A stretch of DNA of 64,000 bases from a bacterium (GCA_035945995.1 DASYZR010000044.1:1-64000), one strand, 5' to 3'; shown: positions 1-64,000, counted from the first letter of the stretch. Translations and numbers: made by a program. Notes: generated by a model not told the origin, from the letters alone.

Positions 1-864
1 GGCCGCGGCCTCCCGGGCGGGGGCAGGCCGGCCGCGGGCCAGGGCGGCCGCCGTATGCGTTAGCGCCTCGAGCGCCGCCAGATCGCGCGCGGCCTGGGCG
101 GGATTCCACGTCGTCCGGACCGGGTAGGCTGGCTGGACGAGGCCGACGGCGGCGGTCGCCGGAATCGGGACGGCGAGGGCCGCGCTGCCGTAGGCTCCGG
201 CGGCGGCGACCGCCGCCGCCGTCACGGCGACGGGCAGGACGCCCGCCGACCGTGCGAGCACGAGCCACCCGACCGCGTTGACGAGCGCCACCAGCAGCGT
301 CAGGCCGTAGACGCCGCCGAGCGACGCGATCTGGCTAATGACGAGGGCCGCGTGCTGCGTCTCCCCGAGCAGCGCCCATGGAATGCCGAGCGACCCCCGC
401 CCGCGCAGAAACTCGACGGCGGTCCAGGTCACCGGAATCCACAGCGCCGTCCGAACGCGATGGCCGCCGCCGGCCCACGCCGCGGCGCTCAAGGCAATCG
501 CCGGCGCCAGGGCCAGGAGCGCGGCGGCCAGCAACCAGACGACGGCACCGAACCACGTGAGCCACCACAGCACCCCGCCGAAGGCGAGCAGCCCCCAGGC
601 GTAGCCGATCCAGAACGCCCGCCGCGGCGGGCGGTCCCAGACGGCGCCGACGAGGGGTACGAGGGCGCCCCAGGCGAGGATCCCGAGATCGTATGGGGGA
701 AAGGCGAGCACAAACGCCGCCGCGGAGATCGCGACGGCGGCGGCGCATGCGCTCCCGACTCGCGCGGCGAGGGCCGTGACCCTTTCCGAAATCCTACGGA
801 CCGCTAGCGGGCTCGCGAAACGGCGGGTAGGCGGCGCTCCGGGCGTGTCGCCGGACTCATTCAC
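1..864 (-). CDS. lnt: Apolipoprotein N-acyltransferase, N-terminal part (cut by window edge)
   Basis: Lnt adds the third acyl chain to the N-terminal cysteine of membrane lipoproteins. The frame is open from a GTG at 864 to the window edge (288 codons) and is truncated only by the edge. It encodes a hydrophobic N-terminal half ([37 protein letters not shown]), then the family motif [20 protein letters not shown], more membrane segments, and the first strand of the nitrilase-like domain ([17 protein letters not shown]). The catalytic Glu-Lys-Cys residues would lie outside the window. GTG is the only standard start available. It overlaps the end of secA by 8 bp (GTGAATGA), which suggests translational coupling. 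Family assignment rests on motif recognition. Confidence 0.85.
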
Positions 865-3568
865 CGAGCCCGTGACACTTCTTGTACTTCTTCCCGCTGC
901 CGCAGGGACAGGGGTCGTTGCGGCCGACCTTTGGCACCCGGATCGGCGCGGCGACCGCTCCGGCACGCTGCCCGTCACCCGCCACCTGCCCGGGGCGCGA
1001 CGTGCCCGGCCGGCCGCGCCGGCCCGCCCCCGTCGCGGGATCCGCGGTCGCGGTGGCCGATCCGCCCGATTCGGCGGTCACGCGGTAGCCCCGCCGCCCG
1101 GCGGTCGCGAGCACGGGCACCGCGGCGGGCCGCACCTCGACGAGGTAGAGGAACTTGATCGTCTCCTCCTGTATCTCGTCCTTCATCTGCTCGAACAGCG
1201 CGAAGCCCTCTTTCTGATACTCGATGAGCGGGCTCACCTGTGCGTATGCGCGCAGGCCGATGCCTTCCCGCAGGGCGTCCATCGCATAGAGGTGGTCGAT
1301 CCACTTGCGGTCCATCGTCTGGAGCAGGATGAGCCGCTCCAACTCCCGCATCGTCTCCGCCCCGATCGACTGCTCCTTGGCCTCGTAGGCGGCCAGGGCC
1401 TCGCGCGCGAGCCGGTCGCGGACTTCGCCGGCCGACAATCCCCGCAGCGACTCCGGCGTCACCCCGGCCGGCAGGGGAATCGCCGTCCGCAGGTCATCGA
1501 GCAGGCCGGGGAGATCCCACTCGTCCGGCCGGATCTCCGTGGAACAGACCGCGTCGGCGAGGCCGCCCACGAGCCGCTCGATGAAGTCGAGGATGTTGTC
1601 GCGGAGCGTCTCGTCGAGCAGCACTTTACGGCGCTCGGCGTAGATGACCCTCCGCTGCACGTTCATCACGTCGTCGTATTCGAGCACGTGCTTGCGGACG
1701 TCGAAGTGGTACGACTCGACCTTCTTCTGCGCGTTCTCGATCTGCCTCGTCACGAGCCCGTGCTCGATCGGCACGTCGTCCTCGATACCGAGGCGTTCCA
1801 TGATGCCGGCGATCCGCTCGCCGGCGAAGAGCCGCATCAGCTCGTCGTCGAGGGCGACGTAGAAGCGGGACGAGCCGGCATCGCCCTGCCGCCCGGCCCG
1901 GCCGCGCAGCTGGTTGTCGATGCGCCGGGCCTCGTGCCGCTCCGTGCCCACGATGTGCAACCCGCCGTGCGCGCGCACCTTCTCCCCGTCGGTCTCGTCG
2001 GGCGGGTTGCCGCCGAGGATGATGTCGACGCCGCGGCCCGCCATGTTCGTCGCGATCGTCACCGCGCCCGCCCGCCCCGCCTGGGAAATGATCTCGGCTT
2101 CCTTCTCGTGATACTTTGCGTTCAACACCTGGTGGGGGATGCCGCGCCGGCGCAGGAGGGCCGACAGGGATTCGCTCTTCTCGATGGAGCGTGTCCCGAC
2201 GAGCACCGGGCGGCCCTTCGTATGCCACTCGGCGATTTCGTCGGCGACCGCGGCGAACTTCGCCTTCTCGTGCTTGTACACCAGGTCGGGCTGGTCCTCG
2301 CGGATCATCGGCCGGTGCGTGGGGATGGCGACGACGGGCAGGTTGTAGATCTGGGTCAGCTCGGCCTCTTCCGTCTTGGCCGTGCCGGTCATCCCGGCCA
2401 GCCGGTCGTACATCCGAAAGTAGTTCTGAAAGGTGATCGTCGCGAGGGTCTGACTCTCCTTCTCGATCTTGACGCCTTCCTTCGCCTCGATCGCCTGGTG
2501 CAGCCCGTCGCTGTACCGGCGGCCGAACATCAGCCGGCCAGTGAACTCGTCGACGATGATCACCTGGCCGTCCTTGACGACGTACTCGACGTCCTTGTGA
2601 TAGAGCGTATGGGCGCGCAACGCCTGCTGCGCATGGTGCATCAGCTCGATGTGCTGCGGGTCGGTCAGGTTGTCGATCCCGAGCATCCGCTCCACCGCCC
2701 CGGTTCCCTCTTCCGTCAGCGTGGCGGCCTTGAGCTTCTCGTCGACGTGGTAGTCGCGGTCCGGGACGAGCCGCGGGATCAGTTTGGCGAAGTGGTAATA
2801 GGCCTCGACGGACTGCTCGACCTGCCCGGAAATGATGAGGGGCGTGCGGGCTTCGTCGATCAGGATGAAGTCCACCTCGTCGACGATCGCGTAGTGGAGC
2901 TCCCGCTGGACCAGGTCGTCGGGGCGCAGCACCATGTTGTCGCGCAGGTAGTCGAACCCGAACTCGTTGTTGGTCCCGTAGGTGACGTCCGCGCGATACG
3001 CGTCGCGGCGCGGCACCGGACGGAAGTGCCGGAGCCGCTCGTCGGCGTGGGCCGGATCCGTGAACGTCGGGTCATACAGCCCGCCGAACTCATGGGTGAT
3101 CACGCCGACCTGCAGTCCGAGCAGATGGTAGATGGGGCCCATCCAGCCGGCGCCGATGCGCGACAGGTAGTCGTTCGGCGTGACGAGATGGCCGCCGCGG
3201 CCTTCCAGCGCGTTCAGGACCAGCGGTAGCGTGGCGACGAGCGTCTTGCCCTCGCCGGTCTTCATCTCCGCGATCTTGCCGCTGAACAACACGGCGCCGC
3301 CGATCAGCTGCACGTCGTGGTGCCGCTGGCCGAGCGTCCGCTTGGCCGCCTCGCGCACGAGGGCAAACGTCTCGGGCATCAGGTCCTCGAGGGATTCTCC
3401 GCCCCTGGCCCGCTCGCGCAGCTCGTCCATTTTCTCGCGGAGGCGCGCAGCATCGAGACCGGCGAAATCGTCCTCGAGCGCGTTGACCTGGGGAACCAGC
3501 GTTTCGCGGAGGCGCCTGACGATCCGCTCGCTCTGATCACCCAGCAGGTTTTGAAACAGCTTCAGCAT
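857..3568 (-). CDS. secA: Preprotein translocase ATPase SecA
   Basis: SecA is the ATPase motor that drives unfolded preproteins through SecYEG. The 903-residue protein has the expected order: the Walker A motif MKTGEGKT at residues 102-109, the DEAD-type site with DEVD followed by [15 protein letters not shown], the helicase-like second nucleotide-binding fold ([15 protein letters not shown]), the scaffold and wing region, and a C-terminal zinc finger [14 protein letters not shown] that contacts SecB or ribosomes in other species. Length is typical. A Gly/Arg-rich linker of about 60 residues precedes the zinc finger. lnt follows with an 8-bp overlap, so the two are probably co-transcribed from a promoter just upstream of 3568. 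Confidence 0.98.
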
Positions 3569-3627
3569 GCCTGGCTCCTCTGGCCCGGCCGGGCCGGCTG
3601 AGGCGCGGACGCACGGGCCTGCCTACT

Positions 3628-3633
3628 ATTATA
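3628..3633 (-). promoter_or_regulatory. Putative -10 box of secA
   Basis: The minus strand reads TATAAT here, 60 bp before the secA ATG, in the only AT-rich patch of the intergenic region. No good -35 hexamer sits at 16-18 bp, so the promoter is inferred from the -10 alone. Confidence 0.5.
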
Positions 3634-3650
3634 AGCCGGAGCGCAACTCG

Positions 3651-3671
3651 GCCGTCGTGCCAAACGACGGC
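3651..3671 (-). terminator. Perfect 8-bp hairpin between the deacetylase gene and secA
   Basis: GCCGTCGT and ACGACGGC flank a 5-nt loop, 36 bp past the stop of the deacetylase gene and just upstream of the secA -10 box. There is no T-run on either strand, so this is a terminator-like or regulatory hairpin, not a clear intrinsic terminator. Confidence 0.35.
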
Positions 3672-3706
3672 GGCAGGCGAGTGAGTCCCGCCCGCCGCTG
3701 CTCATC

Positions 3707-4522
3707 TTACGGCAGCGGGATGTCGAGCTTGCGGGCGAACGAGGCCAGGCTGTCGTCGTGGTCGACCCGCACGCGTTCGAGGGCAAACGGGCGGCTTGCG
3801 GGCGTCACAAACCCGGGAATCTCGGTCACGGCCCCGTGATACCCGAGATCTCCGAGAAGCCCCTCGAGCGCGGGCGTGAACCGCCCGGCCGGGTAGGCGA
3901 AAAACGCCACCGGCCGGCCGCTCCAGCCGGCGATGATCTGCTTGCTCCGGCTCAGTTCCGTGCGCGCGGCGCCGAGCGACAACTGCGAGAAGTCGATGTG
4001 GTGCTGCCCGTGGGATTCGATCGCCATGCCGGCCCGCGCCATCTCCGCGAGCTGTGCCGGGGTCATGTGACCGCGCGTGCCGATGGTCGAGGTGACGACG
4101 AAGAACGTCCCGGTCCAGCCGTACTTCTTCAAGATCGGGAACGCGACGCGGTAGTTGTCCTCGTACCCGTCGTCGAACGTGAGCACCACGCCGCGGGCGG
4201 GCGGGGTGCGTCCACCCGCCGCCGCCCACACGTCGTCGAGGCTGAGCGGTCGATATCCGGCGTGGCGCAGCAGCTTGATCTGATCTTCGAACGCGGGAGC
4301 CATCACGGTCAGGTGCAGCGTCAGCAGATCATGCGACGGCGCGTCGGTGTCGACCATGTGGTACATCAGGACCGGGACGCGCCATCGTCCCCCGGCGGCC
4401 GCACCGGCCCACGCCGCCGGGGCGTCCCAGATGGCCGGCGCAGCCCCCACCGTCGCCATCGCGAGAGCGGCGGCGAGCAGCACGAGATGCGCGCGGTTGG
4501 CGGCGGTTTGACGGCGCCACAT
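3707..4522 (-). CDS. Exported polysaccharide deacetylase (NodB/CE4 family)
   Basis: This is a 271-residue carbohydrate esterase 4 enzyme, predicted to remove N-acetyl groups from a cell-surface or peptidoglycan polymer. The N-terminus is a signal sequence or anchor (hydrophobic from about residue 12 to 30). The catalytic region starts at VPVLMYHMVD, followed by LTFDDGYEDN with the metal/catalytic Asp pair at 117-118. ESHGQHHIDF follows, with the metal-binding His pair at about 171 and 175. The MYH motif plus a short fold resembles PgaB/IcaB-type deacetylases. It is preceded by the 4554-5213 gene with a 31-bp gap and followed by a hairpin. A TAGAAT sequence 12 bp before the ATG could allow a very short leader. 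The polymer substrate is unknown. Confidence 0.85.
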   Translation of the reverse strand: MWRRQTAANRAHLVLLAAALAMATVGAAPAIWDAPAAWAGAAAGGRWRVPVLMYHMVDTDAPSHDLLTLHLTVMAPAFEDQIKLLRHAGYRPLSLDDVWAAAGGRTPPARGVVLTFDDGYEDNYRVAFPILKKYGWTGTFFVVTSTIGTRGHMTPAQLAEMARAGMAIESHGQHHIDFSQLSLGAARTELSRSKQIIAGWSGRPVAFFAYPAGRFTPALEGLLGDLGYHGAVTEIPGFVTPASRPFALERVRVDHDDSLASFARKLDIPLP

Positions 4523-4553
4523 CAGCTGAAGGGAATTCTACCCCGCCGGAACC

Positions 4554-5213
4554 TCAGCGCGCGCTCAGCCAGGCGACGGGCCGGTTGACGGCGTCGAGGA
4601 CGGCGCGGACGACGGCATCCCGTGGATCGTCGCGGACGAGCGACGACCCGGTGAGGACGTCCTCCTCCGGACCCAGCCACGCGACGAGCGCCATTGCGAT
4701 CTGCCGCGCGCCCAGCGGCGCGACGGTCGCGGTTTCCAGCAGGAACAGTCCCTGCGCGCCCAGGTGGGCCTCCACCGCCCGCAGGGTCGCGGCCCCGATC
4801 AGCTGCAGGCGGTGCCCGCCCGCGTTCGGGCCGGCGGCCACGCCTTCGACGACGCTCCCCTCATACTCGAGCTGTACCTTCACTTCGGCGCTCGAGCGCA
4901 GCGTCGCCACGGTCATCCCGACGAACTTGAGCCGCGACCGCTGCGGCGCCGGCCCGCCGTTCTGCCCGTCCGGACGGCGCATCGCCACCCGGACCTGGCT
5001 CGGGTCGATCTCCACGGACAGCTCCGCGGCCAGGGCCGCCACCACGTCGCCGGCGAGGACCCGCGGGCTTCGTTCCGCCGTGCCGAGGACGTGCACGCGG
5101 TCGATGACGCCGCCCTGCGCCAAGTCGACCCGGACGGCGGATACGCCGCGCACCTTACGGATCACGCCCTCGGCGCGCTGAGCGAGCGTCTCCCCCCGCA
5201 CCTGTCCCGCCAC
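4554..5213 (-). CDS. Conserved-looking hypothetical protein, 219 aa
   Basis: I do not recognise this protein. The sequence looks soluble, with no signal peptide or membrane helix. It appears to have two alpha/beta repeats: an N-terminal segment (VIRKVRGVSAVRVDLAQGG, VDRVHVLG-like strands, then EIDPSQVRVAMRR) and a C-terminal segment (RLKFVGMTVATLRSSAEVKV; GAATLRAVEAHLGAQGLFLL; ALVAWLGPEEDVLTGSSLV). The start is a GTG at 5213 with GGAGAGG about 9 nt upstream. It lies 31 bp before the deacetylase gene on the same strand, so a shared transcript is likely. Codon use and length support a real gene, but no function can be assigned. Confidence 0.6.
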   Translation of the reverse strand: MAGQVRGETLAQRAEGVIRKVRGVSAVRVDLAQGGVIDRVHVLGTAERSPRVLAGDVVAALAAELSVEIDPSQVRVAMRRPDGQNGGPAPQRSRLKFVGMTVATLRSSAEVKVQLEYEGSVVEGVAAGPNAGGHRLQLIGAATLRAVEAHLGAQGLFLLETATVAPLGARQIAMALVAWLGPEEDVLTGSSLVRDDPRDAVVRAVLDAVNRPVAWLSAR

Positions 5214-5300
5214 GCGGACCCGCCTCTCCGGACGTACACCGCCCGTCGCTGCGATCTGCCCTTCTCTACGCCCTGCGGCCCCGCCGCTCCTTCGGACGTT

Positions 5301-6089
5301 CTACAGAGACCACCGCCGCCGGAGTTGGTCGAGCCCGCCGCCCGCCCGCAGCGCCTGAATCACCGCCGAGACGTAGTCCGCGAGATCCTCGGCGCCGGGG
5401 CGCACGACCAGGACCAGCGGCGTCGCCGGGACGCCGGTCGAGGTGGCGCGCAGTCCGGTTCGGCCCGCCACGAACCCGAGTCCCTCGGGTCCATCGGTGA
5501 TCGCCGCGTCGACACGGCCGGACGCGACGGCGGCGAGACTCTGCTCGGGAAGATACGTGGACACCAACGTGACGCCGGCGTCCCGCGCGATGCGCTCACC
5601 GGCGCTTCCGGCGGGCGCCGCGGTCGGGCGGCCCCGCAGGGCCGCGAGATCGTGACCGCGGGTGCGCGAACCCCAGACGATAGTCGGCGAGGCGACCGCG
5701 TACGGCGCCGAGGCCGCTCCCGGCACCGTGCCCGTGGGCAACCCGCCGACGGCGAGGTCCGCGTCCGCCGGAAACTTGTCCCGCAGTACGCCGATCGGCG
5801 TATCGGTGATCTCCGCGCGCACTCCGAGTGCCTGGGCGACCAGCCCGACGAGATCGACGTCGAAGCCGCGCGGGCCCGAACTGTCCCGGAACGCCATCGG
5901 CGGCACGGAGAGATCGGCGGCCACGCGAAGCCGTCCCGCACGCCGCACGGCCGCGACGGCGGGGCCCGCCGCGGCGGGATGCGGCACCGAGGGCAGCGGC
6001 GGCGCCTGCTCGGCGGTGCGCGGGCTGCAGGCCGCGACGGCGAGCAGCGCGAGTCCGGCGACGGCGGCGCGCGCCCAGGCAAGGGTCAC
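5301..6089 (-). CDS. Polar amino-acid ABC transporter substrate-binding lipoprotein (SBP_bac_3)
   Basis: This is an extracytoplasmic solute-binding protein, probably for an amino acid. The N-terminus is a lipoprotein signal (VAGLALLAVAACSP; lipobox LAVAAC). After a linker, GRLRVAADLSVPPMAFRD and the following GFDVDLVGLVAQALG match the classic SBP_bac_3 opening (PP..F, G.DvDl), and DGPEGLGFVAGR fits the hinge. Because Lnt and an intact lipobox are both present, the mature protein is probably a triacylated membrane anchor. The start was moved to a GTG at 6089, so that the signal peptide begins VTLAWARAAV; an upstream ATG at 6149 would overlap the divergent gene. No permease or ATPase gene adjoins, so it is an orphan receptor or uses distant partners. 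Confidence 0.8.
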   Translation of the reverse strand: MTLAWARAAVAGLALLAVAACSPRTAEQAPPLPSVPHPAAAGPAVAAVRRAGRLRVAADLSVPPMAFRDSSGPRGFDVDLVGLVAQALGVRAEITDTPIGVLRDKFPADADLAVGGLPTGTVPGAASAPYAVASPTIVWGSRTRGHDLAALRGRPTAAPAGSAGERIARDAGVTLVSTYLPEQSLAAVASGRVDAAITDGPEGLGFVAGRTGLRATSTGVPATPLVLVVRPGAEDLADYVSAVIQALRAGGGLDQLRRRWSL

Positions 6090-6143
6090 ACCGCTGATTA
6101 TGCAACAGGGGAGCGGACGCGGCAACGCGAATTTCGAATATTC

Positions 6144-6767
6144 ATGCACACGTTCCGGGCCCCGATCAAGGATCGGACGCGGCGTTGGACCGGCCGGGTC
6201 CTGGCGGCCGCGGTGCTCTGCCTGATCGCGGCGGGCGGGGCGGGCGCGGCACCTGTCTATCCTCTATACTACGCGTTCGAGATCCCGCCGGTGTTGACGG
6301 GATTCGAGCTGTCGGCAAGCTACGAGCGCCGCGCGATCTATACCGGGCTGCTCCGCGGCACCCTCGGGGGCCTTCCGGTCGAAAAGAGCGCGTTCACCTA
6401 CCGGCCCGGCGCGAGCGCGGGGGCGGGCGGAGGCGAATTCTCGCTCCAGACCGCGGCCGGCGCCGTCGAGCACGGCCTCATTCTCATGACCACGGACGGC
6501 CGGCAGATTACGCTGCTGTTCCTCGGCACGTATCTCGGCGCGCGCCTCCAGTTTCACATCGTGGGTCTCGCGAAAGACTTCGGAACGACGGCGATCACCA
6601 GCAGGGGATTGGCCGATACGAGCTTCGCGAGCCACGCCGACTACCTCACCGCCGTGACACAGGGAGCCGCCGCGCTGGCGCCCGCGGCTCGAGCCGAGGC
6701 CATCGCCCACGCGAACGCCAACCCACGTCTCGTGTCCGCGTACCAGCGCGAGACCGGCGCGCCCTAG
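6144..6767 (+). CDS. Secreted hypothetical protein, 207 aa
   Basis: I do not recognise the family. The first 33 residues form a signal peptide (positive MHTFRAPIKDRTRR, then a hydrophobic stretch ending GGAGAAPVYP). The mature part contains beta-rich segments (YERRAIYTGLLRGTLGG; GEFSLQTAAGAVEHGLILMT; GRQITLLFLGTYLGARLQF) and a helical C-terminus rich in Ala. There are no cysteines. The start ATG at 6144 gives a clean signal peptide. The same frame stays open far upstream (to 4764), but that region is antisense to two real genes. The gene diverges from the binding-protein gene with only 54 bp between the starts, so the two promoters must overlap. Confidence 0.65.
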   Translation: MHTFRAPIKDRTRRWTGRVLAAAVLCLIAAGGAGAAPVYPLYYAFEIPPVLTGFELSASYERRAIYTGLLRGTLGGLPVEKSAFTYRPGASAGAGGGEFSLQTAAGAVEHGLILMTTDGRQITLLFLGTYLGARLQFHIVGLAKDFGTTAITSRGLADTSFASHADYLTAVTQGAAALAPAARAEAIAHANANPRLVSAYQRETGAP

Positions 6768-6788
6768 GCCGGACACGCGGCCCGCGCC

Positions 6789-7793
6789 CTACCGCAGCAA
6801 AAAGCCGTCCGGCAGCGGATCGTCGGGCTCGAGCACGAAGGTGTGAAAGCCCGTAATCGAGGCCGACCCCGTGACTTCCGGGATCACGGCACGATGCGGG
6901 CCGACGCGCGCGTCCTCCACGAGCCGCCCCGAGAACCGGGTGCCGACCAGGCTTTCGTTCACGAACGGCGCGCCGACGGACAGGCGCCCGTCGGCCCACC
7001 GCGCCGCCATGACGGCGGACGTGCAGGTGCCGCACGGCGAGCGGTCGACCTCGCGGTCGGCAAACACCGTCAGACTGGTCTGATCGACATCCGCGCGCCG
7101 GGGCGGCCATCCCGTCACGACGCCGTAGAGTCCCTGGATCTCGGGCTCCAGCGGGTGGACGATGGCCGCGCCGCGCAGCACCGCGGCCTTGATCGCCGCG
7201 GCGGCGTCCACCAGGCGGCCGAGGGCCCCCGGCTCGTCACCGAGGCCGGCGGCGGGCCCGTCGACCAGCGCGTAGAACGCCCCGCCGTACGCCACGGTCA
7301 CGGCGACGCGTCCGAGCCCGTCGACCGCCACGGTCCGCCGGTCCAGCACGAAGCTCGGCACGTTGCGCACCGTCACCGCCCGGACGCGGCCCTCCTCGAT
7401 CGCCGCGCGTGCCCGCACGAGGCCGGCGGGCGTATCGAGCGCGATCGAGACCTCCGGGCCGGCCGGGGGGAGCAGCCCGGTCGCCGCCAGCGCCGTGACC
7501 AGCCCGATGATCCCATGACCGCACATCGTGCTGTAGCCTTCGTTGTGCATGAACAGCACGCCGCAGAACGCGTCCGCGGAGACCGGCGGCGTCATCACGC
7601 AGCCGTACATGTCCGCGTGGCCTCGCGGCTCCCACATGAGAAATCGCCGGACGTGGTCGAGATGGTCGCGCAGATAGCGCCGCCGCGCGAGGATCGTCTC
7701 GCCGGGCAGCGGCGGCAGCCCGCCGGTGACGATGCGCAGTGGCTCCCCGCCGACGTGGCAGTCCACCGTCTGGATGATGCGGCGGTACGACAT
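6789..7793 (-). CDS. Proline racemase-family enzyme (hydroxyproline/proline epimerase type)
   Basis: This 334-residue member of the proline racemase family interconverts L/D proline or 4-hydroxyproline. Both catalytic cysteines are present: Cys91 in MCGHGIIG and Cys254 in DRSPCGTCTS. Trans-3-hydroxyproline dehydratases of the same fold replace one of them, so a racemase/epimerase is favoured over a dehydratase. The N-terminal QTVDCHVGGEPLRIV and HADMYG motifs are those of the 4-hydroxyproline epimerase branch. It stands alone, convergent with the secreted hypothetical gene (21-bp gap) and divergent from a small DNA-binding protein gene. No hydroxyproline catabolic genes adjoin it, so the exact substrate remains open. 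Confidence 0.88.
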   Translation of the reverse strand: MSYRRIIQTVDCHVGGEPLRIVTGGLPPLPGETILARRRYLRDHLDHVRRFLMWEPRGHADMYGCVMTPPVSADAFCGVLFMHNEGYSTMCGHGIIGLVTALAATGLLPPAGPEVSIALDTPAGLVRARAAIEEGRVRAVTVRNVPSFVLDRRTVAVDGLGRVAVTVAYGGAFYALVDGPAAGLGDEPGALGRLVDAAAAIKAAVLRGAAIVHPLEPEIQGLYGVVTGWPPRRADVDQTSLTVFADREVDRSPCGTCTSAVMAARWADGRLSVGAPFVNESLVGTRFSGRLVEDARVGPHRAVIPEVTGSASITGFHTFVLEPDDPLPDGFLLR

Positions 7794-7875
7794 GCCCGCT
7801 CATTCGCGTCACGCACACGACCTCCTCGCGCGGCGAGGAGGAGACCGGGTCCCGGAGGCCAACAAACACCGCACG

Positions 7876-8253
7876 ATGCCGGCCCGATTTCTCACCCCGC
7901 AGGAGGTCGCCGCGGAGTTGCGCGTGTCGCCCGCGGTGGTGCTGCGCCTCTTGCGGCGCGGGGAGCTGCCCGCGCTGCGCGTCGGCCGGGTCTGGCGCGT
8001 GGCCGAGGACGATCTGCGCCGGTGGATCCGGCGCCGTCGTGCGCCCTCCGCGCGCGGTGCGCTGAACGGCCGCGGCGGACTCTGCCTGTGCGGGTGCGGT
8101 GACCGCGTCGCGGCCGCCGGCGCCCGCTTCCTGCCGGGACACGACGGCAAACTGGTGCACCGGCTCATGACGGATCAGGGCATGACGTTCGAGGCGGCGC
8201 GCGACGCGGTGCGCCGCGCAGAGCGTCCGCGGCTGCAGCAGCGGCTGTTCTGA
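7876..8253 (+). CDS. Small HTH protein with excisionase/MerR-like fold and a Cys-rich tail
   Basis: The 125-residue protein has two parts. Residues 5-52 (FLTPQEVAAELRVSPAVVLR, then LRVGRVWRVAEDDLRRWIRR) form a HTH_17/excisionase-type winged helix, as in Xis, AlpA and many small regulators. Residues 68-95 hold CLCGCGDRV followed by RFLPGHDGKLVHRL, a compact probable zinc site (Cys70, Cys72, Cys74 and His89). The start ATG at 7876 directly precedes the HTH; upstream in-frame ATGs are antisense to the racemase gene. Divergent from the racemase gene by 82 bp, it could regulate it, although nothing shows this directly. No recombinase or attachment site is nearby, so a prophage Xis role is unlikely. 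Confidence 0.72.
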   Translation: MPARFLTPQEVAAELRVSPAVVLRLLRRGELPALRVGRVWRVAEDDLRRWIRRRRAPSARGALNGRGGLCLCGCGDRVAAAGARFLPGHDGKLVHRLMTDQGMTFEAARDAVRRAERPRLQQRLF

Positions 8254-8376
8254 CCCGCGACCGCAAGCCGCGAGCTCGATGGGCGCGCCTCTGGGCCTGC
8301 GGCGCGAGCGAAGGATGCGACGCCCTTGAGCGAGCGTGCCGGGGGTGACGACGCGACCGCGGTTGGGTTCTTTGGT

Positions 8377-8382
8377 TATAAT
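8377..8382 (+). promoter_or_regulatory. Consensus -10 box placing the transcript start at the ATG (leaderless)
   Basis: TATAAT ends 6 nt before the ATG at 8389. A transcript would start at or next to that ATG, and no SD sequence lies in between. No convincing -35 hexamer is visible. Confidence 0.6.
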
Positions 8383-8388
8383 GGGGCC

Positions 8389-8973
8389 ATGGAAAAACGA
8401 GCCGCCGCCGAGCTCCGCCGGACGTTCGGCCGGCGCGTCCACGACGCGCGGCGCGATGCGGGGCTGAGCCAGACGCAGCTCGCGCACGCCCTCGGCCTGC
8501 GCAGCGGGGTCGCGGTCGGCGACTGGGAGCGCGGCAAAGCGCTCCCGAAGTTCGAGACGTTTCTTCGTCTCTGCCAGGCGGTGAACCAGCCGCCGGCCTT
8601 CTTCATCGAGGGCTACCGCGACCGGCCGGTCAAGGATCCGCTCGATCGCCTCCGCGAGACGTTCGAAGCGGCGGAGGCCAAGACCGGCCAGCGGCACCTC
8701 GAGCTGCTGCACCGGCTCGAGCACCTGCCGGTCGAAGTCGGCCGCGGCATCGCACCGGAAGAACTGCGCGTGGCGCTCGACCACCTGCGATTCGAAGAGG
8801 CCGCCGCCACGGCGCAGGCCCGGCTCGCGGCGGCGGGGCGGCGGGGCGACGGCGGACTACCGTCCCGCGCTCCCGATGAGACCCGCGAGGCCGCGCAGGA
8901 GGCGTTCCGCCTCGGGTGGGACGCGGCGCTCGGCGCGCTTCGCGACTGGCTGTACCGGCGCGCGCGCGCATGA
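8389..8973 (+). CDS. XRE-family transcriptional regulator, 194 aa
   Basis: Residues 12-72 are a helix-turn-helix of the Cro/C1 type (RRVHDARRDAGLSQTQLAHA, then AVGDWERGKALPKFETFLRL), ending in PPAFFIEG. The rest (about 120 residues) is helical and charged, with no recognised domain; it may dimerise or bind a ligand. The start was set at the ATG at 8389 because the HTH begins just after it and a TATAAT lies 6 nt upstream. The gene overlaps the next by 4 bp (ATGA), so the regulator and the cyclotransferase-like protein are co-translated. What it regulates is unknown. Confidence 0.8.
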   Translation: MEKRAAAELRRTFGRRVHDARRDAGLSQTQLAHALGLRSGVAVGDWERGKALPKFETFLRLCQAVNQPPAFFIEGYRDRPVKDPLDRLRETFEAAEAKTGQRHLELLHRLEHLPVEVGRGIAPEELRVALDHLRFEEAAATAQARLAAAGRRGDGGLPSRAPDETREAAQEAFRLGWDAALGALRDWLYRRARA

Positions 8974-9308
8974 CCCCCTCCGGCATCTTCGTGTATGGCA
9001 CGCTGCAGGACGACGCGCTGGTGCAGCGTCTGCTCGGACGGCCTCTGCCGTGGAAGCCCGCGGTGCTGGAAGGGTATTGCCGGACGCTGGACGCCTCGAT
9101 CGGGTACCCGGTCGTGCACCCGCTGGCCGGTGCCAGCGTGGACGGCCGGCTGCTCGACCCCGTCGATCAGGAGGCGCTCGCCGCGCTCGACGCCTACGAA
9201 GGCCGCGAGTACCGGCGGGTCATCGTACGGGTGCAGACCAGCGACGGACGGACGGTGGACGCCTACACGTACGTCCCCGCACCACGGGCGACGCCGGCGG
9301 CGCCGTAA
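8970..9308 (+). CDS. Gamma-glutamylcyclotransferase-like (AIG2/GGCT) protein
   Basis: A 112-residue single-domain protein of the GGCT/AIG2 fold. The glycine-loop motif FVYGTLQDD starts at about residue 7, followed by the conserved catalytic Glu in LDAYEGREYRR and the characteristic end VDAYTYVPAP. Family members release 5-oxoproline from gamma-glutamyl peptides or gamma-glutamylamines; the donor cannot be told from sequence. The start is the ATG at 8970 inside the stop region of the XRE gene (ATGA overlap). It is convergent with the aminotransferase gene, 3 bp away. Confidence 0.85.
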   Translation: MTPSGIFVYGTLQDDALVQRLLGRPLPWKPAVLEGYCRTLDASIGYPVVHPLAGASVDGRLLDPVDQEALAALDAYEGREYRRVIVRVQTSDGRTVDAYTYVPAPRATPAAP

Positions 9309-9311
9309 GGA

Positions 9312-10556
9312 TCAGACCCGGGCGCCCGACCGGTACCGCTCCAGCGCGACCCGGATCCGCGTCAGCGCTTCGGTAATCGCCTCGACCGACGCGGCGTAAC
9401 TCAGCCGCAGATACCCCTGGCCGTGCGCGCCGAAGGCCGTCCCGGCCAGCACGGCGACGCCGGCCTCGTTCAGCAGCGCCGCCGCCAGCGCCCCGGCGTC
9501 GGGATCGATCGCCCGCACGTTCGGGAACGCGTAGAACGCGCCCGCGGGCACGAGACACCGCACGCCCGGCAGCGCCCGCAGCCCCGCCACGATCACGTCC
9601 CGGCGCCGCCGGAATTCCGCCACCATCCGATCGACACAGTCCTGGGGCCCGCGCAGGGCCGCGATCGCGGCCATCTGCGTGAACGCGGCCGTGCAGGAGT
9701 TGGAGTTGACCATCAACTGCGCCAGGCGCGCCGCCACGGCGGGAGTCGCGATGCCGTAGCCGATGCGCCAACCGGTCATCGCGTACGTCTTGCTGAACCC
9801 GTCGAGGATGATGGTCTGCTCGGCCATCCCCGGCAGCGACGCGAAGCTCGCGAACCGCTCTCCATAGAGAATGCGGCGGTAGATCTCGTCCGAGAGCACG
9901 GTGATCGGGCGGCCGCGGACGATCGCGGCGACCGCCTCGAAATCGGCGCTGGAGAGCACCCCGGCCGTCGGGTTGTGCGGCGAGTTGAGGATAATGAGGC
10001 GCGTCCGCGGCGTCACGAGCGCGCGCAGGTCCTCGGGATCCGCGCGGAATTCGCGGTCCTCGCGGAGCACCCACGGCACCGGCCGCGCCTCCAGGAACCG
10101 CGCGACCGACTCGTAGATCGGAAATCCCGGATCCGGATAGATCACCTCGTCCCCGGGGTTCAGCAGGGCCAGCATCGCGAAAAACATGATCGGCTTGGCG
10201 CCCGGCGTGATGACGACCTGATCCGGATGGACGGGAATGCCCCGGGAGCGCGCGGCGTCGTCCGCGATGGCTTCGCGGGCTTCGAGGAGGCCCGCGGCGG
10301 GCGTGTAGTGCGTGTACCCGTCGCGCAGCGCCCGGATCGCCGCCTCCTTGATGTGCTCCGGCGTATCGAAATCCGGCTCGCCGATCTCGAGATGAATGAC
10401 CGACCGTCCCGCGGCCTCGAGCGCGCGGGCCCGCGCGAGCACTTCGAACGCCGTCTCGGTGCCGAGCCGCGCCATGCGGTCGGCGAATCGCGCCGCGGAC
10501 CCCGTCTCCTGCGGTGCCTGGGACGCGCGCTCCGGTGCGGCGCCGTCGGGACCCAT
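9312..10556 (-). CDS. PLP-dependent aminotransferase, class I/II
   Basis: A 414-residue fold-type I aminotransferase resembling aspartate aminotransferases of the AAT-I gamma type. Visible features: HLEIGEPDFDTPEHI near residue 55; the substrate-binding Asn195 in NSPHNPTAGV; Asp223 and Tyr226 in LSDEIY, which hold the pyridoxal ring; and the Schiff-base Lys256 in LDGFSKTYAMTGWRIGYG. The first 25-30 residues are poorly conserved, and Met28 could be the true start. The gene begins immediately after the stop of ahcY (TAGATG, no gap), so the two are one operon. Coupling to SAH hydrolysis suggests methionine/aspartate-family amino-acid metabolism, but the substrate is not determined. Confidence 0.9.
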   Translation of the reverse strand: MGPDGAAPERASQAPQETGSAARFADRMARLGTETAFEVLARARALEAAGRSVIHLEIGEPDFDTPEHIKEAAIRALRDGYTHYTPAAGLLEAREAIADDAARSRGIPVHPDQVVITPGAKPIMFFAMLALLNPGDEVIYPDPGFPIYESVARFLEARPVPWVLREDREFRADPEDLRALVTPRTRLIILNSPHNPTAGVLSSADFEAVAAIVRGRPITVLSDEIYRRILYGERFASFASLPGMAEQTIILDGFSKTYAMTGWRIGYGIATPAVAARLAQLMVNSNSCTAAFTQMAAIAALRGPQDCVDRMVAEFRRRRDVIVAGLRALPGVRCLVPAGAFYAFPNVRAIDPDAGALAAALLNEAGVAVLAGTAFGAHGQGYLRLSYAASVEAITEALTRIRVALERYRSGARV

Positions 10557-11813
10557 CTACGTGCCCTCCTGCCAGCCGGCCAGATACCGCGCCTGTTCGG
10601 CCGTCAGCGTGTCGATCGCCACCCCCGAGGCGGCGAGTTTGAGCGTCGCGACCTGCCGGTCGATCTCGTCCGGCACGCCGTAGACGGCCGGGGCGAGCGT
10701 CCCCCCCCGCCGGGCCAAATATTCCGTCACCAGCGCCTGGTTGGCGAAACTCATGTCCATCACGGCCGCAGGATGGCCTTCCGCCGCGGCCAGGTTGAGG
10801 AGGCGGCCCTCGGCCAGCACGTAGATCCGGCGGCCGTCCGCGAGCCGGAATTCTTCCACGTTCGGGCGGACCGGCCGCCGGGAGTCCGCGAGATCCGCGA
10901 GCGCGGCGAGGTCGAGCTCGACGTCGAAATGCCCCGAGTTCGCGACGATGGCGCGGTCCTTCATCGCCTCGAAGTGCTCGCGGCGGACGATCGAGGTATT
11001 GCCGGTCACCGTGATGACAACGTCGGCGATCTGCACCGCCTGGAGCATCGGCAGCACCCGGTGTCCGTCCATGTGCGCCTCGAGGGCGCGCACCGGGTCG
11101 ACTTCGGTCACCACGACCTGCGCGCCCATGCCCCGCGCCCGGAGCGCGAGGCCGCGGCCGCAGTTGCCGTACCCGGCGACCGCGATCGTCCGGCCGGCGA
11201 GGAGCAGGTTCGTCGCCCGCAGCAGCCCGTCGAGGGTCGACTGACCGGTGCCGTACCGGTTGTCGAAGAGATGCTTCGTCAGCGCGTCGTTCACCGCGAC
11301 GATCGGGTACTTGAGGACGCCGGCCGTCGCCATGCTGCGCAGCCGGATGACACCGGTCGTCGTCTCTTCACTGCCGCCTCGAACGTCACCGAGCAGCTCG
11401 GAGCGCGCGTTGTGGATCGTAGACACGAGATCCGCCCCGTCGTCCATGGTCAGGTGCGGCCGCGTATCCAGCGCCTGGTTGATGTGCCGGTAGTAGGTAT
11501 CGCGGTCCTCTCCGCGCCGCGCGAACACGGGGAGATGCCACTCGGCCACGAGCGCCGCGGCGACGTCGTCCTGGGTCGAAAGCGGGTTGCTGGCGCACAG
11601 CGCCACCTGCGCCCCGCCGTCGTGCAGCGTGCGCATCAGGTTCGCCGTCTCGGTGGTGACGTGCAGGCAGGCCGCGATCCGCACGCCGGCCAGCGGACGC
11701 TCGCGCGCAAACCGGTCCCGGATGGCGCGGAGGACCGGCATCTCCCCGTCGGCCCACGCGATGCGGTCCCAGCCCGCGCGGGCCAGGCCGGGATCATTGA
11801 TATCGACGTTCAC
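10557..11813 (-). CDS. ahcY: Adenosylhomocysteinase
   Basis: AhcY hydrolyses S-adenosylhomocysteine to adenosine and homocysteine and so relieves product inhibition of methyltransferases. The 418-residue protein has the substrate-domain motif [15 protein letters not shown], the active-site stretch [20 protein letters not shown] and the NAD-binding loop [20 protein letters not shown]. Length fits the shorter bacterial/archaeal forms. The start is GTG at 11813, with GGAGG 6 nt upstream. A perfect GGCGCC/GGCGCC hairpin sits directly upstream of that SD site. The order MFS transporter, ahcY, aminotransferase on one strand suggests a common transcript. Confidence 0.96.
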
Positions 11814-11824
11814 CGGTCACCTCC

Positions 11825-11842
11825 GGCGCCTGGAACGGCGCC
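11825..11842 (-). promoter_or_regulatory. Hairpin abutting the ahcY ribosome-binding site
   Basis: GGCGCC-6 nt-GGCGCC forms a 6-bp GC hairpin ending exactly where the ahcY SD core (GGAGG, 11820-11824) begins. It could modulate ribosome access. It is too small to match a known SAH riboswitch. Confidence 0.3.
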
Positions 11843-11889
11843 TGCCACGACTTCGACAACGGGACCTCGATACCCCGGTCGCCCCGGCG

Positions 11890-13152
11890 TCAGCGCCGTC
11901 CGCCCGCGAGCCGCGCGGCTTCCGGCCGCGCGCGCAACCGCATCATTGCGAGGCTGCCGAGGGCGGGCCCGACGCTCAGCACGGCGAAGGCGAGCCGCCA
12001 TCCGCCGGCGCGGAGCACGAACGGGAGCACCTGGATGCTGACCGCGGTCAAGAGGAATCCGAGCGACGTCTGCAGCGCCAGCGCGCTGCCGACCCGGCGG
12101 GGATCGGCGAGTTCGCTGATCGCGGCGGAGAACTGGGCCGAATCGGCGATCACCGTGATCCCCCACGCCACCGCCACAGCCACGACCACGGCCGGCGCCC
12201 GACCGAACAGCAACCCGGCGGCGAGCCCGGCGGCGCCGCTCAGCGCCATCGCGCCGGCGGTCGTGACGGTACGGCCGACGCGGTCCGCCACCAACCCGCC
12301 GGCGATGCAGCCGCCGGCGCCGAAGCCGATCACGGCGAACGCCGCGAGGCTCGCCGCGCGGCGGACGTCCCCCGGCGCACCCGCATATCCCGAGGCCTGA
12401 AAGCTGGCCAGCAGGAACACCGGGATCCACGTCCACATCGCGTACAACTCCCACATGTGGCCGAAGTAGCCCAGGTTGGCCAGCCGCAGCGCCGGATCGC
12501 GCAGCGCCCGAAACGCCCACTGCAGATCGAGCGCGGCGGCGGGCGCGTCGAACGGTCCCAGCCGCACGAAGAACGCGACGATGACGGCGGAGAGGACCGC
12601 GCCCCCGCTCGTCGCCGCGATGACCGCCTGCCAGTGCAGGACCGCCGTTCCTCCGGCGGCGATCAGGTGCGGCAGCGCCGATCCCAGCGTCAAGGCCCCA
12701 ACGAGGGTCCCGATTGCGAGGCCGCGGCCCTCGCGAAACCAACCCGTCATGAGCTTCATCCCCGTCGGGTACACGCCGGCGAGGAGCGCCCCCAGGGCCA
12801 CGCGCAGACACACGGCCGGGACGAGCCGGCCCGCGGCTGCGGGCAGCAGTCCGTTCACGACCGCCGCGCCGGTTGCGGCCGCGACGAAGACGGTCCGCGC
12901 CGACAGCACATCGCCGAGCCCGCTCACCGCCAGTCCGAGCGCGCCGGCCACGAATCCGACCTGAACGCCGACGGTGAGCAGCGCGAGTTGCGACGGCGAG
13001 AGGGCCCAGTCCCTCGCGAGCGACGGCGCGACGGCCGCCGCGCTGAACCACGTGCTCATCGCGCCGATCTGCGCCGCCGCGATCAGGCCGAGCGCGGCCC
13101 AGCGGCCGGTCGCCACTCCTGGTGCAGACGGTGGTGCCTGGATCGGCGGCAT
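11890..13152 (-). CDS. Major facilitator superfamily transporter
   Basis: A 420-residue polytopic membrane protein with the MFS layout of two six-helix halves. The N-half opens with LGLIAAAQIGAMSTWFSAAA, contains VGFVAGALGLAVSGLGDVLS (helix 2-3 region), and the loop before helix 10 reads GLVADRVGRTVTTAGAM, matching the MFS D-R-x-G-R signature. The substrate is not evident. The ATG at 13152 has GGGAGG just upstream. The gene diverges from the S9 peptidase gene (51 bp) and is followed after 76 bp by ahcY. A purine nucleoside or amino-acid efflux or uptake role linked to the ahcY branch is possible but is inference only. Confidence 0.85.
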   Translation of the reverse strand: MPPIQAPPSAPGVATGRWAALGLIAAAQIGAMSTWFSAAAVAPSLARDWALSPSQLALLTVGVQVGFVAGALGLAVSGLGDVLSARTVFVAAATGAAVVNGLLPAAAGRLVPAVCLRVALGALLAGVYPTGMKLMTGWFREGRGLAIGTLVGALTLGSALPHLIAAGGTAVLHWQAVIAATSGGAVLSAVIVAFFVRLGPFDAPAAALDLQWAFRALRDPALRLANLGYFGHMWELYAMWTWIPVFLLASFQASGYAGAPGDVRRAASLAAFAVIGFGAGGCIAGGLVADRVGRTVTTAGAMALSGAAGLAAGLLFGRAPAVVVAVAVAWGITVIADSAQFSAAISELADPRRVGSALALQTSLGFLLTAVSIQVLPFVLRAGGWRLAFAVLSVGPALGSLAMMRLRARPEAARLAGGRR

Positions 13153-13203
13153 GCCTCCCTACGGTACCAGGAAAATTGCGCCGCCGGGCAAGAAGTCGGC
13201 CCT

Positions 13204-15075
13204 GTGATCCCGACTCCCGCCGTCCGGCTGCCCGGCGGACCGCCGACGGTCCCGCCGCCCCGGTCCGGGCCCCTCGATCTTGAGACGTTGTTTTTCGCAC
13301 GCCGGATCAGCGCGGTCGAGTGGTCCGCCGACGGCCGGCATCTCTTCTTCGAAACCAACGTCACCGGACGATTCAACATCTGGCAGGTGCCGCGGGACGG
13401 CGGGTGGCCGGTCCAGTTGACCGTGTCCGACGAGCGCACGGCGCTCGGCCGTCCGTCCCCGGACGGCCGGTGGCTCCTCTTCTCGCAAGATCGGGCCGGC
13501 AACGAGAAGCCGAACCTGATCCTCCAGCCGCTCCCGCGGGGCCGGCCGCGGGCCTTGACTACGACGGCGGGCGTCGGCTACCGCAGCGTGCGGTGGTCGC
13601 CCGATGGACGGTCGCTGACCTTCGCCGCCGAGCGGGCGGGCCCGGGCCAATACGACGTATTTCGGCTCGATATCGCCGCCGCGACCGTCGAACGCCTCGC
13701 CGGCCACGAGCGCGGCCAGTGTACGACCGTGCGGTGGAGTCCGGACGGACGCCGGCTCGCCCTCACCCGCACCTGGGATTACGCCCACGGCGGCGTGGGC
13801 GTCCTCGACCTCGCCGCCGGCGAAGAGCGGACGCTGCTCGCCATCGACCCCGCGGCCGATCACCAGGCGCTCGGGTGGACCCACGACGGCCACGCGCTCC
13901 TCGTGTCGTCCAACGCTACGCCGCCGGGCACCTACGGCGTGGCCCGCCTCGACGTCGACACCGCGGTCCTCACGTGGCTCGATCAGGGCGACTGGGACGT
14001 CGAGCTGCTCGACACCTCACCGGTGGACGATCGGTATGTCTGCGCGCGGAACGAGGGGGGGACCCACATAGCCGTCCTCCGAGCGCCGGACGGCGAGGCC
14101 CGGACGATCCCTCTGCCGGCCGGCGTCGTGGCGGAGGCGATTTTCTCACCCGACGGGCGCTCGATCGCCCTGCTCCACAGCACGGCCGCCTCCCCGTTCG
14201 AACTGTGGGTCTACGGCTGCGCCGACGGGACGCTCGTGCGGCTCAGCCGGTCACTGGTGGGCGGCCTCGACGACGAGGACTTCGTCCGCCCGAGTCTCGT
14301 GACGTACCCGTCGTTCGACGGGACGCCGATTGCGGCGTTTGTGAACCTGCCGCCCGGTGCGCGGCCCGATCGATCGGCGCCGGGAATCGTGTACCCGCAC
14401 GGCGGGCCGGCCGCTCAACACATGAACGGCTGGACGCCGCTCGTGCAGTACCTCGTGTCGCACGGCTTCGCGGTCATCGCGCCGAACTACCGTGGATCCA
14501 CCGGCTTCGGCCGCGCCTTCGAAGAAGCCAACATGCTGGATATGGGCGGCGGGGACCTGCGCGACGTTACCGCCGCCGCGGACGTGCTGGCGGCCTCCGG
14601 CTACGTGGACCCGCGGCGCATCGCCGTCATGGGCGGCTCCTACGGCGGCTACCTCACCTTGATGGCGCTCGCCAAGTATCCCGAGCGCTGGGCCGCCGGC
14701 GTCGCGATCGTGCCGTTTGCGAACTGGTTCACCGAATACGAGCACGAGGATCAGACGCTGCGGGATTCCGATCGGGCGAGGATGGGCGATCCGGTCGAGC
14801 AGGCGGACCTGTGGCGGGACCGCTCGCCGATCTTCTTTGCCGACCGCATCCAGGTACCGCTCCTGGTGCTGGCGGGCGCGAACGACGTGCGCTGCCCGGC
14901 GGAGGAAGCGGAGCAGATCGTGCGCGCGGTACGGGCGGCCGGCGGCGACGCCGATCTTCGGATCTATGCCGACGAGGGCCACGGCTTCCGGCGCCGGGAG
15001 AACGAACTCGACGCCCACCGCCGGACGGCGGAGTTCCTCCGCCGGCACCTCCAGCCGGGTAAGGAGACGGCATGA
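13204..15075 (+). CDS. S9-family prolyl oligopeptidase/acylaminoacyl-peptidase
   Basis: The 623-residue serine peptidase has an N-terminal beta-propeller with repeated WSPDGR blades (SAVEWSADGRHLFF, RSVRWSPDGRSLTF, TTVRWSPDGRRLAL, AIFSPDGRSIAL). A C-terminal alpha/beta hydrolase domain follows from about residue 370. The catalytic triad is visible: Ser479 in GGSYGGY, Asp561 in GANDVRCP and His593 in DEGHGF. No signal peptide is seen, so it is probably a cytoplasmic oligopeptidase removing blocked or oxidised residues from peptides. The start is a GTG at 13204; the frame is open further upstream, but that region is antisense to the MFS gene. Family assignment is firm; natural substrates are unknown. 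Confidence 0.92.
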   Translation: MIPTPAVRLPGGPPTVPPPRSGPLDLETLFFARRISAVEWSADGRHLFFETNVTGRFNIWQVPRDGGWPVQLTVSDERTALGRPSPDGRWLLFSQDRAGNEKPNLILQPLPRGRPRALTTTAGVGYRSVRWSPDGRSLTFAAERAGPGQYDVFRLDIAAATVERLAGHERGQCTTVRWSPDGRRLALTRTWDYAHGGVGVLDLAAGEERTLLAIDPAADHQALGWTHDGHALLVSSNATPPGTYGVARLDVDTAVLTWLDQGDWDVELLDTSPVDDRYVCARNEGGTHIAVLRAPDGEARTIPLPAGVVAEAIFSPDGRSIALLHSTAASPFELWVYGCADGTLVRLSRSLVGGLDDEDFVRPSLVTYPSFDGTPIAAFVNLPPGARPDRSAPGIVYPHGGPAAQHMNGWTPLVQYLVSHGFAVIAPNYRGSTGFGRAFEEANMLDMGGGDLRDVTAAADVLAASGYVDPRRIAVMGGSYGGYLTLMALAKYPERWAAGVAIVPFANWFTEYEHEDQTLRDSDRARMGDPVEQADLWRDRSPIFFADRIQVPLLVLAGANDVRCPAEEAEQIVRAVRAAGGDADLRIYADEGHGFRRRENELDAHRRTAEFLRRHLQPGKETA

Positions 15076-15095
15076 CGGCGCGGCGCCTCGGGTCG

Positions 15096-16172
15096 CTACG
15101 CTGGCGTGGCGATCGGGGACGGTAGATCCTCGTCCGCAATGCCCGCGGCGCGTGCACACTCGGCGATCGCGCGCCACGTGTCCTCGGGCACCTCGATCCC
15201 GGCCGCCGACCGCTCGCGCCGAGCTTCCGCCTCCGGCTGGCCCGGCGTGCGCACCCGGTCGATCCCGGGCGCCGGCGGGACTGCGCGGATGCGGTCCACG
15301 ATCCGGCGCGCCTGCGTCTTCGCGTCCTCCGCCGGCCGCATCGCCGCGGGATCGATCGCGAGAAACAGAGCACCGGAGTTGTTGTGCACCGGCTCGCCCC
15401 CGGGCGCGTCCCGCGTCGCGTCCGCCCCCGTGAGCGCCTGACCGAGCAACTCCGCGGCGACCGAGAGGCCGAACCCTTTGTGGGCCGCGGCCGGCAGCAG
15501 CGCGCCGCCGGCGTAGTAGTCCTCGACATCGATCGACGGCCGTCCGTCGCGATCCACGATGGACCCCGGCGGCAGCGGCTTGTGGGCCGCCCGGGCCACC
15601 ATGAGCTTGCCTGCGGCCACGGCGGTCGTCGCAAAATCGACCACGACCGGATGATCGCCCTCGACGGGGAACCCGACGGCGATCGGGTTCGTGCCCAGCG
15701 TCGGGCGGATGCCGCCGTGGGGCACGGCGGCGCGCTGGCCCAAACCGCCGACCCATACCAGCGCGACATATCCCTGTTCGGAGGCACGTTCCATGTACTC
15801 GCCCATCCGGCCGAGGTGATTGCACCGGACCGCGCCGACGGCCCCCACGCCGAACTCCCGCGCCCGGCGCACCGCTTCGTCCGTGGCCAGCCGGCCGGCG
15901 AGCTGCCCAAACCCCCACTCCCCGCTGACAGTACCGGTCGCCCGCCGGCCGCCGATGACGCGCGGCCTGGCCGCGGGCCGGACCAAGCCGTCGCGAATCC
16001 GCTGCGCGTACTGCGGAATCCGTAAGGCACCGTGCGAGTCGTGGCCGGTCAGATTGGCATCGATCAGCGACGCCGCGACGAGCTGCGCGATATCGTCCGG
16101 CGCACCCAGCGCGGCGAAGATCCTCGCCCCAAGGGCGGTGAGGGCGTCTGATTGGAAGCGGCGGCCGGCCAA
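15096..16172 (-). CDS. Ldh-family (malate/L-lactate/ureidoglycolate type) dehydrogenase
   Basis: A 358-residue NAD(P)-dependent oxidoreductase of the Ldh2/ComC/DpkA superfamily, which is distinct from Rossmann lactate dehydrogenases. Motifs: SLIDANLTGHDSHGALRIPQ near the N-terminus (the conserved DSHG), VGAVRCNHLGRMGEYMERA, GGIRPTLGTNPIAVGFP, and HKGFGLSVAAELLGQALTG near the C-terminus. Relatives reduce 2-oxoacids or cyclic imines such as delta1-piperideine-2-carboxylate. The start was set at TTG 16172, preceded by GGAAGGAG 10 nt upstream, so that the protein begins in register with the family. A 5' extension to 16247 is open but looks non-homologous. It is convergent with the peptidase gene. 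Confidence 0.88.
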   Translation of the reverse strand: MAGRRFQSDALTALGARIFAALGAPDDIAQLVAASLIDANLTGHDSHGALRIPQYAQRIRDGLVRPAARPRVIGGRRATGTVSGEWGFGQLAGRLATDEAVRRAREFGVGAVGAVRCNHLGRMGEYMERASEQGYVALVWVGGLGQRAAVPHGGIRPTLGTNPIAVGFPVEGDHPVVVDFATTAVAAGKLMVARAAHKPLPPGSIVDRDGRPSIDVEDYYAGGALLPAAAHKGFGLSVAAELLGQALTGADATRDAPGGEPVHNNSGALFLAIDPAAMRPAEDAKTQARRIVDRIRAVPPAPGIDRVRTPGQPEAEARRERSAAGIEVPEDTWRAIAECARAAGIADEDLPSPIATPA

Positions 16173-16384
16173 GGGGTGATCACTCCTTCCGTGTCGTCGA
16201 GCGCCCGCGCACGAAGCGGCGTGTGACCGCAGACGGGACCTCGCCATCTTCGGCTCGCGGTGGTGCGAGGTCCTGCGGCGCGTAAAACGCTCGTAACATT
16301 TGTGATCCGCGGGAAGGAAGCAGGGCGCGTGTTCCCAAAAGTGAGATCACACTCCGGCGACGCGCGCACACAGGAGGAACGGAC

Positions 16385-16966
16385 ATGACATTACATCGGC
16401 TCGGCCCCAGCGCGGCCGTTCTCGCGGTCGCGCTGGCCGCCGGCGCCGCGCTCGCGGCCGGCGCCCCGACGACGACCGTGCAGGGGACGCTCGCCTCGAT
16501 CACCGCCACTGCGGCCGACGTGACGACCACGACGGGCACGACCGCCGTCGCGATCACCGACGAGACGCGTGTCACGCGGCGGGTTCCGGCGACGTTGGCC
16601 GACGTCAAGACCGGCAGCTTCCTCGGCGTGGCGGCGAACAGGACGGCCGACGGCAGGCTGACCGCGGTGTCGATCAACATCCTGGACGCGTTCCGCGCCG
16701 TGGCACGCAGCGGCCAGTTTCCGATGGCGTCCGGTGACGTCATGACGAACGCCGACGTGACGAGCGTGGTGACCTCCGCGTCCGGCCGCACCATCACCAT
16801 GACCTACCAGGGCAAGACGGCGAGGATCATCGTCCCGCCCAATACGCCGATCCACCGCGTCGAGCCGGCCACGATCGCCGATCTCAAAGCCGGCCAGCAG
16901 GTGACCGTGCGCGGGACCGCCGGTCCGGACGGCCGCGTGGCGGCGTCGTCGATTTCGATCGAGTAG
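16385..16966 (+). CDS. Secreted protein with two DUF5666-like beta repeats
   Basis: A 193-residue exported protein. A signal peptide covers residues 1-27 (MTLHRLGPSA, then an Ala/Leu/Val core ending GAALAAGAP). The mature part has two similar units built from short strands: TVQGTLASITATAADVTTTT...ETRVTRRVPATLADVKTG followed by SINIL, then RTITMTYQGKTARIIVPPNT...PATIADLKAGQQVTV followed by SSISIE. The PATLADVKTG/PATIADLKAG echo is the mark of DUF5666-type OB-like repeats, whose function is unknown. AGGAGG lies 9 nt before the ATG. The 212 bp upstream to the Ldh gene holds no other gene that I can see and must contain both divergent promoters. A cell-surface or copper/metal-related role is speculation. 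Confidence 0.75.
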   Translation: MTLHRLGPSAAVLAVALAAGAALAAGAPTTTVQGTLASITATAADVTTTTGTTAVAITDETRVTRRVPATLADVKTGSFLGVAANRTADGRLTAVSINILDAFRAVARSGQFPMASGDVMTNADVTSVVTSASGRTITMTYQGKTARIIVPPNTPIHRVEPATIADLKAGQQVTVRGTAGPDGRVAASSISIE

Positions 16967-16993
16967 ATTCACGGAAAGCTACGGGTTCTCGAA

Positions 16994-17155
16994 GTGCGGA
17001 TTGCCCACCTCGAAGGAGTCTACGAGCAGGTGGACAAGCGCCTCGGCGCGATTGAGGTCCGTCTGGGCGACCTCGACCGCAAAATCGATGCGAAGATCGA
17101 CGGCGTCAATGCTCGCGATCTTGGCCGGCCGGCGGTAACCGTGCGGGAGTACTGA
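16994..17155 (+). CDS. Small coiled-coil protein, 53 aa (possibly a truncated remnant)
   Basis: From a GTG, the frame encodes VRIAHLEGVYEQVDKRLGAI, then EVRLGDLDRKIDAKIDGVNA and a short tail ending VTVREY. The heptad-like spacing of Leu/Ile/Val predicts a coiled coil. Many bacteria have small proteins starting with this LEGxYEQ-x-KRL pattern that continue into a C-terminal membrane helix. That helix is missing here, so the gene may be a 3'-truncated remnant. It lies 27 bp after the DUF5666-like gene, in the same frame and without a strong SD. It may not be expressed. Confidence 0.4.
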   Translation: MRIAHLEGVYEQVDKRLGAIEVRLGDLDRKIDAKIDGVNARDLGRPAVTVREY

Positions 17156-17172
17156 GCGGTCTGGGCCGGGCG

Positions 17173-17194
17173 CCTGCCTGCCGGGACAGGCAGG
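17173..17194. terminator. Perfect 8-bp hairpin at the convergent end of rpoD
   Basis: CCTGCCTG and CAGGCAGG flank a 6-nt loop. The arm abuts the rpoD stop codon on one side and lies 17 bp past the small coiled-coil frame on the other. There is no T-run. It is placed as a bidirectional terminator between convergent genes. Confidence 0.45.
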
Positions 17195-18346
17195 TCACTC
17201 GATGAAGTCTTTGAGCCGCTTGCTCCGGCTCGGATGCCGCAGTTTCCGGAGCGCCTTCGCCTCGATCTGCCGGATTCGCTCCCGGGTGACGCCGAACTCG
17301 CGGCCCACTTCCTCGAGCGTCCGCGGGCGCCCGTCGTCGAGGCCGAAGCGCAGCTTGAGCACCTTCCGCTCGCGGGGCGTCAGCGTGTCCAGCACGCCCT
17401 CCAGCTGCTCCTTGAGCATCGTGAACGACGCCGCCTCGGCCGGGGCCAGCGCATCTTGATCCTCGATGAAGTCGCCGAGATGACTGTCCTCCTCCTCGCC
17501 GATCGGCGTCTCGAGCGAGATCGGCTCCTGCGCGATCTTGATGATCTCCCGGACGCGCTCGGTCGGCATTTTCATGACCTGACCGATCTCTTCCGGGGTC
17601 GGCTCGCGGCCGAGCTCCTGCAAGAGCTGCCGGGAGATCCGGATCAGCTTGTTGATGGTCTCGACCATGTGGACCGGGATGCGGATCGTGCGCGCCTGGT
17701 CCGCGAGCGCCCGCGTGATCGCCTGCCGGATCCACCACGTCGCGTACGTGCTGAACTTGTAGCCCTTGCGCCAGTCGAATTTCTCCACGGCGCGGATCAG
17801 GCCGAGGTTGCCCTCCTGGATGAGATCCAGGAACAGCATCCCGCGGCCGACGTACTTCTTCGCGATGCTGACGACGAGGCGCAGGTTCGCCTCGATCAGG
17901 CGCCGCTTGGCGTCCTCGTCGCCGCGCTCCATCCGCTTGGCCAGCTTGACCTCGTCGGCGGAGGACAGCAGCGCCACCTTGCCGATTTCCTTGAGGTACA
18001 TCCGGACGGGGTCGTCGATGCTGACCCCTTCGAGCGGCTCGAGCTCGACCGGTTCCGCCTCTTCCTCTTCCTCTTTCTTTTCCGCCTCCTTGGGGTCGTC
18101 GACGACCTTGATGTCGAGATCGCCGAGCATCCCGTAGATGCGGTCGTACTCGTCGAGCGTGTGCTCGACCTGCGGCACGGCTTCCTGGATCTCTTCGTAG
18201 GTGACGTACCCTCGGCGCCGTCCCTGCTCGACGAGTTGGCGCAGTTCGGCCGGAAGCGTGGCGAGGGCCCGTTCGGCCTCCAGCCGGCGCTTCGTCGACG
18301 CGGCTTCCGATTCGGCGGTCACATGTGCGCGACGCGGTTTAGACAC
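17195..18346 (-). CDS. rpoD: Primary sigma factor RpoD (sigma-70/SigA)
   Basis: A 383-residue group 1 sigma factor that directs RNA polymerase to housekeeping promoters. Region 1.1 is short and acidic (a [15 protein letters not shown] linker near residue 95). Region 1.2 has [15 protein letters not shown]; region 2 has [40 protein letters not shown] and the -10 recognition helix [20 protein letters not shown]. Region 4.2 ends [20 protein letters not shown]. Length is typical of Gram-positive SigA. GTG start; the first 8 bp overlap the end of dnaG (GTGTCTAA), so dnaG and rpoD are translationally coupled. TATAAT-type -10 boxes elsewhere in the window are consistent with its action. Confidence 0.97.
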
Positions 18347-20159
18347 TGACCTTCAACTCCCTGATCCGTTCCTTTTCCCTGCCTGCTTCGAGTAGTTCCA
18401 CGGCCAGCCTGTCGCGGCGGCCGTCGTCCCGGCCGCGCACCGCCTCGGCGTGTGCCTCGACGAGCCGGTCGATCCGCTCTTCAAGGTCGGCCAGGCGGAG
18501 CGTCCGCACGCACCCTTCCGCGATGCGCCGCGCATCCCCGCGTACCGGCGGCTCCTCGATCAGGAACCGGCTCAGCAGCGAAATGGCGGCCTCGTCCCGC
18601 AGCCGCTCGCGAAGCCGGCCCGGGTCGATGCCCTCCGCCTCCGGGTCCAGGAGCGCCTCTGCCAGTGCGTGACGAGCCGGTTCGCGGAATGTGCGCGCGT
18701 CGAGCAAGCCGCGGATTCCCACCCTCACCGAGGCGTCCGCCACAAGAAGATGGAGCAGGAGGGTTTCCGCTCCAACCCGCCCTTCCGCCTCCGGAGGCGC
18801 CTGAGAGCCAAGGACCGCCCGTCCCGCCTGCCCCGCCGCGGCGGGCGTGCGGGATTCCTCCCGGCCCTTCGCCAGACGGCGGATTTGTCCTCTGACGGCG
18901 TCTTCGCGAACGGCCAAGCGCTCCGCCAGCTGCCGGACATACTCCGACTGTCGGACCGGATTCGGTGCTATAATGATTAACTGACTCACTTCGTCAACAA
19001 TTCCCACCTTTCCTTCGACCGTGCTGCCGTCGTGCCGTGAGGCGGCCATGGCAAACCGGTAGTCGAACACCGACTGCGCCTCCGCCAGCGTCCGTCGGAA
19101 AGCCTCGGCGCCTCGTGCCCGGAGCAACTCGTCCGGGTCGGCCCGGCCCGGCAGCACGGCCACCCGCACCGGCAGTTCGACCTGCTCGAAGATGCCGAGC
19201 CCCCGCTCCGCGGCGTCCATGCCCGAGGCATCCGCGTCGTAGACCAGCACCGCCCGGGCGGCGAACCGCTTGAGGAGGAGCGCCTGATCCTGGGTGAGCG
19301 CCGTGCCGAGCGATGCCACCGCGTTCGTGATGCCGAATTGGTGGCAGGTCAGCGCGTCCATGTACCCTTCGACGACCACGGCCTCGCCGGCTGCCCGGAT
19401 CGCGGCGCGGGCCGCATCCAGCGCATACAGGGTGCGGCCCTTCACAAACAGCGCCGTCTCCCGCGTGTTCAGGTACTTCGGCGTCGCCTCGTCGAGCGCG
19501 CGGCCGCCGAACGCCACCGGCCGCCCCTGCAGGTCGTGGATCGGAAAAATCAGCCGGTGCCGCAGCGCGTCGTAGTGGCCTGTCCCGCCTGCTCCCGAGC
19601 GGGCCACCGCCAGTCCGGCCTGCTCGGCCGCGGCCGCGTCAAACCCGCGCCCCCTCAGCGCGCGAAGGAGACCGTCCCACCCGGCGGGGGCGTATCCGAG
19701 CCGGAACGTCTCCGCCGCCGCCGCGTCGACGCCGCGGTCCGCGAGATACCGCCGTGCGGTGAGGCCGTCCGGGCCGGCGAGCTGCGAACGAAAGAACGCC
19801 GCAGCCTCCGCGACCACCCGGAGCAGCCGCTCGCGCTCTCCGCCGAGACGCTCATCCTCCGGCGTCTGCGGGAGGGGCACGCCGGCCCGGCCGGCAAGCT
19901 CCGTCAGCGCGACGGGGAACGGCACGCCCTCGAGGCGCATGACGAAGTCGAACACGTCGCCGCCGGCGTGGCACCCGAAACAGTAGAAAAAGCCCAGCTC
20001 CGGGTTAACGGTGAACGACGGCGTCTTTTCCGAGTGAAATGGGCAAAGGCCCGTGTACCGGCGTCCGGATCGCTTCAGGGTGACGTGCGCCGAGACGACG
20101 TCGAGAATCCCGATGCGCCGGCGGATCTCGTCTGTAGCCTCTCTCGACCGTCCGGCCAT
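18339..20159 (-). CDS. dnaG: DNA primase DnaG
   Basis: The 606-residue primase synthesises RNA primers for replication. The N-terminal CHC2 zinc finger is visible (Cys39, His42, Cys60, Cys63 in [11 protein letters not shown]...[11 protein letters not shown]). The catalytic core includes [11 protein letters not shown]-type TOPRIM elements, with [16 protein letters not shown] carrying the acidic metal-binding Glu and, further on, [14 protein letters not shown]. The C-terminal helicase-interaction domain follows from about residue 430 and is more variable. The ATG at 20159 has no recognisable SD. An intrinsic-terminator-like hairpin with a T-run ends only 15 nt upstream. The gene overlaps rpoD by 8 bp, the classic macromolecular-synthesis operon pairing. 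Confidence 0.97.
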
Positions 20160-20174
20160 GCCCGCGCACCCGCG

Positions 20175-20206
20175 AAAAAGGCCCTATCGTGAAAACAGAT
20201 AAGGCC
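20175..20206 (-). terminator. Intrinsic terminator/attenuator in front of dnaG
   Basis: On the minus strand GGCCTTATC, a 9-nt loop and GATAGGGCC are followed by TTTTT. The stem is 9 bp with one mismatch. It lies downstream of livF and ends 15 nt before the dnaG ATG, so it either closes the Liv operon or attenuates dnaG-rpoD transcription. Confidence 0.65.
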
Positions 20207-20229
20207 CGCCCCGTCCTTTCAGTTTCCCC

Positions 20230-20235
20230 TATAAT
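20230..20235 (+). promoter_or_regulatory. TATAAT -10 box before the methyltransferase stub
   Basis: A consensus -10 on the plus strand lies 63 bp upstream of the truncated methyltransferase reading frame. No clear -35 is present. It may be the surviving promoter of the broken gene. Confidence 0.4.
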
Positions 20236-20297
20236 TCTCCGCGCCGGAGCGCGGGTCCTCTCATGGAGGGCCCCCCGCCGGACGATAAAAGAGCGGC

Positions 20298-20408
20298 ATG
20301 AGCGGGACGGACGGCGAGTACCTGCTGGCCGGCGGCGCCGCCGAACTCGAACGGCTTCGCCTTGAGGCGCGCGTGTGGGAACCCGGGGGTCCGTCTATGC
20401 CGTCGTGA
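20298..20408 (+). pseudogene. N-terminal stub of a class I SAM-dependent methyltransferase
   Basis: The 36-codon frame from the ATG at 20298 reads YLLAGGAAELERLRLEARVW and then EP. This is the characteristic N-terminus of many small SAM methyltransferases (YLLG..AAE..RL..Q...W.P), which normally continues into the glycine-rich SAM loop. Here the similarity stops after about 28 residues and the frame ends inside the 3' end of livF on the opposite strand (14-bp overlap). The gene was therefore cut by a rearrangement whose breakpoint lies near 20385. A TATAAT box at 20230 may be its former promoter. It cannot be functional as a methyltransferase. Confidence 0.55.
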
Positions 20409-21144
20409 TCTCGCCGAGGTAGGCCTGCCGGATCATTTCGTTTTCGCGCAGGCTCTTCGCGGTCCCCGAGAGCACCACGCGGCCGGTCTGCAGCACGTAG
20501 CCGCGGTGGGCGATGCTGAGCGCCATGTTGGCGTTCTGCTCGACTACGAAGATCGACGTCCCCTGCCGGTTGATCGTCTGGATGATGTCGAAAACCTGCT
20601 CCACGAACGCGGGCGACAGGCCCATCGACGGCTCGTCCATGCACAGCAGCTGCGGCCGGGCCATCAACGCGCGGCCGATCGCCACCATCTGCTGCTCGCC
20701 GCCCGAGAGCGTCCCGGCCAGCTGGGTGCGGCGCTCTTTCACCCGGGGGAAGAGCGCGTACACGCGTTCGAGGTCCTCCGCGATGCCGGAGGAATCCGTG
20801 CGGGTGAACGCTCCCATCTCGAGATTTTCGTAGACCGTCATCCGCGGAAAGAGCCGCCGGGCCTCGGGCACGGGTGCGATGCCGCGCCGGACGCGCTCGG
20901 CGGTCGACATCCTCCCGATCGACTCCCCACGGTACAACACCGTGCCGCGCGCCGGCCGGACGAGGCCGAGCACGGTCTTCATCGTCGTGGACTTGCCCGA
21001 CGCGTTTCCGCCGAGCAGGCACACGATCTCCCCGGCGCCGATTTCGTAATTCACGCCCTTGAGGACGTGCAGCTCGCCGTAGTAGGTGTCGACGTCCTTA
21101 AACTCGAGCAGCCGCCGTCCGTCCGAGATAGGCGCGGATGACAT
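20395..21144 (-). CDS. livF: Branched-chain amino-acid ABC transporter ATPase LivF (system 1)
   Basis: A 249-residue ABC ATPase of the LivF type, one of the two ATPases of a Liv (HAAT) importer for leucine/isoleucine/valine or related amino acids. Motifs: Walker A GGNASGKSTT, the LivF-typical RRGIAPVPEARRLFPRMTVYENLEMGAF (shown as a segment), signature LSGGEQQMVAIGRALM and Walker B LLCMDEPSMGLSP. The start ATG at 21144 overlaps the end of the fused livM-livG gene by 47 bp. The order, in the direction of transcription, is binding protein, livH, livM-livG, livF, followed by the terminator before dnaG. Substrate specificity is not visible. Confidence 0.93.
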   Translation of the reverse strand: MSSAPISDGRRLLEFKDVDTYYGELHVLKGVNYEIGAGEIVCLLGGNASGKSTTMKTVLGLVRPARGTVLYRGESIGRMSTAERVRRGIAPVPEARRLFPRMTVYENLEMGAFTRTDSSGIAEDLERVYALFPRVKERRTQLAGTLSGGEQQMVAIGRALMARPQLLCMDEPSMGLSPAFVEQVFDIIQTINRQGTSIFVVEQNANMALSIAHRGYVLQTGRVVLSGTAKSLRENEMIRQAYLGEITTA

Positions 21145-23176
21145 CCTCGTTCCGGTGGACCTCCTCCGCGGTGCCTTCGGCGATCTTCTCGCCGTAGTCC
21201 AGCACGGCGACCTTGTCGGCGATGGTGTTGACGACGTTCAACTTGTGCTCGATGAGCAGCACCGTCAGCCCCATATCCTTGAGGCTGCGGATCTGGTCGG
21301 CCAGCTCCAGCGTCTCGGCGGGGTTCATGCCGGCCGTGGGTTCGTCCAACAGCAGCAGCGCGGGCCGGGAGGCGATGGCGCGCGCGATCTCGAGCCGGCG
21401 CCGGTTGGCGTAGGAGAGGCTGCTGGCGAGATGGTTCGCGCGCGGCACGAGCCGGTTGCCAAAGATCCGCAGCACCTCCATCACCCACTCCAGAGCGTCG
21501 CGCTCCTCCGCGCGGACCGCGGGCGGCCGCAACACCGCGCCGACGGCGTTCGCCCGCGTCCGCACGTGCATCCCGACCAGGACGTTGTCGAGCACGGTCA
21601 TATCGGGGAAGAGCCGCAGCGCCTGAAATGTCCGCGCGATGCCCCGCTCGACGATCGCGTGCGCCGGCAGCCGGGTGATGTCCCGGCCCTTCAACAAGAT
21701 GCGGCCGGCGTCGGGCGCGTCGAGCCCGGTCACGAGGTTGAAGAGCGTCGTCTTCCCGGAGCCGTTCGGGCCGATGAGGCCGACGACCGAGTGCTGCGGG
21801 ATGACGAGGTCGACGGTGCGGACCGCGGTAATACCGCCGAATCGCTTGGTGAGCCCGCGCGTCTCGAGGAGCGGCGTGCCCGTCGGCAGGTCGGCCTGCG
21901 CGAGGCGGCTCAGCGACACGCCGATGCCGCCGCGCGTCGGTGAGGCGGCCTGCTCTTCCATCGAGAGCGCCGCGGTGGCCCGGGACGCGGGGATCAATCC
22001 CTGCCGCCGGTACAGCATCATCAGCACGAGGATGATCCCGAAGATCAGCTCGATCGTTTGGGCCAGTTCGATCTGCTGGAGGAACACGATTCCGGTCAAC
22101 CGGCCCAGCGCATGAAGCCACTGCGTGAGGTCCTGGAGGAACCACGATTGCAGCAACTGGAGCAGCAGCGCGCCCACGACCACGCCGGGCACGCTGCCCA
22201 TGCCGCCGAGCACGATCATCACGAGGATCATCACGGAGACCGGGAACATGAACATATCCGGGGTCGCCGTCTGGAGCTTGGCGATGTACAGGGTGCCGGT
22301 CATCCCGCCGAACCCCGCGCCGATCGCAAAGGCCAGCAACTTGAGCCGCGTCCGGTTCACGCCCATCGCGCCGGCCGCGATCTCGTCCTCCCGGATGGCC
22401 ATCCAGGCGCGGCCGATGCGGGAGTCCTTGAGCCGGTAACTCACAAAAATCAGCAGGGCGATGATCGCGACCCCGACGTAGTAGTACGGGGTCGCGTTGA
22501 CGCTGAAATTGTACCGGAACGCCGTCGGCGCGAGCACTCCGTTCAGGCCCATGGCCCCGTTCGTGAGACCCTGCGCGTTGCGCACAACAATCGGGACGAT
22601 CTCACCGAACCCCAGGGTGACGATCGCGAGGTAGTCGCCCTTCAGCCGCAGCGTCGGGGCGCCGAACAGGATGCCGAAAAACGCGGCCACGATCGCCGCG
22701 CCCGGCAGCATCAGCCAGAACGAGAACTGGAACTGCACGACGTCCGGCACGCCGGTGAAATGGAACCGGCTCACGAGCCCCAGCCACTCGAGCGGCTGCC
22801 ACGCCGGCGTCCACAACGGGTGCACCTGCCCCGAAGCTAGGATGCCGTAGCTGTACGCGCCGATCGCGAAAAACGCCGCGTACCCCAGATCGAGCAGGCC
22901 GGCGAAGCCGACGACGATGTTGAGGCCGAGCGCGAGCGCCGCGAACGAGAGGGCGTTCGCCGCGGCGTCCACGTCGCCGCCGTTCGAGTGCACCACCGGG
23001 AACAGGAGGGCCGCGGCAAAGAACAGGAGTGCTGCGAGGCGCGTCCGCGTCGCCACGGGAATCCGCCCGAACGGCCGCACAAACGGCGCCGCGAAGGCGC
23101 GCCACGTCGCCGGCCGGGCCGGCGGCGGGACCACCTGCTCGCTCTCGAGGGCCGGCGTGGGCGAGAGTTCAGCCAC
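21098..23176 (-). CDS. Fused Liv permease-ATPase (LivM-LivG, system 1)
   Basis: A 692-residue protein combining two Liv subunits normally made separately. Residues ~45-400 are a LivM-type permease (GLNIVVGFAGLLDLGYAAFF; MGVNRTRLKLLAFAIGAGFG; MTGTLYIAKLQ). After a linker (SMEEQAASPTRGG), residues ~435-690 are a LivG-type ATPase with Walker A GLIGPNGSGKTTLFN, ARTFQALRLFPDMTVLDNVL, signature LSYANRRRLEIARAI and Walker B LLLLDEPTAGMNP. The junction is in frame and both halves keep their motifs, so this is a true fusion and not a sequencing artefact. GTG start. The gene overlaps livF by 47 bp and follows livH by 9 bp. Confidence 0.93.
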   Translation of the reverse strand: MAELSPTPALESEQVVPPPARPATWRAFAAPFVRPFGRIPVATRTRLAALLFFAAALLFPVVHSNGGDVDAAANALSFAALALGLNIVVGFAGLLDLGYAAFFAIGAYSYGILASGQVHPLWTPAWQPLEWLGLVSRFHFTGVPDVVQFQFSFWLMLPGAAIVAAFFGILFGAPTLRLKGDYLAIVTLGFGEIVPIVVRNAQGLTNGAMGLNGVLAPTAFRYNFSVNATPYYYVGVAIIALLIFVSYRLKDSRIGRAWMAIREDEIAAGAMGVNRTRLKLLAFAIGAGFGGMTGTLYIAKLQTATPDMFMFPVSVMILVMIVLGGMGSVPGVVVGALLLQLLQSWFLQDLTQWLHALGRLTGIVFLQQIELAQTIELIFGIILVLMMLYRRQGLIPASRATAALSMEEQAASPTRGGIGVSLSRLAQADLPTGTPLLETRGLTKRFGGITAVRTVDLVIPQHSVVGLIGPNGSGKTTLFNLVTGLDAPDAGRILLKGRDITRLPAHAIVERGIARTFQALRLFPDMTVLDNVLVGMHVRTRANAVGAVLRPPAVRAEERDALEWVMEVLRIFGNRLVPRANHLASSLSYANRRRLEIARAIASRPALLLLDEPTAGMNPAETLELADQIRSLKDMGLTVLLIEHKLNVVNTIADKVAVLDYGEKIAEGTAEEVHRNEDVIRAYLGRTAAARV

Positions 23177-23185
23177 GTGGCCGCC

Positions 23186-24115
23186 TCACGACTTCGACGG
23201 CGTCGAAATCCCGAGGAGCCCGGTGGGGCGGAGCACCAGCACGAGGATCAGGATCGAGAAGATGATCACGTCGGTCCAGCGCACCGCCAGCAACTGGCCC
23301 CCGAGCGCTTCGATGAGTCCGATCACGAGGCCGCCGATCATCGCACCCACGACATTGCCGATGCCGCCGAGCACCGCCGCGGTGAACGCCCGGAGGCCGG
23401 CCGTGTAGCCGATGATAAAGCTCGTGAAATTGTAGTACAGGCCGAAGATCAGCCCGGCCGCACCGGCCAGCGCCGAGCCGATGAAGAACGTCAGCATGAC
23501 CACCCGATCGACGTCGATCCCCATCATCCGCGCGGCTTCCGCATCCTGGGCCGTCGCCCGCATGGCCTTTCCGATCTTGGTGCGGCGCACGAAGACGTGC
23601 AGGCCCCCCATCAGGATCAGCGCGACGCTCCAAAGCAGGATTTCCCGCAGCCGCACGACCGCTCCGCCGATGTCCCAGCCGAGGGCGGGCACCGGATTGG
23701 GGTAGTTGAGCGTCGAGGCGCCAGTCCTGAGCAGCACGACGTTGAAGAGGATGTAGGAGATGCCGATCGTGGTGATCATCGCGGCGGTGCCCTTCGCGTG
23801 CCGCATCGGCCGCAGCCCAACGCGCTCGATCACCACGCCGAGGCCCCCACAGAACAGCATCGTCGACGCGAACGCCAGCGCGAGCGCCGCGATGAGCGGC
23901 ACCCCGTAGAGGACCCGGGACTGCCCGTCCACCCCCACGGCGTGCAGCGCGATCGCGGCGATGAACGATCCGATCATGAAGATGTTGAAGTGGGCGAAGT
24001 TGATGAGTTCGATGATGCCGTAGACCATCGTGAAGCCGAGGGCGAGCAGCGAGTACATTGCGCCGAGACTGAGCCCGTTGATGACTTGTTGCACCAGCAC
24101 GTCGTGGTACGTCAT
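23186..24115 (-). CDS. livH: Branched-chain amino-acid ABC transporter permease LivH (system 1)
   Basis: A 309-residue polytopic permease. The LivH hallmark at the N-terminus reads INGLSLGAMYSLLALGFTMV, then YGIIELINFAHFNIFMIGSF. The cytoplasmic coupling segment is RTKIGKAMRATAQDAEAARM with MGIDVDRV, and the C-terminus is LRPTGLLGIST. It pairs with the LivM half of the neighbouring fusion to form the membrane channel. Spacing to the fusion gene is 9 bp and to the upstream binding-protein gene 91 bp, so this is one operon. Confidence 0.95.
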   Translation of the reverse strand: MTYHDVLVQQVINGLSLGAMYSLLALGFTMVYGIIELINFAHFNIFMIGSFIAAIALHAVGVDGQSRVLYGVPLIAALALAFASTMLFCGGLGVVIERVGLRPMRHAKGTAAMITTIGISYILFNVVLLRTGASTLNYPNPVPALGWDIGGAVVRLREILLWSVALILMGGLHVFVRRTKIGKAMRATAQDAEAARMMGIDVDRVVMLTFFIGSALAGAAGLIFGLYYNFTSFIIGYTAGLRAFTAAVLGGIGNVVGAMIGGLVIGLIEALGGQLLAVRWTDVIIFSILILVLVLRPTGLLGISTPSKS

Positions 24116-24206
24116 CCGCTACGCTCCCCCCGCGGGAGGCCGCAACGTGGGGAGCGGGCCACCCGGGCGGCCCGCTCCCGTCACGTGTTGGCGCTCGCTT
24201 CGCGCG

Positions 24207-25460
24207 CTAGGTCTGCGGCGCGACCCCGATGTACTTGAACTGATGCAGGATGTCATCGTCCGGGAATTTCGCATTGCGCAGGATCTGGAACACGCTGACC
24301 ACGCGGCTGTTGATGTCGCCGTTCTGGTCGAACGAGATCGTGCCCTGCAGCGTCTTCAGGTTCGTCGCCTGAATCGCGTCGCGAACGTTGCTCCGGTCGG
24401 GGGTCTTGCCGGTCGCGGCCACGCGCTTGATCGCGTCGAGAACGACGAGCGCGGCATCGTACGCCGTGATCGAGTAGTCACTCGGCTGCTTCCCGTACTT
24501 CGCCGCGAACTTCTTGACCCACGGCTGCGCCGCGGGGTTTTCGGTGAGGTGCGGGCCGGCGATTGTCGCATACCAACCCTGCACCGCCGGGAATCCGGCG
24601 CCCTTCAGGAGCGCCCCGCTGTACATCCCGTCACCGCCGCCCTTGAGCATCTTGGGGACGACGTCGTAGGCCTGCTTCGCCAGCTTCGCGCCGGCCTGGT
24701 CGACGCCGCCGTAGTAGATGGCGTCGGGATTCATGCCCTTGATCTTGGTCAGCACGGTCGTGTAGTCGGCTTCCTTGGGGTTCAGCTGGTCGCGGCCGAT
24801 CACTTTGATGCCCTTCGCCGCCGCCTGCTTCTGGAATGAGTCGGCGATGCCCACGCCGTAGGCGCCCGAATCGTCGAGCACGTACACGGTCTTCACGTGG
24901 AGGGTCTCGGCGTAGTAGTTGGCCATGTTCGGCCCCTGGTACGCGTCCGTGGTCACGGTCCGGAAGTAGACCGCCTTGCCCTTCGGCCGGTACTGAGACG
25001 CGAACTTCGGGTCCGTGATGTCCGGGTTTGTCGAACTCGGCGTGATCGTCGCGAGGTCGGCTTGGCTCAGGATCGCGGACATCGCCTTGCCTTCGCCGCT
25101 CATCTGGGGCCCGATGTTGGCCACGACGCCCACGTTGGCGACGAGCTTGCGGGTGTTGGTCGCCGCCTGCGCCGGATCATATTGGCCGGCGGTGGCGGTG
25201 CCCGAGTCGAGCACGATCGCTTCGATCTTGTAGCCGGCGACGCCGCCCTTCGAGTTCGCGTCGTCGATCGCGATCATCGCCCCGTCCTTGATCAGCTCCG
25301 CGTCCTCCGCGTCCGCGCCGGTCAACGGCAGGGTGATGCCGACATAGAGTGTCTTGGCCTGGGCCTGCGTGCGCGGCAGGCCGCCGAGCATGGCCGTGGT
25401 CACGACCAGGACGGCCGCAACAACCAACCCGAGCACACGATGACGCCACGTACCTACCAT
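24207..25460 (-). CDS. livK: Liv ABC transporter substrate-binding protein (system 1, Sec-exported)
   Basis: A 417-residue periplasmic-type binding protein of the Leu/Ile/Val family (Peripla_BP_6). A Sec signal peptide covers about residues 1-34 (HRVLGLVVAAVLVVTTAMLG, then an Ala-x-Ala-type site near TQAQA). The mature protein begins KTLYVGITLPLTGADAEDAE. The hinge segments KTVYVLDDSGAYGVGIADSF and NPDAIYYGGVDQAGAKLAKQ are typical. The start was moved to the ATG at 25460, which follows GGGGAGGGG. A longer open frame to 25577 looks non-coding. It heads the Liv operon and diverges from the cupredoxin/oxidase operon across 359 bp. Confidence 0.92.
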   Translation of the reverse strand: MVGTWRHRVLGLVVAAVLVVTTAMLGGLPRTQAQAKTLYVGITLPLTGADAEDAELIKDGAMIAIDDANSKGGVAGYKIEAIVLDSGTATAGQYDPAQAATNTRKLVANVGVVANIGPQMSGEGKAMSAILSQADLATITPSSTNPDITDPKFASQYRPKGKAVYFRTVTTDAYQGPNMANYYAETLHVKTVYVLDDSGAYGVGIADSFQKQAAAKGIKVIGRDQLNPKEADYTTVLTKIKGMNPDAIYYGGVDQAGAKLAKQAYDVVPKMLKGGGDGMYSGALLKGAGFPAVQGWYATIAGPHLTENPAAQPWVKKFAAKYGKQPSDYSITAYDAALVVLDAIKRVAATGKTPDRSNVRDAIQATNLKTLQGTISFDQNGDINSRVVSVFQILRNAKFPDDDILHQFKYIGVAPQT

Positions 25461-25596
25461 AAATGCCCCCTCCCCTATTCGGCCGCCGGTTCCGCCGCCC
25501 CGATGCGGCGACGGCTGTCGGCCGAGTTTCGCATGATTCCGCCATCCGCGCGACTTCTCCTCCGTGAAAGCACGCAAAATATGCGCCGTTTGTTCA

Positions 25597-25646
25597 TTTG
25601 GGGATCACAATTGGATCACGCCCCCACGCCATACTTGGATCGTGCC
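25597..25646 (+). repeat. Three GGATCAC-like direct repeats upstream of the oxidase promoter
   Basis: TTTGGGGATCACAA (25597), TTGGATCACGCC (25611) and TTGGATCGTGCC (25635) lie in the 359-bp divergent region; the last two match at 10 of 12 positions, 24 bp apart. The third ends 17 bp before the probable -35 box. They may be an activator or repressor operator. Apart from this and the promoter, I see nothing else coding in 25461-25819. Confidence 0.4.
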
Positions 25647-25663
25647 TTTCCGCGAACGTACGT

Positions 25664-25695
25664 TTGACGTCTCCCCCGCCGCTTCTTACTATAAT
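25664..25695 (+). promoter_or_regulatory. Probable promoter of the cupredoxin-oxidase operon
   Basis: TTGACG at 25664-25669 is followed after 17 bp by TACTAT (25687-25692), which overlaps a perfect TATAAT (25690-25695; 20-bp spacing). It lies about 125 bp before the cupredoxin ATG. Confidence 0.55.
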
Positions 25696-25819
25696 GGAGG
25701 TCGCGCAACACCATACCGTCCCCGCGGCGATGAGTCTACCGCTTTCGGCCGGATCCCCGTGACAACCCGGGGCGGCCCTGCGTCCGACGCCTCGTCTGTT
25801 GGGTCATTGGGAGGTAGGA

Positions 25820-26329
25820 ATGAACCGTCGTACGCTTGTCCGTATTCTGCCGTTCGCCGCCCTCGCCACGCTGCTCGCCGCGGTGGCCCTCCCTCGGGTG
25901 CACGCCGCCGCCGAGGCGACGTTTACGATCGTGGCCAATCAGACGGCCGCCAACGGCGGCCAAAACTACAACGGCACGGCCAAGGGCCGGCTCACGATCA
26001 CCGTGGCGCCGGGGACGGCCGTCCACATCAAGTTCACGACCGACAAGAAGGCCGCCCTGCCGCACAGTTTGCAGGTGATCGCCCTCAAGGGCACCGCCCA
26101 GGCCCCGGTCCTCCCGGCGCAGGCGGAACCGCAGCCCGCGTTTAAGGGTGCCGAGACGCCGAATCCGACGCAGGGCACCCCGCCGGGCAAGACCGACGAC
26201 GTCCGGTTCACCGCGTCCAAGGCCGGGCACTACCTCTTCGTCTGCGGGTATCCCGGACACGCGCTGCTCGGTATGTACGGCACGTTCAACGTGACGCAGG
26301 GCGCCAAACCCAGTCTCGCCGTCAAGTGA
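25820..26329 (+). CDS. Exported sulfocyanin-like blue copper protein
   Basis: A 169-residue cupredoxin, probably an electron carrier delivering electrons to the oxidase encoded downstream. Residues 1-33 are a signal peptide (MNRRTLVRIL, then a hydrophobic core to RVHAAA). Type 1 copper ligands are visible: His82 in LPHSLQV, and Cys142, His147 and Met152 in FVCGYPGHALLGMYG. The extended insertion before the ligand loop (about residues 95-125, Pro-rich) and the CGYPGH motif resemble sulfocyanin/nitrosocyanin-like proteins more than plastocyanin. The ATG at 25820 follows GGAGGTAGG. It is the first gene after the promoter, 109 bp before coxB. The partner assignment is inferred from position. Confidence 0.82.
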   Translation: MNRRTLVRILPFAALATLLAAVALPRVHAAAEATFTIVANQTAANGGQNYNGTAKGRLTITVAPGTAVHIKFTTDKKAALPHSLQVIALKGTAQAPVLPAQAEPQPAFKGAETPNPTQGTPPGKTDDVRFTASKAGHYLFVCGYPGHALLGMYGTFNVTQGAKPSLAVK

Positions 26330-26438
26330 ACGGCGCGCTTGCGCGGATCGTCCCAGGTAGGGAAGCGCACCGCCCGGGCCGAAGCGCTCCGACCCGTGGC
26401 ACGTACGAGTCGATGAGTTCCCCGGAGGATCGTCGCAG

Positions 26439-27272
26439 ATGGAACCAGGGGTAACCGTGCCGCGCGACGAGCGGTCCGCGGGGCGGTGGATGGGTGCGTT
26501 GATTCTGTTCATCCTCGCCGCGGGCGTCGTCTCGTTCATCGTCGCGGCGCACATCTGGTGGCTGCAGCCGCTCGCGTCGCGACAGGGCCTCTTCGCCGAC
26601 GAGATGTTCGACGCCATTCTCGTCGCCACCGGCATTGCGTTCATCGCCGTGCACCTCTTCGTCGCGATCGCGCTGATCCGGTACGCGGCGCACGGCCGCC
26701 GGCCCGCCGCGCACTGGCACGAGCACCTCGGCGCGGAGCTCACGTGGACGCTCGTCCCCGCGGCGGGGCTCATCGTCCTGGCCATCTTCGCGGAGATCGT
26801 CTGGGCGCACGTGTACAGCGCCCCGCCCGCCAACGCGCAGGTGGTGGAAGTGACGGCCCGGCAGTTCCTCTGGTACGTCCGGTACCCGGGCCCGGACGGC
26901 AAGCTGGCGCGCACGGATCCGAAGTTCATCAGCGCCGGGAACCCGCTCGGCCTCGATCCGGGCGACGCGGACAGCAAGACGAACCTCGTCCTCACGAACG
27001 ACCTGCACGTGGTGAACAATCGCCCGGTGCGCGTCGTCATCCATTCCCTCGACGTGATCCACAGCTTCTTCCTGCCGAACTTCCGCGTGAAGCAGGACGC
27101 GGTGCCCGGCCGGACGGAGTCGGTGTGGTTTACGCCGGACCGCACCGGCACGTTCCAGATCGCGTGCGCGCAGCTCTGCGGCGTCGGCCACTATACGATG
27201 CGTGGTAACATCGTGGTGGAACCCACCCAGGCCGCGTTCGACGCCTGGCTGGCGACACAGGGCACACACTAG
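26439..27272 (+). CDS. coxB: Haem-copper oxidase subunit II
   Basis: A 277-residue subunit carrying the CuA centre that takes electrons from the donor protein. Two N-terminal membrane helices (ALILFILAAGVVSFIVAAHI; ATGIAFIAVHLFVAIALIRY) and a further hydrophobic segment precede the periplasmic cupredoxin domain with FLWYVRYPGPDG, VIHSFFLPNFRVKQDAVPG and the CuA loop CAQLCGVGHYTM. Ligands Cys243, Cys247, His251 and Met254 are all present. No fused cytochrome c domain is seen, in keeping with a copper-protein donor. It is followed by coxA after 67 bp. Confidence 0.95.
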   Translation: MEPGVTVPRDERSAGRWMGALILFILAAGVVSFIVAAHIWWLQPLASRQGLFADEMFDAILVATGIAFIAVHLFVAIALIRYAAHGRRPAAHWHEHLGAELTWTLVPAAGLIVLAIFAEIVWAHVYSAPPANAQVVEVTARQFLWYVRYPGPDGKLARTDPKFISAGNPLGLDPGDADSKTNLVLTNDLHVVNNRPVRVVIHSLDVIHSFFLPNFRVKQDAVPGRTESVWFTPDRTGTFQIACAQLCGVGHYTMRGNIVVEPTQAAFDAWLATQGTH

Positions 27273-27339
27273 TGCCGTCCCGCGCTCTGCGCCGGGGTCC
27301 AACGCAGCGAATCAACTTGATGTCAAGGAGTCGCGCCTG

Positions 27340-29106
27340 ATGGATGCGCTTGCGGTGCACGAAGGGGCTGCCGCCCACGAGGCCCACGCCGAGAGCTTCG
27401 TCCGCCATTACATCTTCAGCCTCGACCACAAGATGATCGGCAAGCAATACTACTTCACGACGCTGTTCATGGCGCTCATCGGCGGCGCGCTCGCGATGCT
27501 GATGCGGCGGCATCTCGGGTGGCCCGAGCAGGGCACCCTGGATCCCGGCCAGTACCTGGCCGCGGCGACGATGCACGGCACCATCATGATTTTCTTCTTC
27601 CTGACGTCCATTCTGACCGGAGCGTTCGGCAACTTCCTGATCCCGCTCATGATCGGCGCCCGGGACATGGCCTTCCCGTTTCTCAACATGGTGTCGTTCT
27701 GGACGCTGGTGCCCGGCGTGCTCGTGCTGCTCTCGTCCTTTTTCGTCCCCGGCGGCCCCGCCGGCGACGGCTGGACGTCGTACGCGCCGCTGTCGGCGGT
27801 CTCCAAGTTCTCGCCGGGGTCCGGGCTCGGCCAGACGCTGTGGGCCATCTCGATTCTGTTCGTGCTGTTCTCGTCGTTGTTCGGCTCGCTCAACTTCCTG
27901 ACCACGATCATCAACATGCGGGCGCGCGGGTTGTCGATGGGCCGGATCCCGCTCACGCTGTGGGGCATCTTCATCACCGCGATCCTGGCGCTCTTGTCGT
28001 TTCCGGTGCTGACCGCGGCCATCGTGATGCTCATCCTCGACCGCACGGCCGGCACGAGCTTCTTCGTCCCGCCGAACCTGCTGGTCGCGGGACAGGTGCT
28101 CGGCGGCAAGAACGGGGACGCGCTGTTGTGGCAGCACCTGTTCTGGTTCTTCGGCCATCCGGAGGTCTACATCCTGATCCTCACGCCGATGGGCATCGTC
28201 TCCGACGTCATCTCGACCTTCTCGCGCAAGCCGATCTTCGGCTACAAGGCGATGGTGCTGTCGCTCTCGGCGATCGGATTTCTGAGCTTTCTCGTGTGGG
28301 GCCACCACATGTTCGTGAGCGGCATGTCGCCGCTGCTCGGCGCGGCCTTCATCGGATCGACGATCGCGATCGCGGTACCGTCCGCGATCAAGACGTTCAA
28401 CTGGTGCACGACGCTGTGGCAAGGCCGGCTGCACTTCACGTCCGCGATGCTGTTTGCGATCGCGTTCGTGTCGCTGTTCGTCACCGGCGGCCTCAGCGGG
28501 ATCTTCCTCGCGACCGCGCCGGTCGACATCTACCTGCACGACACGTACTTCGTGATCGCGCACTTCCATTTCGTCATGGCCGCGGCCGCGCTGTTCTCGA
28601 TCTTCGCCGGCACCTACTATTGGTTTCCCAAGCTGTTCGGCCGGATGATGGACGAGCGGCTCGGCAAAATCCACTTCGTGTTCACGTTCCTCGGCATCTA
28701 CATGACGTTCTTCCCGATGCACTTCCTCGGGTTCATGGGGAACAGCCGCCGGCTCTACAGCACCGCGGCCTACCCGTTCCTCGACCGCGCGGGGCCGATC
28801 GACATCTTCATCTCCCTGAGCGCGTTCATGCTGGGGGCGGCGCAGGTCGTCTTCATCTACAACTTCTTCAAGAGCCTGCTCCATGGGCCGGTCGCGGAGC
28901 AGAATCCGTGGCACGCCAACTCGCTCGAATGGGCGGCGCCGTCGCCGCCGCCGCACGGCAACTGGGGGCCGTCCCTGCCGGTCGTCTACCGCTGGCCGTA
29001 TGATTACTCGGTGCCGGACGCGCCGGCGGACTACAGCCCGATGTGGCAGGCGGACCCGGTGCCGGCGGGCGGCGCGTCCCCTGCGGGGGACGGCGGCGGG
29101 GAGTAG
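27340..29106 (+). CDS. coxA: Haem-copper oxidase subunit I (A-type)
   Basis: The 588-residue catalytic subunit holds a low-spin haem and the haem-CuB centre where oxygen is reduced. The signature FFGHPEVYILILTPMG is present, with His273 (CuB ligand), Glu275 (D-channel proton donor) and Tyr277 (His-Tyr cross-link), so the enzyme is A-type. Other conserved parts are MHGTIMIFFFLTSILTGAFG, GHHMFVSGMSP, and HDTYFVIAHFHFVMAAAALF with the haem-ligand histidines. AAGGAG lies 9 nt before the ATG at 27340. The last 60 residues are a hydrophilic Pro/Gly-rich tail. The next gene starts 9 bp after its stop. Confidence 0.97.
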   Translation: MDALAVHEGAAAHEAHAESFVRHYIFSLDHKMIGKQYYFTTLFMALIGGALAMLMRRHLGWPEQGTLDPGQYLAAATMHGTIMIFFFLTSILTGAFGNFLIPLMIGARDMAFPFLNMVSFWTLVPGVLVLLSSFFVPGGPAGDGWTSYAPLSAVSKFSPGSGLGQTLWAISILFVLFSSLFGSLNFLTTIINMRARGLSMGRIPLTLWGIFITAILALLSFPVLTAAIVMLILDRTAGTSFFVPPNLLVAGQVLGGKNGDALLWQHLFWFFGHPEVYILILTPMGIVSDVISTFSRKPIFGYKAMVLSLSAIGFLSFLVWGHHMFVSGMSPLLGAAFIGSTIAIAVPSAIKTFNWCTTLWQGRLHFTSAMLFAIAFVSLFVTGGLSGIFLATAPVDIYLHDTYFVIAHFHFVMAAAALFSIFAGTYYWFPKLFGRMMDERLGKIHFVFTFLGIYMTFFPMHFLGFMGNSRRLYSTAAYPFLDRAGPIDIFISLSAFMLGAAQVVFIYNFFKSLLHGPVAEQNPWHANSLEWAAPSPPPHGNWGPSLPVVYRWPYDYSVPDAPADYSPMWQADPVPAGGASPAGDGGGE

Positions 29107-29115
29107 GTGGACGCG

Positions 29116-29763
29116 ATGACGACGCAGGCCCTGAGGACGCGCCCGGCATCGGCCGGACGCGGAACGGCCGGCGTTCGCCGGGGCCTCGGCCCGGCCGGCC
29201 GCGGCGCGGAGCCGGCTGCCGCCGGGCCCGCGGTCAGCACCGCGGTGATCGGCGTGGCCGCCGCCCTGGCCGCCGTGGCCATGCTCTTTATCGCCTTCAC
29301 GACGGCCTATCTCGCGCGGCGGCAGGAGCCCGGATGGGGGACTATCGGCATGCCGCCGATCCTCTGGCTGACGACGGCGATCCTCCTCGCCAGCAGCGGC
29401 ACGCTCGAGTGGGCGCGCCGCCGGATCGCGGCCGGCGATATCCGGGGTCTGCAGCGCGGGCTCTCGGTCACGGCCGGGCTTGGCGGCGCCTTTCTCGCCG
29501 GCCAGCTCATCGCGTGGCGCTCGCTCGCGGCGCAGGGCGCCTACATCTCGAGCAATCCGCACAGCGCCTTCTTCTACATGTTGACCGGTGCCCACGGCGC
29601 GCACCTGCTCGGGGGACTGGGAGCACTCGGGATCATCTTGTGGAAGGCGTACGCCGGCCGGTACGGCGTGGCCTCGTACGCGGGGGTGAACGTCTTCGCG
29701 CTCTACTGGCACTTCATGGACCTGCTGTGGCTCTATCTCTTCGCCCTGCTCTTTATCGCGTGA
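29116..29763 (+). CDS. coxC: Haem-copper oxidase subunit III, copy 1
   Basis: A 215-residue membrane protein of the COX3/CyoC family. After an Arg/Gly/Ala-rich cytoplasmic N-terminus it has five predicted helices, including VIGVAAALAAVAMLFIAFTT, LSVTAGLGGAFLAGQLIAWR and FALYWHFMDLLWLYLFALLF. The motif FFYMLTGAHGAHLLGGLGAL is typical of subunit III. The ATG at 29116 is preferred over a GTG at 29107 because AGGTGG lies in front of it. It is followed after 21 bp by a second, diverged subunit III gene. Confidence 0.85.
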   Translation: MTTQALRTRPASAGRGTAGVRRGLGPAGRGAEPAAAGPAVSTAVIGVAAALAAVAMLFIAFTTAYLARRQEPGWGTIGMPPILWLTTAILLASSGTLEWARRRIAAGDIRGLQRGLSVTAGLGGAFLAGQLIAWRSLAAQGAYISSNPHSAFFYMLTGAHGAHLLGGLGALGIILWKAYAGRYGVASYAGVNVFALYWHFMDLLWLYLFALLFIA

Positions 29764-29784
29764 CGGCGGCAGCGGGAGGCGGGG

Positions 29785-30408
29785 ATGGCGGCAACTGAGA
29801 CCCGGAAGGAACCGGGCGCCCTGGCGGCGCGCTGGGGCGGCGGACGGTCGCCGTGGGACGTCAGCTGGGGCAAGCTGATGATGTGGCTGTTTCTGGCCTC
29901 GGACGCGATGACGTTCGCGGGCCTCCTCGTCGCGCTCTGGGCGGCCCGCTTCAGCGCGCCGGCCTGGCCCCATCGGGCGGAGATCTTCAACATCCGGCTC
30001 GTCGCCGGCATGACCGCCATCCTGATCTTCAGCAGCACCACGATGGCCCTGTCGGTCTTCATGATGCGCCGCCGGCAGCGTCCTCCGGCGGTGCGGTTCC
30101 TCACGGCGACCGTGATCGCGGGCGCGGTCTTCGTCGGCCTCCAGGCCTTCGAGTGGTCGCACCTCATCGCCGACGGCGCCGGGCTCGCCGGCAACCCCTG
30201 GGGCGTGGCTTCGTTCAGCTTCACCTTCTTTACCATTACGGGCCTGCACGGCCTGCACGTCCTGGGCGGCGTCATCTACCTCTGGGCGATGGCGGTGAAA
30301 ATCGCCAAGGGCGGGTCCTCCGAAGACGGCCTGGAGATCGCGGGACTCTACTGGGGATTCGTCGACCTCGTCTGGGTCTTCATCTGGCCGTCAATCTATT
30401 TGTTATAA
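29785..30408 (+). CDS. Haem-copper oxidase subunit III, copy 2
   Basis: A 207-residue COX3-family protein with five predicted helices. It contains KLMMWLFLASDAMTFAGLLV, FTFFTITGLHGLHVLGGVIY and the C-terminal GLYWGFVDLVWVFIWPSIYL. It shares the fold and the GxHGxHxLGG motif with the preceding gene but little else, so the pair is an old duplication or two distinct subunit types (a COX3 plus a CyoC-like partner). Tandem subunit III genes of this kind occur in several bacterial oxidase operons. Gap to the previous gene is 21 bp, to the next 37 bp. Confidence 0.88.
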   Translation: MAATETRKEPGALAARWGGGRSPWDVSWGKLMMWLFLASDAMTFAGLLVALWAARFSAPAWPHRAEIFNIRLVAGMTAILIFSSTTMALSVFMMRRRQRPPAVRFLTATVIAGAVFVGLQAFEWSHLIADGAGLAGNPWGVASFSFTFFTITGLHGLHVLGGVIYLWAMAVKIAKGGSSEDGLEIAGLYWGFVDLVWVFIWPSIYLL

Positions 30409-30445
30409 GCGTATTGACCAACACGTTTTGATAGGAGGCCGACCG

Positions 30446-30796
30446 ATGAGCGATCCGCACGCGGGCCATGGGGCGCCGGACGACGCCGCAGGCGTGCACG
30501 CCGTGCCGCTTCCCGAAGGGGTGACGCGGAGCTATGTGATGGCCTTCATCCTCCTCCTCGTCCTGACGGCCATCGAGGCGAGCACCGTGCTCGTCTTCAG
30601 CCTGCCGGCCGCCGTCCGGGTCACCGTGTTGCTCATCTCCGCCTCGATCAAGGCCCTCCTGATCGGCGCCTACTACATGAACCTCAAGTTCGAGCGGGTG
30701 GCCATGGTGGGTATCGCCGTGTCCCCGCTGCTGCTCGCCGTCCTGATGTTCTTCATGATCGCCCCGGACGCCGCCCAGCGGCTGGGGGTGCGTTGA
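30446..30796 (+). CDS. Cytochrome c oxidase subunit IV-like protein
   Basis: A 116-residue protein with a His/Gly-rich start (MSDPHAGHGAPDDAAGVHAV) and three predicted membrane helices: SYVMAFILLLVLTAIEASTV; AVRVTVLLISASIKALLIGA followed by YYMNLKFE; and MVGIAVSPLLLAVLMFFMIA. The IKALLIGAYYMNLKFE pattern marks the CyoD/CtaF (prokaryotic subunit IV) family, which helps assemble or stabilise subunit I. It follows AGGAGG and closes the oxidase operon. The next frame, a decayed cNMP-binding fragment, starts right after its stop. Confidence 0.88.
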   Translation: MSDPHAGHGAPDDAAGVHAVPLPEGVTRSYVMAFILLLVLTAIEASTVLVFSLPAAVRVTVLLISASIKALLIGAYYMNLKFERVAMVGIAVSPLLLAVLMFFMIAPDAAQRLGVR

Positions 30797-30810
30797 CAGA
30801 ATCGCACCGT

Positions 30811-30912
30811 GTGACCGGCGGCGAGATGTTCGTCATCGTCGAGGGGGAGGCCGCGGTGAGGACGCCGTCGGGCGGACCGCCGTCCTCGGGGCCGGGGACC
30901 AGCGGCACGTAG
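30811..30912 (+). pseudogene. Fragment of a cyclic-nucleotide-binding domain
   Basis: The frame reads VTGGEMFVIVEGEAAVRTPS and then GGPPSSGPGTSGT before a stop. GGEMFVIVEGEAAVR matches one strand-turn-strand of the cNMP-binding domain, equivalent to GRELFIIVDGRARV in the intact gene that follows and GHGFYLIIDGRAEV in the one after. The parts before and after are missing (no domain start, no phosphate-binding cassette). It therefore looks like a remnant of a third cNMP-binding gene. A TTG at 30793 could start the frame but does not restore the domain. Confidence 0.5.
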
Positions 30913-31021
30913 CATCGGCCCCACTTAGGGGGGCCGGGCTCCTCCCTCTCGTCTGCCGCGCGTGAGAGGAATGGCCGCCGGCGCAATGAATGTACAGCCG
31001 GAACCGAGGGGGGATGCGCGC

Positions 31022-31453
31022 ATGACGTTGCGGCGGGCCTCATCCAAGGTCGCGGTGTTGGAAAAACTTCCGTTGTTCGCGGGGCTCTCCCAAAAGGACC
31101 TGGAGCAGGTGTCCCGGCTGGCGAAGGAGGTCGACGTCCCGGCCGGACAACAGATCGCGGCGGCGGGTGAGGCCGGTCGCGAGCTGTTCATCATCGTGGA
31201 CGGGCGGGCGCGGGTGACGACCAAACAAGGCCGCACCATCCATTTGGGCCCGGGCGACGCGTTCGGCGAGATGAGTCTCATCGACGGCGAACCCCGGTCG
31301 GCCGACGTGCGGGCAGCCACGGCGATGCGGCTCCTGGCGGTTGGATACCGGGAGTTCTGGCAACTGATGGACGACTATCTGCCGATTGTCCGCAAGATCA
31401 CGCGTGCACTCGCCCGGCGTCTGAGGGACGCGGAAAGATCACCCCTGGCCTAA
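31022..31453 (+). CDS. Stand-alone cyclic-nucleotide-binding domain protein
   Basis: A 143-residue protein that is almost entirely a CRP-type cNMP-binding domain: VLEKLPLFAGLSQKDLEQVS, AGQQIAAAGEAGRELFIIVD, then the phosphate-binding cassette LGPGDAFGEMSLIDGEPRSA with the conserved Glu and Arg. The C-terminal helix is IVRKITRALARRLRDAE. No helix-turn-helix follows, so it is not a classical CRP/FNR transcription factor. It may sense cAMP/cGMP and act on a partner protein. The start was placed at the ATG at 31022; an upstream ATG at 30962 adds 20 unconserved residues. It is convergent with a second such gene and close to two cyclase genes. Confidence 0.85.
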   Translation: MTLRRASSKVAVLEKLPLFAGLSQKDLEQVSRLAKEVDVPAGQQIAAAGEAGRELFIIVDGRARVTTKQGRTIHLGPGDAFGEMSLIDGEPRSADVRAATAMRLLAVGYREFWQLMDDYLPIVRKITRALARRLRDAERSPLA

Positions 31454-31487
31454 GGAGCGTCGGCGGGCCACTCGGCCCGCGGGCCTG

Positions 31488-31898
31488 CTAGCGGGTACCG
31501 TCGTCGTCCTGAAGACGATTGGCCACGGTCTCCAAGAGGCGGATCGCGATGCTCGGATTCGAGACCACGATCCCCTTGAAGTCCCACCGCGTCAGGGCCA
31601 GGCACGTCGTCGGATCCTTCGCCACGACCGTCGCGGTGCGGGGCGTTTCGCGGATCAGGGCCAGTTCACCAAAATATTCGCCCGGACCGAGGGTGGCGAT
31701 CGTGCGGTCCCCTCGTTTGACCTCGGCCCGTCCATCGATGATCAGGTAGAACCCGTGGCCCGGCTCCCCGACCGACACAATCGTAGTACCGGCGTCGAAC
31801 CGCCGCTCCTTCGCGCTGTCGGCGATACGCCGCAGGTCGGCGTCCGAGACTCCCTCGAACAACGGGACCTTCTTGAGTTGCTCCGCGTGGCCGGCCAC
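31488..31898 (-). CDS. Stand-alone cyclic-nucleotide-binding domain protein
   Basis: A 136-residue cNMP-binding domain with the pattern LKKVPLFEGVSDADLRRIAD, FYLIIDGRAEVKRGDRTIAT and cassette LGPGEYFGELALIRETPRTA, retaining the cyclic-phosphate-binding Glu and Arg. A short C-terminal helix (IRLLETVANRLQDDD) ends the protein with no DNA-binding domain. It is similar in build to the convergent neighbour 35 bp away, suggesting duplication. The 166 bp between this gene and the cyclase gene at 32065 hold no recognisable gene and must contain both divergent promoters. Confidence 0.85.
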   Translation of the reverse strand: MAGHAEQLKKVPLFEGVSDADLRRIADSAKERRFDAGTTIVSVGEPGHGFYLIIDGRAEVKRGDRTIATLGPGEYFGELALIRETPRTATVVAKDPTTCLALTRWDFKGIVVSNPSIAIRLLETVANRLQDDDGTR

Positions 31899-32064
31899 GA
31901 TGCTCCTCCCTTGCGTTCGGATCCGACGGTCGAGGCGTTACCTGACAGCAGGTCCGGGTGTTTGCTGACGCGCGTGAGGATTCCTCCTCGCATGGCGTTT
32001 GTCTTCGCGGTGGCGGGAATCCGCCGGAAGGTGGTAGCCGCAGGCTACGACGAACACCGCCGGT

Positions 32065-35000
32065 GTGAGTGAGGAACGACGGATCGTGACAGTCCTATTC
32101 GCCGACGTGACCGGCTCGACGGCGCTGGGCGAGTCGATGGATCCCGAGGACACCCGCGCACTGCTGGGACACTACTATGCCATCGCCAAGGAGGTCGTCG
32201 CGGCCCACGGCGGTAGCCTGGAGAAGTTCATCGGCGACGCTGTGATGGCCGTGTTCGGTTTGCCCCGCGCCCACGGAGACGACGCGCGCAGGGCGCTCTC
32301 CGCGGCGCTCGAGCTCCGCGACCGCGTCCGCGCCGATCCCGACCTCGGAGAGCAGATTCCCATCCGTATCGGCGTGAACACCGGCGAGGTCGTCGCCTCA
32401 CGCGACCGGTCCGCCGGCGATTTCCTCGTCACCGGCGACGCAGTCAACGTCGCCGCCAGGCTGCAGCAAGCCGCGGAGCCGTGGACCATCCTGTGCGGCG
32501 AGCGGACGGCGCATGCGGCCGGGGTCTTGTTTGCGCTCGGCCCCTGGATCGCCGTCGAGGCCAAGGGAAAGCGCGCCCCGATCCGGGCCGCGCTCTTGCT
32601 CGATCGATCGAGCGCGGCGGTGGCGGCACAAACGCCGCTCATCGGCCGGGCCGATGATCTCTCGCAGCTCGAACTCATCGCTCGCCGGGCATTTGGGGAA
32701 CGGCGGCCCTTCCTCGTAAGCCTCATCGCCCCGGCGGGCACCGGGAAAACCCGGCTGCTGGAAGAGTTCCTCGAGCGCCTCCCCCGCGTCGCCCCCGGCG
32801 CCGCGGTAGCCATCGCCCAGTGTCTGCCCTACGGTCAGCGTCTCACCTACTGGCCTCTACGCGCCGTCCTCTGTCGTCTAGTCGGCGTCGAAGAAGAGGG
32901 AGAGCCCGGGGCCATCCGAGAGGCAGTCCGCGTCTGGCTCCGCGCCCATGGGAGCGCGCAGCCAGACCGCACCGGCGACCTACTCGCGGCCACGGTCGGT
33001 TTTGGGGATTCCGAGATCGCCGACCGCGCCGCCCTACTGGCCGCGTGGCGCACTACTGTTGAGGTTGCATCGCGACGGGCGCCGCTTGTGCTCGTCTTCG
33101 AGGACCTGCACTGGTCGAGTGACAGCCTCCTCGACCTCGTCGAGTTTGTCATGCAACCGCGGGGGGAAGCCGCCGTCATGATGATCGCTCTCACGCGGCC
33201 TGAGCTGCTCGAGCGGCGGCCCGCGTGGGGCGGCGGGCGGCGCAACTACGTCTCGCTCGCCCTCGAGCCCTTGCGCGATACGGAGGTCGGACGGCTCGTC
33301 CAGTATCTGCTGCCGGCGCCTTCCCCCGAGGTCGTCGCGAGAATCGTCACCCGTGCCGAGGGTAACCCGTTCTACGCCGGGGAGCTCGTCCGGTCGCTGA
33401 TCGACCGGGTTGGACCCTCTGGCGACGGCGCCGCCGTCGACCTGGCGCTCGCGACGCTGCCGGACACCGTCCAGGCGACGGTGCTGGCACGGCTCGACTT
33501 GCTGCCACCCGACGAGCGCCGGACCCTACAGCTAGGGGCCGTCTTCGGCCGGGCCTTCCGGTCGGACGGCGTCGCCGCGCTCGGCCCCGAGTTGACTGCG
33601 GACATCGACCGGTTGATCGACGCGCTGCTTGCCAAAGATCTCGTGCGCCACGGCGGCGCGGACGATGTGACCTTCCGCCACATCCTGATCCGGGAGGTCG
33701 CCTACCAGACGCTGCCTCGGTCCGAGCGCGCGGGCCTCCACGGCGCCGCGGCTGCCTGGCTCGAGGCGCGCGCCCGAAGCCGGGAGGACGCTCTCGCGGA
33801 GCTCATCGCCTACCATTACCGGGAGGCGGCCTCTCTCGCGCGCGGTCATGGCGTGGAGTCGGCCGCCGTCGGACGGACCCGGCAGAAAGCCGCCCACTGG
33901 CTGGCCCGCGCGGCCGCCATCGCGGCCGCGGGCGCAGCCACGGTGGAAGCCGCCCGGCACCTGCGGAACGCGATCGAGTTCGCCGACCCCGCCGATCTTC
34001 CCGAACTGTACGAGCGACTGGGCACCGAGGAACTCGGCTGGAACAGCGCAACCGCGTACATGACAGCCCTTCGACTCTGCCGGGAGCAAGGTGCTCCCCC
34101 CGACCGGGAACTCCGCGTGCTCGCGAGGCTGCTCACCCAATACATGCGCTCGCAGGGGTCTATCGCCAACCGGCCGCCGGACGACGAGATGGCCCGGCTG
34201 TTCGCGGAGGGGGACGCCCTACTCCGGGCGGCGCAGGACGACCGAGCGGTCGCGCGCTTCCTGATCGCACGGGGCTTCCACGCCTTCTGGCGGCTCGGCA
34301 ATGTCACGCCCGACGACATCACGGAGTCGGAGATGAGCGGGCGTCGAGGCCTTGAGATTGCAGAACGGCTCGACGATGCGGATCTTCGAAGCGCGGCGCT
34401 CGATGCACTCTCGGGATGCGCACAACAGCGGGGGGACTGGACCCGCGCTCGTGAGTACGCCCGCCAGCGCCTGGCGCTGCAAGAGCGTCTCAGCCCTCTC
34501 GAGCGGATCGACGCTCATTCCATGGTCGCCTGGTCCTCGTCTCTGCTCGGCGATCTCGACGAGGTCATACGCATCTCCGCCTCAGGGCTTGCGCTGCTCC
34601 AGCCGGGGCAGGTGCCGGCATGGGCGCTCCACCTCGTCGTCTGGCGGACCTACGCGCTGACGCTGCGCGGCCTGTGGGACGACGCCCTTGCCGCGGGGGA
34701 CCGCGCCTACCAGTTGTGGATTGAAACCGGCCGTCCCTCCGCCGGGTACGCGCTCCGCGGCTTCGTCGCCGCGTTGGACGTCGCGCGGGCCCGCAAAAGC
34801 GATCAGCTTATCGATCGGTACCGGGACGCCCTGGCCGCGATCCTCCGTGACTTCACCTCCGCCACCGTATGGCGACGCATCGACGGGTTCGTGTCCGGCG
34901 ATCTCGACGTGGTGAAGACGCAGATGGTGGGTCGATTCGACTTTCAACACATGGGTCTCGAGTATCTCGAACGGGGGCTCTCGTTTGCCTCGGACAGGCG

Positions 35001-35298
35001 CCAGCCTCCGGCCGCCGAAGTCCTGAGGCCTATCGCCAAGTTTGCCGCCGCGCACGGCTACCGGGCGCTTGAAGGGCAGGCGCGCCGGGCGCTCGGAATC
35101 GCCCTTCAAGAGGCGGAGGAACTGGCCGCGGCCCTCGACCTCTTCGAACGGATGGGGGCGACGCCCTACGCGGCGCGGGCACGCTGTGAGCGGGCGCGCC
35201 TTACGGGCGACGAGGCCGGCCTCGCCGCCGGCATGCGGGTCCTGACCGAATTGGGAGATCTGGAGCACCTGGAGCGGATCGAGCATTCGCGGGCGTAG
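32065..35298 (+). CDS. Class III nucleotide cyclase-AAA ATPase-TPR protein, 1077 aa
   Basis: A large signalling protein in three parts. Residues 5-185 are a class III cyclase domain: metal-binding Asp14 (FADVTGSTA) and Asp58 (KFIGDAVMAVFG), Lys54 at the purine-recognition site, and Asn128 and Arg132 (GDAVNVAARLQ) for the transition state. The second purine-recognition position is Leu121 instead of the Asp of typical adenylate cyclases. Residues 190-500 are an AAA/STAND-type ATPase with PLIGR, Walker A APAGTGKT (223-229) and Walker B LVLVFEDLHW. The rest is helical repeats (TPR-like) for sensing or binding. GTG start. It is convergent with the second cyclase gene, 15 bp away. The product (cAMP or other) is not certain. 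Confidence 0.88.
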   Translation: MSEERRIVTVLFADVTGSTALGESMDPEDTRALLGHYYAIAKEVVAAHGGSLEKFIGDAVMAVFGLPRAHGDDARRALSAALELRDRVRADPDLGEQIPIRIGVNTGEVVASRDRSAGDFLVTGDAVNVAARLQQAAEPWTILCGERTAHAAGVLFALGPWIAVEAKGKRAPIRAALLLDRSSAAVAAQTPLIGRADDLSQLELIARRAFGERRPFLVSLIAPAGTGKTRLLEEFLERLPRVAPGAAVAIAQCLPYGQRLTYWPLRAVLCRLVGVEEEGEPGAIREAVRVWLRAHGSAQPDRTGDLLAATVGFGDSEIADRAALLAAWRTTVEVASRRAPLVLVFEDLHWSSDSLLDLVEFVMQPRGEAAVMMIALTRPELLERRPAWGGGRRNYVSLALEPLRDTEVGRLVQYLLPAPSPEVVARIVTRAEGNPFYAGELVRSLIDRVGPSGDGAAVDLALATLPDTVQATVLARLDLLPPDERRTLQLGAVFGRAFRSDGVAALGPELTADIDRLIDALLAKDLVRHGGADDVTFRHILIREVAYQTLPRSERAGLHGAAAAWLEARARSREDALAELIAYHYREAASLARGHGVESAAVGRTRQKAAHWLARAAAIAAAGAATVEAARHLRNAIEFADPADLPELYERLGTEELGWNSATAYMTALRLCREQGAPPDRELRVLARLLTQYMRSQGSIANRPPDDEMARLFAEGDALLRAAQDDRAVARFLIARGFHAFWRLGNVTPDDITESEMSGRRGLEIAERLDDADLRSAALDALSGCAQQRGDWTRAREYARQRLALQERLSPLERIDAHSMVAWSSSLLGDLDEVIRISASGLALLQPGQVPAWALHLVVWRTYALTLRGLWDDALAAGDRAYQLWIETGRPSAGYALRGFVAALDVARARKSDQLIDRYRDALAAILRDFTSATVWRRIDGFVSGDLDVVKTQMVGRFDFQHMGLEYLERGLSFASDRRQPPAAEVLRPIAKFAAAHGYRALEGQARRALGIALQEAEELAAALDLFERMGATPYAARARCERARLTGDEAGLAAGMRVLTELGDLEHLERIEHSRA

Positions 35299-35313
35299 AC
35301 CACCTCGGCTTCC

Positions 35314-38300
35314 CTAGGGGGTGAGCTCCTCCCACATCTCGACGATCGCGCGGTTCTCCGCCACATTCTCCAGGAACGCCCTGCGCCAATCAGGGTCACT
35401 GATCTCCGCGGCACGAGCCATCAGTTCGCGATGGCCGGCCTCGGCGGCTTTCCGGGCCCGGTCCGGTTCGTTGAGGGCATCGAAGACCTCCGCGCAACTT
35501 TGGTACACCCACACCGGAAAATACATCCCCCTGGTCCCGTGCGCCTCGAGATAGTCCCAGATGTCCGCGGCATATTGCCGCGCTTCGTCCAGGTGAGCCT
35601 GGGCCAAGGCGCAGCGAGCCAGGCCGGCCGAAACTTCAACGACGGCGGCACGCCCGCCGAGATCGGTAAAGATCCCTATCGCCTCCGCGAACCGCCGCGC
35701 CGCGCCAGCCGCGTCGCCGGATTGCTCGAGGACGAACCCGAGATAGGTGACCGCCCCCGCCCGACCGTACGCGTCGTTCACCGCCACCATCTCACCGAGC
35801 GATTGCTCGAGGACGCGGCGCGCGGTTCTCCCATCATGCAATCGAAAGCACGCGTACCCGAGATTCTGGAGAGCGTACGCTCTCGAACGGCGGGCGCCAA
35901 CCCCGCCGGCCAACTCCAGTGCCTGCTCCAGCGTCGTCCGAGCCAACTTGTACAATCCCAGTTGCCAGTAGTTCACGCCGGTGTTGACCAGGCCGCGGGC
36001 TTCCTGGGCGCGGTTGCCCAGACGATGCCAGATCTCCACTTCCTGGCGGTGCAAGACCAGCGCCTGCGCAACGTCCCCGGACTCGGTATAGTAGATAGCC
36101 ACGTTCGAAAGGGTGAGTGCGAGAGTCGTCTCATCACCCAGGTCATGCGCGCGGCGGAGCGCCTCCTCCGCCGTCTGCCCCGCGGCGTTGAGCTCGCCGA
36201 GGCGCGTTTGCGACGGCACCTTCAATGACAGAGCCCGTACCTCAATTGACGGATTACCTGCGCGCCGCGCGGCGGCGATAGCCTCATCCGCCGCCCGCAA
36301 CCCCGCTCGATGGTCACCGGTCTTGCGCGCATACTCGGCCTGGCGGTGATAGACTTCCGCCCGCCGGGCATCGTCGTCCAGACTCTCGGCGAGTTCCAGC
36401 AGCTCCGCCACGTCGACACGCCAAGCATCCGGCTCACCGAGAATCCCCAAGACCTCTTCGCGCGCGAGCAGCACCAGCCAGCGGCGCTCGCGGTCGACCG
36501 GCGGCAGCAGATCCAGCGCGCGATCCAGGAATTTCCTCGCCTCCACGGTGGCGCCGCGTGCCTTGGCGCGGCCGCCTGCCTGTAGATACCGGTCGGCCGC
36601 TGCCGTCATGTCACCCGCGCGCTCCGCGTGCTCGCCCAGCAGTCCCGCGAACTCGTCGAGCCGGCCGGCCCTCCGCGCCTGCTCTTCCAGCCATGCGGCG
36701 GCGGCCTTGTGCAACTTGGCGCGCTCACGCTTCAGCACGCTCTCATACGTCACGTCGCGCAGCAGCATGTGATGGAAGCTCCATTCCGTGTCGCCTTCAA
36801 AGGACGATTCCGGTTGCGCCTCCACGAAGCCGCGCGGCTGCAGCGGCGCGAGGAGCGCATCGGGCCGGCGCACCCCGAGGGCCTCCAGTCCTCCGGCCCA
36901 GAAGTTGCGGCCGAAAATCGCGCCCCGCTGCAGCGCAGCCCGTTCCGCGTCGTTCAGGACGCTGAGACGCGTGAACAACAGGTGCTGCAGCGTGGCCGGC
37001 AGCGGGGTTTCCCTGAGGCGCGCGGAGACAAAGCCCGACGGATCGCGCGTCCGATCGATGATGCCGCGGTCCAGGAACCAGTTCACCACCTCTTCCACGA
37101 AGTAGGGCACGCCCTCGCACCGCTCCACGATCAGGCGCACAACGTCTTCGGGAACGTGCTCGACGGCGCGCAGCAACTCGGACACAAGCTCCCGCGTAGC
37201 CTCGTCGGACAGCGGCTGAAGATCCGTCGACACATACCGGGGATGGCGAAGGAGTTCTTCCGGCGGCGTCCATTCCGGCCGCGCCGCGGCCAGCACAAAG
37301 GTTCCGTGCGCCCCCTCGTCGGACGGCGCGTCCGCGAGCAATACCTGCACGAGATACTCCCAGGACGACGCATCCGCCCATTGCAGATCCTCGAGCAGAA
37401 ACTCAACGGGCTGTTCCCGCCGGATCATCTTCAAAACCTCGCGGCTCACCACAAGGCCGCGTCCCTTGACCTGGACCGGATCGCCGCGCATCGCCCCGAT
37501 ATGCGGACTCTCGGCAAACGGCAGGCCGACCAACAGACCGAGCGCGTGTGCGGGTTCGACCGCGTCGGTCTTGCTTAGCTCCTGGAAGCGTTGCACCCAT
37601 TTGGCCTCGGCCTGGGGAATCGGCGCATCTTCGGCGATCTGGAACCGATCGAACCACATGCGGCGGACCAGCGAAAACGGCTGCCGCGGATCGTCGGCAT
37701 AGGCGCGGGCCCTGAACAGGCGCACGACCTCCGGTCGCAGCTCCACCCACTCGCGCACATCGTCGAGCAGGCGACTCTTCCCGATTCCGGCGTCTCCCAC
37801 AAGCTGCGCCCACACGAATCGCCGGTTCTCGACGGCGTCCAGGTAGGCGGCCTGGAGGGCCCGCAGTTCCCGGTCGCGGCCGATGGTCCGCGTTTGGACG
37901 CCCGCCACGCCCCGGGCGAGAGTGCGGAACGGCCTCGACTTGGCACGGCGTACGAGATAGGTCTGGATCGGCTCCGGCGCGCCTTTCACCACGAGCGGCG
38001 GCTGCGGCGTGACGGAAAACACCCCGCGCACATGCTGGTAGGTGTCGTGGGAAATGAGAATCCCGCCGGGAGGCGCGGCGGACTGCAGGCGCGCCGCCAC
38101 GTTCATCGCATCGCCCGTCGCGGTGAAACTCTCTTTTCGCATCCGAGCCCAACTCGCCGACCACGACGAGACCGGTGTGGATTCCCACTCGAATCTGAAT
38201 GGGAGGCGCCCCATTCCACGCCGCGATTGCGCTTTGCGCCTCGAGCGCTGCGAGAATCGCATGCTCCGGATCACGCTCGCCGGAGGCCTCGGCGCCGAAG

Positions 38301-38650
38301 AGGGCAAGGAGACCGTCGCCGAGATACTGGGCCACCATGCCGTGATGGCCCCGGATGATCGTCCCGATGGCGGAGTGCAATTTCGCAACCGTCTGCCGCC
38401 ATTCTTCGGGGTCGAGGTTGTGCGCGAGCGCGGTCGAGCCGACGATATCGGTAAAGAGGATCGTGATGACGCGGCGTTCTTCGAACGGCCCGGATTGGGC
38501 CGGGACCTCCGTCTCGAGCGCGGCAAGCTGTTGGCGGAGCGCTGCGAGCGCGGGATCGACGACGGCGGCGCCGAGCGTGGCGCGCTGCGTCTCCAAGACC
38601 GACATCGCGTGACGCACTTGCTCGAGCCGACGCTGCAGGGACTCCGTCAC
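35314..38650 (-). pseudogene. Class III cyclase-AAA ATPase-TPR protein, split by a +1 frameshift
   Basis: The N-terminal part (GTG at 38650) encodes a coiled region and a cyclase domain with Asp68 (FTDIVGSTA) and Asp112 (QYLGDGLLALFG) up to GELGSDAK. The continuation (ESFTATGDAMNVAARLQSAA, then HVRGVF, AAA domain GDAGIGKSRLL, LLEDLQWAD, and a TPR array to residue ~1110) lies one base out of phase. The switch falls at a run of four A (38134-38137). Omitting one A, or one T of the nearby TTT, gives an uninterrupted protein of 1111 residues. Both halves keep coding quality, so the change is recent, an assembly error, or programmed. It lies 1 bp after dgt. Confidence 0.8.
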
Positions 38651-38651
38651 G

Positions 38652-39722
38652 TCACCCCGCCCAGGCGCGGGGCACGAACAGCCGCTCGTGGGTCCGGATC
38701 GCGAACCGGTCCGTCATCCCGGCGAGGAAGTCGCACACCGCGCGCTGCACGCTCGTCCGGCCCGACTCGGGGGACTCGCCCATTTCCTCCGGGTGTTCGA
38801 CGAAATACTCGAACAGTTCGCGCAGCAGCCGCTGGGCCTTGGCGACGTCGGCCTTCGCCGTCGACCCGCGATAGACGCGCTCGAAGAGAAAATCTTTGAG
38901 CTCGTTGAGGGCCCCGCGGACCGGCTCGCTCATCTGGATCCGCGGCTGGTCGGTCGACCGCGCCACGATATCCCGGACCGTCGAGTCGACCCACTGCCCC
39001 CGGGTCTCCCCGAGGACCGCGCGCACGGAAAACGGAACGTCCCGCTCATCGATCAATCCGGCGCGGATCGCGTCGTCGGTGTCGTGGTGCACGTACGCGA
39101 TCCGGTCGGCGACGCGGGCCAGCTGGCCCTCGACCGTATGGGGCAGCGCGTCGGCCGGGACGTCGTCGATCGGCGGCAGCGTCTCCAGGTCCTGCGGGCC
39201 CTTGGAATGACCGCCGATCCCGTCGCGGACTTCCCACGTCAGATTGAGGCCCTGCTCGATCACCCCGTCCCGCCGCCGGCGGCGCTCGAGCACCTCCACG
39301 ACGCGCAGGCTCTGCACGTCGTGGCGAAAGCCCCCGTGGGATGCCATCAGCCGGTCGAGGACCTCTTCGCCGGCATGCCCGAACGGGGGGTGGCCGAGAT
39401 CGTGGGCCAGGACGATGGCCTCGGTGAGATCTTCGTTAATCCGCACCGCCCGGGCGATCGTCCGGGCGATCTGGGCGACCTCCAGGGTGTGGGTGAGCCG
39501 CGTCCGGTAATGGTCGCCCTCCGGCGCGATGAAGACCTGCGTCTTGTGCATCAGCCGGCGGAAGGCCTTCGAGTGTACGATCCGGTCGCGGTCGCGCTGG
39601 AACTCGGTGCGGATCGGATCGCGGTCCTCCGGGCGGGCGCGTCCGCGCGACGCGGCGCTCCGGGCGGCGTACGGCGCGAGAAGCCGCTTCTCCCACGTCT
39701 CCGTGGTCTCGCGGGGGTTCAC
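38652..39722 (-). CDS. dgt: dGTP triphosphohydrolase-like HD protein
   Basis: A 356-residue HD-domain dNTPase that splits dGTP or other dNTPs into deoxynucleoside and triphosphate. The metal-binding residues are visible: the first His in RTRLTHTLEVAQIARTIARA, the His-Asp pair in LAHDLGHPPFGHAGEEVLD and a downstream Asp in RIAYVHHDTDDA. The N-terminus PEDRDPIRTEFQRDRDRIVH is typical of the short Dgt clade. GTG start. The gene normally neighbours dnaG in many Gram-positive genomes; here it is 18.5 kb away. The frameshifted cyclase gene begins 1 bp after its stop. Confidence 0.94.
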   Translation of the reverse strand: MNPRETTETWEKRLLAPYAARSAASRGRARPEDRDPIRTEFQRDRDRIVHSKAFRRLMHKTQVFIAPEGDHYRTRLTHTLEVAQIARTIARAVRINEDLTEAIVLAHDLGHPPFGHAGEEVLDRLMASHGGFRHDVQSLRVVEVLERRRRRDGVIEQGLNLTWEVRDGIGGHSKGPQDLETLPPIDDVPADALPHTVEGQLARVADRIAYVHHDTDDAIRAGLIDERDVPFSVRAVLGETRGQWVDSTVRDIVARSTDQPRIQMSEPVRGALNELKDFLFERVYRGSTAKADVAKAQRLLRELFEYFVEHPEEMGESPESGRTSVQRAVCDFLAGMTDRFAIRTHERLFVPRAWAG

Positions 39723-39793
39723 GACCGGTCTCGCCGCATCCGCTCCGCCCCGTTCCCGCCGTCTGTCTCCCTCTACTCGCAGGCCGGTGGTGC

Positions 39794-39837
39794 GAGACCG
39801 GCCTCACGAGCGGCCGGCACCGGCCGCCCGCGGTCTC
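39794..39837 (-). terminator. Nested GC-rich hairpin after ppdK
   Basis: The outer arms GAGACCG and CGGTCTC enclose an inner palindrome (39810-39827, GCGGCCG/CGGCCGC). It starts 10 bp past the ppdK stop. There is no T-run. It probably separates ppdK from dgt transcription; strength cannot be judged. Confidence 0.4.
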
Positions 39838-39847
39838 ACCTGCCGTC

Positions 39848-42610
39848 TTACTTGTCGCGCTCGGCGCGGGTCCGCCGCTCCCGCAGCGCGGCCTGCGCCG
39901 CGGCGAGACGCGCCGTCGGCACTCGGAACGGCGAGCAACTGACGTAGGTCAGCCCCACCTTGTGGCAGAAGTCGATGCTCGCCGGGTCGCCGCCGTGCTC
40001 GCCGCAGATGCCGAGCTCGAGATCGGGACGGACCTTGCGCGCCTCCCGCACCGCCATGTCGATCAGCACGCCCACGCCGTCGACGTCGAGAACTTGAAAC
40101 GGGTTCTCCGGCAAGATCTTGCGCTTGACGTACTCGAGCAGGAACTTGCCCTCCGCGTCGTCCCGGCTGAAGCCGAAAATCAACTGGGTCAGGTCGTTGC
40201 TGCCGAACGAGAAGAACTCGGCGATTTTGGCGATCTCCCCGGCCACGACGCAGGCGCGGGGTATTTCGATCATCGTCCCGAACTTGTAGGCGACGCGGAC
40301 GCCCTGCTCCCGCATCACCTGCCGGGCCAGCGGCCGCAGCCGCTCCTCGACGACCCGCAGCTCGTTCACGTGCCCGACCAGCGGGATCATGATCTCGGCG
40401 TGGGTTTTGACGCGGTCCTTGGCGAGGGCGCACGCCGCCTCGAGAATCGCCCGCACCTGCATGTCGATGATCCCCGGGAAGAGCAGGCCGAGGCGAATCC
40501 CGCGCAGCCCGAGCATCGGATTCTGCTCGCGCATGCCCTGGACGGCGCGCAGGAGGTGCTCCTTCTCGGCGAGGCCCGCCGGATCGTTCCCGCGGACGCG
40601 CAGCTCGACCACCTCGGCCAGCAGCTCGTCGTAGCGGGGCAGAAACTCGTGCAGCGGCGGGTCGATCAGACGGATGACGACGGTCTGCCCCGTCATCGCG
40701 CGGAGGATGCCGATGAAGTCCTGCCGCTGCACCGGCAGCAGCTCGTCGAGCGCACGCTGGCGCTCCGCGTCGGTCTCGGCGAGGATCATCCGGCGCACGA
40801 TCGGCAGGCGCTCTTCTTCGAAGAACATGTGCTCCGTCCGGCACAGCCCGATGCCCTCGGCGCCGAACGCGCGGGCCCGCTCCGCGTCCCGCGGGTAATC
40901 CGCGTTGGCCCACACGCCGAGGCGGCGCGTCCGATCGGCCCAGCCGAGCAGCGTTTGCAAATCGGCGTCGCCGGCGAGGTCGGGGTCGATCGTGCGGATG
41001 GCGCGGCCGAAGACCTCGCCGGTCGTCCCGTCGATCGACACGAACTCGCCCTGCCGGATCACGGTGCCGTCCACGCTGAACTGCCGCGCGTCCGGATCGA
41101 CGCGGATCGCCTCCGCGCCCGCGACGCACGGCTTGCCGAGCCCCCTCGCCACGACCGCGGCATGGCTCGTGGCGCCCCCGCGGGCGGTCAGAATGCCGCG
41201 CGCGACGAGCATCCCGTGCACGTCGTCGGGATTCGTCTCGGGACGAACGAGAATTACGGCCTGCCCGGTGGCCGCCAACTCGACCGCCGTGTCGGGATCG
41301 AAGACCGCGATGCCGGTCGCCGCGCCCGGCGAGGCGTTGAGGCCCCGGGCCAGCAGCTTCCCTTCGCGCTCCGCGGCCGTCTTGTCGTCCGGATCGAATC
41401 GCGGCAGCAGCAGCTGGTAGATCTGCTCCGGCTCCACGCGGAGCAGCGCTTCGTCCTTCCCGATCAGACGCTCGCGCACCATGTCGACGGCGGCCTTGAC
41501 CGCGGCCTGCGCGGTCCGCTTGCCGTTGCGGGTCTGAAGCATCCACAGCCGGCCGCGCTCGACGGTGAACTCGAGATCCTGGATGTCTTTGTAGTGGCGC
41601 TCCAGCATCTGCGCCACCTTGAGGAACTGCTTGTAGACCCCGGGCATCTCGGTCTGCAGCTGGCTGATCGGATGCGGCGTGCGGATGCCGGCGACCACGT
41701 CTTCGCCCTGGGCGTTCGGCAGGTACTCGCCGTACAACCCCTTCTCGCCGGTCGCCGGGTTGCGGGTAAACGCGACGCCCGTCGCGCTGTCCTGCCCCAT
41801 GTTGCCGAAGACCATCGCCTGGACGTTGACGGCCGTCCCGAGGTCGTGCGGAATCTTGTTGAAGTTGCGGTAGTCGACCGCGCGCCGGCCCATCCACGAA
41901 TCGAAGACCGCGCGGATGGACATCTCGAGCTGTTGCCCGGGGTCCGTGGGAAACGTCACCCCCGTCTCCCGTTTGATGAGCTCCATGAACGCGGCCGCCA
42001 GCTCGCGGAGGTCCACGGCGGTGAGATCGGTGTCGAGGTGGGCCCCGACCCGCTGCTTGAGCCCCTCGAGGAGGTGCTCGAACTTGTCGCCGGGGACGCC
42101 GAGGACGATCTTGCCGAACATCTGCACGAACCGCCGGTACGCGTCCGCGGCGAAACGCTCGTTGTCCGTGAGCGCGGCGAGGCCGCGCACGGTCTCCGGA
42201 TTGAGGCCGAGGTTCAGGACCGTGTCCATCATGCCGGGCATCGAGAACTTGGCGCCCGAGCGGACCGAGACGAGCAGCGGGTTCTTGGGATCCCCGAACC
42301 GCTTGCCCATCTTGCGCTCCACGATCGCCAGGGCGCGCCGCACGTCCGCCATCAACCCCGCCGGAAACGTCTTCTTGTTCGCGAGGTACGCGTTGCACAC
42401 GGCCGTGGTGATCGTGAATCCGGGCGGCACGGGCAGGCCCACCCGGCTCATCTCCGCCAGGCCGGCGCCCTTGCCGCCCAGCAGGTCGCGCATCGAGGCG
42501 TTGCCCTCTTCGAAGAGCCAGATGGGTTTCATCCCCGCGCGGGAAGCATTGCCGGCTCCATCCCGGCGGCCGGGCGCGCGCCGGGGCTTGGTCCCGAGAC
42601 GAATGGCCAT
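39848..42610 (-). CDS. ppdK: Pyruvate, phosphate dikinase
   Basis: A 920-residue PPDK that interconverts pyruvate + ATP + Pi and phosphoenolpyruvate + AMP + PPi. The ATP-grasp part begins WLFEEGNASMRDLLGGKGAG and VGLPVPPGFTITT. The phosphorylated histidine is His483 in GGATSHAAVVARGLG. The C-terminal barrel has GLCRTEHMFF, and GICGEHGGDPASIDFCHKVG with the catalytic Cys. The start was chosen as the ATG at 42610, which follows GAGGTGA by 9 nt. This gives a 26-residue Arg-rich extension before the usual family start (Met at 42532, MKPIWLF). It follows glyS by 54 bp and ends in a nested hairpin. Confidence 0.96.
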   Translation of the reverse strand: MAIRLGTKPRRAPGRRDGAGNASRAGMKPIWLFEEGNASMRDLLGGKGAGLAEMSRVGLPVPPGFTITTAVCNAYLANKKTFPAGLMADVRRALAIVERKMGKRFGDPKNPLLVSVRSGAKFSMPGMMDTVLNLGLNPETVRGLAALTDNERFAADAYRRFVQMFGKIVLGVPGDKFEHLLEGLKQRVGAHLDTDLTAVDLRELAAAFMELIKRETGVTFPTDPGQQLEMSIRAVFDSWMGRRAVDYRNFNKIPHDLGTAVNVQAMVFGNMGQDSATGVAFTRNPATGEKGLYGEYLPNAQGEDVVAGIRTPHPISQLQTEMPGVYKQFLKVAQMLERHYKDIQDLEFTVERGRLWMLQTRNGKRTAQAAVKAAVDMVRERLIGKDEALLRVEPEQIYQLLLPRFDPDDKTAAEREGKLLARGLNASPGAATGIAVFDPDTAVELAATGQAVILVRPETNPDDVHGMLVARGILTARGGATSHAAVVARGLGKPCVAGAEAIRVDPDARQFSVDGTVIRQGEFVSIDGTTGEVFGRAIRTIDPDLAGDADLQTLLGWADRTRRLGVWANADYPRDAERARAFGAEGIGLCRTEHMFFEEERLPIVRRMILAETDAERQRALDELLPVQRQDFIGILRAMTGQTVVIRLIDPPLHEFLPRYDELLAEVVELRVRGNDPAGLAEKEHLLRAVQGMREQNPMLGLRGIRLGLLFPGIIDMQVRAILEAACALAKDRVKTHAEIMIPLVGHVNELRVVEERLRPLARQVMREQGVRVAYKFGTMIEIPRACVVAGEIAKIAEFFSFGSNDLTQLIFGFSRDDAEGKFLLEYVKRKILPENPFQVLDVDGVGVLIDMAVREARKVRPDLELGICGEHGGDPASIDFCHKVGLTYVSCSPFRVPTARLAAAQAALRERRTRAERDK

Positions 42611-42664
42611 GAGCGATGTCACCTCACGTGGCGGACTTGTACAGCCTGGGAGACGCCAGACACT

Positions 42665-44854
42665 TCATGCTTGGGAGACACGCGCCGGCTTTCCTTCCGG
42701 ACGCGTCTCGGCAACGACGAGGCGCGACAGATCGGCGATCGGCCGCACCAGGCGCACCACCCCGGCGAGCAGGCTCAGGCGGTTGCGCCGGATCGCCTCG
42801 TCCTCGGCCATGACCAGCACGTCGGTGAAGAACCGGTCGACCGGGCCGGCGAGCGCCGCGAGACGGCGCAGCCGCCGCTCGTACTGCGCGGTCAGATCGC
42901 CCGCCACCGCCCGCGGCGGCGGCTCCCGCCCGTCGAGGGCGGCGCCCGAGACCGACGCGGCGCGGACCGCGTCCAGCAGGTCCTGTTCGGCCGCCGCCGC
43001 GATCAGATCTTCCCGGATCTCGGCCTCGAACCCCGGCGGCACGATCCGGGCGGCGCGATCAAACGCGGTGTAGGTGGCGGGAAACTCCGGGGCGCGCCGA
43101 AAGGTCCACAGCGCGCGGGCCCGGGCCGCGGCATCCGGCGGCGCGTCCAGCCCGGCGGCGAGGGCCGCGTCGACCGTGTCGTAGCTGATGCCCTCCTCGA
43201 TGAGCGCGGCGCGCAGCCGCTGGCGCGCGAGGTCCAGCACGGCGTCGAGCACGCGGGCGCGGATCGCGGCGGCGTCGACGCCGTAGGCGTCGAGCGCGTA
43301 GCCCGCCAACTCGGAGAGGGTGCTCGGCCACTGCCGGTCGAGCAGGATCGTGACGATCGCACCGGCGGCACGGCGCAGCCCGTAGGGATCCTGTGAGCCG
43401 CTCGGCACCAGGCCGGCGGACAGGGCCCCGGCGAGCGTGTCGACGTGGTCCAGCAGCGCGAGGCGCGCGCCGACGGCCGTGCGGGGCAGGACGCCGCCGC
43501 GCGGCAGATACTGCTCTTCGATCGCGTCCGCGACCGCGTCCGGCTCGCCGTCGAGGCGCGCGTAGAGCGTGCCCACGGCGCCTTGCAGCTCCGGCAGTTC
43601 GCGCACGACGCGCGTCAGAAGATCCGCCTTGGCGAGCAGCGCGGCGCGGTCCAACGCCGCCGCGACCTCCGCGTCGTCCCGAAGGGCCGCGGAAAGGCGT
43701 CCGGCGAGCGTGCGAAGTCGTCCCGTCTTCGCGGCCATGGTGCCGAGCGGCTCGAGAAACATCACGTCCTCGAGACCCGGCACACGGGCCTCGAGCGTTT
43801 GCGCGCGGTCCGCCTCAAAAAAGAATCGGGCGTCGGCGAGGCGGGCGCGCAGCACCCATTCGTTGCCTTCGCGCACGCCGTCGAGCCCCCGCGTCCCCCC
43901 GTTGCGGACCGCGACAAACGCCGGCAGGAGCGCGCCCTCGGCGTTCTCCACGGCAAAGTACTTTTGATGGTGCTGCATCACCGTGATCAGGATCACGCGG
44001 GGGAGGACTTCGAAGCCGGCGTTGAAGCGGCCCGCAAACGCCGTCGGCCACTCGACGAGCTGCACGGTCTCCTCGAGCAGCCCGGGATCGAGGATCGGGC
44101 GGCCGCCCGCGCTCCGGGCGGCCCGCCGCAGGCCGGCGATGATGCGGCGCCGCCGCTCATCCGGATCGAGCAGCACCCGCGCCGTCCGCACGACGGTCTC
44201 ATAGTGTTCCGCCGACGGCACGGAGACACGGCCGGGGTGCAGGGTGCGGTGGCTGGCCGTCTCGCGCCCGGCGGCGACGCCGGCGAACGCGCACGGGACG
44301 ACGTCGTCTCCGAGCAGTGCGAGGAGCCACCGCACCGGCCGCGAGAACCGCACCGTCCCCGCGCCCCACCGCATCGCCCGGGGAAAGGTCAGCCGGCCGG
44401 CGAGTGCCGGCAGCAGCCCGGCGAGCGCGGCGACCGTCTGGCTGCCCGCCTCACGCCGCACCGCGTACACGTACTCTCCCTGCGGGGTCGTCCGCCGCTC
44501 GAGCGCGGCCACGTCGACACCCTGCGCCCTCGCGAATCCCTCCGCGGCGGCGGTCGGACCTCCGTCGGCGGCAAAGGCGGCCCGCACCGCGGGACCGCGC
44601 ACCTCGCGAACGTTGTCGCGCTGGCGGAGCGCCACGTCCTCCACGGTCAGGACGAGGCGGCGCGGGGTCGAATAGACGGCGACCTGGCCGGATTCGATTC
44701 TGGCTTCCGCCAGCGCGGGCGGAGCGATCTCGCGCAGCTGGCGGGCCCCGTCCCAGGCGGCTGCCGGCGGCAGTTCCTCGGTCCCGATCTCGAATACGAG
44801 GCGGGCGTGCCCCGGGCGCCGCGGCCGCGCGGACTCCGCACGGTCAACCGGCAT
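42665..44854 (-). CDS. glyS: Glycyl-tRNA synthetase beta subunit
   Basis: The 729-residue beta subunit of the alpha2beta2 GlyRS contributes tRNA recognition. Family motifs: [20 protein letters not shown] at the start, [60 protein letters not shown] with [12 protein letters not shown], and the C-terminal anticodon-binding part ending [16 protein letters not shown]. The ATG at 44854 has GAGGAG just upstream and overlaps the end of glyQ by 11 bp. The two-subunit bacterial GlyRS fits the Gram-positive-like gene order. Confidence 0.97.
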
Positions 44855-45728
44855 GCGTCTCCTCGTGCAAAAGCGGCCACCCCATCGACTCGCGCTGCGC
44901 GAGGTACCGCTCCGCGCACCCCCGCGCGATGACCCGGCAGCGCCCGAGCAGGCTCGCGCGATCGGCGACGCCCACGGCGCCACGCGCGTCCAACAGGTTG
45001 AAGGCGTGTGAGCACTTCAAGAGCTGCTCGTAGGCCGGCAGCACGAGGCCGGCCTCGAGCAGCCGCTGCCCTTCCCGATCGTAGGCGTCGAACAGGGCGC
45101 GGAGCGTCGCGACGTCGGCCGAGGCGAACGCGTGGGCCGACTGCTCCACTTCCTCCTGCCGCCGGATCTCCCCGTAGGTGATACCGGGCGCCCATTCGAG
45201 GTCGAAAACACTCGCCTTTCGCTGGATGAACTGGGCGATCCGCTCCGTTCCGTAGGTCAGCTCCGCCGCGACGAGCGGCAGATCAAGGCCCCCGACCTGC
45301 TGAAAGTAGGTGAACTGACTGATCTCTTGCCCGTCGAGGAAGACCTGCCAGCCGACGCCCCAGGCGCCGCCCGTCGGCCATTCCCAGTTGTCTTCGAGGA
45401 ACCGGAGGTCGTGGTCGCGGGGACGAACGCCGACGGTCTCGAGACTCCGGATGTAGACGTCCTGCACGTCGTCCGGCGAGGGCTTCAGGATCACCTGGTA
45501 CTGATAGTGCTGGTAGAGGCGGTTCGGATTCTCCCCGTAGCGGGCATCGGCCGGCCGGCGGCTGGGTTGGACGTAGGCGGCCCGCCAGGGCTCCGGCCCG
45601 AGGGCGCGCAAGAATGTGGCGGGATGCATCGTGCCGGCCCCGACTTCGACGTCGTAGGGCTGCGCGATCACGCAACCCTGCGCCGCCCAGAATCGCTCCA
45701 GGCCGATGAGGAGGTCCTGAAAGGTCAC
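44844..45728 (-). CDS. glyQ: Glycyl-tRNA synthetase alpha subunit
   Basis: The 294-residue catalytic alpha subunit. It begins [20 protein letters not shown] and contains the class II synthetase core: [58 protein letters not shown] and [20 protein letters not shown]. The start is GTG at 45728. It overlaps glyS by 11 bp (translational coupling) and follows the small membrane protein gene by 9 bp. Confidence 0.97.
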
Positions 45729-45737
45729 TATCCGACG

Positions 45738-45980
45738 CTATCCGATGCCGAGCGGTTCTTCTTCGCGTTCCCTCCGCAACGGCAGCTGCGTCAGCACGCT
45801 GGCGACCGCGAACGCCGCGAGGCCGACCGCGGCCCACGTCAGCGGCAGTTCGAACACCTTGTCGTCGGTGTGAACCCGCACGATTCCGGGCCGAGTGTTG
45901 CGCACGACCTGCTGGGCCTCTTCCAACGCCGAGCCAAAATGGATCAGCGCGCGCTTCGCCCGCTCGAGATCGATTTCCAA
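45738..45980 (-). CDS. Small DUF4342-like membrane protein, 80 aa
   Basis: The protein starts EIDLERAKRALIHFGSALEE with a helical region, then VRNTRPGIVRVHTDDKVFEL, one membrane helix (PLTWAAVGLAAFAVASVLTQ) and a charged tail (LRREREEEPLGIG). A short charged beta/helix part followed by a PLT...G membrane helix resembles DUF4342 proteins. The start was placed at TTG 45980 because GGAGGTGATC, a perfect anti-SD complement, precedes it by 3 nt and would directly abut the alternative GTG at 45989. It lies between recO and glyQ in the operon. Function unknown. Confidence 0.65.
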   Translation of the reverse strand: MEIDLERAKRALIHFGSALEEAQQVVRNTRPGIVRVHTDDKVFELPLTWAAVGLAAFAVASVLTQLPLRREREEEPLGIG

Positions 45981-45999
45981 AGGGATCACCTCCGTGGGT

Positions 46000-46119
46000 C
46001 TATCTTATCATGCCCCACCGTCGCTTCCTACGGCGGCAGGAGCCCGATCGTCGCCAGCACCGCACGCCGGCCGCAATGGCCAGGAGTGTCGCGACGGTGA
46101 GGCCGATATCCCAATGCAC
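46000..46119 (-). CDS. Tiny putative membrane protein, 39 aa
   Basis: The frame from a GTG reads VHWDIGLTVATLLAIAAGVR, then CWRRSGSCRRRKRRWGMIR: one hydrophobic helix followed by a strongly basic tail, the usual build of a small single-pass protein. It lies 14 bp after recO and before the DUF4342-like gene, the same place as the small yqzL gene in Bacillus. There is no SD, and the evidence is only composition and position. Confidence 0.35.
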   Translation of the reverse strand: MHWDIGLTVATLLAIAAGVRCWRRSGSCRRRKRRWGMIR

Positions 46120-46133
46120 AGAGAACGAGCGCG

Positions 46134-46943
46134 CTATGCGCGTGGTGCGGCGGCACGGGGTGCGACCGCCTGCCTGAGCCGCGCGATCACCGCCGGGGCG
46201 CGGAGCCGTCCGTCGAGGTGGTACTCGAGATGCTGCTGCACGAGCCGAGCGAGGTCCCGGCGCTGACGGTCTGGCACCCGCAGCCTGCGGGCCCGGTCCG
46301 CGGAGACGCGGAGCAGGTAGCCGCCCGTCGCCAAGATCCCCGGCGCCACGCGGACCGCCCCGGCGACGTCCGCGGCACACGACGGACATAGGGCACCGCC
46401 CGCGGCCGGGCTGAACGCCCACGTGGCGGCGCTACGGCCCGCCGGATCCCCGGCCGGCAGGGCGCGGCCGCACGCGACACATTGCGCCATCTCCGGGCGA
46501 TACCCGAGGCTGTCCGCGAGATGCAGCGAAAACCACAGGGCGTACACCTCGGCCTCGTCCTCCGTGGCCTCCTCGATCACGGCGAGCGCGTCGAGGACGG
46601 TGTCGAACACGTCCGGATGGCGATCGCGCTCCGGCAGGAACCGGTCCACCAGCTCCGCGACGTAGGCGGCGTACGCGCTGCGCAGCAGATCCTGCTGGAG
46701 CCCCGGGAACGCCCGCACGGACTCCGCCTGGGCCACGACGTCCAGCGTCCGGCCGCGGGCGAGCAGAAACCGGCCGTGGGTATACGGTTGGACCCGGCCG
46801 CCGAGCCGGCTCGTCGTCTTGCGGACGCCGCGGGCCGACACCCGCAACTTGCCGTACTCGCGCGTGAAGAGCGTCAGGATCCGGTCGGCTTCCCCGACAG
46901 GCTGATGGCGCAGGACGTTCGCGTCGGCCTTATAGACCGGCAC
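46134..46943 (-). CDS. recO: DNA repair protein RecO
   Basis: A 269-residue RecO that loads RecA with RecR in the RecFOR recombination pathway. The N-terminal OB fold is recognised by [20 protein letters not shown], then [20 protein letters not shown] and [19 protein letters not shown]. The C-terminal part has the zinc site CVACGRAL...CPSCAAD. The start was set at GTG 46943, giving [10 protein letters not shown] as in most family members; a TTG at 46964 adds 7 residues. GGAGGGG lies 12 nt before the GTG. It overlaps cdd by 14 bp. In Bacillus, era lies between cdd and recO; it is absent here. Confidence 0.92.
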
Positions 46944-47379
46944 GATCGTACCGAGCCCCTCCAAACGGCCGCGGGAGCAGATCGGCGAGGCGGACGACCT
47001 CCGGCGGGCCGCTCGGAGGGGCGAGGATCACCGTGACGACCCCGAACTCCGCCATGACCTGACGGCACGCGCCGCACGGCGTCAGGCCGGCCGGCCCCGC
47101 GATCGCAACGGCGCGCAGGCTCCGGTGACCGGCGGCGACGGCGGTCTGCAGCGCCACCCGTTCCGCGCACTGCGTCAGACCGTAGGAGGCATTTTCGACG
47201 TTCGCCCCGGCGTACATCGAGCCGTCCCGGGCCAGCACCGCCGCCCCGACGGGGAACCGTGAATAGGGCGCGTAGGCGCGCCGCCGCGCGGCGCGGGCGG
47301 TCCGGACGAGCCGGCTGTACTCCGCGCGCCCGCGTGATATCTTCGAGGTCGAACCCTGTCGGATCGGAGACGACGGCAT
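46930..47379 (-). CDS. cdd: Cytidine deaminase
   Basis: A 149-residue homotetrameric-type cytidine deaminase that converts cytidine/deoxycytidine to (deoxy)uridine. Zinc ligands Cys71, Cys102 and Cys105 and the proton-shuttling Glu73 are present ([30 protein letters not shown]). [15 protein letters not shown] is the family start. The first 20 residues are unconserved. No other start lies nearer to the domain, so the ATG at 47379, preceded by GAGGGG, is used. Its ATG overlaps the ATG of the divergent SIS gene within the sequence CATG. It is translationally linked to recO. Confidence 0.93.
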
Positions 47380-48514
47380 GCAGACCCCTCGCAAGGTCGA
47401 CTCAGGTTTCGCGGCTGCGGCGGCCAATCCCCGCACCCAGCATCCGTACCATATGTACGATGCAATACGGCAGCAGCCGGACGCCTTCGCGGCGGTGGCG
47501 GCGCGCACGGCGCCCGCCGCCGACGCCTTCGTGCCGCGGCTCGCCCGCTGCGACCGCCTCTACCTCGTCGGCATCGGCACCTCCTACCATGCCGCGCTCG
47601 CCGGCGAGCACCTCGTACGCACGTACGGCGGCGATCTTCCCGTGCAGGCCGTGCACGCCTTTGATTTCGCGCTGTACGGGCCGCGGCTCAGCCCCCGCGA
47701 TGCCGTCGTGACGATCACGCATCGCGGCACGAAACGGTACACGCGCGACGCGCTTGCGCGGGCACGCGAGGCCGGCTGCACCACCGTGCTCATCACCGGT
47801 GAACCCCAGACGGACGGGGGTGACCGCGCGGACGCCGGCCTCGTGCTCCACACCGTGGCCCAGGAACGCTCGTCCGCGCACACGGTCAGTTACGCCGGGG
47901 CCGTCGCCGCGCTCGGCGTGCTGGCCGCCGGGGTCGGGCGCGCGCGGCTCGGGCGTGCGGCGCTCGACCCGGCCGTGCTCGAAACCGGCCTGCCCGCCGC
48001 CCTGAGGGGCGCGCTCGATCTCGAACCTGACATCGCGGCGCGGGGCCGCGCGCTTGCCTCGAGCCGGCGGATCTGGCTCATCGGCGGCGGGCCCGGGGCC
48101 GTCGCCGCCGCGGAAGGCGCGCTCAAGATCAAGGAGACGTCCTACCTCACCGCCGAGGGCATGAGCGCGGAAGCGATCCTGCACGGACCGTTCCAGTCGA
48201 GCGAGCCCGACGACCTGTTCGTCCTTATCGCGCCCGCCGGTCCGGCGCAGCGCCGCGTGGCGGACGTGGCCGGGGCGATCCAGGAGATCGGCGCCCCCTG
48301 GATCGTCGTCGACGACGGGACCGCCACAATGCCGGACGGGCCGACCGCGCGCTGGAGCGTCCCGCCCGTCCCGGAACCGTTCACGGCGCTCACGTGCGTG
48401 GTCCCGGTGCAGCTGTTCGCGTATCACCTCGCCGTCGCCCGCGGGACCAACCCGGACAGTTTTCGCCTCGAAGACCCGCGGTTTGCGAGGGCGTACCGGC
48501 GCGTGACGCTCTAA
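47378..48514 (+). CDS. Double-SIS-domain protein (GlmS isomerase-domain-like)
   Basis: A 378-residue protein of two sugar isomerase (SIS) domains without the N-terminal glutaminase of Glm[21 protein letters not shown] starts the conserved region. Domain 1 has [20 protein letters not shown] and [20 protein letters not shown]. Domain 2 has [40 protein letters not shown] and the C-terminal [20 protein letters not shown]. Such proteins act as aminosugar isomerases/deaminases or fructosamine deglycases; the choice cannot be made here. The start ATG 47378 has GGAG 8 nt upstream. It is the only plus-strand gene in this 26-kb minus-strand block. Confidence 0.88.
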
Positions 48515-48536
48515 AGCGGGGAGGGCGGCGCAGGTC

Positions 48537-49859
48537 TCAGGCGCCCGCGGCGGAGCCCCGGGTCGGCATCGTCGCTTCCTCCGCCGGCCTGCCCCCTGTG
48601 GGGGGCGGCGCCGGCGGCGTCGACCGCGTGATCCGGACCTTGGTGATGCGCTGGCCGAGCGCCCGCTCCACCCGCAGTTCGGCGCCGGGCACCGACACGG
48701 TCTCACCCTGGACGGGCACGCGCCCGGCCAACGCGTACACCAGACCGGCGATCGTGTCCACTTCCTCGACCGGCAACTGCAGCCCGAGAATCTCGTTTAC
48801 TTCGTCGATCGGCGTCCGGCCGTTTACGACGGCCGTGCGGTCGTCGATCAGCTGTATCGGCTTCTCCTCGAGATCGTACTCGTCCTGAATCTCGCCGACG
48901 ATCTCCTCGAGCAGGTCCTCCATCGTGACGAGCCCGGCGGTGCCGCCGTACTCGTCGACGACGATCGCCATCGAGACCTTCCGCCGCTGCAGCTCCCGGA
49001 ACAGCTCGTCCACCTTCTTGGCTTCCGGCACGAAGAACGCCGGCCGCAGGACTTCGCGGACCGGCTGGTCGAGCCGGCCCTGCCGGAGCGCCGGGAGGAG
49101 ATCGCGGACGTAGACGATGCCGATGACGTGATCGATGTTCCCTTCGTACACCGGGATCCGCGAGTGGCCGTACTCCATCACGAGACCGAGGGCCTCGTTG
49201 ATGGTCGCCCTCGCCGGCACCGCGACGATGTCGACGCGCGGCCGCATGACCTCCCGCACGAGCGTGTCCCCGAACTCGAAGATCGAGTGGATCATCTCGC
49301 GCTCTTCTTCCTCGATCACGCCCTCCTCTTCCCCGACCTGGACGAGGAAGCGCAGCTGATCCTCCGTCACGAGGGGGGCGCGCGGCGTGATCGCCCCGCC
49401 GAAGGGGCGCGCGATCGCCGTCCCGGCGAGGGAGAGCAGCCGGACCAGCGGCGTCAGCACGAGGCTCACCGTCCGCACGGGTCCCGCCACGCGCAGGGCA
49501 AACCGGTCCGCGTACCTCACCGCGAGCGTCTTCGGTGCGATCTCACCGAGGATCAGAACGAGGACCGTCGCGCCCACGAAGGCCACGAGCTCCCCGGTCC
49601 GGCGGCCGAGGAGGCTGAGGGCGATGGACGTCGCCACGACGGACGAGCCGACGTTGGCGATGGTGTTGCCGGCGAGCAGCGTCGTGAGGAGGTTCCCGGG
49701 ATCTTCCAACAACCGGTGGGCCACGCGCGCACGGCGGTCGCCGGCGTCGCGCAGCCGGCGCAGGGCCATGCGGTTCGCGGCAAAAAGCGCGGTTTCCGCG
49801 GCGCCGAAGAACGCGCCGCAGAGGATCAGTACGCCGAGGGCGGCAAAACGAAGGCCCAC
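48537..49859 (-). CDS. CNNM/CBS/CorC-domain membrane protein (hemolysin family)
   Basis: A 440-residue protein with an N-terminal DUF21/CNNM transmembrane domain ([60 protein letters not shown]). Two CBS domains follow ([80 protein letters not shown] with EEIVGEI). A C-terminal CorC_HlyC domain ends the protein. The family includes magnesium/cobalt exporters; the historical name hemolysin is misleading. GTG start. Two TATAAT boxes lie 80-110 bp upstream. It is normally found next to dgkA/ybeY/cdd, as here. Confidence 0.92.
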
Positions 49860-49940
49860 GATCCCTACCCTTCAGCCGCGGCGCCGGTATGTGCGCGGGG
49901 ATGCGGGCCGGTGCGCACAGGGCGAGTCATCAATACGATT

Positions 49941-49965
49941 ATTATATCCAACGCCCGTCATTATA
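49941..49965 (-). promoter_or_regulatory. Tandem TATAAT boxes before the CNNM/CBS gene
   Basis: Two perfect TATAAT hexamers on the minus strand (49960-49965 and 49941-49946), 19 bp apart, in an AT-rich patch. The first is an extended -10 (TGG before it). They could give two transcript starts, with leaders of about 75-95 nt to the GTG at 49859. Confidence 0.55.
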
Positions 49966-49998
49966 CCATTTGTGCCGGCAGGTCCGCGGCGCGGCGGC

Positions 49999-50526
49999 TC
50001 AGGGCTCGGACCCGCCGCCGTCCCCTGCGGTGGGACTTTCGCGCGCGGCGATCGCGAACACGATCAGGCACGCGGTCCCGAGCGCGGCGGCGGCGCGTCC
50101 CGCGATCGGGGCCGCCGGCCAGACGTGGGGCAGCGCGACGAACACCCCCAGCGCCACGGCACTTCCGGAGGCGACGAGCACCGCCCCGGCCGACACGTCC
50201 TTGACGGCGCCGGCGCGCGGATCGTCGCCGGGAGACACCAGATCGGTCAGCAGCTCGATCGAGGTGTTGAGCAGTTCCGCGGACAGCACCAGGCCGATCG
50301 CCCCGGCCAGCACCGCGAGCTCTAGGCCGGAGAGCCGCGCCGCCGCCCCGCCGAGTAGGACCAGCCCGGCGATCGCGATGTGGGCGCGGAGATTCGGCTG
50401 CCGGCGGACGCCCACCCGCACGCCGTGCAGGGCGCACGCGACCGCGGCGCGGAAGGATCGCGCGCGGCGCGCCCCTCCCGGATCCGGAGGCGCCGCCGTC
50501 CCGCGAATGCGGGAGGCCGGCCGCAC
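49999..50526 (-). CDS. dgkA: Diacylglycerol/undecaprenol kinase family protein
   Basis: A 175-residue member of the prokaryotic DagK family, which in Gram-positive-type bacteria usually phosphorylates undecaprenol for cell-wall recycling. The conserved parts are SFRAAVACALHGVRVGVRRQ with PNLRAH, the three-helix bundle (IAIAGLVLLGGAAARLSGLE; LAVLAGAIGLVLSAELLNTS) with the catalytic Glu region ELLNTSIELLTDLVSP, and VKDVSAGAVLVASGSAVALG. The start GTG overlaps the ybeY stop by one base (TAGTG). The extra ~45 C-terminal residues add a further hydrophobic helix. A longer frame into ybeY is antisense-free but looks like frame shadow. Confidence 0.9.
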   Translation of the reverse strand: MRPASRIRGTAAPPDPGGARRARSFRAAVACALHGVRVGVRRQPNLRAHIAIAGLVLLGGAAARLSGLELAVLAGAIGLVLSAELLNTSIELLTDLVSPGDDPRAGAVKDVSAGAVLVASGSAVALGVFVALPHVWPAAPIAGRAAAALGTACLIVFAIAARESPTAGDGGGSEP

Positions 50527-51035
50527 TACCGTCTGTCCCGCCCGCCCCGGCGCGGCGGGTGCGGCGGAACACCCGCGGGAGGCAGCCCGGTATCGAGGAT
50601 CGTCTCGAGGAGCTCCTTCTGCCGGGCCCACATCGCCGAGGCGGCCGCCTCGGTCTCGTCGTCGTAGCCCAGGAGATGCAGCAGCCCGTGAATCGCCAGC
50701 AGCGCGACTTCCCGGCGCAGCGGATGTTTGAACTGCCGCGCCTGTTCTCGCGCGCGTTGCACGGAGATCACGATGTCGCCGAGCACCGGCTCGTTCACAT
50801 CGTTCTCCCCGGCCCGGCCGTCGTCCGCATCCAGCGGAAAGGCAAGCACATCGGTGGCGTGGTCGCCGCCCCGGTACTCACGATTCAGCATGCGGATGTA
50901 GCCGTCATCCACGAGGGCGACGCCGACGTCGGGCGGCGTGCGGTACCCGTGCAGCCGAAGAGCCTGGAGGACCACGGCGCGGATGAACTTCGCGTCCACG
51001 GCAAGGTGCTGCAGATTCGTGACGATGACGTCCAT
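50526..51035 (-). CDS. ybeY: Endoribonuclease YbeY
   Basis: A 169-residue metallo-endoribonuclease involved in 16S rRNA 3' maturation and ribosome quality control. The core motifs are present: DDGYIRMLNREYRGGDHATD with VLAFPLD, LGDIVISVQRAREQA, and the zinc motif HGLLHLLGYDDE with His116 and His120. The third zinc ligand, a His in most homologues (GYDH), is Asp126 here. Some relatives appear to share this, so activity may be kept with altered metal preference. It overlaps dgkA by one base and lies 54 bp after argR. Confidence 0.94.
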   Translation of the reverse strand: MDVIVTNLQHLAVDAKFIRAVVLQALRLHGYRTPPDVGVALVDDGYIRMLNREYRGGDHATDVLAFPLDADDGRAGENDVNEPVLGDIVISVQRAREQARQFKHPLRREVALLAIHGLLHLLGYDDETEAAASAMWARQKELLETILDTGLPPAGVPPHPPRRGGRDRR

Positions 51036-51089
51036 AAACGGACCCGCCCGATGTCATTCGGTCCGCCCGGACACGACCCCTGCGCTGGC

Positions 51090-51623
51090 CTACGGCGCCT
51101 CGCCCTCCATCACGCGGCGCAGCATCGCGAGCACCCGGCCCCGCACCGGCCGGCGGCGTGGCACGATAAGAATCGTGTCATCGCCGGCCACGGTTCCAAC
51201 GACGTCGGGCCACTGCATTTCGTCGATGGCCGCCGCGACGGCGTTGGCGCGGCCGGTGAGGGTGTGCACCACCACGAGGTCGTCCCCGGCGTCGACGGAC
51301 AGCACGTACTCCGTCACCGCGTGGTGCAATCGCCGCAGGACGTCGGCGGGCGACGGCCGCTCCGGGGCGACGTACTGGGAGCGCCCGCCGGACAGCGGAA
51401 CTTTGACGAGGCCGATGCGCTTGATGTCGCGCGACACTGTCGCCTGCGTGACGGCGAGGCCTTCCTGCCGCAGCCGCTCGACCAGATCGTCCTGGGTCTC
51501 GATCGCGTGGCGGCCGAGAATGTCGCGAATCCGGCGCTCGCGCTCGGCACGCGTGGCCTCCCGCCGGCCGGGTGCGGCGGCCCGCTTCGGCGGGGACGCG
51601 ACGCGGGGGGTATCCACCGCCAT
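51090..51623 (-). CDS. argR: Arginine repressor ArgR
   Basis: A 177-residue hexameric arginine-responsive regulator. After an unconserved N-terminal 25 residues come the winged helix (RERRIRDILGRHAIETQDDL; LAVTQATVSRDIKRIGLVKV) and the C-terminal arginine-binding/oligomerisation domain with GRANAVAAAIDEMQWPDVVG and TVAGDDTILIVPR, whose GDDT Asp pair contacts arginine. The start ATG is 2 bp after the argH stop, so argR is the last gene of the arginine operon and probably regulates it through the ARG box before argC. An autoregulatory loop is inferred. Confidence 0.95.
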   Translation of the reverse strand: MAVDTPRVASPPKRAAAPGRREATRAERERRIRDILGRHAIETQDDLVERLRQEGLAVTQATVSRDIKRIGLVKVPLSGGRSQYVAPERPSPADVLRRLHHAVTEYVLSVDAGDDLVVVHTLTGRANAVAAAIDEMQWPDVVGTVAGDDTILIVPRRRPVRGRVLAMLRRVMEGEAP

Positions 51624-51625
51624 CG

Positions 51626-53125
51626 TCACGCGGACTTTCCGCCGCCGTGCGGCGGCGCCACGGTGGCCCGCTCGGCGGGCACGGCGGGCAGCCCGGCCAG
51701 CCACGACAGCGTGCGTGTGACCGCACCTCGGGCGGCCTGCATCTGCTCGGTCACGCGCTCGGGCGCGGTCCCGCCCTCGGAGCGCTTCGTCGCGACCGCG
51801 CCGGCCGGCGTGGTGAGATCGGGCACGTCGGAGGCGAGCAGCGGACTGAACTCCCGGTACTCGTCCGGCGAAAGCTCCCAGAGTTCGCGCCCATGCTCCT
51901 GCGCGTAGAGGACGATGCGGCCGACGAGCTCGTGCGCCTCGCGAAACGGCACGCCCTTCCGCGCCAGGTAGTCCGCGAGCTCCGTCGCCCCCATGAACCC
52001 GCCGCGCAGGTGCGCGGCGATGCGCGCCTCCTCGAAGCGGATGCCGTGGAGGAGGATCCCCATGACCTGCAGGCTCGCCTGGACGGTATCGACGGTGTCG
52101 AAGACGGCGTCCTTGTCCTCCTGCAGATCGCTGTTGTAGGCGAGCGGGAGCCCGCGCAGCATCGCCAGGATCGCGGTGAGGTCGCCGAGGACGCGGGCGG
52201 CCTTCCCGCGCACCAGCTCCGCGGCGTCGGGGTTCTTCTTCTGCGGCATGATGCTGCTGCCGCTGCTGATCGTGTCGAGCAGTTCGACGAACCCGAATTC
52301 CGAGGTCGCCCACAGGACGATCTCGGTCGCGAGCCGCGACAGGTGCGACATGAGGAGCGACCCGGCCGCGATGAACTCGACGGCGAAGTCCCTGTCCGCC
52401 GTCGCATCGAGACTGTTCTCCGCGACCCGCGAGAATCCGAGCAGCGAGGCGACGATCTGCCGGTCGATCGGGTACGAGGTGCCGGCGAGCGCCGCCGCGC
52501 CCAGCGGCAGGACGTCGGTCCGCGCGAACACCTCCCGAAAGCGCTCCGCGTCGCGCTGCAGCATCCACACATACGCCAGGAGGTGGTGGGCGAGAAGCAC
52601 CGGCTGGGCCCGCTGCAGGTGGGTGTAGCCGGGAATGATCACCGACGGGTGCGACTCGGCGAGTGCGAGCAGGACCTGCTGCAGCGCGACAGTCCGTCCC
52701 ACGAGCGTGACGATCTCGCCCTTGAGATACACGCGCAGATCGGTCGCGACCTGATCGTTGCGCGACCGGGCCGTATGCAGGCGCCCCGCGACATCGCCGA
52801 GGCGCGTGCGGAGCTGGACCTCGACAAACGAATGAATGTCTTCCGCGCCCTGGATCGCGAGCATGCCGGCGTCGATCTCCTGGAGCAGCTCACCCAGGCC
52901 GCGGACGAGCTGGTCGGCTTCGTCGGTCTCGATGATCCGGCACCGTCCCAGCATGTTCGCGTGGGCGATGCTGCCGAGGATGTCGGCGCGGTACAGCCGG
53001 CGGTCGAACGGCAGGGAGGTCGTAAATGCGGCGACCGTTGGATCGATGGTGCCCCGGAACCGGCCGCCCCACATCCGGGCGGTCGCCGGCTCCTCGGGGG
53101 GCCGTCCACGCGGCCGTTCGTTCAT
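51626..53125 (-). CDS. argH: Argininosuccinate lyase
   Basis: A 499-residue lyase (fumarase/aspartase superfamily) that splits argininosuccinate to arginine and fumarate, the last step of arginine synthesis. Motifs: MWGGRFRGTIDPTVAAFTTS at the start; ARSRNDQVATDLRVYLKGE; the catalytic-His loop PGYTHLQRAQPVLLAHHLLA; and the flexible signature loop SSGSSIMPQKKNPDAAELVR. The last ~40 residues (RGAVTRTLSWLAGLPAVPAE...) extend beyond the usual end. It follows argG by 16 bp and is followed by argR after 2 bp. Confidence 0.96.
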   Translation of the reverse strand: MNERPRGRPPEEPATARMWGGRFRGTIDPTVAAFTTSLPFDRRLYRADILGSIAHANMLGRCRIIETDEADQLVRGLGELLQEIDAGMLAIQGAEDIHSFVEVQLRTRLGDVAGRLHTARSRNDQVATDLRVYLKGEIVTLVGRTVALQQVLLALAESHPSVIIPGYTHLQRAQPVLLAHHLLAYVWMLQRDAERFREVFARTDVLPLGAAALAGTSYPIDRQIVASLLGFSRVAENSLDATADRDFAVEFIAAGSLLMSHLSRLATEIVLWATSEFGFVELLDTISSGSSIMPQKKNPDAAELVRGKAARVLGDLTAILAMLRGLPLAYNSDLQEDKDAVFDTVDTVQASLQVMGILLHGIRFEEARIAAHLRGGFMGATELADYLARKGVPFREAHELVGRIVLYAQEHGRELWELSPDEYREFSPLLASDVPDLTTPAGAVATKRSEGGTAPERVTEQMQAARGAVTRTLSWLAGLPAVPAERATVAPPHGGGKSA

Positions 53126-53141
53126 GACGCGCGTCTCCGGG

Positions 53142-54410
53142 TCAGCGCCGTCCCCCGGCCGCGACGTCGCCGGAGGGGAGCGGAATCGGCGACGGGTCCT
53201 GCGTACTCTCCGGATTCGTGCCGGCGAAGACCTTGGTGGGCAGGCCGAAGAGCCGGATAAACCCCTCCGCGTCCTTCTGGTCGTAGCCGGCGCCCCGCCC
53301 GAAGGTCGCCAGCGCGTGGCTGTACAACGACCGGTCGGCCCGGCGGCCCACCACCGTGCACGTGCCCTTGTAGAGTTTCACGCGCGCGCTGCCCGAGACC
53401 GTCTCCTGGGTCGACGATACAAACGCGTCGAGGGCGCGCCGCAGCGGCGAGTACCACAGCCCGTAGTAGACGAGCTCGGCGTACCGCGGCGCCACGAGCG
53501 CCTTGAAGTGTTGCGTCTCCCGGTCGAGTGTGATCGTCTCGAGATGGTGATGCGCCTCCATGAGCACGGTCCCCCCGGGCGTCTCGTACACCCCCCGGCT
53601 CTTCATGCCCACCAGGCGGTTCTCCACGAGGTCGACCCGCCCGACCCCGTGCGCGCCCGCGCGGCGGTTGAGCGCGGCCACGAGATCCACGGGATCGAGC
53701 CGGCGGCCGTCGACGGCCACCGGCGTCCCGCGCTCGAACCCGATCTCGACGTACTCCGGCGCCTCGGGGGCCTTCGCCGGGTCCACCGTCAGCCGGAACA
53801 TCTCGGCCGGCGGCTCGGTCCAGGGATCCTCCAGCACGCCGCTCTCGAAGCTCAGGTGCCAGAGGTTTTGGTCCATGCTGTACGGCTTCTCGCGGGTGAC
53901 CGGCACCGGGACCCCGTGGGCCCGCGCGTAGTCGATCTCCTCTTCGCGGGACCCGAGCGTCCACTCGCGCCAGGGGGCGATCACGCTAAGCTGCGGAGCC
54001 AGCGCCTGATACGCCAGCTCGAACCGAACCTGATCGTTGCCCTTGCCCGTGCACCCGTGGGCGAGCGCGTCGCACCCTTCGGCCCGGGCGACCTCGACCT
54101 GCACGCGCGCGATCAGCGGCCGCGCGAGCGACGTCCCGAGCAGATACCGGCCCTCGTAGACGGCACCGGCCCGCAGCGCCGGCATGATGTAGTCCGTGAC
54201 GAAGATCCGCCGCACGTCCACGACGTGGACCGCGTCGGCGCCGCTCCGGCGCGCCTTGTCTCTGACCTGATCGAAGTCGTCGCCCTGGCCGACATCCGCG
54301 ACCACCGCGACCACCCGCGCGCCGGGATGCCGCTCCTTGAGCCAGGGGATGATGACGGAGGTGTCGAGCCCTCCGCTGTAGGCGAGCGCGATGTTCCGTG
54401 GCTGTCCCAT
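53142..54410 (-). CDS. argG: Argininosuccinate synthase
   Basis: The 422-residue enzyme condenses citrulline and aspartate using ATP. The N-terminal P-loop-like motif AYSGGLDTSVIIPWLKER and VAVVADVGQGDDFDQVRDKA are typical, followed by GTSLARPLIARVQVEVARAE and AHGCTGKGNDQVRFELAYQA. The start was set at the ATG at 54410, which has AAGGAG 6 nt upstream; the alternative GTG at 54425 would place that SD inside the gene. It is 31 bp after argD. The citrulline-forming argF is not in this window. Confidence 0.97.
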   Translation of the reverse strand: MGQPRNIALAYSGGLDTSVIIPWLKERHPGARVVAVVADVGQGDDFDQVRDKARRSGADAVHVVDVRRIFVTDYIMPALRAGAVYEGRYLLGTSLARPLIARVQVEVARAEGCDALAHGCTGKGNDQVRFELAYQALAPQLSVIAPWREWTLGSREEEIDYARAHGVPVPVTREKPYSMDQNLWHLSFESGVLEDPWTEPPAEMFRLTVDPAKAPEAPEYVEIGFERGTPVAVDGRRLDPVDLVAALNRRAGAHGVGRVDLVENRLVGMKSRGVYETPGGTVLMEAHHHLETITLDRETQHFKALVAPRYAELVYYGLWYSPLRRALDAFVSSTQETVSGSARVKLYKGTCTVVGRRADRSLYSHALATFGRGAGYDQKDAEGFIRLFGLPTKVFAGTNPESTQDPSPIPLPSGDVAAGGRR

Positions 54411-54441
54411 GTAACTCTCCTTCACGGCGCGTGTCGCCGGC

Positions 54442-55662
54442 CTACGCCGGCGCCGGAGCCTGCGCCGTCACGTCCTTGAGCGCGGCCTCGAACAGCTCGA
54501 TCGCGCGATCGACGTCCGCGCGCGTGGCGATCAGCGGCGGCACGAAGCGCACGGAGGTCGGCCGGACGTTGTTCACCAGCAGGCCGCGGGCCAGGCACGC
54601 CGCGACGACCTTCTCGGACGGCAGCGTCACCTCGGCCGCGACCATGAGCCCGCGGCCCCGGACCTCGGTGACGGCCGGCGTGCGCGCGGCCAGTTCGCTG
54701 AGCCGGCCCATCAGATACGCGCCGGTCTCCCGGGCGTTCTCCACCAACCGCTCCGCCTCGATCGTGTCGATCACGGCGAGCGCGGCGGCGCAGACCAGCG
54801 GATTGCCGCCGAACGTCGTGCCGTGCGTGCCCGGCTGCAGGACCTGCATGACCTCATCGCGCGCCACGACCGCGCCGATCGGGACTCCGCCGCCGAGGCC
54901 CTTCGCCAGCGCCAGGACATCGGGGGTCACCCCGGCGTGCTGGTAGGCGAACCACCGCCCCGTCCGCCCGAATCCGGTCTGGATCTCGTCGAGCACCAGC
55001 AACAGGCCGCGCTCATCGCACAGCCGGCGGAGCCCGCCGAGAAACGCATCGCTCGCCGGATGGATGCCGCCCTCGCCCTGCACCGGTTCTATCAGCACGG
55101 CGGCCGTCTTGGGCCCCACCGCCCGCGCCACGGCCCCGAGGTCGTTGAACGGCACCTCCACGAAGCCGGGCAGCATCGGCTCGAATCCCTCATGATACTT
55201 CGGATTCATCGTCGCCGCGAGCGCGCCCATCGTCCGGCCGTGGAAGCTGTGGCTCGCCACGATGATCTCGTAGACGTCGGCCCCCCGGCGCGCCCGGCCG
55301 GCCTTGCGGGCCAGCTTGATCGCGGTCTCCGCGGCCTCCGCGCCGCTGTTGCAGAAGAACACCCGGCCGTTCGCGATGCCGGTCACCGCCACCAGGCGCT
55401 CCGCGAGCCGCGCCTGCTCCGGGATCTGGAAGAGGTTGGAGACGTGCACGAGCCGGGCCGCCTGCTGCTGGATCGCCGCCACCTGGCGCGGATGCGCGTG
55501 CCCGAGCACGTCGACGGCGATCCCGGCGACGAAGTCCAGGTACTCCTTGCCCTCCAGGTCCCAGAGCCGCATCCCGCGGCCCTCCCGAAACGCCACGGGC
55601 GCCCGCCGGTAGTTCGGCGCCAGAACCCGGCCGCTCAACTCCACGATCTCGCGCGTCGTCAT
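54442..55662 (-). CDS. argD: Acetylornithine aminotransferase
   Basis: A 406-residue class III PLP aminotransferase that converts N-acetylglutamate semialdehyde to N-acetylornithine. Motifs: LWDLEGKEYLDFVAGIAVDV, NSGAEAAETAIKLARKAG, LVLDEIQTGFGRTGRWFAYQ with the cofactor-binding Asp, and the Schiff-base Lys254 in ALAKGLGGGVPIGAVVA. AGGAGGGG precedes the ATG. Placement between argB and argG in an arg operon supports ArgD over an ornithine or succinylornithine aminotransferase. Confidence 0.95.
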   Translation of the reverse strand: MTTREIVELSGRVLAPNYRRAPVAFREGRGMRLWDLEGKEYLDFVAGIAVDVLGHAHPRQVAAIQQQAARLVHVSNLFQIPEQARLAERLVAVTGIANGRVFFCNSGAEAAETAIKLARKAGRARRGADVYEIIVASHSFHGRTMGALAATMNPKYHEGFEPMLPGFVEVPFNDLGAVARAVGPKTAAVLIEPVQGEGGIHPASDAFLGGLRRLCDERGLLLVLDEIQTGFGRTGRWFAYQHAGVTPDVLALAKGLGGGVPIGAVVARDEVMQVLQPGTHGTTFGGNPLVCAAALAVIDTIEAERLVENARETGAYLMGRLSELAARTPAVTEVRGRGLMVAAEVTLPSEKVVAACLARGLLVNNVRPTSVRFVPPLIATRADVDRAIELFEAALKDVTAQAPAPA

Positions 55663-55698
55663 CTGCCCCTCCTGGAAAACCGCGTCCGGTCCCTGCGC

Positions 55699-56616
55699 CT
55701 ACGGCGTGAGCATCGTCCCGATCCCGCGCTCGGTGAACAGTTCCACCAGCAGGGCGTTCGGGACGGTTCCGTTGATGATGTGCGCGCTCGGCACGCCCCC
55801 GCGGATCGCGTCGAGGCACGCCGCGACCTTCGGAATCATCCCGCGGCTGATCGTGCCGTCGCGGATCATGGCCTCGGCGTCGGCCGCGCGCAGTTCCGAC
55901 ACCGGCGTGCGCGCGTCGCCGCCGCCCCGCCCCGCGAAGCCGGGGTCCCGATACACCCCGTCGACGTCGGTCAGCAGGATGAACTTGCTCGCGCCGACCG
56001 CGACCGCCAGCGCCCCGGCCGCGGTGTCGGCGTTCAGATTGTAGCTCGCCCCGTCCTCGCCGATGCCGATCGAGGCGATGATCGGAATGTACCCGTCGCG
56101 GCTCAGCGCGCGCACGAGTCCCGGGTCGACCGCCTCCACTTCGCCGACCTGGCCCAGGTCGACCTCGGCCCGGTACTTCCTCGCGAGCAGCATGCGCCCG
56201 TCTTTCCCGCTGAGCCCGACCGCGCGCCCGCCGGCCTGCGTGACAGCCGAGACCAACGACTTGTTGGCCCGGCCGGCCAGCACCATCTCCACGACGTCCA
56301 TCGTCTCGGCGTCGGTCACGCGGAGCCCCTGCACAAACGTGGACGGCTTGCCGAGCCGCTCGAGCATGCGCGTAATCTCCGGCCCCCCGCCGTGGACCAG
56401 CACCGGATCGATGCCGGCGCCCTTGAGCAGCACGAGATCGCCGGCCAGGGTGGCCCGGCCGTCCTGCCCCCGATGGGGGGCGACGTCGAGGACGCTCCCG
56501 CCGAACTTCACGACGACCGTCCTGCCCTTCCAGGCATTGACGTACCGGAGCCCCTGGGCGATCACGCTGCCCGCGAGGTCGGTCTCGCCCGTTGCCGCCG
56601 CCGGGATCCGGCTCAT
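55699..56616 (-). CDS. argB: Acetylglutamate kinase
   Basis: A 305-residue amino-acid kinase that phosphorylates N-acetylglutamate. VVVKFGGSVLD is the phosphate-binding start. LVHGGGPEITRMLERLGKPS with TFVQGLRVTD binds the substrate, and NADTAAGALAVAVGASKFIL followed by LTDVDGVYRD is the ATP-site signature. The N-terminal extension before KFGG includes a helix (SVIAQGLRYVNAWKG) similar to the one that lets arginine-sensitive NAGKs form hexamers, so feedback inhibition by arginine is possible (inference). 7 bp separate it from argJ. Confidence 0.96.
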   Translation of the reverse strand: MSRIPAAATGETDLAGSVIAQGLRYVNAWKGRTVVVKFGGSVLDVAPHRGQDGRATLAGDLVLLKGAGIDPVLVHGGGPEITRMLERLGKPSTFVQGLRVTDAETMDVVEMVLAGRANKSLVSAVTQAGGRAVGLSGKDGRMLLARKYRAEVDLGQVGEVEAVDPGLVRALSRDGYIPIIASIGIGEDGASYNLNADTAAGALAVAVGASKFILLTDVDGVYRDPGFAGRGGGDARTPVSELRAADAEAMIRDGTISRGMIPKVAACLDAIRGGVPSAHIINGTVPNALLVELFTERGIGTMLTP

Positions 56617-56623
56617 CGCGTCC

Positions 56624-57841
56624 TCACGTCAGGTAGTGGGCGTTCTCTTTCACATACTCTTCGGTCAGGTCGCTCGTCCACATCGTCGCCTCGGCCTTGC
56701 CGAGCCCGAGATCGACCACGACCGCGACGGTGTCGCCGGCCATGTAGCGGACGAGTTCCTCCAGACCTTCCGGTTCGCCCGCCGGGCCGCCGCGGTCGGC
56801 GACGAGCACCGGGCCGATGCGCACCGACATCCGCTCCGGCTGGACCTCCGCGCCGGAGGCGCCCACCGCGACGAAGATCCGGCCCCAGTTCGGCGACCGG
56901 CCGTAGATCGCGGTCTTGACGAGCGGTGAGAGCGCGACCGCCCGCGCCGCCCGGTACGCATCGTCCTCGCTCTGCGCGCCGCGGACCGTGACCTCGATCA
57001 ACTTGGTTCCGCCCTCGGCGTCCCGCGGGATCATGCGCGCGAGGTTCGTGGCGCACGCCGCGAGCGCCGCCTCGAAGGCATCGAGCGCCTCGCCGGGTTC
57101 GGTGATCTCGGGCGCCCCGGCCTCGCCGTTGGCCAGCATGAGGATCGTATCGTTCGTGCTCTGGTCCCCGTCGATCGTGATCCGATTATACGAGACGTCG
57201 GCGGCCCGGCGCAGCGCCGCGTGGAGCAGCGGGAGCGCCACCGCGGCGTCGGTGGTCAGCACGGTGAGCGTCGTGGCCATCTGCGGGTGGATCATCGCGG
57301 CGCCCTTCGTCATGCCGCCCACGGTCACCACCTGCCCGTGGATGGGCACCTGGACCGCCGCCGTCTTCGGCACCGTGTCGGTCGTCATGATCGCCTCCGC
57401 GGCGGCGGCGCCGTCCGGGCCGAGCAGGCGCACGGCCTCCGGGATGCCGTGGCGCACCGCGTCCATCGGAAGCGGCCGGCCGATCACGCCCGTGCTGCAC
57501 ACGTACGCCAGGTCCTCGGCGATGCCGAGCCCCTGGGCCGTGAGGAGCCCCATCTCCCGGGCGTCCCGCATCCCCTGCTCTCCGGTGCAGGCGTTGGCGT
57601 TGCCGCTGTTGAGCACCACGGCCTGGCCGCGCCCCGTCCGGATGCGCTCGATGTCGAGGAGGACCGGCGCCGCCTTGACCTTGTTGGACGTGAAGACGCC
57701 GGCCGCCCCGGCCGGGACGCGGGAGAACACGAGCGCGAGGTCCTTCTTCTGCGGCTTGATCCCGCAGTGCACGCCGGCCGCGACGAAGCCCTGCGCGGAC
57801 GTCACGCCGCCCTGGATCAACCGCGACACCCCCTCCGCCAT
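56624..57841 (-). CDS. argJ: Bifunctional ornithine acetyltransferase/N-acetylglutamate synthase
   Basis: A 405-residue ArgJ that recycles the acetyl group from N-acetylornithine to glutamate. The precursor self-cleaves; the nucleophile is Thr190 in KGAAMIHPQMATTLTVL (cleavage after Ala189), and the oxyanion residues Thr117-Gly118 are in CSTGVIGRPLPMD. The C-terminus TEEYVKENAHYLT is fully conserved. GGAGGAGG precedes the ATG at 57841; the open frame extends 84 bp further but is not homologous. Whether it is mono- or bifunctional cannot be told, but no argA/argE is nearby, consistent with the cyclic pathway. Confidence 0.96.
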   Translation of the reverse strand: MAEGVSRLIQGGVTSAQGFVAAGVHCGIKPQKKDLALVFSRVPAGAAGVFTSNKVKAAPVLLDIERIRTGRGQAVVLNSGNANACTGEQGMRDAREMGLLTAQGLGIAEDLAYVCSTGVIGRPLPMDAVRHGIPEAVRLLGPDGAAAAEAIMTTDTVPKTAAVQVPIHGQVVTVGGMTKGAAMIHPQMATTLTVLTTDAAVALPLLHAALRRAADVSYNRITIDGDQSTNDTILMLANGEAGAPEITEPGEALDAFEAALAACATNLARMIPRDAEGGTKLIEVTVRGAQSEDDAYRAARAVALSPLVKTAIYGRSPNWGRIFVAVGASGAEVQPERMSVRIGPVLVADRGGPAGEPEGLEELVRYMAGDTVAVVVDLGLGKAEATMWTSDLTEEYVKENAHYLT

Positions 57842-57873
57842 GCCGCCTCCTCCCCTTCCCCCGCCGCGATCCG

Positions 57874-58920
57874 CTACGGGTACACGCCGGGCGTCCGGAG
57901 CCCCGTATCCTCCGGCAGTCCGCACATGACGTTCAGGTTCTGGACCGCCTGGCCGGCCGCGCCCTTCCCCAGGTTGTCGATCGCGGCCATCGCCACGAGC
58001 GTGTCGGTGCGGGCGTCGACGCGCACCGCGACATCGCAGAAGTTGCTGCCGAGGGTCGCCTTGGTCTGGGGCAGGGCGCCGTCCGGCAGCACCCGCACGA
58101 ACGGCTCACCCGCGTAGGCGTCGCGCAGCCGCGCCTGGACCGCGGCCCCATCCACCGGACGCGCGAGCCGCGCGTACGCGGTCACGAGAATTCCGCGGGT
58201 CATCGGGGCGAGGTGCGGAACGAAGGTCACGGCAACCGGGCCGCCCGCCTGGGTCGAGAGCTCCTGTTCGATCTCCGCGGTGTGATTGTGCGTGGCCACC
58301 GAGTACGGGCGCAGATCCTCGTTCGTCTCCGAGTACCCGTAGCCGCCCGCGGCTCCGCCCCGGCCGGCGCCCGAGACGCCGGAGACCGCGTTGATCACGA
58401 TGCCGTCCCGGGCGATCAGGCCCGGCTTGAGAAACGGCGCCAGCGCGAGCAGCGCCGCCGCCGGGTAGCATCCCGGGTCGGCGACGAGGCGCGCCGCCGG
58501 AATCTCGCCGCGGTGCAGCTCGGTCAGCCCGTATACCGCCTCGGCCAGATACCGGGGAGCCCGGTGCTCGAATTTGTACCATACCGGATACTCGGCGGGG
58601 TCGCGCAGGCGGAAGTCGGCGGCCACGTCGATCACCCGCACACCGCGCTCGAGCAGCTCCGGCACCTGCGCCATGGCCTTCCCGCTCGGAAGCGACACGA
58701 TCACCACGTCCGAGTCGGGCGCGATCGCGGCCGCGTTCGCCTCCTCGGTGACGAGATCCACGAAGCCGCGCAGGTTGGGGTAGAGGTCGGAGAAGGGCCG
58801 GCCCTTGTGGGTCTCGGCCGTCAGGTGCGTCAGACGGACGTCGGGATGGGTGGCGAGCAGGCGCACCGCCTCCGCCCCGCCGTAGCCCGATGCTCCGATC
58901 ACACTGACCCGGACCGCCAT
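57874..58920 (-). CDS. argC: N-acetyl-gamma-glutamyl-phosphate reductase
   Basis: The 348-residue NADPH-dependent reductase is first in the arginine operon. The Rossmann start VSVIGASGYGGAEAVRLLAT, the catalytic Cys151 in [18 protein letters not shown], and the SGVSGAGRGG and PHLAPMTRGILVTAYARL segments are typical. The start ATG 58920 is chosen because an upstream in-frame ATG (58956) lies inside the -10 box and would not be transcribed. GAAGGA precedes it at about 11 nt. Regulated by ArgR through the operator at 58964. Confidence 0.96.
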   Translation of the reverse strand: MAVRVSVIGASGYGGAEAVRLLATHPDVRLTHLTAETHKGRPFSDLYPNLRGFVDLVTEEANAAAIAPDSDVVIVSLPSGKAMAQVPELLERGVRVIDVAADFRLRDPAEYPVWYKFEHRAPRYLAEAVYGLTELHRGEIPAARLVADPGCYPAAALLALAPFLKPGLIARDGIVINAVSGVSGAGRGGAAGGYGYSETNEDLRPYSVATHNHTAEIEQELSTQAGGPVAVTFVPHLAPMTRGILVTAYARLARPVDGAAVQARLRDAYAGEPFVRVLPDGALPQTKATLGSNFCDVAVRVDARTDTLVAMAAIDNLGKGAAGQAVQNLNVMCGLPEDTGLRTPGVYP

Positions 58921-58951
58921 CCGCGCCCCCGATCCTTCAAACGATAGCATA

Positions 58952-58980
58952 ATCATACAGACTTATGAATAAAGTTGCAA
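58952..58980 (-). promoter_or_regulatory. Sigma-70-type promoter of argCJBDGHR
   Basis: On the minus strand TTGCAA (58975-58980) and TATGAT (58952-58957) are separated by exactly 17 bp, 32 bp upstream of the argC start codon. This is the best two-box promoter in the window. Confidence 0.8.
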
Positions 58981-58981
58981 G
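58964..58981 (+). promoter_or_regulatory. ARG box (ArgR operator) overlapping the argC promoter
   Basis: The plus strand reads TATGAATAAAGTTGCAAG, matching the Bacillus ARG-box consensus CATGAATAAAAATKCAAK at 15 of 18 positions. It covers the -35 box and spacer, so ArgR binding with arginine would block RNA polymerase. Confidence 0.75.
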
Positions 58982-59016
58982 CCCGAATCCAGGGAACGCC
59001 GGACGGATCGGACGGA

Positions 59017-59736
59017 CTAGCGGGGCGCCGCGTCGATGCCGAGGTAGGCCGTCCGCACCTGCGTGTTGTTGGCCAGCTCGACGGCGGTGCCGTGCATCAC
59101 CACCCGGCCGCTCTCGAACACGTAGGCGCGCTGCACCAGGGTCAGCGCGCGGGCCGCGTTCTGTTCGACCAGGAGCATCGCCATGCCCATGGCATGGATC
59201 TTCTGGATCGCGTCGAAGGCGGCATCGGTCACGACCGGCGCGAGCCCCAGCGACGGCTCGTCGAGCATAAGGAGCCGCGGCTGCAGCATGAGCCCGCGGC
59301 CGACGGCCAGCATCTGCTGTTCGCCCCCGCTCATCGTGCCGGCCACCTGCCGCCGGCGCTCGGCCAGCACCGGAAAGATGCCGAAGACCTGGTCCAGGGT
59401 CCGACGGCGCGCACGCCTGGCCCGCGGGATGTAGGCGCCGATCTCCAAGTTCTCCTGCACGGTCATCTCGGGGAACACCTGGCGGCCTTCGGGCACGTGG
59501 GCGATCCCCAGCTCGGCGACCCGGTACGGAGGCAGGTCTGCGATGTTCGTGCCGTCAAACGTGATTGTCCCGGTGCGAAGACGCAGCAACCCGGAGATCG
59601 CGCGCAGCGTGGTGCTCTTGCCGGCCCCGTTGGCGCCCAGCAGGCCGACGGCCTCTCCCTCGCCGACGGTGATGTTCACGTCGGTCACGGCGGTGACGGC
59701 CCCGTAGGCCGCGCTCACGCCGGCGAGCGCTAGCAC
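59017..59736 (-). CDS. livF: Branched-chain amino-acid ABC transporter ATPase LivF (system 2)
   Basis: A 239-residue LivF-type ATPase. Walker A GANGAGKSTTLRAISGLL, the LivF-typical ELGIAHVPEGRQVFPEMTVQ with ENLEIGAY, signature MSGGEQQMLAVGRGLM and Walker B LLMLDEPSLGLAP. It is the last gene of the second Liv operon, 33 bp after livG. It differs clearly from the system 1 LivF, so the two systems are not a recent duplication. The argC promoter region lies about 30 bp downstream. Confidence 0.94.
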   Translation of the reverse strand: MLALAGVSAAYGAVTAVTDVNITVGEGEAVGLLGANGAGKSTTLRAISGLLRLRTGTITFDGTNIADLPPYRVAELGIAHVPEGRQVFPEMTVQENLEIGAYIPRARRARRRTLDQVFGIFPVLAERRRQVAGTMSGGEQQMLAVGRGLMLQPRLLMLDEPSLGLAPVVTDAAFDAIQKIHAMGMAMLLVEQNAARALTLVQRAYVFESGRVVMHGTAVELANNTQVRTAYLGIDAAPR

Positions 59737-59769
59737 CGCCGGCCTCCGGGAGCGGCCGCACTATCGGGC

Positions 59770-60498
59770 TCACACATGCACGTAGCTGCTCCCCAGGTAG
59801 GCCCGGATGACCTCGGGGTCCCGCGCGATGTCGGCCGGACCTCCCTCCGCGATCTTCCGTCCGTGGTCCAGCACCACGATGTGCCGCGCCACGGCCATGA
59901 TGGCGCGCATCACGTGCTCCACGATCACAATGGTCAGACCGCGCCGGGACAGTTGCTCCACGAGCGCGACGGCCTGATCGATCTCCGTCGGGTTCAGCCC
60001 GGCCATGACCTCGTCGAGCAGCAGCAGGCGCGGTTCGGTCACGAGCGCCCGGGCCAGCTCGAGCCGCCGCTGGTCGATGGCGGTGAGATCGCACGCCAGG
60101 ACCCCCTCCTTGGCCGACAACCCCACGAAGTCGATGGCATCGCGGGCCCGCCGGCGCGCGACGTGCACCCTCTTGTGGCGCAGGAACGCCCCGGTCATCA
60201 CGTTTGCCAGCACCGTCATTTTGCCGAAGGGCCGAACCACCTGGAAGGTGCGGGCCACCCCGTGCGCACACACGTCGTACGGGCGCAGGCCGGCGAGTTC
60301 CCGGCCGAACGCCAGGATCGAGCCCGCATCAGGACGATAATACCCGGTGATCAGGTTGAAACTGGTGGTCTTGCCCGCCCCGTTGGGTCCGATCAGGGCC
60401 ACCGTGTGCCCTTCCGGCACCGAAAAGGACAGGTCCTGAACAGCCCGCAGCCCGCCGAATCGCTTGCTGAGACCGCGAACGACCAGGGACTCACCCAT
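59770..60498 (-). CDS. livG: Branched-chain amino-acid ABC transporter ATPase LivG (system 2)
   Basis: A 242-residue LivG-type ATPase, separate from its permease unlike in system 1. Walker A GPNGAGKTTSFNLITGYY, HGVARTFQVVRPFGKMTVLA with NVMTGAF, and Walker B LLLLDEVMAGLNPTE are present. The usual LSGGQ signature is replaced by LTAIDQRRLELARAL, a variation common in LivG relatives. The start ATG at 60498 overlaps the end of livM by 8 bp. The open frame continues to 60579 but would then sit wholly within livM. Confidence 0.92.
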   Translation of the reverse strand: MGESLVVRGLSKRFGGLRAVQDLSFSVPEGHTVALIGPNGAGKTTSFNLITGYYRPDAGSILAFGRELAGLRPYDVCAHGVARTFQVVRPFGKMTVLANVMTGAFLRHKRVHVARRRARDAIDFVGLSAKEGVLACDLTAIDQRRLELARALVTEPRLLLLDEVMAGLNPTEIDQAVALVEQLSRRGLTIVIVEHVMRAIMAVARHIVVLDHGRKIAEGGPADIARDPEVIRAYLGSSYVHV

Positions 60499-61447
60499 TG
60501 AGCGGCGCGCCCTTTCGCTCGCCGGCCGCCCCGCCCGGCGCGGCGTTCGTGACGGTTCGGACCACCCGATCGTAGACATCCGTCAGCACTCCGAGCAGGC
60601 CCGTCGGCCGCCACAGGATGACGGCCATCAGGATGACCGCGTAGAGGGTCAGCTGCACGCCGCCGCGCGCGCCGCCGAGCCAGCTCTGCATCAGCGCGGA
60701 GGTCGGCTCGAGCAGCGCCGTGCCGATAACGGGACCCCACAACGTGCCGATCCCGCCGACGATCGACACGAGCGCCGCCTCCACGGACACGTTGAAGCTG
60801 AAGGCCGTGTTGGGATCGATAAAGTAGATGTACTGGACGTAGAACGTCCCGGCGAGCCCGGTGAGGAACGCGCTGATCAGGTAGATGTCCCGCTTGATCC
60901 GCGGGACGTTGACGCCCACGGCTTCGGCCGCGTCCTGGTCCTCGCCGACCGCGACCAGGTAGTATCCCATCCAAGAGCGCTCGATCCAGTAGGTGACGGC
61001 GAGCCCGAGTGCCAGCAGGCCGAGGGCGATGTAATAGTATGCCGCCTTGGCATCGAACTGCATCATCCACGGCGAGTTGCCCTGGTTCGGGATCGTGGTG
61101 CCTTCCGCGCCCCACGCGAAGTTGCGGAACTTCAGAAACAGGAGCATCAAGGTCTGCGCCGTCCCGATCGTGGCGATGGCAAAGTAGGGCCCGCGCAGGC
61201 GAAAGCACAGCGCTCCGATCGGCAGACTGGCGAGCATCGCCACGACGCCGCCGGCGGCGATGCCGATCCACGGCGATACGCCGAAGCGAATGAGCACGAT
61301 CGTCGAGGTGTAGGCGCCGAGGCCGAAATACGCGGCGTGGCCCAGGGACAGCTGTTTGGCGTACCCCCCCAGCAGGTTCCACGCCACCCCGATGAACGCG
61401 AAGAGCAGCACTCTGATGAAGATGTCGATGGCGAAGGGATCGGCCAC
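60491..61447 (-). CDS. livM: Branched-chain amino-acid ABC transporter permease LivM (system 2)
   Basis: A 318-residue permease from a GTG at 61447. It has AWNLLGGYAKQLSLGHAAYF and GLGAYTSTIVLIRFGV, the LivM hallmark, the coupling segment LVAVGEDQDAAEAVGVNVPR, and SVEAALVSIVGGIGTLWGPV. Reading upstream in frame adds 26 codons that look like a first membrane helix of the family (RSWRVIGLAAAALSLILLPR) but contain no ATG, GTG or TTG. An ATA at 61525 overlaps the livH stop (ATAG). The true start may therefore be non-standard. It overlaps livG by 8 bp. Confidence 0.88.
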   Translation of the reverse strand: MADPFAIDIFIRVLLFAFIGVAWNLLGGYAKQLSLGHAAYFGLGAYTSTIVLIRFGVSPWIGIAAGGVVAMLASLPIGALCFRLRGPYFAIATIGTAQTLMLLFLKFRNFAWGAEGTTIPNQGNSPWMMQFDAKAAYYYIALGLLALGLAVTYWIERSWMGYYLVAVGEDQDAAEAVGVNVPRIKRDIYLISAFLTGLAGTFYVQYIYFIDPNTAFSFNVSVEAALVSIVGGIGTLWGPVIGTALLEPTSALMQSWLGGARGGVQLTLYAVILMAVILWRPTGLLGVLTDVYDRVVRTVTNAAPGGAAGERKGAPLNG

Positions 61448-61521
61448 GATTCGCGGCAGCAGGATGAGACTCAGCGCCGCCGCCGCGAGTCCGATGACGC
61501 GCCAAGAACGCCGCCCGCGTT

Positions 61522-62391
61522 CTATCGGATCCGCCCCCCGAACAGTCCGCTCGGCCTGACCGTCAGCGTCAACAGCAGGACGGCGAATACCACGATCAGC
61601 CCGGAGTCCGCCCCGATGAACTGGATGCCCAGCGACTCGGCCATCCCCATCATCAGGCCCGCGATGAGGGCGCCCGTCACGTTGCCCAGCGTCCCGAGGA
61701 CGACGGCCACGAACGCCATGAGCACAAACACCTGGCCGACCGTCGGGTAGACGGCATAGAACGGCAACAGGAGCGAGCCGGCGGCGCCGGCGAGCGCGAG
61801 CGCGAGCCCCACGGCGACGCCGAAGACCTGATCGGGGTTGACGCCCATCAGCATCGCCACGTCCCGGTTCTGCGCCGCCGCCCGCATCGCTTTGCCGAGG
61901 TCGGTGGCGCGCAGGAACACCTCCAGCGCCGCACTGAGCAGCATCGCGAGCACGAACGCCGTGAGCCGCGCCACCCCGACGTACAGCGGCCCGATGCGGA
62001 TGGCCGACTCCGTGTAGCTCGTGTGCACCGTCCGGTAGTCGGCCGTGAACAACAGGAGCGCCAGGTTCATGAGCAGCAGCGAGAGCGCAAACGTCAGGAA
62101 GATCTGGGGCATGTCGCCGAGGCCGAGCACGCGCCGGATCAGCGTTCGCTGCAGCAGCACGCCGGCGACGAACAGCACCGGCATGGACACGAGCAGCGAC
62201 GCGAGGGGGTCCACGGCGAAGCGGACGGCGAGCCAGTAGCTGATGTACATGCCGATCATCACGAACTCGCCGTGGGCGAAGTTGACGATCTTCACCACGC
62301 CGAAGATCAGCGTGACCCCGATGCTCACGAGCGCGTAAATGCCGCCGATGAGCAGGCCGTTCACCAGGGCCTGAGCGACGACCGCCGTCAT
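61522..62391 (-). CDS. livH: Branched-chain amino-acid ABC transporter permease LivH (system 2)
   Basis: A 289-residue permease with the LivH start VNGLLIGGIYALVSIGVTLI followed by FGVVKIVNFAHGEFVMIGMY. The coupling segment is ATDLGKAMRAAAQNRDVAML with MGVNPDQV, and the C-terminus is VRPSGLFGGRIR. The ATG at 62391 is 11 bp after the end of the binding-protein gene. A longer open frame (to 63273) is antisense-like shadow within that gene. Confidence 0.94.
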   Translation of the reverse strand: MTAVVAQALVNGLLIGGIYALVSIGVTLIFGVVKIVNFAHGEFVMIGMYISYWLAVRFAVDPLASLLVSMPVLFVAGVLLQRTLIRRVLGLGDMPQIFLTFALSLLLMNLALLLFTADYRTVHTSYTESAIRIGPLYVGVARLTAFVLAMLLSAALEVFLRATDLGKAMRAAAQNRDVAMLMGVNPDQVFGVAVGLALALAGAAGSLLLPFYAVYPTVGQVFVLMAFVAVVLGTLGNVTGALIAGLMMGMAESLGIQFIGADSGLIVVFAVLLLTLTVRPSGLFGGRIR

Positions 62392-62402
62392 GCGCCGGGC
62401 GG

Positions 62403-63647
62403 CTAAGGTTTCATCAGCGACGCCCGAGCCTCGTCCTTCGGGAACACCGTCACCAGGTCGCCTTTCTGCCACTGGACGCCCACCGGATGGCCGTAGACGT
62501 TCTTGCCGGTGGCCGGGTCGAACTTGACCTTCCCGCCCGGCGCCATCGCGGCGTACCCCTTCGAAACGTCGAGGGCGGCCAGCGCGTCCCGGACCTTGCG
62601 CGGGTCGGTCGACGCCGCCCGTTCCAACGCGTCGGCGAGCATGAACGTTTGGGCAACCAGCCCGCCGGCGTACTCGAAGATGAACTCCCCGTACTGCTTC
62701 TGATAGGCCGTGTTCACGGTTCTCGCGTCGGCGTTGATGTCGTGGTTCCAGTGCGCCACCCCGAGCAGTCCCTCCGCGTCCTTGCCCACGCCCTTGTAGA
62801 ACTCGGGCTGGACAAACCCTCCCGAGCCGCCGTTGATCGGGATGCCGACGCCCATCTGCTTCATCGTGCGGACGATCAGAATCAGGTCGTTGAGGTAGGA
62901 CACGGCGAACAGCGTGGTGGCGCCGGAAGCCTTGACCTTGTTGACGAGCGGGCTGGCGTCGGTGAAGCCCGCGGAATACGGTTCGAACATGACGATGTCG
63001 ACGCCTTCGCCGGCCGCCTGATCCTGGAGGCCCTTGGAGGTCGACGTCCCGAACGCCGTGTTCTCGAACACCACCGCCACCTTCGGCTTGTCGCTGATCA
63101 GCCGGCTCATCTGCAGCTGTGCTTTCGCGAACTGGGAGGCTCGGGAAAATGGCGTGAACGTGTACCTGCGGCCGCCCTGGTTGAGTTGGTCGGAGCTCGA
63201 GCCGGTGATGAGCGGCACCTTCGCCCGCTCGGCCACTTCGCTGGCAATCAGGGTCAACGCGCTCGCGTAGCACCCGTGGATCGCAGAGAGCTTGTGCTGG
63301 GTAATCAACCGCTCCGTCTCCGTGCGGGTGACCGTGGTGTCGCTCTGCACATCGGAGAGGATGAGGTTCAATTTGGCGCCGCCGAGCGCCCGAATGCCGC
63401 CCCGGCCGTTCACCATCTGGACCGCGAGCTTGGCGGCGTTGACACAGCCCTGCCCGATTTGCCCGAGACCACCGGTTACCGGATAGAGCCCCCCGATGTT
63501 GACGTCGGCGGGCGCGGCCTCCGACCTCAGGACCGCGGCGCCGAATCCGGAGACCGCGCCGGCGGCGACGGTGCCGCGCGCGACCGTGGTGAGAAAGCCT
63601 CTGCGGGTGTACTGCCTGTGCGAACTCCTACCCCTGGGCTTGTCCAT
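62403..63647 (-). CDS. livK: Liv ABC transporter substrate-binding protein (system 2, Tat-exported)
   Basis: A 414-residue Peripla_BP_6 protein. The N-terminus carries a twin-arginine signal (HRQYTRRGFLTTVARGTVAA, then a hydrophobic part to EAAPADVN), so it is folded before export, unlike the Sec-dependent system 1 protein. Mature motifs: IGGLYPVTGGLGQIGQGCVN, LTLIASEVAERAKVPLITGS with SSDQ, and TLFAVSYLNDLILIVRTMKQ. AGGAGGGGAG precedes the ATG at 63647. It is the first gene of the operon. A ligand beyond branched-chain amino acids (amides, urea, peptides) is possible for this family. Confidence 0.92.
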   Translation of the reverse strand: MDKPRGRSSHRQYTRRGFLTTVARGTVAAGAVSGFGAAVLRSEAAPADVNIGGLYPVTGGLGQIGQGCVNAAKLAVQMVNGRGGIRALGGAKLNLILSDVQSDTTVTRTETERLITQHKLSAIHGCYASALTLIASEVAERAKVPLITGSSSDQLNQGGRRYTFTPFSRASQFAKAQLQMSRLISDKPKVAVVFENTAFGTSTSKGLQDQAAGEGVDIVMFEPYSAGFTDASPLVNKVKASGATTLFAVSYLNDLILIVRTMKQMGVGIPINGGSGGFVQPEFYKGVGKDAEGLLGVAHWNHDINADARTVNTAYQKQYGEFIFEYAGGLVAQTFMLADALERAASTDPRKVRDALAALDVSKGYAAMAPGGKVKFDPATGKNVYGHPVGVQWQKGDLVTVFPKDEARASLMKP

Positions 63648-64000
63648 CGTCTCCCCTCCTTCGGGTCGCGCGTAGGCGCGCGACGTTGGCTCCACTCTCG
63701 TGCACGAGCATCCTTGCACTGCGCCGCCGGACTCCGACCACCTCCTCCCCCACCCTGCCGGCGAGCAGCCTCGCGTCACCCGCGCGCGACCGGCGCGCCG
63801 TTCGCAGCGCCGCGGTGAACGCTCCCCGCCGCGCGGACGAGGCGCGCGGAGGCGCCGTCGACGCCCGCACCATGAGGCGCGGCCGCACCACCAGCGTCGC
63901 GGGCTCCTGCGCCGGACGTTGCGCCGCGGCCCGCAGGACCTCGTCCACCGCGATCCGAGCCAATTCGTCCGCGGGTTGGCGGACCGTCGTCAGCGGGGGA
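63628..64000 (-). CDS. LacI-family regulator, C-terminal part (cut by window edge)
   Basis: The frame enters from the right edge with PLTTVRQPADELARIAVDEV, followed by LRAAAQRPAQEPATLVVRPR and LMVRAST. This is the standard end of LacI/GalR effector domains (TTVRQP...GR.A...L......LV.P.LVVR.ST). After that the frame runs on for about 75 Arg/Ala-rich residues with no similarity before stopping inside the livK start region (20-bp overlap). The tail may be genuine or the result of a lost stop. The position just upstream of the Liv operon suggests that it regulates that transporter (inference). Confidence 0.7.
   Translation of the reverse strand, partial: PPLTTVRQPADELARIAVDEVLRAAAQRPAQEPATLVVRPRLMVRASTAPPRASSARRGAFTAALRTARRSRAGDARLLAGRVGEEVVGVRRRSARMLVHESGANVARLRATRRRGDDGQAQG

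Follow-up and report, generated by a model that had tools for sequence, protein, structure and literature searches.

In the genome of a soil bacterium from an uncultured phylum, Sysuimicrobiota (at NCBI Candidatus Sysuimicrobiota, order Candidatus Sysuimicrobiales), we characterized a block of genes for class III nucleotide cyclases and for small proteins that consist of a cyclic-nucleotide-binding domain (CNBD). We favour, with modest confidence, the explanation that genes for cyclic-mononucleotide signalling were inserted here locally within the genus, and that they combine a mobile STAND-type cyclase with a modular family of receptors that have no output domain. By sequence comparison, receptor 1 of the block is a member of a lineage-specific family whose pairing with class III cyclases recurs irrespective of the sensor module that these carry. 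Positions given below are those of the window, the whole stretch of 64,000 nucleotides that was analysed; the source genome (4.15 Mb) is 98.8% complete.

The insertion site

The block occupies the 7,855 bp that separate the stop codons of coxD and of a dGTPase gene (30797..38651). Upstream lies the operon coxB-coxA-ctaE-coxC-coxD (26457-30796), the oxidase operon that the preliminary description had placed beside the island; downstream, on the minus strand, are the dGTPase gene, 1 nt from the end of the block, and then ppdK. In both same-genus genomes (G001 and G002) the site is empty: coxD directly faces the dGTPase gene in convergent orientation, the two being separated by 18 nt in G002 (L223) and by about 60 nt in G001 (L224), and the flanking gene order is kept in both. 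In G004, G005, G006, G007, G008 and G011 the gap is filled by other genes. Judged by these gene orders, the 7.86-kb block is an insertion local to the genus, and a recently gained one. We found no convincing flanking repeat that would mark the edges of a mobile element at the block, and no tRNA in the 64-kb window.

Since the gap between these convergent genes is empty in the two same-genus genomes and occupied by other genes in members of the family, it is a site of variable content, and a position close to the oxidase therefore says nothing about function. This bears on the idea, put forward in the preliminary description, that the system acts on the adjacent cupredoxin/oxidase. Position speaks for regulation of the cytochrome oxidase by the block, as the receptor 1 gene begins 225 bp downstream of coxD, in the same orientation and with no terminator-like site found between them; however, elsewhere in the genus the cox operon is present and the block is missing, coxD and the dGTPase gene being adjacent, and the family fills the gap with unrelated genes. 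The empty sites strongly disfavour oxidase regulation, which we rejected as a candidate and regard as extremely improbable. No match to a sigma-70 promoter or to a terminator was found in the region 30700-32200.

Receptors and cyclases of the block

Receptor 1 (cNBD1; 31022..31453, plus strand) has 143 aa when read from an ATG and 163 aa in a longer GTG frame; receptor 2 (cNBD2; 31488..31898, minus strand), encoded by a convergent gene, has 136 aa. Profile search finds PF00027 as the sole domain of both (E 2.3e-20 on the longer frame of receptor 1 and E 2.9e-21 for receptor 2), neither protein has a helix–turn–helix match, and both end at the C helix of the CNBD. The two stand-alone cNMP-binding proteins of 143 and 136 aa recognized in the preliminary description, and their lack of a DNA-binding or enzymatic output domain, are thus recovered here. 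The phosphate cassette is intact in receptor 1 (G82-E83...R92-S93) as in receptor 2 (G77-E78...R87-T88), and its G, E, R and S are identical in all aligned members of the cNBD1 family. The model of receptor 1 (mean pLDDT 72) has the CNBD fold, with the CNBD of the M. loti K1 channel as its best solved match. A third, decayed cNMP-binding fragment had also been proposed, and it holds up: a remnant of about 28 residues (GGEMFVIVEGEAAVRTPSG...; 30814..30897, plus strand) scores 16.2 bits against a local CNBD profile, whereas 1000 residue shuffles reached 2.2 bits at most. As the source of this remnant we considered, and rejected, a CRP-like pseudogene on contig 51, the translation of which has no clear resemblance to the cNBD1 family.

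CRP/FNR regulators have the same phosphate cassette as the two receptors, but they possess a helix–turn–helix that is absent here and a serine, Ser128 in CRP, that is replaced here by Glu or Asp. At this position receptor 1 has E138 and receptor 2 an Asp, and all the cNBD1-family rows aligned have Glu or Asp. Because of these acidic residues in the cNBD1 family and in receptor 2, a CRP-like readout of cAMP by the receptors is doubtful. Channel and kinase CNBDs cap the base differently from CRP. In characterized receptors the base-reading position is Glu146 in the cGMP receptor XC_0249, a Glu as in receptor 1, and Asn143 in the cUMP receptor PycTIR (PMC11224242).

Cyclase 1 (1077 aa; 32065..35298, plus strand; PF00211 E 2.4e-20, PF13191 E 4e-16) is divergent from receptor 2, from which it is separated by 166 bp (31899..32064), a possible shared promoter region in which we found short inverted repeats only. 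It comprises a class III cyclase domain (aa 3–181), a STAND ATPase core with a winged-helix region (aa 195–550) that carries the P-loop motif APAGTGKT, and a TPR-like superhelix (aa 600–1077), the helices of which are visible in the AlphaFold2 model (mean pLDDT 85) only, Pfam giving no TPR match. In Foldseek searches the cyclase domain matches the solved cyclases 2w01 and 3r5g, and the protein has its best PDB fold match, which extends over 778 columns, in the TPR-sensor STAND ATPase 6mfv. In the model, cyclase 1 is therefore a class III cyclase domain joined to a STAND ATPase that bears a TPR sensor, which upholds, for this protein and at the level of predicted structure, the earlier description of a STAND-like cyclase. 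The metal-binding aspartates D14 and D58 and the transition-state residues N128 and R132 are conserved in a 20-sequence alignment and align to those of solved cyclases. K54 and D119 align to the Lys/Asp pair of the adenylyl cyclase CyaB (3r5g), whereas in Cya2 (2w01), a guanylyl cyclase, Glu takes the place of the Lys of this substrate pair. These adenylyl-type residues of cyclase 1 are in mild tension with the acidic base-reading residue of the receptors, and the ligand of the receptors, given that Glu/Asp position, may perhaps not be the product of cyclase 1.

Comparison with relatives gives dN 0.17 and dS 0.95 for receptor 1 (against a same-genus copy), dN 0.17 and dS 0.91 for receptor 2, and dN 0.34 and dS 1.56 for cyclase 1. 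Both receptors and cyclase 1 appear from these values to be under purifying selection, and these parts look functional.

Cyclase 2 (35314..38650, minus strand) is convergent with cyclase 1, 15 nt away, and has the order cyclase domain, AAA_16 (PF13191 E 1.7e-12) and TPR (TPR_12 E 2.1e-16). Its cyclase domain (38473 to 37951) is split by a one-base frameshift within the catalytic domain, located at 38122..38137 on the minus strand (AAAAGAGAGTTTCACC), where the PF00211 match passes from one frame into another; the first frame covers this match to about 38135 and the second from 38139. Two convergent class III cyclase-AAA-TPR proteins had been described: the convergent pair stands and cyclase 1 is intact, but cyclase 2 is not a single frame. 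As sequenced, cyclase 2 is probably non-functional, and the shift would mean either that the gene has recently become a pseudogene or that the genome, which is in 181 contigs, is misassembled at this point; among its homologues (32% identity at best) none is close enough to decide between the two. Even if it were intact, its product would not be predictable, because the Lys position of the substrate pair reads Gln.

Several known systems resemble these proteins in part. The ATPase core, winged-helix and TPR superhelix of 6mfv-type STAND ATPases (PMC6468293) have the fold and the order seen in the cyclase 1 model, the difference being that cyclase 1 has an N-terminal class III cyclase domain as effector. 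Both cyclases match the TOMM kinase/cyclase fusion profile TIGR03903, through their cyclase and ATPase regions, over about 550–610 residues (E 8e-57 for cyclase 1 and 1.5e-53 for cyclase 2), but they have no kinase domain and their scores of 193 and 182 bits are below the cut-off of 705.75. In Xanthomonas campestris a cGMP pathway is made up of the TPR-cyclase XC_0250 and of XC_0249, a CNBD protein encoded next to it (PMC3770947). The gene arrangement, a class III cyclase with TPR repeats beside a CNBD protein that reads its product there, is shared by the block; however, XC_0249 carries a GGDEF output domain whereas the receptors here are bare domains, and the published architecture of XC_0250 has no STAND ATPase core whereas the cyclase 1 model has one. 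Each component of the block is of a known kind, but we could not match a lineage-specific family of stand-alone receptors paired with cyclases of varied sensors to any of the open-licence papers searched, in which we found no description of a cyclase/stand-alone-CNBD pairing.

Cyclases and receptors in related genomes

The matches listed for 43 genomes of the order comprise 123 CNBD genes and 95 cyclase domains. Of these CNBD genes, 21 are found no more than 5 kb from a class III cyclase, compared with 1.6 expected, an excess of about 13-fold. One of the 21 cases (G022) appears to be a single-frame fusion, which leaves 20 in separate genes among these matches, and many of the clustered pairs are orthologous, so that the observed counts are not independent events and the P values calculated from these matches are smaller than they should be. 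The cNBD1 family, again among the matches listed, has 10 of its 25 genes within 5 kb of a cyclase for 0.31 expected, and 11 of 25 if we include the G036 copy, whose neighbouring cyclase the search with cyclase 1 had not picked up. On the tree of this family there are at least seven changes between the cyclase-adjacent and the non-adjacent state. The adjacent cyclases are of four architectures, CHD-AAA_16-TPR (L090, L095, L091–L094), REC-CHD (L087, L088), CHD-NB-ARC-TPR (L106) and TPR-CHD (L111), and distances between the family gene and the cyclase gene include 0, 7, 68, 78 and 101 bp. In G060, a genome of another phylum, the only class III cyclase gene detected has a stand-alone CNBD gene 22 nt downstream of it, in the order CHASE2-like cyclase gene, stand-alone CNBD gene, second CNBD gene and CRP-like gene; the CHASE2 and CRP labels in this genome, as well as NB-ARC for L106, are our interpretation and not profile matches.

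In G008 and G010 the closest relatives of receptor 1 adjoin a REC-cyclase, whereas in G001 the distance to one is about 6 kb. Copies of receptor 2 in G003, G010 and G008 (73, 70 and 68% identical, respectively) are each convergent with a cNBD1-family gene, and these closest relatives have no cyclase nearby. Close homologues of cyclase 1 are mostly found in soil Chloroflexi MAGs (49–65% identity); around about 17 of them no CNBD gene was found in the flanks searched, six-frame search included, several of these flanks being short. A conserved operon of cyclase 1 with CNBD genes was rejected for this reason. No close homologue of cyclase 1 was found in the same-genus genomes and, since the closest ones are mostly in soil Chloroflexi, cyclase 1 was likely gained laterally. 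The homologues of cyclase 1 and the nearest relatives of receptor 2 occur apart, and the island thus brings together representatives of two receptor families and an incoming cyclase.

These comparisons support, at the level of gene neighbourhoods, a link between cyclases and receptors in general among relatives, and the exact gene set of the block is not conserved. The proposal of a local system made of a cyclase and small receptors is accordingly only partly sustained: clustering of cyclases with CNBD genes is present in relatives, but the particular partners are not conserved and cyclase 2 is frameshifted. The comparison of neighbourhoods that had been suggested as a check of this proposal does not refute it on the ground named there, a lack of co-occurrence in relatives, as cyclase and CNBD genes were found to cluster, with the excess given above among the matches listed; near the homologues of cyclase 1, in the flanks searched, no CNBD gene was found.

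A possible circuit and its alternatives

In the model that we propose, the TPR superhelix of cyclase 1 would sense an inducer, upon which the ATPase core would open and oligomerize, bringing the cyclase domains together. The assembled domains would then make a cyclic nucleotide, most likely cAMP in view of the canonical K54/D119 pair, and this product would be read by the small stand-alone CNBD proteins. Having no output domain, the receptors would have to act either by binding another protein or by sequestering the nucleotide. The leading candidates for a target are the cyclase itself and a CNBD-fused transporter encoded elsewhere in the genome: genes for CNBD-fused proteins of the Na/sulfate symporter family are flanked by cNBD1-family genes in G001, G003 and G006, and in the source genome contig 51 carries such a CNBD-fused symporter-family gene beside a histidine kinase and a REC-cyclase. 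Catalysis, the product, the match between receptor and ligand and the target are, in this circuit, what we infer.

The same observations can be read otherwise. The genes may have been gained separately at a variable site and share only their transferability, the receptors answering to other cyclases of the genome. The different genes that occupy the coxD–dGTPase gap in other members of the family, the separate occurrence of cyclase 1 homologues and of the nearest receptor 2 relatives, and the presence of five further class III cyclase loci in the source genome are all in keeping with such a chance assembly, but it does not account for the roughly 13-fold excess of CNBD genes near class III cyclases in the order (among the matches listed), nor for the REC-cyclases that adjoin the subfamily of receptor 1 in G008 and G010, and we consider it somewhat unlikely. 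In another reading the receptors would have no protein target and would damp the signal by buffering the nucleotide or acting as a sink for it. This agrees with their single-domain nature, absence of output and intact cassette, and has a precedent in Rv1636 of Mycobacterium tuberculosis, an abundant cAMP-binding universal stress protein of another fold (PMC11107214). A distinct conserved family paired with many kinds of cyclases is, however, more than a sink would seem to need, and we hold this reading to be improbable.

A further alternative is an anti-phage system resembling Pycsar, in which infection would lead to synthesis of a cyclic nucleotide and the CNBD proteins would trigger defence. 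Pycsar (PycC with PycTIR or PycTM; PMC11224242) pairs a class III cyclase fold with CNBD proteins, as here, and the PADLOC profiles for PycC and PycTIR match the cyclase and CNBD domains of the block. Furthermore, Avs phage sensors are among the STAND ATPases with repeat sensors (cyclase 1 has a fold match to 8dgc, E 2.4e-9), and the block is at a variable site. However, the PADLOC matches span the generic cyclase and CNBD domains only, the TIR or membrane effector borne by Pycsar receptors was not found in the proteins of the block, cyclase 1 retains the K/D pair of adenylyl cyclases, a purine-type pair, and the genes found next to family members in relatives seem to be ordinary ones for metabolism and transport. 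As the receptors consist of PF00027 only, with no effector domain, we rejected membership of Pycsar itself, and a Pycsar-like function is very unlikely.

The insertion of a mobile cyclase beside modular receptors remains the explanation that we prefer, and it can be carried a step further. Speculatively, and on a reading that we hold to be rather unlikely, the cNBD1 family would be a detachable receptor subunit common to class III cyclases whose sensors differ (STAND-TPR, receiver, NB-ARC-TPR or TPR), feeding back on the cyclase or gating a CNBD-fused transporter. If this were true, the signal input would be swapped freely while the reader protein stays constant, and the conserved acidic base-reading residue would give the family a ligand preference unlike that of CRP.

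Among bacterial receptors for cyclic nucleotides, most of those that are understood have an output of their own, in the form of a DNA-binding, enzymatic or channel domain. In the open-licence literature searched we found no paper on such signalling in this phylum. A family of receptors devoid of output and tied statistically to class III cyclases would mean that part of bacterial cAMP/cGMP signalling operates through protein contacts that have yet to be mapped, and the cNBD1 family offers concrete pairs in which to look for them, including receptors encoded directly beside a cyclase gene, in an uncultured phylum of soil bacteria.

The coxD-dGTPase gap

Between the convergent coxD and dGTPase genes, a gap that spans 30797-38651 in the window, the family has a site of variable insertion (L225-L232 in the relatives).

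Stand-alone receptors without the cassette arginine

In one clade of stand-alone cyclic-nucleotide-binding domain (CNBD) proteins, the alignment shows that the arginine of the phosphate-binding cassette, GE...R(S/T), is gone, PP replacing PR. Members lie at L096:13597-15497 and also at L097, L115, L116 and L118, and every one of their genes is adjoined by a gene of about 500 aa; at L096 this neighbour, whose gene overlaps the CNBD gene, is a Pyr_redox_3 oxidoreductase. This clade may have lost cyclic-nucleotide binding.

Cyclases, CNBD fusions and transporters

An AAA-type cyclase adjoins CNBD fusions at L119:1979-7633 and L243:419-6107, the fusion partners, identified in L119 only, being an RnfD-like membrane domain and a pyridoxamine-phosphate-oxidase domain. 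In a genome from another phylum (G060), five consecutive genes (L239:6872-12141) encode a cyclase, a stand-alone CNBD, a transporter-like protein, a second stand-alone CNBD and a protein read as CRP-like, a label that is not a profile match.

On contig 51 of the window's own genome (L102:8426-13525), a histidine kinase (HAMP-GAF), a receiver protein, a receiver-cyclase and a fusion of a CNBD to a Na/sulfate symporter-family transporter are encoded consecutively on a single strand, a gene row readable as a kinase-to-cyclase-to-transporter operon. In three family members (L089:8238-10809, L106:6881-9347 and L098:3100-7849) a CNBD-transporter gene is flanked by genes of the cNBD1 family, the stand-alone receptors related to receptor 1 of the window (31022-31453, + strand). 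Because of this flanking, the CNBD-fused transporter is a candidate partner of the receptors, as gene order suggests.
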